Part shown: positions 1 to 64,000 of the stretch, piece after piece | Layout: each line of letters starts with the position of its first letter | How positions within the stretch are numbered: the first letter of the stretch is position 1 | Assembly: GCF_035083965.1 (NCBI RefSeq) | Contig: NC_089740.1 | Span: 15,843,552-15,907,551, forward strand | Reading direction: 5' to 3' | DNA: 64,000 nt | From: Branchiostoma lanceolatum | Taxonomy: Eukaryota > Chordata > Leptocardii > Amphioxiformes > Branchiostomatidae | Position numbers and translations under genes: made by a program | Notes under the pieces: generated by a model | Seen by the model: only the letters and a program-made list of their open reading frames with translations | Told to the model about the DNA's origin: nothing | Database searches by the model: none

Positions 1-1155
1 TGCAGCAGTTTGAGAAAAACAAGTGAACATTCCTGTGAAAACGTTGCCACATTTAATCTCCAAGCAGATGTGAGGATCCGGCTCATTCTCAAGTTGGTTT
101 ACACCTCATTTTGTAACATTTAATTTTATTTTCCAGTATTGTATTTTTCTGTATCCCTGCAGAAGAAAAATGAAAACTGTTCAGAAATACAGTACCATAA
201 AAGTGTACTAAAAACAGGTTTAAAACACTGAGAATGATCCGTGTCCTTACATGTGCCTGTGCCAAGGCCTATTCAAGCTGTATCATATTCCAGAAACGAG
301 AGGAATATTCTATTTCTGGGCATGAAGTTTTCTTTTTAGCATTTAGGTCATCTGTGCTGGAAATTTACTGGAGAAATAAACTGTGATCTCATAAAGCAAG
401 CTTAAGTGAGCAGTTCTTTGCTGCGTTAAGTCACAGTTTACATCTCAGCAAACTTCCTTTTTTCCTGGCCATGTTTGCTAAGTGAAAGTGGTACCCACTA
501 CTGTGCAAGGCTCCTTGTAGCAAGGAGCAAGTGAACAGATACTGCCATGTATGTGTCTCTTTTCCTAAGAAATGTTTAGTGTTTATGATAAGGGTCAGTA
601 CTGTAACAACAGATATTTGTGCTTTTGCATTCTCCAATGGCTAAAGTACACTATACCATATAGAGATGTATGTTGTGTTTATGTAATACTGTTCTTGAAC
701 CCCATAGACAAAAAAACAGCATCCAAGACATGATATAGTCCAGATATATCCAGACTTCATTGCTAAGCAGAATCGTGTAAGAGTGAAGTGTGGTCAGACC
801 TACACAGCAGCTGAAATGAAATGATCAAGTAGTAACTAACAGTCATGATGTTAATGTTCAGGACTCTAGTGTCTATAGACTGTAAGTAAAGAATACTGTT
901 TGATACTCCTGTGATGATTATTCAGTATTAAAGTGAGTTGTAAAACTGTTACTGTGGAATAAAGTTGATGCTAATGAAGTAATTTGTGAAGCGTCATCTT
1001 GTTTGTTTTATTAAGATCTCTATTGTTCAATTTTACACATTTCACACTATTCTACCTAGAGTCCATCTTGCGCATACAGTTAGAACATACTCCGCCCGCT
1101 AGACTTGAGTAAAATGTTGTACCAACGTTCACAGTACGAGTACTGTCCCCTCTTT
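1..1155. other. No gene seen; possible 3' flank of an upstream gene
   Basis: AT-rich sequence without a convincing open reading frame or splice-site-bounded exon. An AATAAA hexamer at 958-963 could be the polyadenylation signal of a plus-strand gene whose coding part lies before the window. That is only an inference from the hexamer. Confidence 0.35.
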
Positions 1156-1440
1156 TAGGCCATGTTGATTTATATGAATGACATCAATTTTCAAAAAGTT
1201 TACTACCATACTGTAAATTGTGCAAAGTGCCTACAGAACAAGCAAATATATGCCGTAAGTTGCAAAAAGATATTGCAGAAAATGGATACTGATGTCATAG
1301 AATGCCAAAATCAGAGAAGAAGATGTGAAAGAACAAAAATAATAACCCATTATTCGGTATACCATTCTCTGTGGGTTTAGTTGTTTGTTCAACCTTCCTG
1401 ACCATGTAGATTTCATAATGACATCAATGACATCACCAAG
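1156..1440 (+). repeat. Diverged dispersed repeat, copy 1
   Basis: This stretch aligns by eye, with small indels, to 46995-47290 on the same strand. Shared blocks include TGTCATAGAATG followed by AGAAGAAGATGTGAAA, and a shared start near TTAGGC. Neither copy carries a long reading frame. Both lie downstream of a gene or possible gene on the plus strand. It could be an old non-autonomous element or a duplicated non-coding segment. Confidence 0.6.
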
Positions 1441-1958
1441 CGGATTGAAAAAGAATGCCACAACGTATAATATTTCAATTCGATTTTACATTGGGTATTC
1501 AAGAGCGACCTCTAGGAGCTAAGGATATAAATGATCCAGCACCACAGACTTACCCAGAAGCAATGATCCAACCAATCAAAAGAGACATTACAAAAATCTA
1601 ATGATTATGATTAGAAATCAATTGGACTTACCCATTGGTCATCAATCGGCATATCCGGATTACTCAGTGTTATACTCCCGCAGACCAAACACAAGTCTAC
1701 ACCAATTGGTCACTTTATCTTAGTAGACCAATCAACATCGGGTTGCATCCTTGTGCCGCGCGAGGAGAATTCGAGAAGAGCATTTGAATAAATGACAGGA
1801 TAAACGCTGTCATTAACAAATGGGGAGTCTTATAGTGTTATAACTTGGCAAACGTGTGGTGCTGTTGCTTCCAGATATTTTGGCATTGCCAAACTGCGCT
1901 GGCAACTCTCCTGCTTCACATGCGTGTTGATGCAAGGCAACAACTACACGCGTCCGTG

Positions 1959-2417
1959 TGCCTCATTAATTCAGCTTTTCTCACGGTCATGTTTTAGCGC
2001 CCTCTATCTCTCAGCCAGTCAACTGCAGCGTTGGGAACCGCGACCAAACGCACCGTTGCAAGGACAGGATACACCAAGCAGGTCGTGTGAGCCTCCTTGG
2101 GTAAATCAAATCAAAAGGATATTTGAAAGGAGGCACATCAGGGCCAAAATACTTCTGAAAACCGATATGGTGCCCGCAAACTGTGTGTTGACCGTGAATG
2201 TTCACTTTGGGAAATTCTTCACCCACCATCGGTTTTCAAAAGTGTCTCGAGTCCTGATGTGTCTCCTTTCAAATATCATTTTGATTTGGTTTGCCTGCTT
2301 GGTGTATCCTGTCCTTGCAACGGTGCGTTTGGTCGCAGTTCGAAATGCTGCAGTTGGCGGGATGACAGATAGAGGACGCTAAAACATGACCGTGAGAGAA
2401 GCTGAATTAATGAGGCA
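1959..2417. mobile_element. Foldback (long inverted repeat) element
   Basis: The left arm starting TGCCTCATTAATTCAGC at 1959 is repeated in reverse complement, ending at 2417. The arms run about 150-180 bases each (roughly 1959-2140 and 2253-2417) around a loop near 2141-2252, and they differ at several positions. I see no clear target-site duplication, so the transposon family is open. Open frames inside it are mirror images of each other and are not genes. Confidence 0.75.
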
Positions 2418-2999
2418 TAAAAAATCGATATTGAACCCCCCTGTCGGCCAGAGTAGGCTCGCCCAAACCAGAAAGAGCGGTGCACGCTGGGAACTAGCGG
2501 CCATCTATGACCTTTGACCCACATGCTTCCGACAAGGCAAAACCGACCGCAACACACGACTTTGGAAGAAATTATTGCCGAAAGTAGCCCAGTAAAAGGT
2601 ACCTGGACATTAGTATCTACTTTGTAAAGGTTATGAGAGTAAGCTTGGCTAATGGCAACTTATAAACAACTTCCGATGAAACAGAAATGCCTGCGAACGT
2701 GTTGTTTACCTAACCGAAGACGCGACTCCACTTTTCTGTCCATGTTTGGGAAACTCATAGAAATAAAATATATCTGAGCGAATCTTCATTTTCCAGTTAG
2801 CAACTTAGTTTCACATTGTGGTACATATATATTTCCAAATCTCCATGTTTAGGTTGGTAACATAGGGGATCTTAGACCGTCAGTGCAGTTTGAGTTGAAG
2901 TTGAAGTATTGTTCTAAGACCCACAATACTTGTAAGTGCCCCCCTCCCCTCCTCACCAATCCTGTTACTTTGCGACCTCCTAAATAACCCCGCACATGG

Positions 3000-3175
3000 G
3001 CCCAACTGCTCATGCGCAGGTCAAAGGTGAAGGCCCCTGAGACATAAACAAAACACGTCAGTTCATTGCTGTGCCGGCTATATATATATTTACGGACATG
3101 CAAAGAACATGGTCGAGACTTGAACTGTTTACAAGTCAGGGGCCTTCACCTTTGACCTGTGCATGCACAGTTGGA
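3000..3175. repeat. Short inverted repeat, ~40-base arms
   Basis: The segment at about 3000-3040, containing CAGGTCAAAGGTGAAGGCC, recurs in reverse complement at about 3137-3175 with a ~100-base spacer. It is probably the remains of a small inverted-repeat element. No coding evidence. Confidence 0.6.
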
Positions 3176-3209
3176 ATTTTGAGGTTGAACATAGATAGAT
3201 AGATACAGA

Positions 3210-3393
3210 TTATATATGTATATGGCCACCGTCGGTCAGTATTGACCATGGTTACATCCTAATTCACATCAGCCCTACAGCATAGACTATGGCTAAACAG
3301 CCCTATACGAGAATGGCAGTCTCTGCCACAAAAATCACATCTGTAAGCTGACTCAGTTCTGTTGCAAAGCTCTTTTCTGCGGATCCACTCCAG

Positions 3394-3432
<39 letters not shown>

Positions 3433-3680
3433 CAATAACGTAATATGCAGATGCAGAAACCAGTGGATAATGATGATGATATATATGGCCTTCGTCGGTC
3501 AACATTGACCATGGTAAAATCCTAATTCACATTGCTCTAGCCTACAGCGTCGGCTATGGCTAAATAGTCCCATATGAGAATGGCAGTCTTCTCCACATAA
3601 GTCATAGGGCACATCTGTAATAAGCTGACTCAGTCATGTACCAGTCTTTTGCCAAGTTCTTTTCATCAGATCTGCTTTTC
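3210..3680 (-). mobile_element. Two LINE 3'-end fragments in tandem (minus strand)
   Basis: Two related copies lie at about 3215-3395 and 3479-3680; a third is at 50690-51013. On the minus strand the third copy reads the C-terminal tail CDFCGRDCHSRIGLFSH, a zinc-finger-like tail common at the end of invertebrate non-LTR retrotransposon polyproteins. The copies here are frameshifted. Each ends in a short AT-rich tail next to TA dinucleotide repeats. A (TA)n tract at about 3395-3424 separates the two copies. Confidence 0.6.
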
Positions 3681-3710
3681 TTTTGAGCAGTGCATCAGTC
3701 TCTCACTAAC

Positions 3711-3789
3711 TCACTTACTCACTCACTCACTCACTCACTCACTCACTCACTCACTCACTCACTCACTCACTCACTCACTCACTCACTCA
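3711..3789. repeat. (ACTC)n microsatellite
   Basis: About 19 uninterrupted copies of the tetranucleotide ACTC. Confidence 0.95.
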
Positions 3790-3944
3790 GTGCATCAGTC
3801 TAGTTTCTATCAATATTTCTAATTCTATAAGTAAAAAATACAGGATTTTGTACCCATTACAGAAAACATGAGACACGTGTAGATGATAACATTGCACATC
3901 TCCTACTTTGGACTGCAGAACCGTGTGTACTAGTCCTATATCCT

Positions 3945-3989
3945 ATATTGACTGTCCATATACTGATATAGTATATGGACAGTCAATAT
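3945..3989. repeat. Perfect hairpin, 19-base arms
   Basis: ATATTGACTGTCCATATAC at 3945-3963 is perfectly complementary to 3971-3989 across a 7-base loop. It may be a terminal remnant of an inverted-repeat element. No transcript evidence. Confidence 0.8.
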
Positions 3990-4177
3990 CATCACAATTG
4001 AATATGGCACAAACTACCAAGATATTTTCTTTCAAAGCTGGATGTCTGATTGTCATGTACTGAGCACATGATAGCACCATGATGGAGATATGCTTGGCAC
4101 ATGATCATGATAATCACATGCTCAGCACATGGCTTCCATACACCCTGCAGTGCCCAGTGCCTTACTTCACTACTTGC

Positions 4178-4569
4178 CAGTGTTCTCGCCAGAATTTTTT
4201 CACAGCATAGGGGTCAGGTACAGAAGGCCAACTTTACGCGGCGCAAGCGCAAGCTAAGAAGAAATTACCGCAGAGTAGGGAGTCCGGCTTGGTCCTCCGG
4301 AAAATTTTTGAATTCATAACCCAATGAGACACTATTTCCTGCATTTTGAGGGATAAATTTTGTGAAGTAAAGTTTTTCCTCTGTTACAGCCTCATTCTAA
4401 AGCCAAATATGAACTTTTTATAAGATTTATGAAGGGTCACAAGGTTCTTTCCAGAAAGAAACACCCCTATGCTGGTTGAAACACAGCATAGGGGTCCAGA
4501 CCACAGCATAGGGGGTCCAAATCACAGCATAGGGGGCCCCTATGCTGAAAAGGCCTGGCGAGAACACTG
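4178..4569. mobile_element. Non-autonomous TIR element with 5-bp direct repeats
   Basis: The terminal inverted repeats are CAGTGTTCTCGCCAG at 4178-4192 and its exact complement at 4555-4569. The element is flanked by the direct repeat CTTGC (4173-4177 and 4570-4574), which fits a target-site duplication. Inside, the phrase CACAGCATAGGGG recurs several times. There is no transposase frame. The CAG terminus is hAT-like, but hAT usually gives 8-bp duplications, so the family is uncertain. Confidence 0.75.
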
Positions 4570-4599
4570 CTTGCACCCCTCACTCATGTTCGGCATTTG

Positions 4600-4955
4600 C
4601 TTTGCAGGTCCTGTCATGCCACGGGTAAGATGTCTCAGTCATGTTAAATCATGTGACAATCACATGTCAGTCACATGGTAGTCACATGATGGGCACATGG
4701 TGCATTAGGCATTCTGATTTTTCACCCCCACTGTGTGTTCTGCCTTTTCTTTGCAGGTCCTGTCTTGGCAATGGTTCGAATATCTCAATCATGTCAAAAT
4801 CATGTGACTATCACATGTCAGTGGCATACTGGGCACATGATAGTCACATGCTGGGCACATGATAGTCACATGCTGGGCACATGATAGTCACATGCTGGGC
4901 ACATGATAGTCACATGCCGGGCACATGATAGTCACATGCTGGGCACATGCCTTGA
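4600..4955. repeat. Minisatellite, ~22-base unit, upstream of the first gene
   Basis: Units of the form CACATGATAGTCACATGCTGGG repeat about six times at 4830-4950. Before that, a longer block starting TTTGCAGGTCCTGTC is present twice (about 4610 and 4753). The doubled TTTGCAG looks like a 3' splice site, so this may be a decayed 5' exon edge of the gene at 5022. That is inferred. Confidence 0.8.
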
Positions 4956-5021
4956 GTGAAAGTTTGAAGACCCTTGTTCCTTTTGTCACTAGGCAGGAAG
5001 GGCGGGGCTGTGACCGTTGCC

Positions 5022-8000
5022 ATGGGTGACGTGGAACGGCGTGAGGAAAGTGGTGAGGACGAAAGGAGGGATCCGGAGACTTCCGAGTCGACCCGAGCTG
5101 ACCCGGACGTGTCGGGGGACAAGAGCGGGCCTGATGACAACACTTCAGACCAGGACGGTTCTGGCCGGAGAGATGATCGAGGGGAGGGCACCCCGGGCCA
5201 CGATGGGCCGGTCAGAACTGACCCAGCTCAAAATGAGCAAAGGGAAACTGACCCAGGTCAGAGTGAGCAAGGCCAAACTGACCCAGGTCAGAGTGAGCAA
5301 GGCCAAAGTGACCCAGGTCAGAGTGCACAAGGTGAAACTGACCCATGTCAGAGTGCACAAGACCAAAGCAGCCCTGCAGGGAAGGCTCTGCCTGTGTCTG
5401 TCGTTGACTGTGAAACCTTGGAGAGTTCTCGGGAGTGCCAGCTGGGGAAAGCTGAGGAGATTCAGGAGCAGCAAAGCCAGGAGGGACAAGGTGAGGCATT
5501 ACTGGGTGCTCCACCGGACGTGATGCCAAGCTTAGCTGCAAGTCAATCTGCAAGTTCAGCTGCAAGTCAGGCTGGAGCCCCTCCTATGGGAAGTTCTGAT
5601 GTCCTTTCCCCCACCGCAAACCCAGTCTTACCAGAACTGTCTGCAGTGTCAGATCAAACCAGTCAGGAGCCACGACCAGCCCTGCCGGGTCCCTCCTCAC
5701 AAGGAACCGCCCAAAAACCTGCCGGTTTGCAGGAAGAAGGTTGGAGCGGCAATCTAGTCTTAGAACCGTTTTCTCAGAAGCTGCTTGCTTCAATAGAGGA
5801 AAAGTACAATGAAAAGTTACGTTGTAAAGCTGAACAGAGGATTAATACATTTGAGAAGGAGCTGAAAGGCCTAGGAGAGCTGAATGTCTTGAGCCTTTGG
5901 CAGAAAAACGACCGGGCGGTAGAGCAGCTGGCAGCTCGTCTGAATCTGCCTCCAGGGTCCGTCTGGAAACTCCGGATGTTCTGCAGGGTTGTGATGAAAT
6001 GCCTGCCCAGGAAAAAAGTCATGGACCAACAGAAATTGCGGCGGTTGTGCTGGCAAGTCCTGCACGACAAGTTCGGACAGAGCGTCTCAGAGCTGGTAGA
6101 AGCCATGGTAGGCCTAATGGTGGGAGATGTCACAAAACAGACTGGAAACACAGTCGCACCAGAACCACGCAGAGTTCCAGATGAAGCCAGTCGGGAGTCA
6201 CAACCATCCTCGCAAGGAACCTCCCAACACTCTGCTGGGGAGCAGCTTAAAGACAAGACAGGCACTTTAGTCTTCAAACCATTTTGTAAGAAGCTTCTTG
6301 CATTTGTGAGGAAAAACTACCCAGAAGCAACAGAGTTGGCTGTTGAAAATCGAGTCAACACGTTTGAAAAAGAGATGCAGGGAGTCTCTGAGTGTTTCTG
6401 GCAAAACGTCGAGAACAACGACGACATGATCAATCAGCTCTCTGCGCGGCTGAGTCTACCCCACAGGGACATGTGGAAACTCAAACTGTTACGGCGAGTC
6501 GTGATGTGCCACCTACCCAGAAAAACTTTTACCATGCGGGGGCAAGTCCACCGTCTTTGTCGCAGTGTCCTGATGGGAGAAGGGCCCAGATTTAGAGCGA
6601 ACATCCTACAGCTGATCAAGGTCATCACAATGCGAATGCCGAGAGGTACTAAGCCAGGGCCAGAAGGAGGGTTTGTAGATCAAAATAAACTTGCCAGAAT
6701 AGAGTCAAGACTAGCGAGAGGTCTGATTGTGAACCCGAGAGACATGAAGAAGTATAAGCAGTCAAAGGAGCAGTTAGCGAAACAGGACAGAGAAATCCAG
6801 CGGCAAAGGATGGAGGGAAAAAATGTTGCATCACGGGACGTTCAACCGGGTAAAGCAGCAAGTTGCACCTTAAGTCAGGCAGTTACCTCAGCTACAAGTT
6901 CGGCAACACGTTCAAGTGTAAGTCAAGCAGCAAGTTCAGCTGCAGCGCCTCCTGTTGAGAGTTTTGATCATGACATCCCCTCCTCGACTGACACAGTGTT
7001 AACAGCTCAAGCTGCAGATCAAACAGGTAAGGATGCAAGATTCATTTTCATTTCATACTTTATGTACCGGCCACGGACAACATATTGCCATCAGGGCGTC
7101 TTTCACTTTGCCCTGTAGGCATACATAAACAAAACATTAAAATGTATTATTGAAATCTCATAGTAGAACACTCAATTATATTGAATTCACAAAGGTTTAA
7201 ATCATATCAACTTGTGCTTATATTGCAAAGGAATATTGCACATTAAGAGTGGTAAAATGGATGCACGATACTGCACTTTATATTACACTTGTTTACAATA
7301 ATCCAAACAATCATATATAAATGTTGATGAAGGTTTAAGACATCCAGGTAATAAGATACGCCAAAAGTAGTTATGCAAGCTTTTACTGAAATCCAAACTT
7401 TTATCCTGTTGCTTGAGTAACTGATTTTGGCGAATCATAATATACAAATACACTAAATCCACAAATAACTTCAATAAATGTGTTCACAGGGTGCGAATCA
7501 TGTTTCGTTTCACAGGCAAGGAGTCACAGCCTTCCCAGTCCGCTCCTTCCTCACAAGAATCTGCCGGGGAACCGATGAAGCACAGCTTAACGCCGTTCGC
7601 TCAGAAGCTGCTCGCGTTGATGATGAAAAGTTACCCGAATAGGAACAAGGAGAAATTCGAGCGCCGGATCACCAAGTTTGAAGCGGAGCTGGGGGGAAAC
7701 CGAGAGTTTGTCTGGCTGAGCTTTCAGAACAACGACCCGATGATCGAACAGTTGGCAACGCGGCTAGATCTCCCTCCCGGGGCCGTGTGGAAACTCAGGC
7801 TCTTACGCCGGGTTGTGAAGAGCTGCTTGCCGAAACAATCTCCCACAAATTTGGAGGCAGCCCGGCATATCTGTGTGCAAATCCTGCAGGAGGAGTTTAG
7901 ACAGAACATATCGGAAATGGTAGAAGTCATGTTTGTCACGATGACGAGAAACGCCGCACAGGAAAGTGGAAACCCAGTCGCACCAGAACCAGGCAGAGCG

Positions 8001-11000
8001 TCAGATCAAACCAGCCAGGAGCCACAACCACCCCTGCCTGGTCCCTCCTCACAAGGATCCGCCCAAGGTCAGAAAAAACTTAAGAATCTACAGTCTAAAA
8101 GGGCGAGAGGTTGGCGAATGACTGGCAGGGAGCTGAAGATCTTGCAGGTTTTAGAGCAGGGAGGCACAGAATGTGAGGAATGGCAGGAGGACAGGAGGCC
8201 AAGTCCCAGAGGAAAGCAGGAGGGATTCTTCCCGGGCCAGAGGAAACTTTGGCATCTTCAGTCCAAAAGGGCGGAAGGCCGGTCTATGTCTGCCAGGGAG
8301 CTTAAGACGTTAGAGGTTTTAGAGCGGCAGCAGAGAGTTTGGAAACTGGATCTGCAGGAGAAGGGGCGGATGAGTGCTGTAGGCAAGCAGCAGGGAGGAA
8401 CGGAGTGTCCGAGTTTCGATCCACAGGAGGACAGAAGGCAGAGTGTCACGGGCAGGAAGCGGAGAAATCTTCGGCGTCTACAGCACAAAAGGGCAAAAGG
8501 CGTGCCTATGTCTGCCATGGAGCTAAAGATGTTAGAGGTTTTAGAGCGGAGGCAGAGAAATTCTGAACGAGTGTCGCAAACAAAGGAGCAGCAAAGTACT
8601 CGGCAAGGAAAGAAGCAGAAGGAGTGGAGAGAGAAGAATCGAGGGAGCAAGGAGGACCGATACGTTCCCGGCAAAAGCAGAGTTTTGAAGCCAACACAGA
8701 GAATGTCTAGAAGTCCGCCTGCCGAGCGGGTCAGGGGTCAGCAGCGGAGGACGAGAGACCGAGAGGAGCATCAGCCGCGTGAGGCAGGACCAGGTTCGGC
8801 GCGGCGACTGGCGGTTGATGTTGAGGCAGAACCGGGTTCGGCGCGGAGACTGGCGGTTGACGCTGAGAAGCTGCTGCTGCAGAAGGAGTGGGCGCGGCTG
8901 GCGGGGGAGCGGAGGGTGCTGGACTACGAGCTGGCGCTGCGGGAAGCCGCCGTGCAGGACCACATCTTCCAGATGCAGCACGAGATCTACTCCCACAAGG
9001 TCACACAGAAGGTCACGCAGGTCACCCAGCTCTCTAAGCGCCTCCTCCTGGAGGCTGGTCACCGTGGCAACCACGATGAGCAGCAGGCGTCAGCCAATCA
9101 GGACGTGGATTACAGGTGTGTTCAGGTGATGTCAGAGAGCAGCAGCTTCAAGCGTTTCCATGGAAACCCTCGCAATGATGACAAGAGCCCACTCCGTCAT
9201 GACCATGATCGTTTCCATGGAGATCCTCACCATGACGCCAGGAACCCACTCTGGCATGATCAGGAGCGTTTCCATGGAGATCCTCACCATGACGACAGGG
9301 GCCCACTCCGGCATGACCAAGAGCGTTTCCATGGAGATCCTCTCCATGACGACAGGGGCCCACTCCGGCATGACCAAGAGCGTTTCCATGGAGATCCTCA
9401 CCATGACGACAGGGGCCCACTCCGGCATGACCAAGAGCGTTTCCATGGAGATCCTCTCCATGACGACAGGGGCCCACTCCGGCATGACCAAGAGCGTTTC
9501 CATGGAGATCCTCACCATGACGACAGGGGCCCACTCTGGCATGACCAAGAGCGTTTCCATGGAGATCCTCACCATGACGACAGTCGCTTGACTAGTCCTG
9601 ACGACATGGCCCCGAGTGATTGGTCGCCTGAAGAAGATGCGAGGGAGCAGCGGGATGAGGAGGAACGTTCCTGGCCTGGAGCTGAGGACCGGCGGGGGAG
9701 AGGCCGCCACTGGGAGAGGGGAGAGGAGGATGAGTTCCTTCATGAGCGGTACAGGAGAGAAACTTCAGCGGACCGACACGGAGAGCCGCACAGACATGAG
9801 GAGGCAGCAGGGAGTTATACAAGAGATCGGCCCTATTCTGCACCCAGGGCACCGGCTTATGATAACTCCGCCTTCCCAGCCGAACCTCCACCAAACAGAC
9901 GGGATGCTCAGTACAACAGGAGCGACAGAAGGGAGGAGCAGACTCTCCAACAAACCGGTCAGGTCAGGAACCTGCCAAGGGACCAAAGTCCACCCTATGC
10001 CCTGGACGAATTTGGTCAGCCAATTGACCACCTACCACATGAAGAGTATGGGAGTCCACCAGCCAGAACAGGTATCCATGGTAACCATGACCATAGTAAC
10101 CGTCATCTCCAAAGCTGCAACCAAATGCATGGGAACAAGATGTGGAAAGAACCAGACAAGTTGAACAGAAGTTGTAAAGATCAACATAAAGATCTCAGAT
10201 CCAGCAGCCAGATTCGGGGTGGAAATCACAGATTCAGCAGTCAGAGCTTTGATAGAGATCAAAGATCCGGATCCAGCAGTGGAAAAGGGGATCACAGATC
10301 CCGCAGTGAACGTCAGGGTAGAAATAACAGATCCAGCCATCGGAGTCAGGGTAGAGATCGCAGATCCAGTCAGGGTTACGATCGTGGACAATCACGGGAT
10401 CACTCTCGAAACAGTTCTCAATCCAGTCAAAACAACATCCGAAGAAAACCACCACAAACAGATGGAAGCAGCCAAAACAGTGCAAAACGAAAGAGAGGCC
10501 ACAGTCCCAGTCCCCGAAGCAGCAAAAAGGGGCCCGGAGAGAGGAGACGTCCTGAGCGTCCCCCTAAACAGCAGCAGACTGAAAACACACAGACGTGGCC
10601 CCCACAAGCCCCTGGTGCAGCGGCCCAGCTAACCAACCAGGCCAAGACGTCTCAGGACTTGGGCCAAATCCATAAAAAACGTCCCACGCGATTTGACCCC
10701 AAATTCCCAACCAACAGAGCCCAAGACATGGGCCAAATCCCAACCGGCTGGTCCAAAAAGTCTCAGCCTACTGGCCTAATCCGTACCAGCCAGGTTACCA
10801 AGCCTGTGAACCTGGGCCTAGTCCCAAACCCCTGGGTTATGCCGCCTCAGAACGTGGGCCAAACCCCAAACACCCAGGCCATGCCGTCTCAGAACATGGG
10901 TCAAATCCCAAACACCCAGACCATACAGTCTCAGAACATGGGTCAAATCCCAAACACCCAGACAATACTGTCTCAGAACATGGGCCAAATCCCAAACCCC

Positions 11001-13865
11001 TGGGTTATGCCGCCTCAGAACATGGGCCAAATCCCAAACACCCAGCCCATACTGTCTCAGAACATGGGTCAAATCCCAAACATCCAGCCCATACAGTCTC
11101 AGAACATGGGCCAAATTCCAAACCCCTGGGTTATGCCGTCTCAGGACTTGGGCCAAATCCCCAACACCCAGCCCATACGGTCTCAGAACATGGGTCAAAT
11201 CCCAAACATCCGGCCCATACAATCTCAGAACATGGGCCAAATCCCAAACATCCAGTCCATACAGTCTCAGAACATGGGTCAAACCCCAAACCCCTGGGCC
11301 ATGCCGTCTCAGAACATAGGCCAAATCCCAAACACCCAGCCCATACAGTCTCAGAACATGGGCCAAATCCCAAACATCCAGTCCATGCAGTCTCAGAATC
11401 TAGGCCAAACCCAAAACCCCCGGGCCATGGAATCTCAGTGCTTGCGTCAAACCCCAACCAACAGAGCCACAAAATCCCAAGAGATGAGCCGAATCCCTGT
11501 CCGCCGCCCCATGCAGCCCCAGGACTTCGGCCCTGCCAACAGAGCCACTACAACCCAAGACATGGGCCAAAGCGGCTCACCATCTTTTTGGCAGTACGAC
11601 AGTCTGGAAGGAGACTTCTTAGACTTTGGGAAGGAAAGTGACGGCTCCTTTCATCGCAGCATCCAGCAGACTGCCCTTCCAACCGCTCCTGCCAGGGGGC
11701 TCTCTTCTGTACCTGCCACAGGAGCCACGAGCAGTGTTCCCTGTGGAGATGTGCCCCCCTCCCCAGCAGGAAGGGAAACTCCGGGGACCCAGGCAGGGCA
11801 GGCGGCAGGCCAGCCCCCCATGGTGTTTCCTCCCGGCATGAGCTTCACTGAAAAGCTGCTTGCCGTGTCGGAAACCTTCGGCCCCGTCACCAAGAAAGAA
11901 GTGGAGAAGAGGATCCCCAAGTTTGAGTCAGAGGTGAAGAAGCTGACATTAAACAAAAGGAAGAACTACGACGACCTAATGGTGGACGATCTGGGCGATC
12001 GCGTCCCGGAGCAACATCGCTGGAAGCTCAAGTTGCTCCGCAGGATCATTGTGGGCGTTCTGCCCAGGATAACCAGGGAGGAAAAGGAGAGGGTCTCGTG
12101 GCTGTGTCGCCAGCTGGTCCCGCAAGAGGGCGTGGAACTTACCGAGGAGGTGTTCAGAGCGCTGACCTTCCCGAAAAGGGTGACGAACCCGCTCCTGAAG
12201 CCGCTGGTGATGACCGGGGTGGGGCCGGGCATGGAGGCGGGGAGGGCCGCGGGGAGGGCCGCGGGGAGGAGGGCCTGGGAGGACCGGGACCTGGTCAGGA
12301 CCTACCTGCAGCAGCAGGGCGCGGCCGCCACGGAGGAGGCGGTGCAGGCCGTCCTGCAGAACGAGCAGCTGCTACACGACGCCAGGAGCAGCATGGCGCT
12401 CCGGCACCTGGTCTGGGAAGGGGCGTCACGGGGCACATGCCAAGGCGCAGAGCAGGGCACATACCAGGGCGCAGAGCAGGGCACACACCAGGACGCAGAG
12501 CAGGGCACATACCAGGGCACACTGCAGGGCACAGAGAAGGGTGTAAAGCAGGGCGTAAAACAATTCACACTGCAGAAAACACAGCAGGGCACAAGTGCAG
12601 CAGCAAGCTCAGCTGTAAGTCAGGCTTTGCCCTCTGGAGAAAATCCAGCTTCGCGCTCAAACCAGGAACGACAGTCCCAGGCCCCAGCTGGCCCATCCTC
12701 AGAAAGACCTAAATTTGCTGGACCTTTCTGGAAGCCGAAAGAAGAAAGGGGCGGCACTCTGATCTTGACTCCGTATCCGCAGAAGATTGTCGCCTTTGTG
12801 GAGAAGCACTATGGAGAAAAGAGGAAGAATCAGGTTGTCGACAGGATCAACACGTTTGAGGAGGAACAGAAGGGAAACCCGGACTTCGTCTGGAGACACC
12901 ATCAGAACAACGACACGGTGATCGAGCAGCTGGCCTCGCGGCTGACCCTGCCTCCCGGGTCGGTGTGGAAACTCCGGCTGTTACGCAGGGTCGCGGTGGA
13001 ATGCCTGCCCAAGAAGACCGTGGTCGCGCGGGAGAGGATCCTGGACATGTGCCAGCACGTCCTGTTCGACGAAGGTGTCGAGGTCACCGAGGACGTTTTC
13101 AAAGTCATCATCGCCATAGTATCGAGAAGGTTTCGGGAATCGTCGGCAAGGGCGACAGGAAACCCGACACCGTTTCCGGTTAACCTTCGGGAATCGTCGG
13201 CAATGGCGACTAGACACCCGACACCGTTTCCGGAGAACCTTCGGGAGTCGTCGGCAATGACAACTGGAAATCCGACACCGTTTGCGGAGAACCTTCGGGA
13301 ACCATCGGTTATGACGTCGAGACACCCGACACCGTTTTCGGAGAACCTTCGGGAATCATCGGCAATGACGTCTAGACACCCGACACCGTTTGCGGAGAAC
13401 CTTCGGGAATCTTCGTCAATGGCGACTGGAAACCCGACACCCTTTTCGGAGAGAGCAATGCCCAGGACTGTACCAAGTACCTCCACAGGGGGGCAGACTG
13501 TACCAAGTATCTCCACAGGGGGGCATACTTATGTACCGAATGCCCAGAAAGTAGCGCAGACTTCGGCTGAGAACGCTGATAAACAGCAGATGGTGGTGGC
13601 CTTCCTGCTGAGCAGAGGTGTGCATGTGACTAGCGAGGCTGTGGAGGGGGTTCTTGAGAACCAACAGGCTCTCGAAAATATCGAGAGGATCTTCTGGACC
13701 CCCCTCCAGGACCGTCGCCTGGTGGAGCGGTACCTGCAGCAGGTCGGCATCCCCGTCACTCCGGAGGCCGTCAGCAAGATCATGGACAACCCCGAACTGC
13801 TGGGGAGCATCAAGAACACCCTCGGGGGCCAGGGGGGCAACCCTGGGGGCCACGGAGCCAACTGA
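5022..13865 (+). CDS. Very long repeat-rich nuclear-type protein with five copies of an unrecognised domain
   Basis: Exons 5022-7026 and 7516-13865 join in phase 1 (CAG/GTAAGG donor, TTTCACAG acceptor) to give about 2784 residues. The ATG at 5022 has a strong GCCATGG context. An acceptor-like CACTAG at 4990-4992 suggests an upstream non-coding exon. A ~120-residue domain recurs at about residues 241-365, 414-540, 689-813, 2109-2222 and 2414-2540. Its core is LPPGSVWKLRLLRRVV, preceded by an NND..IEQLA.RL helix. I do not recognise the family. Between the copies are three units of KRA-G-MSA-ELK-LEVLE type (8.07-8.57 kb), a His/Asp-rich 19-residue repeat, an Arg/Ser-rich stretch (10.2-10.4 kb), a KRKRGHSPSPRSSKK basic cluster, and a Gln/Asn/Pro 14-residue repeat. 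The C-terminus has two tandem helical motifs around VTSEAVEGVLEN, and a third copy lies near 12.3 kb. The RS-like and basic tracts suggest a nuclear, RNA- or chromatin-linked role, which is inference only. Confidence 0.8.
7027..7515 (+). other. Intron with an inverted-repeat remnant
   Basis: This is the phase-1 intron of the long repeat protein gene. At about 7319-7447 it carries a copy of a dispersed repeat also seen near 38520-38700, 49316-49445, 53885-53977 and 35465-35570. Here it lies between CGCCAAAAGTAG and a CTGATTTTGGCG arm. A second acceptor-like CACAG at 7485-7489 would break the frame, so I prefer 7515. Confidence 0.7.
9148..9590 (+). repeat. 57-base coding tandem repeat
   Basis: About eight units encode ERFHGDPHHDDRGPLRHDQ or close variants inside exon 2. 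The 57-base period keeps frame. Several later units are almost identical at DNA level, which suggests recent expansion or homogenisation. Confidence 0.95.
10820..11420 (+). repeat. 42-base coding tandem repeat
   Basis: About 14 units encode variants of NMGQIPNTQPIQSQ inside exon 2. Units alternate between forms containing NPWVMP and NTQPIQ, so there is a higher-order pattern. The translation is Gln/Asn-rich and probably disordered. Confidence 0.9.
13130..13455 (+). repeat. 54-base coding tandem repeat
   Basis: About six units encode NLRESSAMATRHPTPFSE-like 18-mers after the fifth copy of the unknown domain. Ser/Thr/Pro-rich, probably a linker. Confidence 0.9.
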
Positions 13866-14847
13866 ATGGTTCAACAACACCCGCGTGACTCATGGGGCAA
13901 CCTGAGGGGCTCAGCCTCACCCGGAGGACCTGAGGTGCCAACTGATCCAGGCTGTAACCAGGAACAAACCTGGTATTTGTTGACTGATTTAAGTACTATG
14001 AGGATGTGATAAGTTGTACCCACTGAGAAGTTATGGTCCAAAGAAAGTAGCAATTTTTTTATGTAATTCAATTCGAAGATTATAGTTCGAGGGTTTGAAT
14101 TATAATTTTTTAAAGTTCAACATCAGATCTTTAATTTGAGGAGGTTTTGAATTATTTTCAGACATTAGATCAATGTCACATAGGTTCTTTTGAAGACACA
14201 CTGGGACATTTAGTTCCATGCTTTATTTCTGCTTTTTTCGTTAACCTTCTGAAAAACTTCACAATCTAGAAGTAGATTTAGAGAGAGATGCATGTGTATC
14301 TGAAGATAGCTAAATACTAGGGTCACATTTTCTAACCAAGGCACGACCAGGCTGTTTGCAGGAATGAGAAATAAGACTTGTATCGAGAAAAGTACACAGA
14401 CAATGCTCATCACATTTTTTTGACGTTGTGTGAGTTTTATTGTCTTTTATATAAACTAGCAAGTGTAGCCCTAGCGCAAAACCCACGAAGATATGACTAC
14501 TAAATTTCTTTCTAAAGGTTTGAGTTCTTCATCGTCTTAGTTTGCTTTAAAGTTCGAATTGTGCGCTTGATATCTATTATACGTGACTAGAGATGTAATT
14601 ATAAGTACATTTATCATGGAACCAGTTTTCATGACAGTTTCAGTATCACTAATGTCAAAGACATGCTGATTTTTGTATACATCTTGCTAGTCTCAGGATT
14701 TGTGAAAAGTCATTAAAGCCAAATGGACTGTAAATTGCGTGATTGCCTTGTTAATTTGTAGACGTTATTATTACTTTTCTGTAGTTTAAGCCCGTTTATG
14801 TCCTACATTTGTAACCGAGACTCGCACCAGCCACTGCTGACTCTTAT
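13866..14847 (+). other. 3' flank / probable 3' UTR of the long repeat protein gene
   Basis: AT-rich, with no coding exon seen. An ATTAAA near 14712 could be a polyadenylation signal. At about 14316-14360 the sequence CTAGGGTCACATTT and the following ~30 bases resemble the terminal repeat of the element at 14848-15049, so an older relic of that family lies here. Confidence 0.4.
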
Positions 14848-15049
14848 GCTAGGGTCACATTTCCGATCCGGGGCCCGGCCGGGCAGCTTGTGGGAACGAA
14901 AACTATGATGTAAAAGACAACAAGACACACAGAACTTTTTAAAGATTTCGGCCTACCATACGCTTAATGTATATTCTTGATATGCATTTCTTATACTTTG
15001 TTTTCTCAAACAGCCCGGTCGGGCGCCGGCTTGGAAATGTGACCCTAGC
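14848..15049. mobile_element. Small TIR element (~200 bp)
   Basis: GCTAGGGTCACATTTCC at 14848 is matched in reverse complement at the right end (to 15049). The terminal repeats are about 39 bases and imperfect, and they include GC-rich CCCGGCCGGGC-like cores. No coding capacity. The target-site duplication is unclear. Confidence 0.75.
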
Positions 15050-15469
15050 CTTAGCTGGACTAAATCAACAACACAAGACTATCAACAATACAGCACAAAT
15101 AAGGTCAAATAAGATCATGACAACCAGGTTTTATTAATTTTCGAACATTTCAACAAAATTTAACACTTGGGCTGACAAAACTTACACTTACAGGAGGTAG
15201 GTTAAAATCACATGTTTGCAGCAGATTAAAAAAACATTTAAGATACATGTCTGATGTAGATACTAAGTAACACATTTTATGCAAATGTAGATTGAACACA
15301 AAGGTTAACAAAAAAACACACGAGAAATACCAGCGTAGGGTTTTCACTGAAGACAACAAAGGAACACCACCTAACTTTCATTAGAATGTCTTTATAAAGT
15401 TTAGAATCCAAATGAGGTAGATTGTCTTCCCTGCTAGTGTCCTGCACGTAAGTTTGTCCTAATTTTAAG

Positions 15470-16468
15470 TTGTCACTACTATCTAGAGTGCGGTCTTGAT
15501 AAAGTTTAAAAACCAATTGAGGTAGATTGTCACTACAATCTAGAGTGCGGTCTTGATAAAGTTTAAAAACCAGTTGAGGTAGATTGTCACTACTATCTAG
15601 ACTTTCTAGAGTGCGGTCTTGATAAAGTTTAAAAACCAGTTGAGGTAGATTGTCACTACTATCTAGAGTGCGGTCTTGATAAAGTTTAAAAACCAGTTGA
15701 GGTAGATTGTCACTACTATCTAGAGTGCGGTCTTGATAAAGTTTAAAAACCAATTGAGGTAGATTGTCACTACTATCTAGAGTGCGGTCTTGATAAAGTT
15801 TAAAAACCAGTTGAGGTAGATTGTCACTACTATCTAGAGTGCGGTCTTGATAAAGTTTAAAAACCAATTGAGGTAGATTGTCACTACTATCTAGAGTGCG
15901 GTCTTGATAAAGTTTAAAAACCAGTTGAGGTAGATTGTCACTACTATCTAGAGTGCGGTCTTGATAAAGTTTAAAAACCAGTTGAGGTAGATTGTCACTA
16001 CTATCTAGAGTGCGGTCTTGATAAAGTTTAAAAACCAGTTGAGGTAGATTGTCACTACTATCTAGAGTGCGGTCTTGATAAAGTTTAAAAACCAGTTGAG
16101 GTAGATTGTCACTACTATCTAGAGTGCGGTCTTGATAAAGTTTAAAAACCAGTTGAGGTAGATTGTCACTACTATCTAGAGTGCGGTCTTGATAAAGTTT
16201 AAAAACCAGTTGAGGTAGATTGTCACTACTATCTAGAGTGCGGTCTTGATAAAGTTTAAAAACCAGTTGAGGTAGATTGTCACTACTATCTAGAGTGCGG
16301 TCTTGATAAAGTTTAAAAACCAGTTGAGGTAGATTGTCACTACTATCTAGAGTGCGGTCTTGATAAAGTTTAAAAACCAGTTGAGGTAGATTGTCACTAC
16401 TATCTAGAGTGCGGTCTTGATAAAGTTTCAAAACCAGTTGAGGTAGATTGTCACTTCTATCTAGAGTA
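15470..16468. repeat. 57-base minisatellite, about 17 units
   Basis: Nearly identical 57-base units (GTGCGGTCTTGATAAAG core) run across 1 kb, with one 9-base insertion near 15600. Because 57 is divisible by three, the minus strand stays open and reads a 19-residue repeat (DNLPQLVFKLYQDRTLDSS) in a 426-codon frame. It lies about 370 bases beyond the stop codon of the minus-strand HypX-like gene. A TTTATT at 15130-15135 (AATAAA on the minus strand) would place the array inside that gene's 3' UTR. I treat it as non-coding. Confidence 0.9.
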
Positions 16469-16599
16469 GAGGCTGTTGTTAGTTGCACTCCAGTCATGCT
16501 TTTCATAGCATTTCGTATTTCTACACAGCACAGTTTACACATGGATGCCTCGCACAAACGACTCTCTTACCCTGTTTTCAAGAGTTTGGATCGCACTAC

Positions 16600-16850
16600 A
16601 TTTTGTTCCCGCGTCATAAAAATACTGTGTTCTACGACCTTGACTTTGTGTTCTGCGACCTTGATTCTAGTGATACAGGAACTTATACTGTGTTCTGCGA
16701 CCTTGACTTTGTGTTCTGCGACCTTGACTCTAGTGATACAGGAACTTATACTGTGTTCTGCGACCTTGACTCTAGTGATACAGGAACTTATACTGTGTTC
16801 TGCGACCTTCACTTTGTGTTCTGCGACCTTGACTCTAGTGATAGACAAAC
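16600..16850. repeat. Tandem array built from the stop-codon region of the HypX-like gene
   Basis: Units of ~21 and ~42 bases repeat (GTGTTCTGCGACCTTGAC and TAGTGATACAGGAACTTA). On the minus strand each longer unit repeats the context of the real stop codon (TATCACTAGAGTCAAGG), so the array seems to have arisen from the 3' edge of the coding sequence. Confidence 0.8.
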
Positions 16851-19800
16851 TTCCGCCTCTTCTCGTGGTACTCCGCGTCGTTGAAGCAGTGGCGCATGCG
16901 CTCCAGCTCCTCGTGACGGTGCTCGTCCAGGATGGACCAGAGTGATGACGTCATGGCCTGCTTCCTCCGCAGAATCTCGCGAGAGTTGGCCCGCACGCGC
17001 AGACACTTCAGGTGGATCAGCGCGTTCAGCTCCTTCGCGTTGTCCCCGATCACATCGTCCAGCATGCCTGGGGCGGAGATGCATGACTTTAACACATGTA
17101 CACCCGACCCACCTAAACCCAGACACACCCATGATATCCCCCAGACCCACCATCCATGCCATTTCTGTACCGCTGGCCCACCTAGCTTATGACATACTCA
17201 TGATCATGCAGTAGACACACCCATTTCCCTAAACCACCCATGTCACTAACCCACCCATGTTCCCGTGGCCCCAACCCACGCATGTCCCTAGCCCACGGTC
17301 CCAAGCCCACAGATGTCCCAAACCCACCCATGTCCCTGTCCCACCCTTGTGTCCCTAACTTCCCCATGTCCCAAACCTACCCATGTCCCAAACGCACCCA
17401 TGTCCCTAACCCACACGTTTCCCTAACGCACCCATGTCCCTAACCCACCCATGTCCTTAACCCACCCATGTCCCTAACCCACCCATGTCCCGAGCCTCCG
17501 TGGCCAGCACCGGCTGCAGCCGCGTGGTCAGTTCCTCCGCCATGGAGGTTCCCACCCTCTGCGGCAGGGAGTAGGTCCAGTACTCGGACCCGAAAAGCGC
17601 CATCTTGCGGTAGTGCGGGTTCAGCACCACGCCTGCGTGGCTCACGACCTGCGGAAAACATGGATGCCATCAGTCAGCTGACTGCAAGCTTTACTGTGTT
17701 TCCACTTTTTGTACTGTAGTTTTGCGAGGTCACGGCTTTCAGTGTATCGTGATCGAAGACAGAATAGACGATGTTGTTAGAGGGAAAAGATGAAAAGGAG
17801 AAGGAAGAAATTAAAAGGAGTGACGTGTAAATAATCCAAGACAAGTTTCTCTCACTAACAAACTAGTAGGCAATCTTCTGGTCGTGACAGGGAAGAGTGT
17901 GGTACATGGTGTTGAGGAATGAGAGAGATGGGGAAAGGAGGAGATATGAGAGAGGGGATGGAGGGAACTTTAGAGGAAAGGTTCTGTCGTGTTGGTTCCT
18001 GGGCTGCAGAGATGAAAGAGAGCAGAGGCAGAGATGAGAGAGAGGAGGCGGAGATGAGAGAGAGGAGGCGGAGATGAGGATGAGAGAGAGGAGGAGGATA
18101 TGGTCTGTCCTATCCGTACCTCGTCTGCGGCGAGCGCCATCATGGCCCCTCCTGCTCCGGCGTTCCCCTGCAGCGCCGCGACCGTCACCTTACTGCGCAT
18201 GCGGAATATCGCCTTCACCACGTCATCGATGGCGGTGATGTTAGCCCAGGATTCGGCGACGGCGCATTCGGCGTTCTCGATGACGTTCAGGTGGATGCCG
18301 TTGCTGAAGAAGTTATGCCTAAATATGGTAAAAATCAGCATGTTATGCCTAAATATGGTAAACATAATTCTAGGCCTAAATATGGTAAAAATCGACGTGT
18401 TATGCCTGAATATGGTAAACATCAACATACTATGCCTAAATATGGTAAACATCAGCATGTCACGCCTAAAAATAGTAAACACCATCATGTTACTAGCTTG
18501 TCTGGTCAGGTTGATAAGTTAGTGAGGTTAATGAGTTAGTAAAGTTAATAAGCTTGCGAATTCGACAGATTTAGCGCTCAACGGCCCAAGAGCGCGACCA
18601 TTGCCTACAGAACCCGCTCCAGCCTCCGGCACTGCTCCGTAAGTTGATGAGTTAGTGACGTTGATGAGTTAGTGAAGTTGATGAGTTAACGAGTTAAAGC
18701 TCACCCGCCCATCAAGACGACCACAGAGCAGTCCGGGTCCTGCTCCACCGCCCACAGAACCCGCTCCAGCCGCCGGCACTGCTCCGTAAGTTAATGAGTT
18801 AGTTACGTTGATAAGTTAATGAGTTAGTAAGGTTAATGATGTTGATAAGTCAGTGAAGTGGATGAGTTAACGAGGTAAAGCTCACCCGCCCATCAAGGCG
18901 ACCACAGAGCAGTCCGGGTCCTGCTCCACCGCCCACAGAACCCGCTCCAGCCGCCGGCACTGGTCCGTAAGTTAATGAGTTAGTAAGGTTAATGATGTTG
19001 ATAAGTTAGTGAAGCTGATGAGTTAAAGCTCACCCGCCCATCAAGGCGACCACAGAGCAGTCCGGGTCCTGCTCCACCGCCCACAGAGCCCGCTCCAGCC
19101 TCCGGCACTGCTCCGTAAGTTAATAAGTTAGTTACGTTGATAAGTTAATGAGTTGATGAGTTAGTGAAGCTGATGATTAAAGCTCACCCTCCCATCAAGG
19201 CGACCACAGAGCAGTCCGGGTCCTGCTCCACCGCCCACAGAACCCGCTCCAGCCGCCGGCACTGATCCGTGCTCATCGCGCCGTTGTAGAAGTCGAAGTG
19301 CACGTAACAGACGCCGTCTTGGCGCGTCGTCCAAACGTCTTGGAACGTCTTGGGCCTGGCGCCGTAAGGAAGGGGCCCGCAGGGGGTGATGGGAAGGAGT
19401 GTGACGTCAGCTGAAGGCAGGACGGACGTGGCGGGAAGCTTCAGACTGGTCTTCTTTGGCGATGCCTGCGGGGGGGGGGGGGGCGAGGGGGTTTATAGTG
19501 GAAGCATCCTCATTAGATAGCTTTAAACAATGCATGCAGTTAGATATGCGAAGGTTTATAGACGTGACAGGTCGTTCGGTGTAATATAACCAGCTGCTGC
19601 CGCGCCGCGTGCCTGCGAAGCTAGTGTGTTACGCCGAATGGCGGTTATACCGACTATACAGATACAGATACAGCGTTACTGAAAGCACGTTAAGAACCAC
19701 GTGCACACTCACCAATAAGGATTGATGATTATGAGGATCTGCATGGGGGGATGCTGGAAACGTATAACGATAACTTCAGGAAGGCGGCAACGCGACGCTT

Positions 19801-22239
19801 AATGGTATGTAAATTGACTTGTTCTTGCACCTGCGAACACCGAAACACCTGGGCGTGCCGTTGTGACCGAAGCGCAAGCTGGCGTTCTACTGTGCGATAC
19901 ACAGAATCTGTCGAGTTCGAGATAACAAATAACGTGCTTCTTAGAGTGAAAGCGACGCTTCACGAATAATTTACGGACAACGCTTAACGTGGAATTAGAG
20001 CGGGCCGGCCGGCTACAACTGACGGCGAATTAAGATAGCTCGCTACGCCTCGCGGAAAACTGCATGCAGATTCCAGACTTGTGACGTCACCTTTAGATGG
20101 GAAATCCAGACAGCGTCTTCTTCTCCACAGGCCACCAGGACAGCGCCGTTCCTCTTGGCGATGACGTCACCAGGGATGACGTCATGCGCCTGCTCCTTCT
20201 TCACGCGCCGCACCACTTCAGCGTCGCCTTCCACGCATGCGCCGAACAGCACGACCTCGTGCTGCTGCAGGTGACCTTTGACATTTGACAGACAACAGTC
20301 TTGGTTATCAACAACAAAGGGAAAGTGATCTCTAACCAGTTTATCTCGTTGAAGGTAGTGAAAGTTAAGACCTTAACATTTTGTGCATGTTACAACAACA
20401 ATCCAGCCTGTTGGCTGCCATGCCGGCCACCGTTATGCATTTTGTATTTGTGAAATAAACCATCCATATACATAGGCTGAAAATAGTCAAATCTAGCCGA
20501 CCTTTCTCGGGCAGACGGAGCCCGCCCAGCGCACCCGGCTGGGAGTCGCAGGCCCGCACGGCCCGCGCCACGTCCTCCGCCGCCCGCGCCCAGTCCACCT
20601 GCCGGTCTGCCGCCGTCAGCTTCCGCTTCAGCTCGCCGCGCACCTGCAACCGCAAACGACTCGTCATCATGACGTCATGCGTACGAGAACGCATCATCTC
20701 TCGTCCATATACTGTACTAGTTTAAAGTGTAAAAAAACGATAATTTTTGTGCCCAAAATTTACATTTTGCTAATAGTTTCTACCCAAACTAGAGCAAGGA
20801 CAGCATTGCACTACTAGATAACGAAAAAGCGCCATGATTCGTTCTCAGTCTGAGGTTCGACCGCCTCTCACATTTCCCGCCGGCTGCTAGGATTTAGTGC
20901 AAACGTCTAATTTGTGCACAGACTAAAGCAGGGTCAAGGCGTCTTCTGTCTCTAAAGGAATCAAGTCCACTCGAAGACCACAACATGGTGTCAAAAGTAG
21001 GATCGATCGACCCTGTGGCAATGCTGCCCCAGCTGATAAAAGTCCAAGAACCGTACCTCGGGGTCCGTGAATAGTTGCATCAGGCTGGTATGGCACAGAA
21101 TTAAAAGATTCTTTGTACACAAACAAGCGTCCGTGCAATTCTGACTGGTTCACAATGCACTGCAGCTATAGGTGTCGCTGCTAACAGATGCGATCCCGCT
21201 GGTTAAGTACTAGTACTTGTACATATACAGAGATAGCTATTCCGTACCTCGGGATGCGAGTAGTTCAGCGCGGTGGGGGGCACGCCTCGTTCCCAGGCTT
21301 CTACGGCCCCCAGCACGGCCTGCAGCGCAGCCTGGGCCACCTCCTTCCCGTACAGGCTGGACTTGGTCGCATGGCGGTTCACAGGAAATCTGCAGGTCGC
21401 CCAGATGTCGCCCGCGTCCATCTCATCGTCAGCCTGCAGTACCGTCACTCCCCACTCGGTGGCGCCCTCCTGCAATGTAAACATTGCAACAAAACACCAT
21501 TGATGAAAATAGCTAGCCTCTACAAGGCCCCCGTCCTATCGCTGGGAAAATAGTAGAAATCGGCCGAGGTACTCCGCTATACAGGGAAGCTCCATTATCG
21601 ATGGACGGAGAGTTCATTAGTTTTACACTGTTTGGTATTTTAAATACTCAGTTGTGTATTCACGGTAAACAAACTGTGATCTGCCTGAACAAACGTTACC
21701 TGCAGCGCCCAGTCGATGGAGGAGGGTCCCCGGTCCCCCGGGATGCCCGGATGTACGATGAGGACGGGTGGGGCGGGGTTATTGTCCAGGCCGACCGGGA
21801 CTCGGGCGGGGTTGTTGTAGAGCCCGGGCGGGACCCGGCGGGTTAGGAACGGGCACAGCACCAGGTCCGGCCGGTCCGCCTCCACCGCCCGCGTCATCTC
21901 CTCGCCACGTGCGTCCTCGTGCACAGTCACGTGATGGCCGCGTGACGTCAGCTCCAGGTACAGCCGCTGCGACAGCCCGTTGAAGCCGTTGCACAGGAAG
22001 GTGACCTTCAGCGGTTTTCCCGCCCTTTTCCTCGGACCGGGGGCGGCGGCAAAGTCCGCCCACGGGAGGGGGGAGAACTCCGAGGGCTCATGGGAAGGCA
22101 AGTTATACAGGGATGCCTGTCGCAGTGGCGGCTGGGAAGACGATCCATGCTGCGATGACGTTGTAGTTGCGCGAGTGGTGGCCTTCTGCAGGGACATCAC
22201 GGCCCGCCAGGTGGCGCGGGTGGTGACGTTTCTTAACAT
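16835..22239 (-). CDS. hypX: HypX/HoxX-like protein: formyltransferase fused to enoyl-CoA-hydratase fold, likely mitochondrial
   Basis: Eight minus-strand exons: 22239-21700, 21469-21248, 20643-20502, 20275-20091, 19465-19188, 18318-18120, 17648-17483 and 17067-16835. All phases agree, giving 654 residues. The 20275 acceptor was chosen by phase. The start ATG lies five bases after a strong TTTTCTCTCAG acceptor, so a 5' UTR exon exists upstream. Residues 1-75 are rich in Arg/Thr/Ser and poor in acids at the very N-terminus, as in a mitochondrial presequence. The formyltransferase half starts at VTFLCNGFNGLSQRLYLEL and contains HPGIPGDRGPSSIDWA (catalytic-type His) and DDEMDAGDIW (catalytic-type Asp). 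The C-terminal half has LMGGHNFFSNGIHLN, the oxyanion-hole segment GNAGAGGAMMALAADE, then NPHY and GSEYWTY. In bacteria HypX makes CO from formyl-tetrahydrofolate via formyl-CoA for [NiFe]-hydrogenase. An animal substrate and role are unknown. Confidence 0.9.
17100..17490. repeat. 18-base minisatellite abutting the donor of HypX-like exon 7
   Basis: Units CATGTCCCTAACCCACCC repeat with variation through the intron. On the minus strand each unit reads GACATGG followed by GTGGGTTAG, a copy of the exon end and its 5' splice site at 17483/17482. Many decoy donors therefore follow the real one. Confidence 0.85.
18313..18490. repeat. 30-base array carrying the acceptor of HypX-like exon 6
   Basis: About six units of TATGCCTAAATATGGTAAAC type. 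On the minus strand each includes ATATTTAG followed by GCATAAC or similar, i.e. copies of the 3' splice site and first exon bases at 18320/18318. Confidence 0.85.
18560..19187 (-). repeat. Four extra partial copies of HypX-like exon 5
   Basis: The last ~75 coding bases of exon 5 (19465-19188) plus its GGTGAGC donor and following intron recur at about 18580-18640, 18700-18785, 18885-18965 and 19028-19112. Three copies keep the frame for ...ALMGG-type ends. The lowest copy has an in-frame TAG and no donor. They lack an obvious strong acceptor, so use as alternative exons is possible but unproven. Confidence 0.8.
21514..21612. mobile_element. Terminal-repeat relic of the Mutator-like family
   Basis: This stretch in intron 1 of the HypX-like gene resembles the 137-base terminal repeat of the element at 30756-33211 (shared TAGCCTCTAC and AAATAGTAGAAAT-GGCCG blocks) but is diverged and has no partner end. 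Confidence 0.6.
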
Positions 22240-22679
22240 TTTTGCTGAGAGAAAACGACAAAGTTGGGATGGAATCAAGGACAGGCGACCTCGGAGCATG
22301 CAGTCGCTATTTTCCGATATTTTCTTTTTTTTTTTCAATTTACGCAATACATTTTCTCATTTTGTGTCTGCTTTGTAAGATTTACAATATGTTGAAAATT
22401 TGGGTGGAAAAGTTTAGTCCCATCTAGAAGTCACAGTTTGCGACAGCTGACTCCTCTGGCATGTCATTATCTATTTGGCCAATTTCTTTTTCGGACAGTC
22501 TGTTTAGAGACTATTACAGAATTATTAGCATGTGAAAGAAGAAGACGTTTGCATTTTCATGGAAGAGGTGTTATTGTTTTTGACGGGTATTGTTTAACCG
22601 GCCAACGGTGAAAGAATTATCGACATCTGTTCGCACCCAGGGGGTAACTTACGCAAGGTTTTCCCAGAGGGGGTATAAA

Positions 22680-23060
22680 GTTTTACTTGACTGTACCTTG
22701 AATGAATGAAGACCTTTATTGTACATTTTTGCCCCACTGGGCTAAGATAATCTCGGAGCAGATCTACACGGTGCACCGAAAATCGTATATGCTAGCTAGA
22801 GAAGCTCCAGTCAGCCGGGTAAGCTCCAGCCCGATTGGATTGAAGACTTCGGCAAAAAAAGGGAATAATTTCCCAGTAGATTAAGTCCACGGTAAGGTTA
22901 ATATTTCGCCTGCGAGTGAGACCCTCCGGTGGCCAAACTTTCCTGGCACATAAATATTCTTTCTCTGGCCGGCGTGGTTGGATAGTCCGGTAGAGACTAG
23001 CCGCTCGCACAGAGGCGGGATAGCCTCCACCAGGCCTTCCTACGGGGGTACGGATCGTAG
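22680..23060 (-). mobile_element. Retroelement 3'-end debris
   Basis: On the minus strand, AATAAAGGTCTTCATTCATTC at about 22701-22722 resembles a LINE 3' end with a short tandem tail. Related sequence recurs at about 23095-23130 and 24660-24695. Sequence between is AT/GC-mixed without frames. Confidence 0.5.
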
Positions 23061-24587
23061 AATTCGGCAAAGAGGGGAATAAATTAATGATTGATTGAAG
23101 ACCTTTATTGTATGTTCGTGCCCCGAGGGGCTGGATACAGGTCGTTTAACACAAACCTAACTAACATCTAAGTGACATATACAGTGAAATATGTACAGTA
23201 CATTGTGTAAACATACATGGTAGAAGAAAGGGATAAGCTAAGCTAATCTAGTTAATAATTGATAACTAGCTGACTATTAGCCTCGAGAATCAGTCACGGG
23301 GAAAAGGACTCGTAAACGTGGGACTTTTATTTTCCACAGCTGCTTTCAAAGAAGAAGTCAAACCCCGCATTAGTATCGCGTATCGTAGATTATAGAAACT
23401 TATTTAGACTAGTAACGTAGTTGAATCTCCGTCATTTGTATCACATGTTTGCTTTATGTTTCACGTTATGTTCGTACATCGCCAATAATTGTTGTAAACT
23501 TGCCTGCGGGCATGAATTTGCAACTAACTTATTTTGATGTAAATTTTTCAGCAAAGCGGGCAACATCCGATAACATTTAGCCGCCCGTCACGAGCGAAAT
23601 TGAAATGACGACGTCGATTTCTCTACACCCTACTTATAGTGATCTTTAATAATACGCCAGGTATAACCACAAAGTGGAGTTTCTTCTTCTTCTTTTTTAC
23701 TGCTTAGCCTCATATCTGAGATTATCAGCAGTTGCGCATGGGTTAGATACAACATAAGTGTCCGGACCAAGTAAAACGAAGGGAAAATAAAGGAGAGGCG
23801 CTAAGGAACATAAACAACTGAATTTGTGAGTGCAAATGACAGGACAAGTGAATTTAGTGAGTTAGTAATACATGTATTTACATATATACAAGGACGTGTT
23901 GGGGTGGCTCAATGCAGCAGGGTCTTCCCCAGTTCGGTTTTGAACTGAGAGAGGGACCCTGCCTCCGCCACACCAGGCTCAAGTTCGTTCCACTCGAGTT
24001 TGAAACGCTGAAATATATCAATGGTGTCTGCACTTACCTGTTCTACACCTCTGGCTTGCTGCAAACGGTTCCTTTGTCCTGGTCGGAGCCTCAAGTGACA
24101 CGTAATGATCACGTAACTAAAGACAATGAAAGATCCCAAAGTGGACCCATCCCGACTGTCCATCACAATTAGCCCAACAAAGGGTCGACCAATGGGAGTG
24201 GCCTCCTGTTCCAGTATTTGCGTTTCTACGTTAGGACGGAGGTGGGCGGGGCTACGGTAGCCTCAGTGGCAAACAACATACAAACATTTGGACCTCCGGA
24301 AGAAACCAAAACTTTCATTTTACACCGGGAGGCCTTAGAAAGACTGTTCCGTTTTAGTTTGTCTATTTTACACTTTTAGTACATAACGTAACCTGTTTTG
24401 CATTGAATGCTGCACAAAGACAGAGAGAGAGAAGAGACAGACTGAGAGATAGAGAGAGGGAGAGAAGAACATTAAGATACATATGAAGACGTACACAAAA
24501 CAAAAAAATAAAAAGATACATAGAAAGAATAACAAAAGTAGCACAAAACTGAAGCGCATTTGAAAAAAAGGCGGCAACGCTTAATGG
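23023..24587. repeat. Segmental tandem duplication, copy 1
   Basis: Copy 1 matches 24588-25921 closely (most of the first 600 bases look near-identical). It holds a 319-base stretch (23683-24001) absent from copy 2 and bounded by the direct repeat GAGTTT. On the minus strand this region reads FKLEWNELEPGVAEAGSLS, a pattern like the C-terminus of non-LTR reverse transcriptases. It is therefore a retroelement fragment and the difference may be a deletion in copy 2. Confidence 0.8.
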
Positions 24588-25921
24588 TATGCCTCCACCA
24601 GGTCTTCCTACGGGGGTGCGGATCGTAGAATTCGGCAAAGAGGGGAATAAATTAATGATTGATTGAAGACCTTTATTGTATGTTCGTGCCCCGAGGGGCT
24701 AGATACAGGTCGTTTAACACAAACCTAACTAACATCTAAGTGACATATACAGTGAAATATGTACAGTACATTGTGTAAACATACATGGTAGAAGAAAGGG
24801 ATAAGCTAAGCTAATCTAGTTAATAATTAATAACTAGCTGACTATTAGCCTCGAGAATCAGTCACGGGGAAAAGGAATCGTAAACGTGGGACTTTTATTT
24901 TCCACAGCTGCTTTCAAAGAAGAAGTCAAACCCCGCATTAGTATCGCGTATCGTAGATTATAGAAACTTATTTAGACTAGTAACGTAGTTGAATATCCGT
25001 CATTTGTATCACATGTTTGCTTTCTGTTTCACGTTATGTTCGTACATCGCCAATAATTGTTGTAAACTTGCCTGCGGGCATGAATTTGCAACTAACCTAT
25101 TTTTATGTAAATTTTTTAGCAAAGCGGGCAACATCCGATAACATTTAGCCGCCCGTCACGAGCGAAATTGAAATGACGACGTCTGTTACTCTACACGTGG
25201 ACCCTACTTATAGTGGTTTTAATACGCCAGGTATAACCACAGAGTGGAGTTTGAAACGCTGAAATATATCAATGGTGTCTGCTCTTACCTGTTCTACACC
25301 TCTGGCTTGCTGCAAACGGTTCCTTTGTCCTGGTCTCTGTGGACTAGTCGGAGCCTCAAGTGACACGTAATGATCACGTAACTAAAGATCCCAGAGTGGA
25401 CCCATCCCGACTGTCCATCACCTGACAACGGGTCGACCAATGGGAGAGTGGGCTCCTGTTCTAGCCTGTATTTACACAAGCTCTCAGCCGGAGGATACTG
25501 ACCCCCAGTAACCTGTGGGTCAGTAACCTCCGGCTGAGAGCTTGTGTAATACAGGCTAGCTCCTGTTCCAGTATTTGCGTTTCTACGTTTGGACGGAGGA
25601 GGGCGGGGCTACGGTAGCCTCAGTGGCAAACAACATACAAACATTTGGACCTCCGGAAGAAACCAAAACTTTCATTTTCCACCGGGAGGCCTTATAAACA
25701 CTATTTAGTTTTAGTTTGTCTATTTGACACTTTTAGTACATAACGTTTCCACTGAATGGACAAAGACAGAGAGAGAGAAGAGAGAGACTGAGAGATAGAG
25801 AGAGAGAGAGAGAGAAGAACATTGAAATACCTATGAAGACGTACACAAAACACAAAACTAAAAAAAATACATAGAAAAAAATAATAAATGTAGCACAAAA
25901 CTGAAGCGCATTTGAAAAAAA
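24588..25921. repeat. Segmental tandem duplication, copy 2
   Basis: This is the second copy of the block at 23023. It lacks 319 bases of copy 1 and carries an extra 99-base inverted-repeat element at 25461-25559. Both copies end in a GAGAGA-rich tract and a TTTGAAAAAAA-type tail. Confidence 0.8.
25461..25559. mobile_element. 99-bp hairpin MITE with an empty site in the sister copy
   Basis: The two ~45-base arms form a near-perfect hairpin starting CTAGCCTGTATT. It is flanked by CTCCTGTT at 25453-25460 and 25560-25567, an 8-bp target-site duplication. The duplicated block at about 24205-24215 has a single CTCCTGTT and no insert, so the insertion came after the segmental duplication. Confidence 0.9.
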
Positions 25922-26651
25922 ATGCACGAGACTAAGCTATATATAAAATCGTTAACAAAGCCAAAGGTTGGGTTCATTTTACGTAAGTTGCATTGTAAAA
26001 AAGGGTAAAGCAGTCATCCTCAATTGAGGTGAAGCACGATGCTTTTTCAAATAGCTAGTGATAGTGCAATTCGACTTCGCTACGGCTCGCGTTTTGGGCC
26101 AAGCACACCGGGTCACCCCTACTCTTCTCGATAAGTGTGTTGGGTTCTTTTACGTGTTGAGGTTTGACGCTTGAGGCTTACACCCAAATCTCCCTCATAC
26201 ACGGGGCCGTCGGCTTTACGTCACCATCCGAAATGACGAATGCAATCCCGTACAACATGTCCGAGCTGAGCCGACCAGTCTTATCGGTTCCAACTCGGGC
26301 CCCAGGATCCACGGAATTTGATCCAGATGGCGAAGCAGCGGGGCTGTGTTACCGCTTGCGCCACGGGGACATGTACTTTGATTATACAATAAGTACTTAC
26401 ATGTTACATGTATGTAAGCTAGTGCAGGTAATAAAGTATCCAAGTATCCAATAACTTGTTCGCCCCTCCAAGTTATCTGAAATGGAACATTCCGAATTGT
26501 GATAATTACGTCATCTGCGGACCACGCCCTTCGCTGACCTGACGTCACAGGTCAGAGTTCACCAGAAGCCGGGGTTCTGTAGTTGTCAGAAGATACTAGA
26601 ACTGGGATAAAATTGTAGAAATGCGGTAGTTTTGGGTGGATTTCGTGGAAA
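25922..26651. other. Intergenic; upstream region of the Roco gene
   Basis: No coding exon seen. The segment at about 26150-26350 looks like part of a dispersed repeat by style, which I cannot confirm here. The last ~150 bases before 26652 should hold the 5' UTR and core promoter of the Roco gene. I see no TATA box. Confidence 0.4.
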
Positions 26652-29600
26652 ATGGAGCCTGTATCGCCGATCCTGGCAGTGTCGAGCCCGACATGGGGTC
26701 AGGTGAGTGGAGAAAAATGTTATTCCCGCCCGATTTGTGCCGGGAAAGTGCCGAGAGTTCAGTTCGGGGTTTTCATGCGGAAGTAAGTCGGTCGACGTCC
26801 GATCTCGTGATGGAAGTGTCTGTAGATATTGTGTTTGTCTTGACTGCAGTGAAAATTTACCCTTCAGCTGAATCTCGGTTTTCTGGTCATGTCCGGTACG
26901 TTTATAATTTTGTTCAAAGTGTGTAATGAGGATGTAAAATCAATAGAATTCAGAACTATATGATCATCTTATTTCACAAATCAAAGGAGCGAGTAGAAAC
27001 ATCGAACCCACGCCGAAACCGGCAGCCCAGATCACAGGCACGCACGCCTTAACCACTAGGCTAAAAGGTCGCGACCAGTCAGACTGGTCAGTTGGAGGCG
27101 CTTGAACCCCCACTGTTACACTTCTGCTATGTTACAAAATAATATAAATGTGAAGGTTGTCTCAACAACTATTTATAATATTTAGTCACCAAAACCTGGT
27201 TCAGACTGACACTGAACAGCAATGACTTTGACTTCGTTACTGTTTGTCTGCTTTGGTTTGTGTGTTGTTCCATACCAATGGTCATGTCTTTCTCTGTCTT
27301 CTTTATTCAAAACGCCTCGCTGAATTGGCTGTTAAACTGCTTGGGGGCAAAATTATTGGATTTGGAGGGACTTTTCCAATTTCAATACAGTAACAACAGA
27401 ATTATGATGGTTGGAGTAAAAGGTGACTGTGTGCTGAGTTTGTATGTTGATGGCAGTTATGGGCGAATCACTCTGTAAGAACTTCATCGAAAACATTATA
27501 TATACAGTTTTTTTATGGACAAATTCAGCCACAATGAAAATTCTACTCTACTCTACTCTGTACTTTTCTACATGTACAAGAAAGTCCCATATTTTACCAG
27601 TTGTCTGAATTTCTTCTGTGCATCTGATTTTATGGGTCTCCTGTGCAGGGAAGTAAGTGTACACGCCGAAACATTTGCCACGTCTTGAAATGTTTATCAT
27701 GGATTAATTTTGGTAGCATGCGTTATGAGTCCAGTGGTTAGCAATCTTGCCTCTGGAACTAGAAGCCCCGGGTTTGTGTTGCTCACCCGACATGCACGCT
27801 ACCGGAAAAGATCGCAGTCCTTAGGACGGGACGTTAAGCCGTGGTCCACTGTTCATTGTGCTATTCGAAAAAGAGCTAGGGGAATTTCCCCGGTACAATG
27901 AACCTGTAAATACTGTACATAGCGTCTGTCTTCTTCTCTGTCACGACCAGTGGAAGATTAGCTCTTCAGTGAGCTAAAACTGGATCGAGATTACTTTCCT
28001 TTCCTTTCCTTTTAGCTTTGACAACATGAAACCAGACATCACACATATGCATTTGAAACATACGTGTATTACTATTGTACTGCAGAATTGTTTCAACTGT
28101 GAGCTTAAAACACCAGGGTGGGGGGCTAGCAAAGAAATTAGTTCGCGGCAAAGAATCAGAGGGAGTTTTCTTTTATTGAACCAAAAAATTATTTCCCCTT
28201 CTAATTGCGAAATTAAGTCTGTGCAAAAATAAATGAATTAACAGTAGTGGAGGTTTTCCAAAGTCTATTGGTATATGATAATTGATATAACATCTAATAA
28301 CATAATCCCGCCAGGGTACATGGTACAGGGTACATGCCGCCACCCAGAAAAGATTCGTCCAAACAGATCTTCAACCCAACATCCCCCAGTATAACGCACT
28401 CCTGCATATCTAAACTGTGCATACCTGGGGGTGCTGCACTAGGGATCTCTCAAACACTGTTCTTCACAGTGGCGGCTTTATGTTAATTGAGGTTAGATAA
28501 CAGATGATAACTAATAGTATTAGTATAACGAGGCATATACCAGGGCTAGTGGTGCGGATCGGTCCGGCCGGACCGGTTCCGGACTTGTAAAACGTTTAGG
28601 TTCAAGTCCAAAAAAACCTAAACGTCTGGAAACAAGTCCGGACTTGAAAAAAAATTCTCTTACTCATACACTCCTTTTTGTTTCAAACCATCTTAAACCT
28701 TCCTTAAATCGTGAAATTTGCACTAGAAAAATATTAAAACATTGCTGTTTTTGTGTTTATAACTGAACTTTTGTGTTAATTACTGACTGTATATAATTCC
28801 GTATATATAGTTTTCAAATTACGTGTAAAATATCTGCCAATATGCAATTTTACATGTAACACGAAAAAATATTCCAAAATGATTGTTCAGGTCCGGACTT
28901 TCAAGTCCGGACCTGAACCTAAACCTCTGGACTCGAGTCCGAACCTAAACCTAAACTCGGGTTTAGATCCACACCACTAACCAGGGCTGGTGAACTAGTC
29001 AGGTGGTGGTTTAGCTTGACTACAAATTTCAACAAATGTTCTTAAAATTTCCAAGTGCCGCACACAAGACAAGAGTGTGTGGAGAATAATAAAAGCTTCC
29101 CCAGTCTGATGTTAAACAGACTAGACGTTTTGCGAATGTTGCTGTCCACGACAGTCAGACTCAACCAGAAGTGGAACACTTCATCAGACGACCTCTGTGT
29201 TTGACCTTGTGTTCCACAGCCATCCTTTGCTAATGTCGTTAGACCGCTAACATCGTTAAGCCGTTAACATCGTTAGACCCATAACAAGATTTCCCTCCGC
29301 ATGGCAGCTTCTATTCCCACTGCAGGAATTATGGAAACTGAGATTTGATTTTCTCGGCTGTTCAGCGTAAATACAATGTTATCATTGTTGACTTAGTTTC
29401 TCCCAACTACACGTACTAGTAACAATGTTAGTGAAAGAATTCAAGCCCTTCAATAGCTAAAGTAAAAATAGATTTAGAATAGTTGTTATGCCACTTTTAC
29501 CAAAAAGATATACTCTACCAGCACATACGGTACTCTTAAGTCTAAGTCAGTAATTACAGACTGTATACAAAGGTTTGTGCCCCCCCCCCCCAATCCACCG

Positions 29601-32600
29601 TGCACACAACGTGGCTGCTGGGTGTCTAATTACAGCCTGGAAACTCGTCTGTCAAGTCTTAAATAACCTTCAGCTGGCTCCATTCAGGTGACAATTCAGA
29701 ATCAGAAGGTCGTAGATAGATTTGTTTGTTTACACATGTTTTTTTACATGTTTACACAAGTGCTGTTTGCCCTACAGGACAGCGTGACCTTGATCCAAGC
29801 TGTCCAGCGAGGTGATGTCACAAAGGTCAACGACTTGATAAAGACTGGCTGTGACGTCAACAAGAATGAAGAGGTGAGAACAAAACATCTTAAACTTGTC
29901 AAGACATCACTTATAATATTGGTCTTTCTTTGCAGACGTTCCTTCACACTGCAGCACAATAGGGGAAGAGTAAGGTGCTGTCCAGCTCCTGTCTGTCTAG
30001 TTCCCAGCTTCTAACCATGTATTTTACCTGCCCCACAGACCTTCCTCGGCGCCTCAGCAGTTCATGTAGCAGCCCTGATGGGGAACACCGAGGTGCTGTC
30101 CAGCTCCAGTCTGTCTAGTTCCCAGCTTATAACCATGTATTTTACCTGCCCCACAGACCTTCCTTGGCGCCTCAGCAGTTCATGTAGCAGCCCTGATGGG
30201 GAACACAGAGGTCCTTGACCTGCTGATCAGTTTGGGGGCAAAGGTCAATGCAATCGACGGGGTATGCATGCTTGCCATTTTTTTTTCAAGTTTGCTTCTT
30301 TCTGTTCATAACAAAATGCTTTCAATTAACGGCAAAAACTTCAAGGTTTTGGCCGAAAGTTTGGGTGAAAGTTTTTTTAAAATACTTGTTTCCCGCAAAG
30401 GCCACTTATAGAACCCACCCCCTTACATGTATATCCTAACATGACCCTCCTAACATAACTTACATGGCCCCCGTAATGTTCATGTGCCCCCCTCTAACTT
30501 AAGATCTTTCCCTCTTCCAGGGCAAATACGGGACCCCCTAACCTTACGATATGTCCCCCCCTCCAGGGAACATGCACACATACGGCACCCCCCTAACCTT
30601 ATGATCTGACCCCCCTTCAGGGCACGTACGGCACCCCCCTGACGTATGCAGTGATGAAGTCGCAGGCCGACTGTGTGCGGTCGCTCATCAGCCATGGAGC
30701 AGAGGTCGACGACCTGTCTACTGAGGTAGGACCTGCTCACATGGGCAGATAATGCTAGCCTCTACCAGGCTCCGCCGGATGGCTGGAAAAATAGTAGAAA
30801 TTGGCCGTAATAGAGTGAATAGTGTGCCAAGGGAGTTAGCTACGGAGGGAGTTCATTATGCCACCGACGGAGCCTGTGCGGACACGGTATCTCGTTTGAT
30901 GTCCACTAATCGCTATCTAATAGGTGCGAAGTAGCTAAATAATCCTTTTATTGCTTTCCGACTCGTCCGAGCAACAAGGAGTAAAACCAAAAGACATGAA
31001 CTTTCCTTTGCACCCCGATCTCTACGTCTGTTCTATAGTAATGCCATTTGATGGTTCCTTTGTACCTGTCAGTAGTGTAATGGGTTGTGAAGTTCTTTAT
31101 TAAAATCTGTTGGTATTCACTGTTACTTTTATCATAGCAACTCTTCATCTGATTGTTGTTAGAATTTTAAAACTGTTTGTAATCATGTATCAATGTTCAT
31201 GTATCAATGTTTAAGCGATTTTATGTGACTGTTAAGTCAATGGCAAGCCTTGTAAGTATTGGCGCAATTGATGTGGATATTTTTGTTTTATAGTAATGTC
31301 ACATGAAATGGCAATCAGAATAAAGCTGAATCTGAATCTTTTGATCGTAAGCCGTGTTTAGGAGAGGCACAGTTTGATCATGTTAAAGACCTCACCACAT
31401 TTAGTGATAAGAGAATAGGGCTTCTACCAAAGTACTAGTGAGTGGATCAGAAACTAGTCAGGTCTCCTCGATGACAGCTTGATATTGAGGATAATCACTT
31501 TGTTATGTCTCATTGTCCAAAAATGGTGGTAAATGAATATCATAAATCAAAACATTGCACATATTACCTTAAGGTGAGTACATGATTATGTACCTTAAGG
31601 ATAGGCAAGATAGAACTGAAATATTGAAGAAATATTAAACTTTTCCTGTATGTATTGTGTATACAAACATGTATGTGTTTTATATATTATGTTACCTGTC
31701 ATGTATTTTGGAATTCTGAATAAAACTGGTATGTTTATGCATACCGCCAATTGATATCTGAAAGTATCGAATCACATGGTCTGTGGTAATGGGTTATCAG
31801 ATTTTCTGAACAGTTTTCTGCTGAATATATTTGACTTACAAAACATTTTTTTACAGAATAAAATGTGACACGCTTCTTCATTGACAAGTCAATTCAGCCT
31901 AGCCACAGAGTACAGTCGCAATATTTTTAAAGTAGATAGCATGTGAATTATGAATGTGATAAATTTCATTCTCTTTCCAACCAGGTCTGTTTCATTGGTT
32001 TACCATTATAAACATTGTATTGCAACCCTAAAGAAGCCCTTAAACCACAAGTAGTGGAGATTATTTCATCTACTGATAATAGTTATAGGTAAAGGTTTAT
32101 ATGGCATTTAATTACTGCTGGAAAACAACTTGTACATCTCAATTGATAAGAACCGTAGGTTGAGAAACTTGATCGAATGTAGATTGTTTATTCACCCTAT
32201 TGTTAAAGTTACGATCAGATTAACGGAAGTGTAATTATTTTAACAGATAGACCGCACCATCTCTTCATTCCAAAGCTGAGCTGCAGGGATACACAAACAG
32301 AAGCTGGGAATAAGAGAACGATACTTATGACTCAAGTTAGCTATTTGCAGTCTTTAGAAACTTAAATACGCGTATGTTTTTGCGCACTTAAAGTTTAGTT
32401 CATTCCATTTCATGCGAATTTCGCGCTAAAACAGACGGTGTATGAAAACTCACTCTTTCTGCCGAAATCTGACGTTTTCTGGGTGGAAATGTACGTCCCA
32501 CGGGTGTTTGCCTCAAACCTGCTAAGTTGTTTGTCAAAGGATTCAAGAGACAAGAAAATCTCGGCGCTTTTGGGCCCGCTGGTCGCCGTCCGCTGCTCGG

Positions 32601-34694
32601 GACTAGGACCAGCCATGTTGACATAAGGCTCGTTCCCAGGGTATACACTGTATACCTTGGGTACGATTACGTCACTTCCGGTTTTACGCAGAGTCATATT
32701 TTCTAGCCCCGACCGTATCTTTTTCCCGCGCGTTCGATTGCAGATTAACCGCGCAGTAACGTAAATGTCAGGTAAACAATAATCATCTTACAATTCAGTA
32801 CAAAAAAAACAACTCTAAATAATTTTTCTAATAACGAAAAACGTTTTCTGTTATGTTCTAACAAGATAATATAGACAATGCAAGCGTTTTAATAAAGAAC
32901 ATAATTTTTTGGTGCGTTTGGCTGTCACCCCCGTTTGACCTTTGTCCCAGACACAGCCTCCACACGCCCGGCCGCGTCCCACTGCGCGCTGAGCGATTTA
33001 CGACCTAAATGATCTTCAGCGCTGAGTTAGTTCCTTTGTACAGATAATCGGGGGATTAATTTGATACCCTTTATAGATACCGTGTCCGCACAGGCTCCGT
33101 CGGTGGCATAATGAACTCCCTCCGTAGCTAACTCCCTTGGCACACTATTCACTCTATTACGGCCAATTTCTACTATTTTTCCAGCCATCCGGCGGAGCCT
33201 GGTAGAGGCTAAGATAATGCTGCTATAGGACTGTGTGATTGACAGGTTTGATTGACAGGTTTAACTGAGATTTGATTGACAGGTTTGATTGGCATGTTTG
33301 ACATGTTTGACCGATGATGGAGAGCCTGTGGAGGTTAGCTGTAGATGATGCGGAGGGCGGCAGGTTCGACATGAATGATTGACATGTTTGACATGTTTGG
33401 TTGACAGGTGTGACTGTTTGATTGACGGGTTTGACATGTTTGGTTGACAGGTGTGACATGTTTGATTGACATGTGTGACATGTTTGATTGACAGATGATG
33501 GAGAGCCTGTGGAGGTTGGCTGTAGACGAAGCGGAGGGGGCAGGGTCGACATGTTTGATTGACACGTTTGACATGAATGATTGACATGTTTGATTGACAG
33601 GTGTGACATGTTTGATTGACAGATGATGGAGAGCCTGTGGAGGTTGGCTGTAGACGAAGCGGAGGGCGGCAGGTTCGACATTCTAAACCACCTCCTGGAA
33701 AACTACGAAAAGCCACATGACACCAGGAAGGTCAGAAGTCAGGCCCACACTGGGCCATTTTTTTTTTCATACAGTTTTTTTCGGGAATAATTCCAAGATT
33801 GATAAATGATGTAAATGAATAAATAAATTCCTGTCCATTTTCACTCCTCTCCAGTTGTATAATATTAAAGGCTCATTGTTTGTACTTACTTTACTATTGA
33901 TGTTATTGTCCAATAAGTCGAATGAATTGATAAATTAACTCCTGTCCATGTTTATTCCTGTCTAACTTGTAGAAAACATCTCCCAGATGACCAAAGGTCA
34001 AAATCTTACTGTCATTCTCTTCATACTTAGTCTATTACCCTCATCGCCGGGGTGCTTTTTAAACACCTCTCTTGTTACCCTCCCCAGCTGGTAGAGAACA
34101 TCTCCCGGATGACCAAAGCGTGCGACGTCGAGCTGCAGACGATGGAGGGTCGGATTGAGGCCGTGCAGACGGCCGGGTTCCCCGAGCTTTCCCGCGCCCT
34201 GGGCCGCGACCGGCTCGACCACGTGAAGGAGTTCCTGTCCATGCGGGTCGTGGCGCACACCTTCGAGGACGTCGCGCTCTCGGTTGGTTTGTTATTCCTT
34301 TCTTAAGATTCACCACATTTTGAATAATCGATACGACTGTTGACTATCATATTTCAAGATGTCAAGATATGCAGTCAACGTTTCCATGTGCCTCTGTCAC
34401 CTTCCTCTGATTGGTTCCATTGATTCAGACTAGATGTCCCTGCTTACAGTGTGTTCCCAAATGCAAAGTACAGTCATCTACACCTAGCCATTGTGTGCAA
34501 CAGAACCAGTCAGAATTGCCCTCAGGCAGGTGATAGACAGTCAGACCGATGGTCACCGAAACGTTGGTTGAATAAATCAATTGGTGCCCATAAGCTGGTG
34601 GAACATGTTCGCTTTAGGTGCGTTCGATGTATGTCACAATAGACGCAAGTCAGTCTACAAATGTAGTACTGCAAGTTCTGTTGATTAATAAAAC

Positions 34695-34756
<62 letters not shown>

Positions 34757-37700
34757 AATCTTGCGGGAGAAGCCCGTCTGTACGCTGTACCTGCTGACGT
34801 TTGTTATGTTTGATACATACAGGTGCGTTCGATCTCGCGGGAGAAGCCCGTGCGTACGCTGTACCTGCTGACGTTTGTTATGTTTGATACATACAGGTGC
34901 GTTCGATCTCGCGGGAGAAGCCCGTGCGTACGCTGTACCTGCTGACGTTTGTTATGTTTGATACATACAGGTGCGTTCGATCTCGCGGGAGAAGCCCGTG
35001 CGTACGCTGTACCTGCTGACGTTTGTTATGTTTGACACACACAGGTGCGTTCGATCTCGCGGGAGAAGCCCGTGCGTACGCTGTACCTGCTAACGTTTGT
35101 TATGTTTGATACACACAGGTGCGTTCGATCTCGCGGGAGAAGCCCGTGCGTACGCTGTACCTGCTAACGTTTGTTATGTTTGATACACACAGGTGCGTTC
35201 GATCTCGCGGGAGAAGCCTGTGCGTACGCTGTACCTGCTGAACACGACAAAGCCGGGGTTCTTCCCGTACGAAGCGTTCCAGGAGGGGAAATGGTCGAAG
35301 CTGTGTCTGCTGATGGGCGTCAACGGAGAGATCCGCAAAATTCCCAGCATGCCTTTCCACAGGTGGGTCCAGCTGACGTGATTGACAGGACAATCAAACA
35401 GCAGAAACCGATGTGATTGGCAGTTTTGGTTTATTCCTGTACATTGCAAAGAAACTGGAAAAAACAGCAGAATATAGTCAACATAAATTTTCTCGAAGCA
35501 ACTGGTTAAGTTTCATAAAGACATTTCAGATAACATCCGCTGTCTTTCTTCAGTGACTGAGACATTTGAGATAAAAAAAAACCCGCAGGAAACGCTCAGA
35601 CACACACAGAAACACACACAGACACACACAGGAACACACAAACACACACACAAATGGCCCCAAAAACTTTTTTGGCAGCGAAAATGAATCCAAACACAAT
35701 CCTAACAAGACATGAACATGTATCCCTATACATCTCCCCCCCAGGTCCCAGCTGACTGTGCTGGTGCTGCTGAACACCAAGCTCACCATGCTGCCTGATG
35801 ACATCGGCGAGCTGACCAACCTGGAGGTTCTCCGCCTCAGCTTCAACCACCTCCGCACCCTCCCGCCCGCCGTCGGGAAGTGCCACGCGCTGCGCTACCT
35901 CGCCGCCGACCACAACGTGCTACGGGACCTCCCGCGGGAACTCGGGCAGCTCGCGGACACTCTGGTGTCGCTGTTCGTCAACAACAACGAGATCAACAAG
36001 CTGCCGTTCGAGCTGGGTCTGCTGCGGAACCTGCGGTACCTGTCGCTGGAGAACAACCCCATCGAGTTCCCGCAGCCCAACATTCTGCAGCAGCCCCTGC
36101 AGCACCTGCTGGCGTACCTGCGTCCGTACCTGGGGGAGACCGTCGAGGATAGGACCGTCAGGGTCGTCCTTATGGGTGGGTACAAATCATGTGCTTTAGT
36201 GTACACTTGTGTTAAGGTACTGGTGTGTTAGGGTACTGCTGTGTGGCGTACTGGTGTGTTAGGGTACCACTGCAGTACCTGCGGCCGTACCTGGGGGACA
36301 CTGTCGAGGACAGGACCGTCAGGGTGGTGATGATGGGTGGGTACTGCTTTAGTGTACTGGTGTGTTAGGGTACCGCTGTGCGGTGTACTAGTGTGTTAGG
36401 GTACCACTGCAGTACCTGCGGCCGTACCTGGGGGAGACCGTCGAGGACAGGACCGTCAGGGTGGTGATGATGGGTGGGTACTACTTTAGTGTACTGGTGT
36501 GTTAGGGTACCGCTGTGCGGTGTACTAGTGTGTTAGGGTACCACTGCAGTACCTGCGGCCGTACCTGGGGGAGACCGTCGAGGACAGGACCGTCAGGGTG
36601 GTGATGATGGGTGGGTACTGCTGTAGTGTACCAGTGTGTTAGAGTACTGGTGTGTTAGGGTACTGCTGTGTGGCCTACCTGCAGCCGTACCTGGGGGAGA
36701 CTGTCGAGGACCGCACCGTCAGGGTCGTCCTTATGGGTGGGTACTACTGTAGTGTACTGGTGTGTTAGTGTACCGCTGTGCGGCATACCGCTGTGTGGCG
36801 TACTGGTGTGTTAGGGTACTGGTGTGTTAGCGTATCACTGCAGTCCCTGCAGTGCTCATGGGTGGGTACTACTTATCTCAAGTGTACTGGTGTGTTAGTG
36901 TACCGCTGTATGGTATACCGCTGTGTGGCGTACTGGTGTGTTAGGGTACCACTGCAGTCCCTGGGGGCGACTGTCAAGGACAGGACCGTCAGGGTGGTCC
37001 TTATTGGTGGGTACACTTGGGTGGTTTACTTGATAACAAGCTGCCTAGCTATAGGTTCTTTAGTCACAACTAGGATGTATGCAACAACACCCGCATCAAA
37101 ATTTCAGACAGATGATACATTAAAAAAAGTACAACAAAGGTTGTATGGTTTTTTTTCTGGTACTGAGATTAGACGAATAATCTGTATACTGTGTACAATA
37201 ATACCTTTACCCTATAGCCTACAAAAATATCTAGATGCGCCTCTGCACCCACAGGCAAAATTAGGTGCACAGCTCCAATTTTGGTTGCACAAAGGTGCAC
37301 ATGCACCCAGTATTTTGAGCCCTCCATGTAGCTTGGATTGCCGAACAGTAAAGTTTATTTATTCCTAACTGTTCCAGGCGGGCAGGGCGCGGGAAAAACG
37401 ACCCTTCTCCACGGGATGCAGCGGAAGTACTGGATCGGGACCGCCCCGGACCCACAGAGAACCGCCTACATCGACATTGCAGACGTCAACCTGCAGGTAG
37501 GGGGTGCAAACGAACAAAACAAACAATTAACAAACAAGATGCCAGTACCATTTGTCAAAAAAATTGATATAGAGACAATTGGGGCGTTACTATCTCAAAC
37601 CTGTATATGACTAGCACTGTCTCTTGTCACATGATAATCAACACCAAGTCATGTGTCAAGAGAATTCCAAGACGAGATCTGATTTGACCGAGTTGATGAA

Positions 37701-40700
37701 GAGACAGTCCTTGGGAAAGGCACTTAACACAGCTTTCCTCACTCTACCTATAGGTGTAAAAATGGGTACTTGTTTCTGGTTTGGGAGGCAAAAGTTGGTG
37801 GAAGGAAAGAAATTGGCTCCTCCTTCCAATACCGTGCCCTAGACACAGTGGATAACAACCCACTTCCCCTTCAGCCTCAGAAAGTCTACCTTTTTAGCTG
37901 GGTTACGTCAATCCGTAACTTTGAAAAACAGTAGGTTTGGAAGATCTCTAGTGCAGCAACCCCAGGTATGCACAGTATATATGTACAGGAGCGCATTGTA
38001 CTGGGGGACGTTGGGTTTGAGATCTGTTTGGAGGTATCAGGGTGGCAGAATTATGTACTCTGTTGGAATTATGTTTTTTATTATTATTAGTAGATGTTAC
38101 CTACCTTTCCCCTCCTCCCCTTTAGGAGATCCAGCTGCGCGTGTTTGACCTGGCGGGGGACGATAACGTGTTCCAGACCCAGCTCCCGTTTCTGCCGCGC
38201 CGATGCCTCTACCTCGTCACCTTTGACCTCAGCGTCGAGGTACTTTTAATTTTTCTGTTCTACCTGGAAATATATGACTACTGAGTCATGCCTTCTATTA
38301 TCAGTAAGAGTTACCAACCTAGAATTGAGGTGTTCAAAGATTTGTTTTCTCCTAGAACTGTCATACTCAAATACTGTAGGAGCATCCTCTATAGATAGTG
38401 TTGACCTTTTCCTGCTGCCTAGCTCTGGGCGCCAAACAGCTGCTTCAGTGTGCTGAAAATTTTTAAGAATGCTTGCAGTCAGATCAATCTTTACATAGTC
38501 CCATAGGAGACAAAAATACGGCCAAGTCAAGACAAAGTTCATGTTACGCCAAAAATAATTACTCAAGCAACTGGATAAGATTTTGAAACAGTCAGACGTT
38601 TCAGACAGTATCCACTGTCTTTCGTCAGTGACTAATGATATTACTGAGAACACCAGGATCAATGGCGTATCTTATTACCTGGATGTCTAACCTTCATCAA
38701 CGTATCAAAGTTCATGTTAATGAGTTAATGAGCTCGACTAGATGATGAAATAACTGAAAGTGGACTTTGCAGGTCGTTGACCCCGACAGTGCCCTGACGG
38801 CCCAGTTGGAGGCGTCGCTGACGAGGATCTGTGAGCACGCCCCGATGGCGTACGTGATTCTGGTCGGGACTCACGTCGACGACAAGCGTCTCACTAAGGA
38901 CATCCTCGACTACACATGGGGCAAGGTCAGCATAAATCTTCTTTTTATTTTATTGACATACATTTTATGAGCATTTGAAAATAAACACAGTGAGGATTCA
39001 TCCCAGGGTTGGAAATACTGGGTGCATAAAACCTGAAATTGGAGCTGTGGACCTAACATTTGACTGTGGGTGCACCAGTGCACTTATAGATATTGGTGCA
39101 GGTTACATACTTACAGGAACTACTAACTACTGGTTGATGTTGGCTACCGAACCGGAAGAAAAAGAAGAAGTATAATAAAAATTGGACATTTCTATACAGT
39201 ATAAACATTTAACAGTCTTGAAAAATAAGGAAACCATTTTTAATCTTTTTATAATGTGACAGAGTGTGAATGTGACTGAGTGACATTTTCTCCTTCACTC
39301 CCCCTCCCCCTGCATGGTAAAGGCCCTGCTTCACTTTCCTTTACATATGTGATTGTCTGCATGTACCTTACTCTGAAGCCTCAGGTGGACAAGCCTTCAT
39401 AACAGAATAAACAGAACAGAACTTTCCTCCCCAGGTGAATACCCTACAAGAGTACCCGTTACCAGGCTTTTAGGAGGAAGGAATCTAATTTCTTTGTTTT
39501 CTTACTGTAGGGTGTCCAGAAGACACCCTGACGCCTGCTTGCTAATGGCCTGACTGTCACTTTCATTCACTTTCCTTCCCCAGGTGAACGCCCTGCTACA
39601 GCGAGCGCGCCCGTCGCACCGCGAGAGTTTCGCCGGGGAGTCGTCCATCGGGAACTGCCTGCTGTGCCAGAAGGCCGACCACCTGTACCGCGTTTCGGAG
39701 ACGCGGAACGGGCCCGGCTACGTCACGGTCGACAGCTTCCGCCAGAAGACGACGTCGGGCGACTTGGGGAAGCGGTGGAGCTTCGGGAAGGCTGACGAGT
39801 TTGAGTCTCCGCACATCCTGGGGTACGTTACAGCTGCACTATGTTATGTTAGCCTACATACATGTGTAGATATTGTTATTTTAGTTATAGGTTTATCAGC
39901 CGTCAGGGCACCGTTGGAGCTTCGGGAAGCTGACGAGTTTGACGCCCCGCACATCTTGGGGTGGGTAACGACACTTAATTAGTGATAATCAGTAGCTCAT
40001 GTGATTGTTTTGCTTTTAATTCCAATTGTTTCAATTGTTCCAGGTACTTCGAGGTGTCTGGAAAGCGGCCGTGCCCCAAACCCCTGTTCAGCATCAGTAA
40101 CCGCATCCACAACGAGAGCGTGGAACAGCTGAAGTACGCCATGGAGGGATACGCACAGCTGCTCCGCGACCCCTGCCCAAACATCCCCAAGAAGTGGTCG
40201 GACACGATTCGGTTCCTTCGCTACGAGGCTCCGCAGCAGAACGCGCACCTGCAGTCGCATCCCATCATGCCCTTCGACGTGTACTGCGCCATCGCAATGA
40301 CTTGTGGGATACTGTCGGAAGAGGAGATCACGGTGATGACTCAGCATTTCCACCAGCAGGGCGTGTTCCTGCACTACTCCGACTCACCAGAACTGACCAA
40401 TCACGTCTTCCTCAGCACAAAGTGGCTGACCAATCAGCTGGGGAAGCTGCTGTCACATGATCGCGAGCAGCCACCAATCAGCGCGGAGGGTTACCTTGAG
40501 CACAGCATCCTGCCTGAGGTGTGGGGGGATGTGGAGGAGCGGTACCACGGAACGCTGCTCTCTCTCTTCCGCCATGTTGGCATCAGCGTCGAGGTTGGTA
40601 TCAGCGGGTAATTTCTGTGAAGGGCGTCCAGAAGACGCCTTGACGCCCTGCTAGCTAATAGCCTGGGTTGGTATCGGCATCCCAATGGGGGATGACCATC

Positions 40701-43700
40701 GTGTGACACTGAGAAACAATGACACACCAGCTCCGATCAAATGCAGGACTCCTTGGCTCATGAACTAGGCTACTAGCCATCGGGGCGTCAAGGAGTCTTC
40801 TGGATGCCCTACACTAAGAAAAGAAAGAAAATTAGATGCCCTCCTTTTCCAGGGGACAACCAGAGAACGCCTTGTCTCTCTGTTGGTCTCCCTCTCTCTC
40901 TCTCTCCCTCCCTCTCTCTATCCCTCTAACCAACTGTCTCACTATCTTTCTCTCTCTCTCTCCCTCCCTCTCTCTCTATCCCTCTAACCAACTGTCTCAC
41001 TATCTCTCTCTCTCCCTCTCTCTCATTATCTCTCTTTCTGTCTCTCTTCACAATTCAGCCGTCTGTTCTGCAAAAGTTTTTGGCGACGCCTCAGGGGCGA
41101 GCCAAATTTGTACTATATTGTGTGCAGATTGCAAGAATTCTAGGAATTGTACAGGAATGTGAAAGTCCATGGGACGATAACTCAAGAATGCCTGGATGTA
41201 TTGTCTTCATATTTTATAGGTGGGTAGGTCTGTGGGAGACCTTGTGATGATTGGATTTTGGGCCCCCTATCGACTTTCTATGGTACTGCAGGGGAACTTT
41301 CACTTTTCAAATCTCGTCTTCTGAACATGCTATAGTCATGATCTTTAAGTGGTGGATAGCTCTTAGTAAGGAAAATATGTCCTGTAGATTTGGACCCCCT
41401 AGCAGCTTTTTTGGGAACTGCAGGAGCTGATTTTGACTCAAACTTTGAAAGAGAATAACGCAAGAAGGGGATGACGGATCATCATAATTTTTGGTGTGTA
41501 GATATCTTAAGTGATGATTTACATAATCATATCCCACTTATGCAAATCAATATCTGATTTGCATAATTAATGAGGACAGTTAATAAATCAGCTGAATTCT
41601 ATTATAGGACTCTCAAACACATGACATATGTAACTGAGAAAGAGATAAATATCGATAGATATCAATTATGCAAATTGATGCTTCATTTGCATAATTAATG
41701 ACAAAATACTATAAATCCATAGTGGTAAATGATGGGGATTTCATTTTTGCACAATTTGGAAGTTAAGTAAATGTGGCCACTATTAGAAACAAATCTTGCA
41801 TAGAGGGCCTCATTTACATAGTTTTATAAGGAAATGGTACGATACCTTTTTTTGTGAAAACAAGATTTTCATACATTGGACAACTTGTGTTATTTTGGTA
41901 AGAGAAGGTGATCGACTAATATGATTTATGCGAGGTCCTTATTTGCATGTGGGCTAAAAACGAAAACGTTAACAGAGACCACCGTCGCCATGGCAACATC
42001 TTTTTATGTTGCCAATCTTGTTAAACTCATTTCTTGTTCTCTCTCTCAGGTTTGTGATACGAAGCGCGACATTTTCCCGGGGCGAATCCCGGCCTGCCGA
42101 CCCGACGAGGTCATCTGGACCGCGGAGCTGTCTGCGGAGGAGAACCAGATTACGTCGGTGTTCGGCCTGCGTCGGTTCCCGCTGTCGTTCTTCGCCTCGC
42201 TGGTCGCCGCCGTGGAGCGAGACCGCGCCCACGCAAAGCTGCTGGTGAAGATTTAGATCTATTTTATTCATTGAGTTTTATGACAGCTTGTTTGTTAAGT
42301 TCACTTGAAAGTTCATCTGTGTTGGTAGAAGTCATTCTGAATGGAGTTTTAACTGTAAACGCCAACACAATAGATTGGACTTACCCAAATTTTTTTTGTT
42401 TAGTTATTTTGACCAAATTAACTTTTATTTATTTTATTTTGCCAGGGAAATCATGTCACCAACTGACGATTTTCAATGAGCCCCCGGGGGAAAACCCCAG
42501 ACAAAAGTTATCTACATCAAATGCAAATCAATGTTACAAGAGATAACAAAAAAGTTATGCAAACTATAAGTTGATATAAAAGAAAAGAATAACATAAACA
42601 TAATATCATATAATTGCAAAATATGTGAAACAATAGTGCAGCCTTAACATAATGTAACATCCGTGTCCCATTCTCCAGGTGAAGAACCCGGCCGTGTACC
42701 GGCAGAACCGAATCGTGTACGTCTCCAACAGCGTCCCCACCGGATGCCCCGCCTGCCGCAAACGGAACATCTCCCACGGCGACGCCTGGCACCTCCGGGA
42801 GGCGGAGACACCCGACACCGCCGAGCAGGATGAGGATCGCGAGGACTCCCGTATCGCCCACCTCCTGGACGTTCCCGAGTTCTCCGAGGAACAGAAATCA
42901 CGATCAACGTCGTCCGAGTCCCTCGCACAGGTATGTTTAGCTTACTCTCCAAGCAGAGGTTAGGCACTTGACGTGTTTTTGACGTGTTGGGACAAAATAG
43001 AAAGTCCAACAGCCAGAACCCTACCTCTGCTTGGAGAATATGTTAACGTAAATGTACCTTATCTGATTTTAGATTACTTTCAATTTTAAACTAAACTGCA
43101 TTTCAGCCAATAAAGGCTGCTACAGTTGTGTCTTGCAATGATGTAATAAACATTCATTCATTCATTCAGTCAATTCACCCATTCGTTCATTCATTCATTC
43201 ACTCATTCACTCAATGACCATTAATATATTCATTCATTCATTCCTCCAGGAAGAACCAGAGCTCCCGGAAGCGGACCAGCAGAAGTCGCCGGCCGTTATC
43301 TTCGACAGCTCCGACAGCGAGAGTTCCAAAACTGACTTCGTGGCCACGCAGAAGACGCACTTCTACCTGAACCCGCGGAGTCGGAGTTTAGAGGTCATAG
43401 TTCGCGGGGAGCGGCCCTGCTGCGGGATGGAACATGTGCGGGAGATTTTGCGGGGAGTCTTCGCGGGAAAACCGGCGCTGGCCCACCACGAGAAGGTAAA
43501 CCTCGTTTGTTTGTTTGTCACCGAGGAAAACTACATGTAGTAAGGAACTGTGGTTTGATGTTGGTTTTAATGATGGTGCATATATAGATTTTAACATTGT
43601 ACAATAGAGGTTAACAGTACTTTAATTACTATAATTCCTTCGTCCTACCCTATGTTTTAATTTGGTGTAATGTCAGTAGCACCAATCCAGTCCTTTGATT

Positions 43701-44762
43701 ACAACTGCTAGATGTGCTTTTAGTTTTATCAAATAAACCATTGTTATTTTTGTTTAGATCGTCTGCCCCTGCTGTCTGCTGGAGGGAAACCCCGCCCCAG
43801 CGTTCTTCCCTCGAGACCCAGACGTGGAACCGGAGGGGGTGCAGGCCAACCACCAGAACAGCCAGCAGAAGGGGGTGCAGATCACCTGCCGGAACGGCCA
43901 CCAGCTGGGCTCCTGGCGCGACCTTCTGAAAGGGACGATACCGGACAGCTTCCGAGCCAAGATGCGCTGCGGTAACCATGACGATGTGGACTCCGCGGGC
44001 AGTATCGTGTGTCCTGCCTGTGTTCTGGAGAAGCACCCAGCGCCGGCTGTGTTCGAGCACGTTGCCATGGCAATGGACGCGGCGCAGAAAACGCTGGTGT
44101 GTCAGAACGGGCACGAGCTTGGCACGTGGGAGGACATCGCCGGCGGGAAAATCCCGGGGAAATTCCTGCATCAGGAGGAAACAACCGAAAACGGAAATGA
44201 CCTTCTCGAGAAGGTCACAAACAGAAACAGTGTAGAGGTCACGGAACAACAGGTCATACAGGAAACACCGTTGCTTAGCAACCAATCCGATGCCAGGAGA
44301 GAGGGGCTCGTCACGGAAACAGGTGTAACCATGAACCTAGAAAACATTAATAGCAACACAAACAACAACAACAACAACAAGGACACACTGGGGTCGTTTC
44401 CACTGCTGGAGCAGATGCAAAGGATGATGGGAGAGAGCCCTTCAGACAAAGCACTGGTGAACCACACTCAAACAGAATCACATCCCGACTCTCCACATCC
44501 TAAATCACCACATCCCAACTCACCGCAACCCGACACCCCACGCACCTCCAAACGGAAAAGCCATTCCGACGATTACCCCCAGGACCACAACCCGTTCCAA
44601 GAGGGTACAGATAACAGCGCTCCCATGCAGTATCCGGTGGAACTGAACCCGTTTGAGGAGGTGGAGGAGCGAGTAGCGACCATCCAGGTGGACGACATGT
44701 ACGTAAGCAGTCCCCTGGAGACCTCCAGTGTGCTGGGTCCTGGGGACAGCGCTGTGCAGTAG
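26652..44762 (+). CDS. ANK-LRR-Roc-COR (Roco) GTPase with Cys-rich tail, no kinase
   Basis: Seventeen exons join without a phase break to about 1377 residues: 26652-26702, 29778-29873, 30157-30261, 30621-30725, 33623-33730, 34088-34282, 35193-35362, 35745-36175, 37378-37496, 38126-38239, 38773-38925, 39584-39822, 40044-40593, 42050-42244, 42679-42930, 43250-43495 and 43758-44762. Exon 1 (ATG in a good context, donor CAG/GTGAGT) is supported only by phase. Ankyrin repeats lie at about residues 18-119 and LRRs at about 277-400. The Roc domain has the P-loop GGQGAGKT (~420), DLAGDD (G3) and GTHVDD (G4-like). The COR domain follows (~550-875). The tail has CPAC, CPCC and two NGHxLGxW motifs (CRNGHQLGSW, CQNGHELGTW), probably zinc-binding. 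The order matches LRRK1 without kinase. Roco proteins are GTPase scaffolds that dimerise through COR. The partner is unknown. Confidence 0.85.
26980..27090 (-). mobile_element. tRNA-derived SINE fragment
   Basis: On the minus strand the sequence AGCCTAGTGGTTAAGGCG fits an A box and GGGTTCGATG about 45 bases later fits a B box, the polymerase III promoter of tRNA-derived SINEs. It lies in intron 1 of the Roco gene. It does not fold as a complete tRNA by eye. Confidence 0.65.
27700..27960 (+). mobile_element. tRNA-derived SINE with a central conserved-type domain
   Basis: The head is tRNA-like (GAGTCCAGTGGTTAGCA, then CCCCGGGTTTGTG as a decayed B box). It is followed by a body with GGGACGTTAAGCCGTGGTCC and a region ending GTAAATACTGTACATAGCG. 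This layout fits SINEs with a shared central domain, of the kind known from lancelets and other animals. The family name needs a library search. Confidence 0.65.
28547..28979. mobile_element. Non-autonomous hAT-like element
   Basis: The ends TAGTGGTGCGGATC and GATCCACACCACTA form imperfect terminal inverted repeats. They are flanked by the exact 8-bp duplication ACCAGGGC (28539-28546 and 28980-28987), the hAT hallmark. The interior is rich in GTCCGGACTTG palindromes and has no transposase. It lies within Roco intron 1. Confidence 0.85.
29970..30156 (+). repeat. Duplicated 5' edge of the second ankyrin exon
   Basis: A unit of about 118 bases, made of intron, CCCCACAG acceptor and the first ~50 coding bases, occurs twice in a row. 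The first copy (acceptor near 30039) lacks the rest of the exon. The second is the real exon at 30157. Confidence 0.85.
30756..33211. mobile_element. Mutator-like element (2.46 kb) with 137-bp terminal repeats
   Basis: The terminal inverted repeats 30756-30892 and 33075-33211 look identical over 137 bases. They are flanked by the 9-bp direct repeat AGATAATGC (30747-30755 and 33212-33220). Long repeats with 9-bp duplications point to the Mutator (MULE) superfamily. The interior has no intact transposase, only one short exon-like frame on the minus strand (32616-32454). Matching ends imply recent insertion into a Roco intron. Confidence 0.85.
32454..32616 (-). pseudogene. Exon-like coding fragment inside the Mutator-like element
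   Basis: On the minus strand an ATG at 32616 opens a 54-codon frame (MAGPSPEQRTATSGPKSAEI...) that ends at a consensus donor, GTGAGT, at 32453. It includes FLSLESFDKQLSRFEANTRG, which recalls, weakly, the N-terminal module of MULE-derived or FAR1/ZSWIM-type proteins. It could be exon 1 of a lost transposase or a captured host exon. No second exon was found. Confidence 0.4.
33300..33622 (+). repeat. Array from the 5' edge of Roco exon 5
   Basis: The first ~55 coding bases of the exon at 33623 (GATGATGGAGAGCCTGTGG...) occur in two truncated copies at about 33313 and 33494. They are embedded in a GTTTGATTGACAGG/CATGTTTGACATG minisatellite that itself repeats the GATTGACAG acceptor. Confidence 0.85.
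34440..34752 (+). mobile_element. Retroelement 3' end with (GATT)n tail
   Basis: The sequence ends AATAAAACCATTTT followed by about 15 units of GATT, typical of a LINE- or Penelope-type 3' terminus with a short tandem tail. Just upstream is CACCGAAACGTTGGTTGAATAAA. No intact frame. Confidence 0.55.
34800..35192 (+). repeat. 67-base array from the 5' edge of Roco exon 7
   Basis: About six near-identical units contain TACAGGTGCGTTCGATCTCG and the next ~45 bases, i.e. acceptor plus the first coding bases of the exon at 35193. The copies diverge from the exon after CTGCTGA. Each unit offers an identical acceptor, so exon choice relies on the downstream sequence. Confidence 0.9.
36176..36760 (+). 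repeat. ~120-base array from the 3' edge of Roco exon 8
   Basis: Four to five units contain CCGTACCTGGGGGAGACCGT and the end of the exon with the ATGG/GTGGGT donor, separated by TACTGGTGTGTTAGGGTAC. The real exon ends at 36175, just before its P-loop partner exon (37378). Confidence 0.9.
40895..41045. repeat. CT-rich simple repeat
   Basis: TCTCTC/CCCTCTC tracts with an internal duplicated block (CTAACCAACTGTCTCACTATC twice) in a Roco intron. Confidence 0.8.
43146..43247. repeat. (ATTC)n-type repeat next to a Roco acceptor
   Basis: Imperfect CATT/ATTC units run up to the TTCCTCCAG acceptor of exon 43250. Confidence 0.8.
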
Positions 44763-45015
44763 CGCCCCCATGCAGGCTCCAGCAGAACTGCAGTCCCCTG
44801 GACGCCTCCAGTGTGCTGGGTCCTGGGGACAGCGCTGTGCAGTAGCGCCCCCATGCAGTCTCCAGCAGAACTGCAGTCCCCTGGAGGGCTCCAGTGTGCT
44901 GGGTCCTGGGGACAGCGCTGTGCAGTAGTGCCCCCATGCAGGCTCCAGCAGTACTGCAGGCCCCTGGAGGGCTCAAGTGTGCTGGGTCCTGGGGACAGCG
45001 CTGTGCAGTAAAGCC
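44700..45015 (+). repeat. 84-base array spanning the Roco stop codon
   Basis: Four units share GTGCTGGGTCCTGGGGACAG and GCTGTGCAGTAG. The first carries the real stop (TAG at 44760-44762) and the rest lie in the 3' UTR. A slip in unit number would change the C-terminal residues little because each unit repeats an in-phase stop. Confidence 0.9.
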
Positions 45016-46994
45016 CCCATGCAGGCTCCAGCAGAACTGCAGTCTCTAGAGACCTCCCTGCAGTTTTGCAGAACTGCAGTCCTGTGAACAGGTCCAGAAC
45101 TGAACCTACCGATGCAGTAAAATGCCCATAATTTATCACTATTGATCGAATATTATTGATTATAGGCTATTTATTGATAGTTATGGATTGAGGACTACTG
45201 ATTGATAATGGATAACCGTTCCATGAACTTCAGGTGAATATATGGAACCACAAAACAGCTTTAGCTTGATTTATAAACCCCACCTACACTGCAGTACACG
45301 TGAATGCTTGGTGTACAATAGACCTATAGGAATACATAGTTACTGTATATTCTATATGGTTAAATCTATACCATGTATATTCTGTATACAATAAATCTAT
45401 TAAGTATCCTGGACCCACCGAACCCTTTTCCCAGGAATGTGACAAAACTGCCACAAATGGGACCAGTCTTGTCCGTACCCACCCGTATATGTAACATGTA
45501 CTGCCAGGGCCCACCCCTGTATGTAACATGTACTGCCAGGGCCCACCTGTGACTGTAAACCCTTATCAGCAACAAATTGCAGTACTGACAATGCCTTTTA
45601 TAATCACCCCCACTTGTGGTCAGTTTGGAACGGTCCTGACCCACTTATTGCTGCTAGAACAAACCAAGTGTTTGGCTATTCAGGGGTGAACAGATTAACA
45701 GGAACAGAGAAAGAAACTTAACAGTTACTTGCCCAGCTCTTTGGTATTACAAACAGATGAAGTTGTTGAGACAAAAAACAAAATTTGGATGTTTGAATGA
45801 TTCTCTAACAAAACGTCCCACCGTGACCTGCACCGAGGTTTGTAAGTTTGCACCAGAAAAAAGGAGAATTATTTTTTCAGGAAAGTTTTAAACTTGTCCC
45901 TTCCAGAGTTTTGTATTTTTTCTTGTGTCTCTACTTAGGAAAATCTGACTTTGTCAAGCCATATAATGTATTGTAGTTTTCAGGTTACGGGTAGAAATTC
46001 TTTGTGTACGTTTCAAGTGATGTACTTTTATTATTGTCCTTTTATAGTTTCTAGAATTTTAACCACTTTGCAAATCGTCCATTTTTCAGATTGGCCATGT
46101 TGGTAGTAATAGTTTTTATGCTATAATTTGAGCTGCAAAACTTGTACTTAGTAAGTGTTACCATGGCAGATTCAGTAAAGATTGTAAGGAAAATACAAAA
46201 TGCCAGAATCATCTGCATTGATGTCTGTTATAATTATGTACATGTTTTTTGCCAGGCTAGTGTATTTTGCCAGGCTAGAGTATTTTGCCAGGCTATTTCC
46301 GTTAATGTAAGTTACGAACTGTACACAGAGTCTAAATACTTTGCTAAATGTTCTTATAATGTGCTTTTTGTCTCTATTTATTGATAATGCCAACAGATAT
46401 TTTATAACTATTGTTTTCCAATGTTAATGATTTATCATTATGGTGTCAAAGGTGCTTTCTTTCCTTGGTTGATTCATTCATTTCTTCCTTCTATTCTACA
46501 TTTGTCCTTAATCATTTGTCCTTGAAAATGTCTACCTACATTCTGCAGAAAGAAAATTGCAAATTTACAGACAGATTTTGCTAGGACTTAAATAGAACCA
46601 CACAAGCTTCTACTTTGTGAGAATCTGATAATTTTTGAGCATTAAAAGTTGGAAGTTTACAAACTGCAAGTAAGAATATAGGGCTGCTGTGAACTGTTGC
46701 CGAGTTACTGAAATAATGTTATAAGCAGAGCTTCAAAGCCTATTTTTGTGGTTGTCTGTGGCCATTGCAATTGTTCACTACACATTGTAGAAAAAAAGTA
46801 ATTTTATAGAAAAACAGGATTTCTGACGTACTTGCACATTACAGGGAAGTATTTTTAGCTCAGTTTGCGAATCATCTTTCAGAACCTTCAGTGGTAGTGA
46901 AGTTTGTAATTGTTGTATGTTCCAACCAAAAGTGGAAATAGATTTTATGAATGTTACAGGTTTAGTGTTGTACATGTCATTGTTTCCTTCATTA

Positions 46995-47290
46995 GGCAAT
47001 GCTGTTTAATTATATGGATGACATCTGTACGTGCATCAAGTTTTGACCATTCCCCAAAAAAGTTTCTACCTTAATGCAAATCGTGCAAAGCAGATAAAAG
47101 ATGAGCAAAGATATGCCTTGAATTGCAAAAGGATTCGGAAACGGACACTAATGTCATAGAATGTCAAAGTCAAAGAAGAAGATGTGAAAAAAAAATGTCG
47201 TATCCATTGTTTGATATAGTGTACCATTCCCTGTGTGTTAAGTCATTTGTTCCAGATCACATAAATTTTATAATGAAGACAATTTTTTAT
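46995..47290 (+). repeat. Diverged dispersed repeat, copy 2
   Basis: Partner of 1156-1440 (see there). The same blocks appear in the same order and orientation with small indels, including GTCATAGAATGTCAAA and AGAAGAAGATGTGAAA. Confidence 0.6.
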
Positions 47291-48179
47291 TTTTTTATTC
47301 ACATGCTCGCATCAGTTTTGGGGTTCCCAGAGGATGTCACCATATGATGAAAACAACATGGCCTTACTGTAAAGACTAAAATGAAAGACGTTAGACTGTT
47401 TCCTAACGTAGAGGTCATTTTGTAGAAATTATTTCTGGTCGCTCCCTCTTTTAATGGGTCTTTAATATTTCAGGCCATGCCAATAACATTTGCCTGTGCC
47501 ATATGAATTGGGAGGTTCTTCCAAAATGTAGCAGTGCAGCGGCGCCGCCTATTAACAGTAATGTGAACTGCAACCTGGCAGCCACAAGGAAAGCCCCGCG
47601 GCCCTGTCAGGTTTCTGATAGAGCAAGGAGGTTATGTCTATATAACCTCCTTGGATAGAGTAAATGCCACATATTTTCTCAACACTTGGAAGATACGTTC
47701 GGGTGTACATTTAGACCTTTACACACAGGGCTAGGTATGTATTAGTAAGGTGAAAACTCTTCTCCAAAAATTAACTAAAAAAGTTGTTCAGTATCTATGA
47801 ATAAGGCCAGTCCCACTTGTGACGATGTCAGTGGCGTTCCACTATTAGAGAATAATGAACTCGCTGCTTTGTAGCCCGCAGGCTTTCTTCCCAACTCGCA
47901 TATTCTTTACTTCATCTTAATATATTCTATTTAATATCAGTGTAACGTCCACGCTTATGTATAGCAACAGTAGGGTCGATTGCATGTAGAGCCAAAGTAT
48001 TAAAGCACTTTAATCTAAATTCTAGTTTTAATCCCCAGTCAAGAGTGACACAGTACGTTGATTTGAAGCGTGCATGATCTAGTGATATTCCTCTGGGTTT
48101 TAGGCTAATTTTTCCCGCTTTAATAATTTCTGACACGAAGTTATCCCCCTCCCGGATAGGTCCTTACTGCTCACACACT

Positions 48180-48315
48180 ACTACTTCTCGGCATTCCCTT
48201 GCATGGATCCCGCCAAATCCCCGTCCCAGCGGACCAATCAGCGGGCGCGCTGCGGGTCACGTGAGGAGAAGTTGACCTACGTGATCAGCAACCTTCGATG
48301 TTGGCCGTGTCCAGA
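48180..48315 (+). promoter_or_regulatory. GC-rich promoter region of the CECR2-BCL9 gene
   Basis: A CpG-containing stretch carries CCAAT (GGACCAATCAGCG near 48230) and a CACGTG E-box-like TCACGTGAGG near 48257, just before the first ATGs at 48316 and 48381. It has no TATA box. This is a TATA-less housekeeping-type promoter by appearance. Confidence 0.45.
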
Positions 48316-48363
48316 ATGGCGGAAACCTCGGCCCAGCGCGATTCTTTCTCGTTCCTGTCGTGA
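48316..48363 (+). CDS. Short upstream open reading frame
   Basis: A 15-codon frame starts ATGGCGGAAACC in a good initiation context and ends TGA at 48361-48363, 17 bases before the inferred main start at 48381. If the transcript starts upstream of it, it should dampen translation of the main frame or require reinitiation. Coding status is inferred. Confidence 0.45.
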   Translation: MAETSAQRDSFSFLS

Positions 48364-48380
48364 GCCAGCCGCGCCAGAGG

Positions 48381-51300
48381 ATGCCGAGGGCCCGCAAGAA
48401 TGCAGGTGAGCGTGCGGAGGCGGCGTGTGGGCGGGCGGGGTGGCGCTGCGGCCCGCCGAGCCGGGGAGGGGGAGGGGTGGAGGGAGGGAGGGTGCCATGT
48501 TGGTCAGCTCAGACGGCTGCATGCTTGCCTGGGATCGGCGCTGGGAGGGAGAAGCCGGCCTGTTTACGCGATCGCGACATGTGGGGGGTAAACAGGCCCT
48601 ACACGCTACAAACCACGCAAACATCGCGCCTCCAGCCGGCTATTAACGGCCTCAAACCCGCCGGAATCTCTGCCCAGATCGGCAGGGTGTGTAGCCCCGC
48701 CGCCTCTGTTTACTACAGCTTGAACCTTCTCTATAGATATGCAGACGCCCCCCTTCCCCATTCACACACGCACCCCTCCCCTTTTCATCTTTACACACAC
48801 TTCTCTTGCGCATTCACACACACACACACAGACCATGTAGGACTAGTAACACACTCCGTTCTGTTCACGATCCGCCTGAATGACAGTTTGCACGCTAACT
48901 GGTTTGTTTGTATATCTATGTGTGTATCTCTGATCTGATGGGAATTTTGGTTGTTTTGTTTTCATTTGAAGCAACTTTCTCCAACTGGAGTCTGCATTTT
49001 TCCACTCCTTCACATGGACAAGGAGGTTAGAGTCTCGAAATGAGCTGAACAATGTTGACATTGCAACCATGCAATTCAAATTAACTTTGTCTTTTTTTCA
49101 AGTATACATACAAGCACATGCCCCCCTCCCCCCAAGCTGTTTGTATTTATTGTTTACTTGTTTGGTTTTAGGGCTGCATCTGACTTTTAGTGAAACGTTG
49201 TTGTTCAGGTCGCGTGGAAGATTTCACGTTCATGATACTGTTTCCGTGGAACGTTTGCGGTGGTTGCATTTTCACGTTTTTCCTTCTTGATCTCTTCCCA
49301 CGAAGTCGTTACTCTGAGTATGTGTTGATGTAGGTTAGAGTCCAGGTAATGTGATACGCAAGGCAACAGTTACTCAAGCAACTGGATAAAATTTGGAAGA
49401 CATATCCAAATTTCATCTATTAGCATGAGTAACTGTTGTTACCTTGGATGCTTTGAATAGGTGTTTTTGAATGCTCCAGTACGGTACTATAGAATTGTTT
49501 AAACTGCGAAATAAAACCATTACATTTAATGTACACTGATAGTGATAGATACTGAGAGAAGGCATGTCGCTGCAGGGTTGTTAACACTTGAACCAAAGCA
49601 CGGAGGTGAACCCTAACTCCTATCCAGTAGTAAGGTGACTCTGAAACATGCTGGTTGATATCTCCTGAAATGTGGGAAATCCAAACTTCCCCTTGAAAGA
49701 AGATGAGATCACAAAAGTTGTATTGTGAGACTGAAGGTTCAGGTACTTGCAGAAAGTTTGAGCAAGTGAAATTTCTGGTAACTTACGTAGATAAAACATT
49801 GAAGGTAACAAATAGAAAAAGTAAACGGGTCTCAAGCTGTCATCTTGGCTGTTGGGCAGAGTTTGAGTTTATTCAGATCCACAATTGGCTACATTACAGC
49901 TACAGTTAGTGTTCGGTACACAGAAGTGGTCACCTGAGTCAACTCCTACCTTGGGAGCCCGACCTGCTAGGTCCCGACCTGCCTGGTCCCGACCTGCCTG
50001 GTCCCGACCTGCTAGGTCCCGACCTGCTAGGTCCCGACCTGCTTGGTCCCGACCTGCCTGGTCCCGACCTGCCTGGTCCCGACCTGCTAGGTCCCGACCT
50101 GCCTGGTCCCGACCTGCTTGGTCCCGACCTGCCTGGTCCCGACCTGCCTGGTCCCGACCTGCTTGGTCCCGACCTGCCTGGTCCCGACCTGCTTGGTCCC
50201 GACCTGCCTGGTCCCGACCTGCTAGGTCCCGACCTGCCTGGTCCCGACCTGCTAGGTCCCGACCTGCTAGGTCCCGACCTGCTAGGTCCCGACCTGCCTG
50301 GTCCCGACCTGCTTGGTCCCGGCCTGCTTGGTCCCGACCTGCTTGGTCCCGACCTGCTTGGTCCCGACCTGCCTGGTCCCGACCTGCTAGGTCCCGACCT
50401 GCCTGGTCCCGACCTGCTAGGTCCCGACCTGCTAGGTCCCGACCTGCTAGGTCCCGACCTGCCTGGTCCCGACCTGCTTGGTCCCGGCCTGCTTGGTCCC
50501 GACCTGCTTGGTCCCGGCCTGCTTGGTCCCGACCTGCTTGGTCCCGGCCTGCTTGGTCCCGACCTGCTTGGTCCCGACCTGCTTGGTCCCGGCCTGCTTG
50601 GTCCCGGCCCCGGCAGAGGATCTGTTCGGCAGCCAGGCAGGTCTTCCCGAGGTCCTAGACCCGAAACACACTGGGAAAATTTTCTGGATGTATATATATG
50701 GCCTCCGTCGGTCAGTATTCACCATGGTAAAATCCTAATTCACAACAGCCCTACAGCATTGACTATGGCTAAACAGCCCTATACGAGAATGGCAGTCTCT
50801 GCCACAAAAATCACATCTGTAAGCTGACTCAGTTCTGTTGCAAAGCTCTTTTCTGTGGATCCGCTTTTCTTCTGCGCTGTGCATCAGTCTGGCTTCTCCT
50901 GATTTGAGCTGTCTGGACAGTGTGCATCTCCACCTGGATGTATGACAACGACATAGTCTTTGACGTACGCCAACTTTTTTCCTGGGCGTTAATCGGCCCC
51001 ATGCATTGTACAACAGGCATTCTTACGGCCCGTACGAGACTCGCGGGGCCGAATCGCACCCAGGGAAAAGGCTACGTATGTCAGAGACGTACTTTGTTGT
51101 CGCACGCCCAGAAAATTTTCCCAATGTGTATCAGATCCTAGATTAGCATTAGTCGGGATATGTCCCCCATCTGTTTTTCTGGTATTTCTCTCTAGAAGGC
51201 AGAAGTCATACTTTTTTAAGAATTTGTTCCAATAATTATATAAAGAAGTTAGTTTTTGACAAACATTTAAGCATTACATGCATTAAGCAAGAAGTTAGTT

Positions 51301-54300
51301 TGATTGAATCTTTATTTATTCATAAGGCTGCCTACCGTAAATCCAGTTCATTTTTCAGCGGGTTTATTTATACTTAAATCATGCAGCTTAAAGTTAAATG
51401 TGTAGTCTATGAGCAGAGGTGGTATATTTCATGTAAACTGTCTCGTTTGATAACTGAGGTTCTGAAATCCGTTTTGCTCTGTAGTGTGAGAACAATGTCA
51501 GCTACTTTAATTTCAACTTTTGCTCTCAAGATGTTGATATGCCTCAGAAAACTAATGTTGTGTGGTGGTACATTCTTGTGGATAGATAAGGAATGTTCTT
51601 TTTTTCTAAGATTGAGGTTGAAGTGATCCTACAAATACAGTTTAACAATGTTAAATTAAAATGCACCAGGACACTGAAATCTTAAATTCAGGGACACCGA
51701 AATCTTAAATACAGGGACACCGAAATCTTTAATACAGGGACACTGAAATCTTTAATACAGGGACACCGAAATCTTAAATACAGGGACACCGAAATCTTAA
51801 ATACAGGGCTCCAAATTCTTCAAACACACCCAGTATTTCGAGCCCTGTAACATCATAGTATACTCATACAGATGTACATTGTAATACTGTACATACACAT
51901 ATACTAAACGCAGAACTAGAAGTACAATATTTACAACACATTCTTACATTAATCGTTCAAATTTGTATCACTCCGATACAAGACAAATTTCATGTCCCTT
52001 GCCAGCGTTCAACCAAAAGAAGGCTAGGCTAGGCAGGTTTTTGCAATGGTTGATCGGGTAAACAGAAACACAACTTTCATTTCCCTGGGCCTTTGACAAA
52101 CTTTGCTTGAAATTGTGGAACTTTTGCACATGTAACAATGTACAATAACATGGTTGACCCCTGTAACTTGTAAGGGCAATGAAAAGGAGTAGAATTTAGG
52201 AAATTTGGCATGAAAACGTCGAAAATGTTTTTCCCCATCTTTATGTAATAAGACCTTCTGGTTTCTTCAAGCGTGTTGGTTACCGTTAGGTTTGGTCAAA
52301 CCTTTTCTGGAATAACTAAGATTTCAACTGTTCATGGACAAAATGTCACACCCACATGGCGGGAAATGTCCAACATTACAAACACAAACATCTCACACAC
52401 AGCAAGCCCTGCGGGAGCCTGGGAGATCTATCTATCTATTTATTTTTATATAATGACTATCAGCACAGTTAGCCTGGTACCCAGACTGTTCAAGGCTGTA
52501 GTAACACGTGAACGTTCCCTTACAGAACCCGAGGTGCGGCAGGACCTGCGAGGAGCCTGGGAGCTAGTTGATCAGTACAGTTAGGCTGTTTAGTGCTGTA
52601 AAAACATGTGTTAGTCTGGTACCCAGACTGTTTAGGGCTGCAGTAACACACGTGCGTTCCCTTACAGAACCCGAGGTGCGGCAGGACCTGCGAGGAGCCT
52701 GGGAGCTAGTTGATCAGTACAGTTAGGCTGTTTAGTGCTGTAAAAACATGTGTTAGTCTGGTACCCAGACTGTTTAGGGCTGCAGTAACACACGTGTGTT
52801 CCCTTACAGAACCTGAGGTGCGGCAGGACCTGCGAGGAGCCTGGGAGCTAGTTGATCAGTACAGTTAGGCTGTTTAGTGCTGTAGAAACATGTGTTAGGC
52901 TGGTACCCAGACTGTTTAGGGCTGCAGTAACACACGTGTGTTCCCTTACAGAACCTGAGGTGCGGCAGGACCTGCGAGGAGCCTGGGAGCTAGTTGATCA
53001 GTACAGTTAGGCTGTTTAGTGCTGTAGAAACATGTGTTAGGCTGGTACCCAGACTGTTTAGGGCTGCAGTAACACGTGTGTGTTCCCTTACAGAACCTGA
53101 GGTGCGGCAGGACCTCCGCGGAGCCTGGGAGCTAGTCCAGGTCGCCCAGTTCCTCCGGCTGTTCAGATACAAGTTCGGATTTGCCGACATCAACACGCAG
53201 GTTTGTTTGTTGGTTTGTTTGTTTGTTTGTTTGTGTATGGCAGGTATTTTTGGTTCTGGTAACTTTGGAATTTTAGTGAGATTCTGAGCTACTGTAAATG
53301 CAGAAGTTCGCGGTGGTTTGATGTTTGCAGTTTTCGCGGCGACAGTTTCACCACGAACTTAAAACCACCACGAATATTTTTGTCCAACCTTATGGCTGCC
53401 GCAAACTTAAAACCACCGCGAACACTCCATTTTTGCCTTAGCGAGAAATGAAAACCACCAAACTTAAATAAATTTACAGTATGCTATTTTTCGATTACCT
53501 CAATAACTGTTGTACATGCCTACCCTGTGGACCCTGTCAACATAAAATGGCACATTCCATATGCACTGACTTGTTACAGGGAGAAAAAGGGATGATAGCC
53601 TTTAGTTTTACTGATATAAGAACAGGGTGTTCCTGCAGTTATGTTTTAATTGTGTTGTTAGCAGGGTTCACCTACATATGTAAGTGTTATTGTTAAGCAT
53701 TGATGTTATTAGGGGTGATGCTGATAGTCTTATACAGTAACTTGTTGTTTACAAACTGTTCACAGCTTTCTTTACTTTATCATGTTGTTTGCAATATCAT
53801 TGCTACCACCTACACATGTACTATTGAACCATCCTGAAATGTCACAGCATATCAATTCAGAGTTCTGGTTTAAAACCTGGTTACTCCACTCCTTCCCTTT
53901 AGTCACTGATAACAGACAGCGGATGCCGTCTGAAACGTCTGTTTCTGAATTCTATCCAGTTGCTTGAGTAACGGTCATATGGCATTGCTCACAATATTGG
54001 TAACGGTGTTGTTGACATTGTTGTTATTGTTGACATTGTTGTTATTGTTGTTCCAGCGGCTCGAGGCAGAGCTACGTCAGCGTGAAAGCGTCCCGATAGC
54101 GGACACACTCGCGCGACTGCTGCGATACCTCTTCACACGCACAGATATCAGGTGGGTCATAGGTCAGAGTTCATACTATACCTCTTCACGCCACGACATC
54201 AGGTGGGTCAAAGGTCAGAGCTCATGCGATTCTTTATCACATGCAACGATATCAGGTGAGAACATATGTAAGTCAGAGCTGCCCAGCTGATTATAGCGCT

Positions 54301-57300
54301 ATCGCGAACTCAACACCGCTGCAAACACCCCGTTTTCTCCTTACTGCAGACTAAATCACATGAACTTAGATATATTTACAGTGTCGTGAGATTGCAGAGG
54401 ACTTTAGAGGCTGTAAACAGTCATATTTGGACCTGTAGGCTGCAGATGTGGGTTTTATTAAACATGAAATTTCCATAAACACAGACATCAAGCAGATTAT
54501 GTCTGGCAGGGGATCATATGGGGGCCGTCACAAATGTTCATTTTCTCTCCCTTTAAGATGACAGTTTGTTATGCAACCTGCTTGGTTCTACCTATTATCT
54601 TGAAGTTAGCTTTTTGCAGTTACTAAGTTAGTGAAATTAATGGGTTAGTGAGAATTTTTGATTATTGATGTGATTTCTTAGAATTATTGCGAATGAGAGT
54701 TGCTATGTAACCAGTAGCATTATTCTAGTGTACATTTCGGCCAATCAGAAGGCTTATAGGAGTGCAGGTTTAACCAACCAGGGGGCCTGATACATGCAGT
54801 TTAACCAATGGGTGTCCTTGGAAGTTTAACCAATCAGGGGGCCTGATTTATCCAGGTTAACCAATGGGTGTGCTTGTTCCTCCAGGTTGGGCAGTTGGGA
54901 GGCTGATGTGAAGAGAGTTCTGTCGGAGACCGGCAGCCAATGGAAGCCCTTCGCTTCCGGGGCGCAATTCGCAGACATGGAGCCCTACCATCGGGTAGGT
55001 CCGCTGCACGGCTTATGTTGCTGTTGTTGTTGTTGAGTTTTATGTAGATCCACAATTAGCCTCATAAGAGGCTACTCTTCCTGTGGTCTTCACATTTATA
55101 TTTACACATTACAATTAAAATATACAAAGGTATACAAAGTGGCAGTAGGGCACAAAATTAACATAGTTACAGTCCAGTACTTTACTGATTGTTGGCCATT
55201 GTTGTTATTGTCACTGACAAGCCGTGCCATGATGTGGTTTTCTTAGCAAACTAATATTAATTAGAGGTTGACCTCATGCTGATGAGCTGGTCCCCAGTTT
55301 TAATCATCAGTCTGGCAGGCAAATTAATGTCGGTAAGAAGGGACATGGCACTGCTGAGCCAGTCCACCTTGTAATTTATTCATTACAGACATGGGAAATA
55401 AAACAATGTCGTTAAAAAGTGACATGGTACTGCCAAGCCGTTCCCCGGATGTAACATATTCATTACAAATGTAGTCTCGGTTCCTGGCAAACTGATACTG
55501 ATAAGCAGCTGACATGGCACTGCCGAGTCGGTCCCCTTGTGATATATATTCATGGAAAAGTCTGAGACGGGAAATGAAACTGCTGACATCAGCGCAGCGC
55601 CGAGTCTACAGCTCACGGCAGGCACAGGGTTACAGCCCTCCGGCAGCCGATATCGCTGCGTATCTCTGATATTTCTGCGTATGGGACAGGTTTCTGGGTA
55701 AGAATGGTATTTCTGCGTATGGGGCAAGTTTCTGGGTTTGAGTGATATTTCTGTGTATGGGACAAGTTTCTGGGTATGAGTGATATTTCTGCGTATGCGA
55801 GAAGTTTCCAGGTACGTATAGATACGAAAGATATTTCTGCGTATGGAACTAGTTTCTGGGTATGACAGATATTTCTGTGTATGGAACAGGCTTTTTGGGT
55901 TTGAGAGATATTTCAGCATTGACAGACATTTCAGGGTACAGGACACATTCTTTAGTATAAGAGACAGATTCAGTATGATAGTGTTTATCAGTATGACAGT
56001 AGCACAGTTCCAGTGTGATAACAGCACGTGTTGTTTTGTGCAGCTGGTGTTCCTGAAGGGTGTGTAGAACAGTATGACAGTAGGACAGTTCCAGTGTGAT
56101 AACAGGACGTGTTGTTTTATGCAGCTGGTGTTCCTGAAGGGTGTGTAGAACAGTATGACAGTAGGACAGTTCCAGTGTGATAACAGCACATGTTGTTTTG
56201 TGCAGCTGGTGTTCCTGAAGGGCGTTGCGGACCACGTGTTCGAGGAGAAGGTCGAGGAGTTGTCGGAGTATCTGGATGACACGTACGACCCAGAAGACAT
56301 GGTGAGCACTTTCACTTGTTCCTCAAGACGTGGTGAGCACTTTCACTTGTTCCTCAAGACATGGTGAGGACTGACCGTTGTTTGTAGAGTTGTTAAGACT
56401 GCAGTATGTGCAGTAATCACATGTTGTTATTTACCTGTTGTTATTTACCTGTTGTTGTTACTGACCTGTTATTGTTGTCTGCCCGCCCAGCGAGCCGTTC
56501 CCATTGGCCAGGACAGTCTGAAGAACACCTACTGGTACTTTGATGGTGAGTCCTCCTGGAGTCGAGCTTGTAGATGACTTACTAGGAGATTAAGACTTGG
56601 TGCTTCTAGGATGGTGGCATGTTTTATCTGGGCAACATTGTAGCACCTCCAAGTAGAAAACATACATTTTAGTGTGCATGCACAACAGCTTTCATTTTTA
56701 TTAGGTTATTTTAGTGCAATCTACAATTCTATGCAAAGTACCCTGATGTTCTGTAGTCTTACTTTGTCCTATCAAGGTCATCTAAATGTTAAACTCTGTC
56801 CCCTTTAGGTCATGTGCAACCTAAATTTTGACCTCTGACCCCTATAGCCCATTTGTACATACCTGCTCTGTAACCTAAGAGATAACTCACACATCAAGGA
56901 AACAATAAAGAAGGCCAATAGGGTAGCAGCTGCATGTAAATCTACACTATACCATCATGACAACTTCAACCGGTTCGAGTATGGAGACACGTTATGGAAA
57001 AGTATAATCACACCGAGTATTAATTACGGATGTGCTACATGGGCCCCCTCTTCACTAAATGACACTAGAAAAATACAAAGTATACAATATCAGTTCGGGA
57101 AGTTCCTTTTCAAGGCCCCAAATGGAACATCTAAAACGGCCATTATGGGAGAGCTAGGATGGCTTCCAATAAACAAACTACAGGACAAGTTAAGACTCAA
57201 ATTTTATGATAGGATACTCAGGATGGAAAACCATAGATGGCCAAAAATGATCCTTGCACAAATATTTGAATTAAGCAGACTAGGTAAGAAGATCCCTTGG

Positions 57301-60118
57301 AACTGGACGATCTACATGAAGAAACTGCTTACATCCATTGGCCTAGACCATATATGGTGCAATATTTCCCCTATTAATATGCATTGGGTGAAGTCCGCGT
57401 TAGATATACACAATTACACTTGCAGAGAGGAATTTAAAAATGACACTAAGCTACTTAAGTCCCCACTTACCGACCTGAAATATAACTCTAAATTCGAAAA
57501 CTATCTGAAAGACTACTCACGCCCAGAATCATGTACACTAAAATTCAAGGCCAGGGCTAATGTCTTAGAATTAGAAGGGAGGAAACTAAGCTGGAAAAAC
57601 TATAAAGGGGATGGTAAATGTAAAATATGCAACACGGGGGAAACTGAAACCATTGATCATTTCATACTAACTTGTCCGGGTTATCTTAAAGAAAGAACAG
57701 AAATGCTGTTACGTATGGAGAAGGATCTGTCCCGAAGTGGAGAAATGGAACCCTGGTATATGTTCATGAGCGGGAGCGCTAAAACCAAGCTGACATTCCT
57801 TCTAGGCTATGAAGGCCCCTCTGAAATAAAGATCGACACATACATTAAGACTTATCTGTGTAAGGCTTGGAAGATACGAAACTCGTAGGTAGCCCCATCA
57901 ACGACAATCACTCTGTATCATGACCGGGACCTTTTCCTTCCTCTCCGACACCATACAGCTCTCACAAATTACTTTTTATGTTATGATTTACATGACTTAA
58001 TATGCTTTATCTATAGCTAAGCGACATTATGTTCTGATCAAGACGTTAAGTTCTGTTCTATACGCTTTAATTTGCTTACATTATGTCCCGTTCAAGAATT
58101 TAAGTTCTGTCTTATACGACTTATTTTGCCTACGTTATGTTTTTGTCCTAGACCTTAAGCTCTGTTCTATACGACTTAATTTGCTTACATTATGTTTGAG
58201 TTCAAGGCTTTAAGTTTTGTTCTATACGACCTAATTTGCTTACAATATGTTTTGTTCAAGACCTTAAGTTCTATCTATATGACTTAATCTGCCTACTTTA
58301 TGTTTTGTTCAAGACTTTAAGTTTTATTTTGTACGACTTAATTCACCTACATTATGTTTTGTTCGAGACTTTATGTTTTGTTTACACGACTTAATTCGCC
58401 TACTATCTTAAATCAAGCGACAGCATGTTCTTATACACGACCTTCTGTTATGACATATACGGATATATCATTATCACCATTACTATGCTATTGTTATTAT
58501 GTATTGTTGTATTTATAATTGTCCATACTTGATTTGATTTGATTTGTAACGCACACGTGACAGGAAGCGTTGTGCCACCGATTTTAAGGTGAAATAAAGT
58601 TCAAAGTTCAAAGTTCAACCTGAGGGGGGAAGTTGGGGAAGGTCGTATCTAGGTCACCAAATGGCAGCCGCCCAGACCCTTAAGACAGGATGAGCATTGT
58701 TCCCCCCAGACCTGAGATTGTACAAGGAGACGGTCAGGAGGAAGGGGGGGAAGTTGGAGTGTGTCTGCAGCCCCCCCTCATGCTGCAGCACCCCCCCCCC
58801 CAAACCTCACCCCTCATGTGTAATAAGTGACCATTGTTCCCCCCAGACCTGAGACTGTACAAGGAGACAGTTGGGAGGAAGGGGGAGAAGTGGGAGTGTG
58901 TCTGCAGCAGTCTTAAGGAGTGGACTTCCTTCGTGAAGAAGTTCCGCAAGTCGTCGCACCCGCAGGAGAAGGAGCTGTACGAGTTTCTGCACGGCCAGCT
59001 GCTACCTCTGATCCTGGGGCCGCTACAGACCCTGGAGGGGATCTCTCAGGTAACACCCCCCCTCTAACTACCCCCCTCTAACTACCCCCCTACACACACA
59101 CAGGTAACCCCCCTCCAGCTGTTACCTCTGAATAGTCTGATCCTGGGGCCGCTACAGACCCTGGAGGGGATCTCTCAGGTAACACCCCCGTCTAACTACC
59201 ACCCTCTGGTAAAACCCCCCTCCCCCCTCCCCCCCTCTCAGGTAACAACACCCTTTAACCCTTTAACCTATCCCCCTTCAGGTAACCCCCCTCTAACTAC
59301 CCCCATATTTACTATGTACAATAGTTGTTGCCAAGTTCTTCTTTATGTCGTAGCAAAGTCAGCATCTTAAAGATTGGGTTAAGATTGTTGTTCCTCCTTA
59401 GGGTATAAGAGTGAAAGTTAAGATTGTTGTTCCTCCTTAAGGAATAAGAATGAGAGTTAAGATTGTTGTTCCTCCTTAAGGAATAAGAATGAGAGTTATG
59501 ATTGTTGTTCCTCCTTAAGAAGTAAGAATGAGAGTTAAAATTCTTGTTCCTTAAGGAGAGAGGATGAGGGGTAAGGAGGGAGGATAAGAGTTAAGATTGT
59601 TCCTTAAGGAGTGAGGATGAGGTTTAAAATTGTTGTTCTCTCCCAGGATGCTGACAGGAAGAGGTTTGAGACGGCTGAGTTCTTAAGGAGGGAGGATGAG
59701 GGTTAAGATAGTTCCTTAAGGAGGGAGGATATAAGAGTTAAGATTGTTCCTTAAGGAGTGAGGATAAAAGTAAAGATGGTTGTTCTCCCCCAGGATGCTG
59801 ACAGGAGGAGGTTTGAGACGGCCGAGTTCTTAAGGAGGGAGGATGAGGGTTAAGATTGTTCCTTAAGGAGGGAGTATGAGGGTTAAGATTGTTCCTTAAG
59901 GAGAGAGGATAAAAGTTGAGATCGTTGTTCTTCCCCAGGATGCTGACAGGAGGAGGTTCGAGACGGCCGAGTTCTTAAGGAGGGAGGATGAGGAGGTGAA
60001 CCAGGTCGTGCGACCTTCCCGCTACGACGGCAACAACATCACCCGACGCCGAGGGCCCCTGGCAGTTCCGAGCAGTACTGCAACCTCCGCCGCCTCAGTT
60101 GCCCCACCAGAAAATGCG
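48381..60118 (+). CDS. CECR2: CECR2-type N-terminal region of a CECR2-BCL9 chimeric gene
   Basis: Eight exons: 48381-48405, 53094-53200, 54057-54151, 54886-54994, 56206-56301, 56491-56545, 58847-59049 and 59939-60118. All phases agree, for 290 residues from MPRARKNA. LRGAWELVQVAQFLRLF, then ADTLARLLRYLFTRTDI, IGQDSLKNTYWYFDDLRLYK and W-C-W--F--FRKSSHPQEKELYEFL match in order the N-terminal DDT/WHIM-like region of CECR2, a subunit of an ISWI remodelling complex. No bromodomain or AT-hook follows. Instead the last exon ends in phase 0 and the next acceptor in frame (60449) leads into BCL9. Reading through the 60119 donor meets a stop at 60167-60169, a possible short isoform. The start exon is 4.7 kb away and rests on phase and ATG context. 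Confidence 0.75.
49316..49445. repeat. Dispersed inverted repeat (family also in introns)
   Basis: Contains AACAGTTACTCAAGCAACTGG and a complementary GAGTAACTGTTGTTACCTTGG arm. Relatives are at 7319-7447, 35465-35570, 38520-38700 and 53885-53977. Several carry GACAG-GGAT-CTGTC next to GAAACGTCTG, a pattern often seen near retroelement ends. Confidence 0.6.
49950..50615. repeat. 15-base minisatellite, about 43 units
   Basis: GGTCCCGACCTGCCT units with T/A/C variants at two positions. All frames on both strands stay open because the unit is a multiple of three, so the long SRPAW repeat frame is not evidence of a gene. It lies in the large first intron of the CECR2-BCL9 gene. Confidence 0.95.
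50690..51013 (-). mobile_element. LINE 3' end (minus strand)
   Basis: A minus-strand frame from 51013 ends in ESAYRCDFCGRDCHSRI-GLFSH, preceded by SGEARLM and KELCNRTE. This is the zinc-finger-like tail of an invertebrate non-LTR retrotransposon protein. A short TA tail follows at 50690. Same family as 3210-3680. Confidence 0.65.
51655..51830. repeat. 23-base minisatellite
   Basis: Six to seven units of GGGACACCGAAATCTTAAAT type in an intron. Confidence 0.9.
52480..53093 (+). repeat. ~125-base array from the 5' edge of CECR2-like exon 2
   Basis: Four units precede the real exon (53094). Each has TTCCCTTACAG plus the first ~50 coding bases (GAGGTGCGGCAGGACCTGCG...GGGAGCTAGT), then TGATCAGTACAGTTAG. 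In the copies the frame meets the TAG of CAGTTAG, so splicing to a copy without skipping would terminate translation. Confidence 0.9.
53292..53479. mobile_element. TA-flanked MITE
   Basis: The ends CTGTAAAT and ATTTACAG are flanked by TA on both sides (53290-53291, 53480-53481). The interior has inverted TTCGCGGTGGTTT-type motifs. It fits a Tc1/mariner-type MITE. Confidence 0.75.
56010..56205 (+). repeat. ~85-base array from the 5' edge of CECR2-like exon 5
   Basis: Two truncated copies of GCAGCTGGTGTTCCTGAAGG with their acceptor precede the real exon at 56206. Copies read into GTGTGTAGAAC, which carries a stop. Confidence 0.9.
56870..58620 (+). mobile_element. 5'-truncated non-LTR retrotransposon, 3' part with open frame
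   Basis: An uninterrupted frame runs from about 56865 to the stop at 57886-57888 (about 340 codons). It includes SINYGCATWAPS, MGELGWLPI and the Cys/His motif CKICNTGETETIDHFILTC, typical of the C-terminal part of LINE ORF2 after the reverse transcriptase. The 3' UTR (58000-58400) contains about six ~60-base repeats (CTATACGACTTAATTTGC). The element ends in AATAAAGTTCAAAGTTCAAAGTTC, a short tandem tail. It sits in the intron between exons 56545 and 58847. The catalytic reverse transcriptase core is missing. Confidence 0.85.
58700..58800 (+). repeat. Decayed copy of the 5' edge of CECR2-like exon 7
   Basis: GTTCCCCCCAGACCTGAGA and the next ~60 bases match the exon start at 58847 but with frameshifts and a C-run. 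A similar copy of the 3' edge of the same exon follows at about 59118-59180. Confidence 0.8.
59640..59938 (+). repeat. Array from the 5' edge of CECR2-like exon 8
   Basis: Two copies (acceptors near 59646 and 59793) of CCAGGATGCTGACAGGA and ~50 coding bases precede the real exon at 59939, embedded in TTAAGATTGTTCCTTAAGGA repeats. Confidence 0.85.
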
Positions 60119-60448
60119 GTAGGTTTAACGGCAGCGTTTCCTGTTGTCCTTTCTGAATGGGTTCCCTGAGAGCAGATCCTCTGACAAGGTTCTGACTGAC
60201 CAGGGATGCCGCTAGGTCACCTGTGGCCACAGTCTTCAACTGTGAGCTGTCGGACAGTAATTTTGCCCCTCAGGAAGCCTTAGAATGCCCCCTTTTAACT
60301 AGAAAAACCCTGCTGAAAGGATTCTTCAGTCGTTCCCTATGTGTATCTAAGAATGTTGTAGAGGAATGTTGAAAGTTTTTACAAGAGTTTCTCAACATAG
60401 AAGTCCTGTATAACAACAGTGCCTCCCTCCCCCCCATCCCACCCCCAG

Positions 60449-63400
60449 GCTGAGACCCATGCGCTGGAATCAGAGCAGAACTCTGCCCAGAACGATCCAC
60501 CTGAGAGGGAACCAGACGTAACCAGTCCAAACCAGTTCAGACCTGTTCCAACCCAGGATGGAACCGGTCCCAAACCGGATAGAACCAGTCCCACACCAGA
60601 CAGAACCGGTCCCAGCCAGGACGTCACCAGTCCCAACCTGAACATAACCAGTCCAAACCAGGACAAAACCGGTCCAAACCAGTTCAGAAGCGGTTCCAGC
60701 CAGTCTCAGGAGGACACAGCTGGTTCTGACTGGTCCAGCGCTGACCTGCTGCCCGTCAAGCCCTCAGGAAAGAAGCGGAAACGAGAGACGTCGACGGATT
60801 CGCGGGACAGCAGTGGGACGGGACAGAGCGACACAAGCAAGGGTGACATGAGTAAGCCGTTTTCTGTCCCCTCTTTACTAGAGCTGTGTACCTAAACAAA
60901 TTTTAGGTACAGGTACAGGTACATGGGTTAAGGTACAGGTCGGGACCTGAACCAGTACCTGAACTACTTGTTTGGAAAATGCTAGATTTTTGATAAGGAC
61001 AAAAGCATGTTTGAACTGGTGAAAACATAATTTTTGATTGTGCCAGGTATTATTTTTATGAAAACACAGATGAAAATTTGACTCCAGCCATGCAAATGTG
61101 TTTTCTGTGCTTTAAAGTGGCTTTAGAGCACTGCCACGGTAATTTCATAGTAATTTTATCTGTCAAAGTGACCATCCCCTGAGTCAGGTCCAGTACCGAT
61201 ACAGCAGGGTCAGGTATTTTGGACCTGTACCTAATTCATTGTACCAGGTACTGTATCGGTACAGCGTACTGGTACACAGCTCTACTCTTTACGTAACCAT
61301 GCCAGTAACTGTTCACTGTGACGTCACATACAGCCAGTAAACAATGATTTGATCACCTTAGAAAAGGAAATGTCAAGAGGGAATAATTTTGTTTCAAGGT
61401 GTGAGATTTAGTCATGAAAGAATGGTGTATGGTTTGCACCGATGCATATCTTTTGTGATTGAATAATGCCATTTCTGTAGAGTACAAACAGGAAATATTG
61501 CCTTGTTTCTGAATTGAATTGAAATTTCGTTTTTAGGATGTAAGGATTCCGGAGTTGCCAAAAGAATGACAAGGCAGGACGGGGAAAAAAAGTGTTTCAA
61601 ATGTTGGTCCAACCCTGACGGTTTGTTTCAGGAACCCCTGAGCTGATGGGACCCCCTCCCGCGCCACCCCCCTCCAGCCTCCCCCCTGCTGCCGATGCCC
61701 CCCCTCTGCAGAACGTCCCAGCAAAGAAACAGCAGCAGTATGCCTACATCTTTTCTACGGAGCTGGCGAACAAGGCGAGTCTTACATAACTAAAACCAGC
61801 ACACAACAAACAAACAAACAAACAAACAAACTATCAAGGTTCATAAGCTGGCGAACAAGGCGAGTTCTGTGGAGTAGAGTTTGTCACACATGAGTATAGA
61901 GGTTCATAAGCTGGCGAACAAGGCGAGTTCTGTGGAGTGTGTTGCACATGACTATAGAGGTTCAGAATCTGCTTCAAACAGCTCACAGTTTGCTGCAATA
62001 TGATCCTTTTGTTATATGATCCTTTCGTAACATGATTCCCTCTGTAACTTGATTCCCTGAATTTGATACATCTATAATCCTTTCCTTAAGTAACATGATC
62101 CTCCTGTCCCCCTAGGCAGCAGAGGCCGTACTGCAGGGGCGAGTGCAGTCCATTGTGGCGTTCCACATGGAACACGTGACACGAGCACGGATCGACCGCG
62201 TGCGTCACAGCGAACAGGTGGGTTACGTCAGCTTTATTCTGCCTTGATTTATCTATTAATTAGCTTAGAACTGAATACCCCATATATTAGTAATGTCTAG
62301 ATAATCAAATACTCCAAATTTCATATGCTGTTTCCATAGCAACAGCTGTTTCAGTTACAGTCTGTTAACCCATGGCAACAGCTGTGTCAGATGCAGTTTG
62401 GTAACCCATGGCAACAGCTGTGTCAGATGCAGTTTGGTAACCCATAGCAACAGCTGTATCAGATGCAGTTTGGTAACCCATAGCAACAGCTGTGTCAGAT
62501 GTAGTTTGGTAACCCATAGCAACAGCTGTATCAGATGCAGTTTGGTAACCCATAGCAACAGCTGTTTCAGTTACAGTCTGTTAACCCATGGCAACAGCTG
62601 TGTCAGTTACAGTCTGTTAACCCATGGCAACAGCTGTGTCAGTTACAGTCTGTAACCCATGGCAACAGCTGACAGGTGCTCTCCCCATCTCTCCCCATCT
62701 GCAGGTGCAGTCTGGTAACCCGTGGCAACAGATGCAGGCGAGCCAGCTGGGGTTCGGGTCGGACCTGGGGCTGAACCCCTCCGCAGGGGGTCCGGCGCCC
62801 CAGCTGCCGTCCAAGCCGCCCCCGCCCTACCCGGGCAGCGCCACTCTGGAGGCGGGGGGGACGGAGGGCCTGACCCCGGAGCAGCTGCGGCACCGGCAGG
62901 AGCGGCTCATGACCATCCAGCGCATGCACAAGCTGCTGTTCCCCGAGCAGGCCCAGACAGCGCCCCCTAGCGACTCTCTGGCGGCGCAGCAGCAGCTCGA
63001 CCTGGCCAGCCTGCAGGGACAGCTGCAAGGTCAGGCCCTGCAAGGTCAAGGCCAGCCGCGGCCCGGCATGCAGATTGGCCCGGCCCGACCTGTGGGCCCG
63101 GGGGGGCTCACCATGCAGCAGCCCAGCCCGGGAAACCTGCCCAACAACCAGATGATGTCACCGCATGGACTGATGACATCACAGGCAAACATGATGACAT
63201 CGCAGGGTTGGAGTGACCCTTCCCAGGGTGCACCAGCCCACAAGGCGGCCATGATGGGGCTGGGGTCGCCGGGGTCGGAGGGCATGGGGTCGCCGGGGCA
63301 GCTGGGGGAGGATCAGATGTCGGCGGCGCAGATCGAGTGGCGGCGGCTGGAAGAGAGCTTCTACCGCGAGAAACGGAAACGGATGCTGGAGCAGCAGATG

Positions 63401-64000
63401 ATGCGCGGCCAGCCCTACCCGGGACAGAGGTAACCTAACTTTCACTTTCTCACAGAGGTAACTTTCACTTTCACTTTCTTACAGCCCTCCCCTGGACAGA
63501 GGTAACACACTTTCACTTTCTTACAGCCCTACTTGGGACAGAGGTAACCCAACTTTCACTTTCACTTTCTTACAGCCCTACCTGGGACAGAGGTAATGCA
63601 AGTTTCACTTTCTTACAGCCGAACTGGGAAAAACTCCATACAAGAAACACCATTTCCAGGAAAAACTGTTTCCAGGAAAAAAAACTTGTTCAGGAAAGAA
63701 AAAATTTCCAGGGAATGCACTTTTCAGGAAAAAGGCTTTACCAGAAAATCACTTTCCAGGAAAAAACTTCTCCAATAACACACTCTCTGCTCCCCTTACA
63801 GGTACCCCGCTCCACAGCAGTTCTTACCTCAGGACTACGATGGCCCACCAGACGCCCAGGAGGCCTCGCAGACTATGCAGCCCCCGCCGCCCTACCAGGA
63901 CCTGGCGCGGTTACCGCGACAACCACGACAGCAAACCGGCTTCTCTACCTCATTTGGCGAGCCCTACGCGCTGCAGTCCCAGCCACAGGCACAGGGGGCG
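60449..64000 (+). CDS. BCL9: BCL9/legless region of the CECR2-BCL9 gene (3' end beyond window)
   Basis: Exons 60449-60851, 61632-61774, 62116-62217, 62705-63429 and 63802-64000 (open at the window end) are in phase with each other and with the CECR2-type exon ending at 60118. Features in order: Pro/Thr-rich repeat (TSPNQ, TGPK); basic GKKRKRE, like the BCL9 nuclear signal; HD1 YIFSTELANKAAEAVLQG, which in BCL9 binds the Pygopus PHD finger; HD2 LTPEQLRHRQERLMTIQRMH with LLFPEQ, the beta-catenin-binding helix; HD3 SAAQIEWRRLEESFYREKRK. BCL9 is a Wnt-pathway co-activator in the nucleus. The first exon has no in-frame ATG near its start, so it must be spliced to something upstream. The intron at 61775 starts with GC rather than GT. 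Confidence 0.9.
61840..61935 (+). repeat. Copies of the HD1 exon 3' edge with its GC donor
   Basis: AGCTGGCGAACAAGGCGAGT, the end of the exon at 61774 plus the GC donor, recurs at about 61846 and 61909 in ~60-base units. Confidence 0.85.
62340..62704 (+). repeat. ~40-base array from the 5' edge of the HD2 exon
   Basis: About eight units of CAGTCTGTTAACCCATGGCAACAGCTGTGTCAG type match the start of the real exon (GCAGTCTGGTAACCCGTGGC at 62707), again copying an exon edge into the intron. Confidence 0.9.
63430..63640 (+). repeat. Array from the 3' edge of the HD3 exon
   Basis: Three units of CCCTACCTGGGACAGAGGTAA and TTTCACTTTCTTACAG follow the real exon end at 63429, giving repeated AG/GTAA donors and TTACAG acceptors. 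A further TTTCCAGGAAAAA repeat fills 63640-63775. Confidence 0.85.

Follow-up and report, generated by a model that had tools for sequence, protein, structure and literature searches.

Amphioxus (Branchiostoma lanceolatum) carries a HypX gene whose product is probably a functional enzyme that converts 10-formyl-tetrahydrofolate (10-formyl-THF) through formyl-CoA to carbon monoxide (CO), outside hydrogenase maturation and probably in mitochondria. This reading builds on what we establish here, namely the structure of the gene, its membership of the HypX family, its conserved residues and predicted fold, its eukaryotic spread, fusions with FolD and bacterial linkage to MHYT genes.

A complete HypX gene in amphioxus

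The gene lies on the minus strand at positions 16835-22239 of the window, the whole 64,000-nucleotide stretch of DNA that was analysed. After refining the ends of its eight exons to splice sites, all seven introns were GT-AG and the incoming exon phases (0, 0, 0, 1, 0, 2, 0 and 1) were all compatible. Splicing yielded a coding sequence of 1965 nt and a protein of 654 residues, with the terminal stop codon as the sole stop. Thus, the eight in-phase exons and the full-length protein proposed in the initial annotation held up, and all five HypX signature motifs that it had listed were found in the translation. Every residue is identical to the NCBI entry 'hydrogenase maturation factor HoxX-like' of Branchiostoma lanceolatum (P0001), so that gene model and family name are already known as automatic NCBI annotation. 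Further amphioxus copies were found by protein search (P0002, P0010 and P0069), with P0002 (81% identical, 657 aa) and P0010 (predicted 486 aa, without crotonase domain) located outside the window but listed for a contig of equal length (16,034,363 bases).

Exon 1 (21700-22239) carries the start codon, the presequence-like N-terminus and the beginning of the formyltransferase (Rossmann) domain, where H163 and D169 are located. The domain continues in exon 2 (21248-21469), where the catalytic D198 forms part of EMDAGDIW. The Formyl_trans_C (OB-fold) region begins in exon 3 (20502-20643), together with S288 and Q289, and most of its remainder is encoded by exon 4 (20091-20275). Exon 5 (19188-19465) comprises the linker and the start of the crotonase-fold domain with N424, followed by the crotonase core (NFFSNGIHLN to GNAGAGG, with A511) in exon 6 (18120-18318). 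NPHY (Y535) and GSEYWTY (E544), which hold the proposed decarbonylation residues, are located in exon 7 (17483-17648), and exon 8 (16835-17067) encodes C-terminal helices and the terminus FVYH. Two introns contain repeats. Within intron 5 (18560-19187) the last 27-28 codons of exon 5 and its splice donor are duplicated in tandem, in units of 148-181 bp; three copies are near-perfect (18704-18787, 18885-18968 and 19033-19116) with no AG acceptor directly preceding them, and one decayed copy lies near 18560-18640. At intron 7 (17218-17491), the exon 7 donor is situated inside a 17-bp minisatellite. The donor sequence CATGG/GTGGGT recurs at 17487, 17470, 17453, 17332 and 17259, which gives rise to several decoy donors.

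Three Pfam domains matched over the cut-off: PF00551 (Formyl_trans_N, residues 110-222), PF02911 (Formyl_trans_C, 262-369) and PF00378 (ECH_1, crotonase, 411-651). Their presence in one chain and in this order is the HypX/HoxX architecture. Aquifex aeolicus HypX matched with 377 bits over residues 74-652, well above anything expected by chance, versus 42.8 bits for the next match, a non-HypX structure; the best match was thus to HypX as a whole and not to ordinary formyltransferases and hydratases separately, the outcome that the initial annotation had named as evidence against it. Foldseek and VIA-align comparisons of the structure model likewise point to full-length likeness to HypX, not to separate enzymes. 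The hydrolase domain of 10-formyl-THF dehydrogenase (ALDH1L1/L2) and methionyl-tRNA formyltransferase share with amphioxus HypX an N-terminal Rossmann and OB-fold formyltransferase with 10-formyl-THF as donor, but reach at most 42.8 bits. In addition, ALDH1L1/L2 carry an aldehyde dehydrogenase part where HypX has its crotonase domain, and no such C-terminal domain was among the three Pfam matches. The methionyl-tRNA formyltransferase model TIGR00460 scored 64.2 bits, below its curated cut-off of 201.5, and none of the NCBIfam enoyl-CoA hydratase equivalogs was over its cut-off among the best 25 of 53 matches. By sequence, the amphioxus gene is therefore confirmed as a complete HypX, an identity borne out by the structure model, the trees and the genomic context.

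For A. aeolicus HypX, passages of PMC6802093 assign formyl transfer to His74, Asp80 and Asp109, decarbonylation to Tyr416 and Glu426, and CoA 3'-phosphate contacts to Ser194, Gln195 and Asn306. Mapped by alignment, the counterparts in amphioxus are H163, D169 and D198, then Y535 and E544, and finally S288, Q289 and N424. The catalytic His/Asp and these CoA-contact residues, whose loss would have spoken against the assignment, are thus kept. The formyl-transfer triad was present in 50/50 aligned rows, including bacterial ones, and all five catalytic residues in 30/30 eukaryotic rows from animals, plants and algae (26 assigned by species name, 4 by EukProt label). The 3'-phosphate contacts vary more among these 30 rows: the position of S288 is Ser in 20 and Thr in 9, and Q289 is kept in 20 and N424 in 29. 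Two rows of the 50-row alignment, P0145 and P0150, both classed bacterial without a tree, have Thr at the position of Y535.

Amphioxus HypX differs from the A. aeolicus protein in two CoA diphosphate contacts, with R9 replaced by G85 and R131 by G221. Among 15 rows classed bacterial, the R9 position is Ser or Ala in 15/15 and R131 is Arg in 14/15. The counterpart of R542 falls outside the sequence alignment, and the structure-alignment ranges would place it at or near the last residue, H654. According to an extract of PMC6802093, the quadruple mutant R9A-Q15A-R131A-R542A still binds CoA. Compared with A. aeolicus, all 30 eukaryotic rows lack one residue in the Y535-E544 loop; both lengths occur among bacteria, and three bacterial HypX with the short loop adjoin hyp genes.

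A further difference from bacterial HypX/HoxX (A. aeolicus 6J0P; Ralstonia eutropha HoxX), the CO synthase of [NiFe]-hydrogenase maturation, is the N-terminal extension. Codons 1-46 (22102-22239, minus strand) are Arg-rich, with an amphipathic stretch and with residues 1-25 free of Asp and Glu, and have a pLDDT below 50 in the structure model. Judged by composition, they likely form a mitochondrial presequence, which agrees with the mitochondria-like character noted at the outset. First 25 residues free of Asp and Glu were seen in 21/30 eukaryotic rows versus 0/11 named bacterial rows, which begin inside the domain. The extension was measurable in 18 of 26 eukaryotic rows and spans at least 42 residues in 13 of these 18; a hydra isoform (P0057) has almost none, and bivalve and brachiopod (Lingula) rows have no long presequence. 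Peroxisomal formyl-CoA metabolism was also considered and rejected, with no clear PTS1 at the C-termini of 31 rows read by eye.

HypX across eukaryotes and its fusions with FolD

HypX was found in a placozoan, cnidarians (Hydra, corals and Nematostella), lophotrochozoans, mosses, a liverwort, Chara, brown algae and other eukaryotes. We calculated three trees, a quick one with 138 rows, one with 74 rows and a careful one with 44 rows, all of them unrooted and with many rows assigned by tree position only. In all three, the named eukaryotic rows were separate from the bacterial ones, and support for the bacterial side (23 rows) was 100/99 in the careful tree. This tree also contained a clade (100/96) of Branchiostoma, Trichoplax, three cnidarians, a nemertean, an annelid, a brachiopod and a bivalve. 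Tardigrade and fungus-gnat rows clustered with mosses and Chara, and one metagenome row (P0080) remained unplaced. Going by these sequences, HypX is old and widely distributed among eukaryotes that are not known to have [NiFe]-hydrogenase. To our knowledge, amphioxus has no [NiFe]-hydrogenase, and its absence from the host is expected on general grounds.

The initial annotation had raised lateral transfer followed by intron gain. A recent transfer into amphioxus was rejected, as the eukaryotic rows stand apart from the bacterial ones in the trees. Since HypX is common to many eukaryote groups, any bacterial transfer would be ancient and not into amphioxus itself; the sequences make such an ancient transfer between bacteria and eukaryotes possible.

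Searches with the Hydra and Ascophyllum proteins revealed HypX fused, N- to C-terminal, with FolD (methylene-THF dehydrogenase/cyclohydrolase; PF00763 and PF02882). FolD makes 10-formyl-THF, the substrate of HypX. Eukaryotic fusions occur in brown algae (Ascophyllum and a partial row, Undpi1, which reads as Undaria), rotifers (Adineta, Rotaria and, in part, Didymodactylos), Chrysoparadoxa and other eukaryotic transcriptomes. The HypX part of the fusions is homologous to the amphioxus protein, whose catalytic residues recur in those eukaryotic fusions that were checked, but amphioxus HypX itself is unfused, without C-terminal PF00763 or PF02882. There are many further fusion rows, and the named ones belong to Chloroflexota. 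Thirteen bacterial-type fusions included in the tree clustered with a Chloroflexi genome locus in a single clade distant from the eukaryotic fusions, which implies either two or more origins of the fusion or many losses. The rotifer fusions stood elsewhere in the tree, nearest bacteria.

The Tyr/Phe-x3-Lys motif, which we take to be the FolD motif, was kept in 11/11 eukaryotic-side fusions examined (nine by script, two by eye). It was missing from the stretch searched in five of six bacterial-type fusions (P0156, P0158, P0191, P0198 and P0222), and the sixth matched outside the part displayed. The FolD part of those five, judged by this stretch, is perhaps a dehydrogenase only.

Bacterial HypX in genomes without [NiFe]-hydrogenase

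In random genome samples, HypX was present in 21/369, 5/348, 17/341 and 1/299 genomes, with the centre genome counted in each. Neighbourhoods were counted in 95 loci, namely 75 of 80 first loci with a called HypX ORF and 20/20 loci of a second set, which consists of the non-centre loci of the 5/348 and 17/341 samples with wider flanks. The 21 loci of the 21/369 sample, with flanks of about 1.5 kb, were excluded from these counts; 17 of them had a HypX ORF, with hypD or hypE in 10 and MHYT in none.

We then searched 50 genomes, hand-picked among the first 80 loci, and the 20 genomes of the second set for the [NiFe]-hydrogenase large subunit (PF00374), and called a genome hydrogenase-negative if no match was over the cut-off. 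This was the case for 15/50 and 9/20, that is 24/70 genomes with HypX, whereby the hydrogenase-positive class may be over-inclusive, as weak, split matches suggest that PF00374 may catch complex-I-like relatives. Four loci without a called HypX ORF (L041, hydrogenase-negative; L014, L021 and L050, positive) are outside the locus counts, leaving 23 negative and 43 positive loci. Hydrogenase-free HypX is not merely a matter of missing data, since isolate genomes such as those of Peribacillus, Marinomonas and Lysobacter are among the 24; some others are metagenome-assembled genomes.

Hydrogenase-free bacterial HypX (for example of Peribacillus, Marinomonas, Lysobacter and Pseudomonas) is the same enzyme as that of amphioxus, although its rows lie on the bacterial side of the tree; a short loop was found in 12/23. 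A TPxxLAxHR-like tail (or, in Bacteroidota, RRxIYRRRKWE-like) was present in 30/43 hydrogenase-positive loci but only 3/23 negative ones, 20/23 being without it, and in 0/30 eukaryotic rows, an association to be read as an exploratory hint because this wider motif was picked after inspecting tails. With a narrower motif, the tail was found in 24/45 hyp-adjacent loci versus 12/50 others. Amphioxus HypX, ending in FVYH, differs from hydrogenase-linked bacterial HypX in having no such tail. In two hydrogenase-free HypX loci, a DUF6436 protein follows (L051:4801-5418 and L070:11676-12491).

An MHYT-domain gene was located near HypX in 9/95 loci, always on the same strand and within two genes. Five encode MHYT alone (L031, L034, L080, L133 and L135), two MHYT-PAS-GGDEF-EAL (L001 and L013) and one MHYT-PAS-histidine kinase-receiver (L039); at L140 the match is split over two ORFs. 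By genome, the pairing was seen in 7/23 hydrogenase-negative and 0/43 positive loci (Fisher P=0.0003), and in 2/29 loci outside the PF00374 test (L034 and L039). Part of this contrast is explained by MHYT genes being rarer in hydrogenase-positive genomes, as they occur anywhere in the genome in 5/20 positive versus 19/24 negative genomes tested. The position beside HypX is the stronger point. Given about 31 MHYT genes in the 24 hydrogenase-free genomes (counted by reading of matches) and an assumed density of 900 genes per megabase, random placement would yield 0.027 pairs no more than two genes apart, and seven were observed. Five of the loci agree in the type of MHYT gene and, in part, in gene order; the loci are thus not independent and represent about three lineages. 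None of the MHYT genes adjoined HypX in 12 of the 19 hydrogenase-free genomes that have them, and 16/23 hydrogenase-free loci had no MHYT neighbour; the neighbours looked up there were mixed.

CoxC has an MHYT domain that responds to CO and requires copper, according to sections of PMC11347149, where O2 is described as a competing ligand and proposals of NO sensing by other MHYT proteins are cited. The simplest reading is that HypX and MHYT form a CO producer-sensor pair, and their pairing suggests that bacteria have a CO-signalling module unconnected with carboxidotrophy or hydrogenases. Because we know of no MHYT domains in animals, this bacterial context is not directly transferable to amphioxus.

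Proposed synthesis of carbon monoxide from folate-bound carbon

We infer catalysis, mitochondrial location and use of CO as follows. Via H163, D169 and D198, the N-terminal domain would transfer the formyl group of 10-formyl-THF to a tightly bound CoA. Formyl-CoA would fold into the crotonase-fold domain at the C-terminal end, and Y535 and E544 of that domain would strip off CO and leave CoA for the next turn, so that the net conversion would be 10-formyl-THF to THF and CO. The enzyme would probably work in mitochondria and not in the service of a hydrogenase, and its likely purpose would be CO as a signal or gas product and/or the removal of excess formyl units. The role apart from hydrogenase that had been suggested for this gene is supported by sequence, structure model, trees and genomic context alike; CO or formyl-CoA, suggested along with it, would be the probable product. 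Some sequence features would speak against our reading, namely the lost R9 and R131 contacts, the variable 3'-phosphate contacts of other eukaryotes, the shorter Y535-E544 loop, and the hydra P0057, bivalve and brachiopod rows without a long presequence.

An unlikely alternative is a route without CO, in which formyl-CoA is either hydrolysed to formate in the crotonase domain or passed on, the protein thus being a CoA-dependent 10-formyl-THF deformylase that recycles THF. As is generally known, many crotonase-fold enzymes hydrolyse or hydrate CoA thioesters, and the FolD fusions are compatible with any reaction that consumes 10-formyl-THF. The loop near the active residues, one residue shorter in all eukaryotic rows, would fit this route as well, but bacterial HypX has the short loop too, in three cases beside hyp genes. 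Furthermore, the MHYT link favours CO, and Y535 and E544 are kept in 30/30 eukaryotic rows; HypX of R. eutropha requires the corresponding residues for its function, as stated in a passage of PMC6802093.

That the protein is a catalytically dead or moonlighting relic, retained for binding CoA or folate, we consider highly improbable. Amphioxus has several copies, one of them predicted without a crotonase domain (P0010), and introns 5 and 7 contain tandem repeats, but frame and splice sites are intact and the five catalytic residues are conserved in animals, plants and algae. Least credible is a retained function in the maturation of a metal-carbonyl enzyme, be it an unrecognised eukaryotic Fe-CO cofactor or the hydrogenase of a symbiont. 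HypX proteins of described function do serve [NiFe]-hydrogenase maturation, according to part of PMC12134894. Against such a function in amphioxus stand the seven introns and the 16-Mb contig, the bacteria that have HypX without a [NiFe] large-subunit match, and the tail, which is absent from all 30 eukaryotic rows but found in 30/43 loci of hydrogenase-positive genomes.

Given its age and its broad distribution among eukaryotes for which no [NiFe]-hydrogenase is known, HypX is a good candidate for a folate-dependent CO-making enzyme in some animals and brown algae. We tentatively go further and propose that eukaryotic HypX may be the enzyme with which animals and brown algae make CO in a folate-dependent manner. 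It would be an endogenous CO source in addition to haem oxygenase, old in animals, employed where CO serves as signal or product, and possibly at work in siphonophore floats and perhaps kelp pneumatocysts; in hydrogenase-free bacteria, it would feed MHYT CO sensors. The CO of Physalia reportedly derives its carbon from serine through folate, and the antifolate aminopterin is reported to block its formation, in work attributed to Hahn and Copeland in 1966. The gas gland of Physalia makes CO, as described in part of PMC6820529, which cites Wittenberg 1960 for the origin of the CO and Wittenberg et al. 1962 for the gland's folic acid derivatives. CO secretion by siphonophore gas glands and high CO in bull-kelp bulbs are mentioned in excerpts of PMC3916360 and PMC9601103, respectively. 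The main texts of siphonophore genome and expression papers (PMC8844502 and PMC13327316) contain none of the terms carbon monoxide, HypX, HoxX, folate and gas gland. Among the matches listed, no literature links HypX to eukaryotes, animal CO, siphonophores, kelp or amphioxus, and one match names HypX in its reference list only. What goes beyond the known gene model and name, that is, the eukaryotic HypX clade, the repeated FolD fusion, hydrogenase-free bacterial HypX with CO sensors and a possible folate-dependent link to animal CO, was likewise not covered by these matches.

In animals, CO is usually ascribed to haem oxygenase. If our proposal is true, there would be a second, folate-driven source beside it, tying one-carbon metabolism to CO, and HypX would be a testable candidate for the route from folate-bound carbon to CO in siphonophore gas glands and for the CO of kelp bulbs. 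Amphioxus would then be the chordate in which CO synthesis by eukaryotic HypX can be tested.

As regards HypX, the window contains this gene and the repeated exon 5 pieces only. On the 3' side of the gene, a 57-bp tandem array (15470-16467; 17.4 copies, 97% matches) belongs to a 429-codon frame on the minus strand. On the plus strand, a frame at 7425-13862 is open from stop to stop over 2146 codons, and another open frame at 62621-63430 includes a stretch that, in our estimation, resembles the BCL9 HD2 helix.
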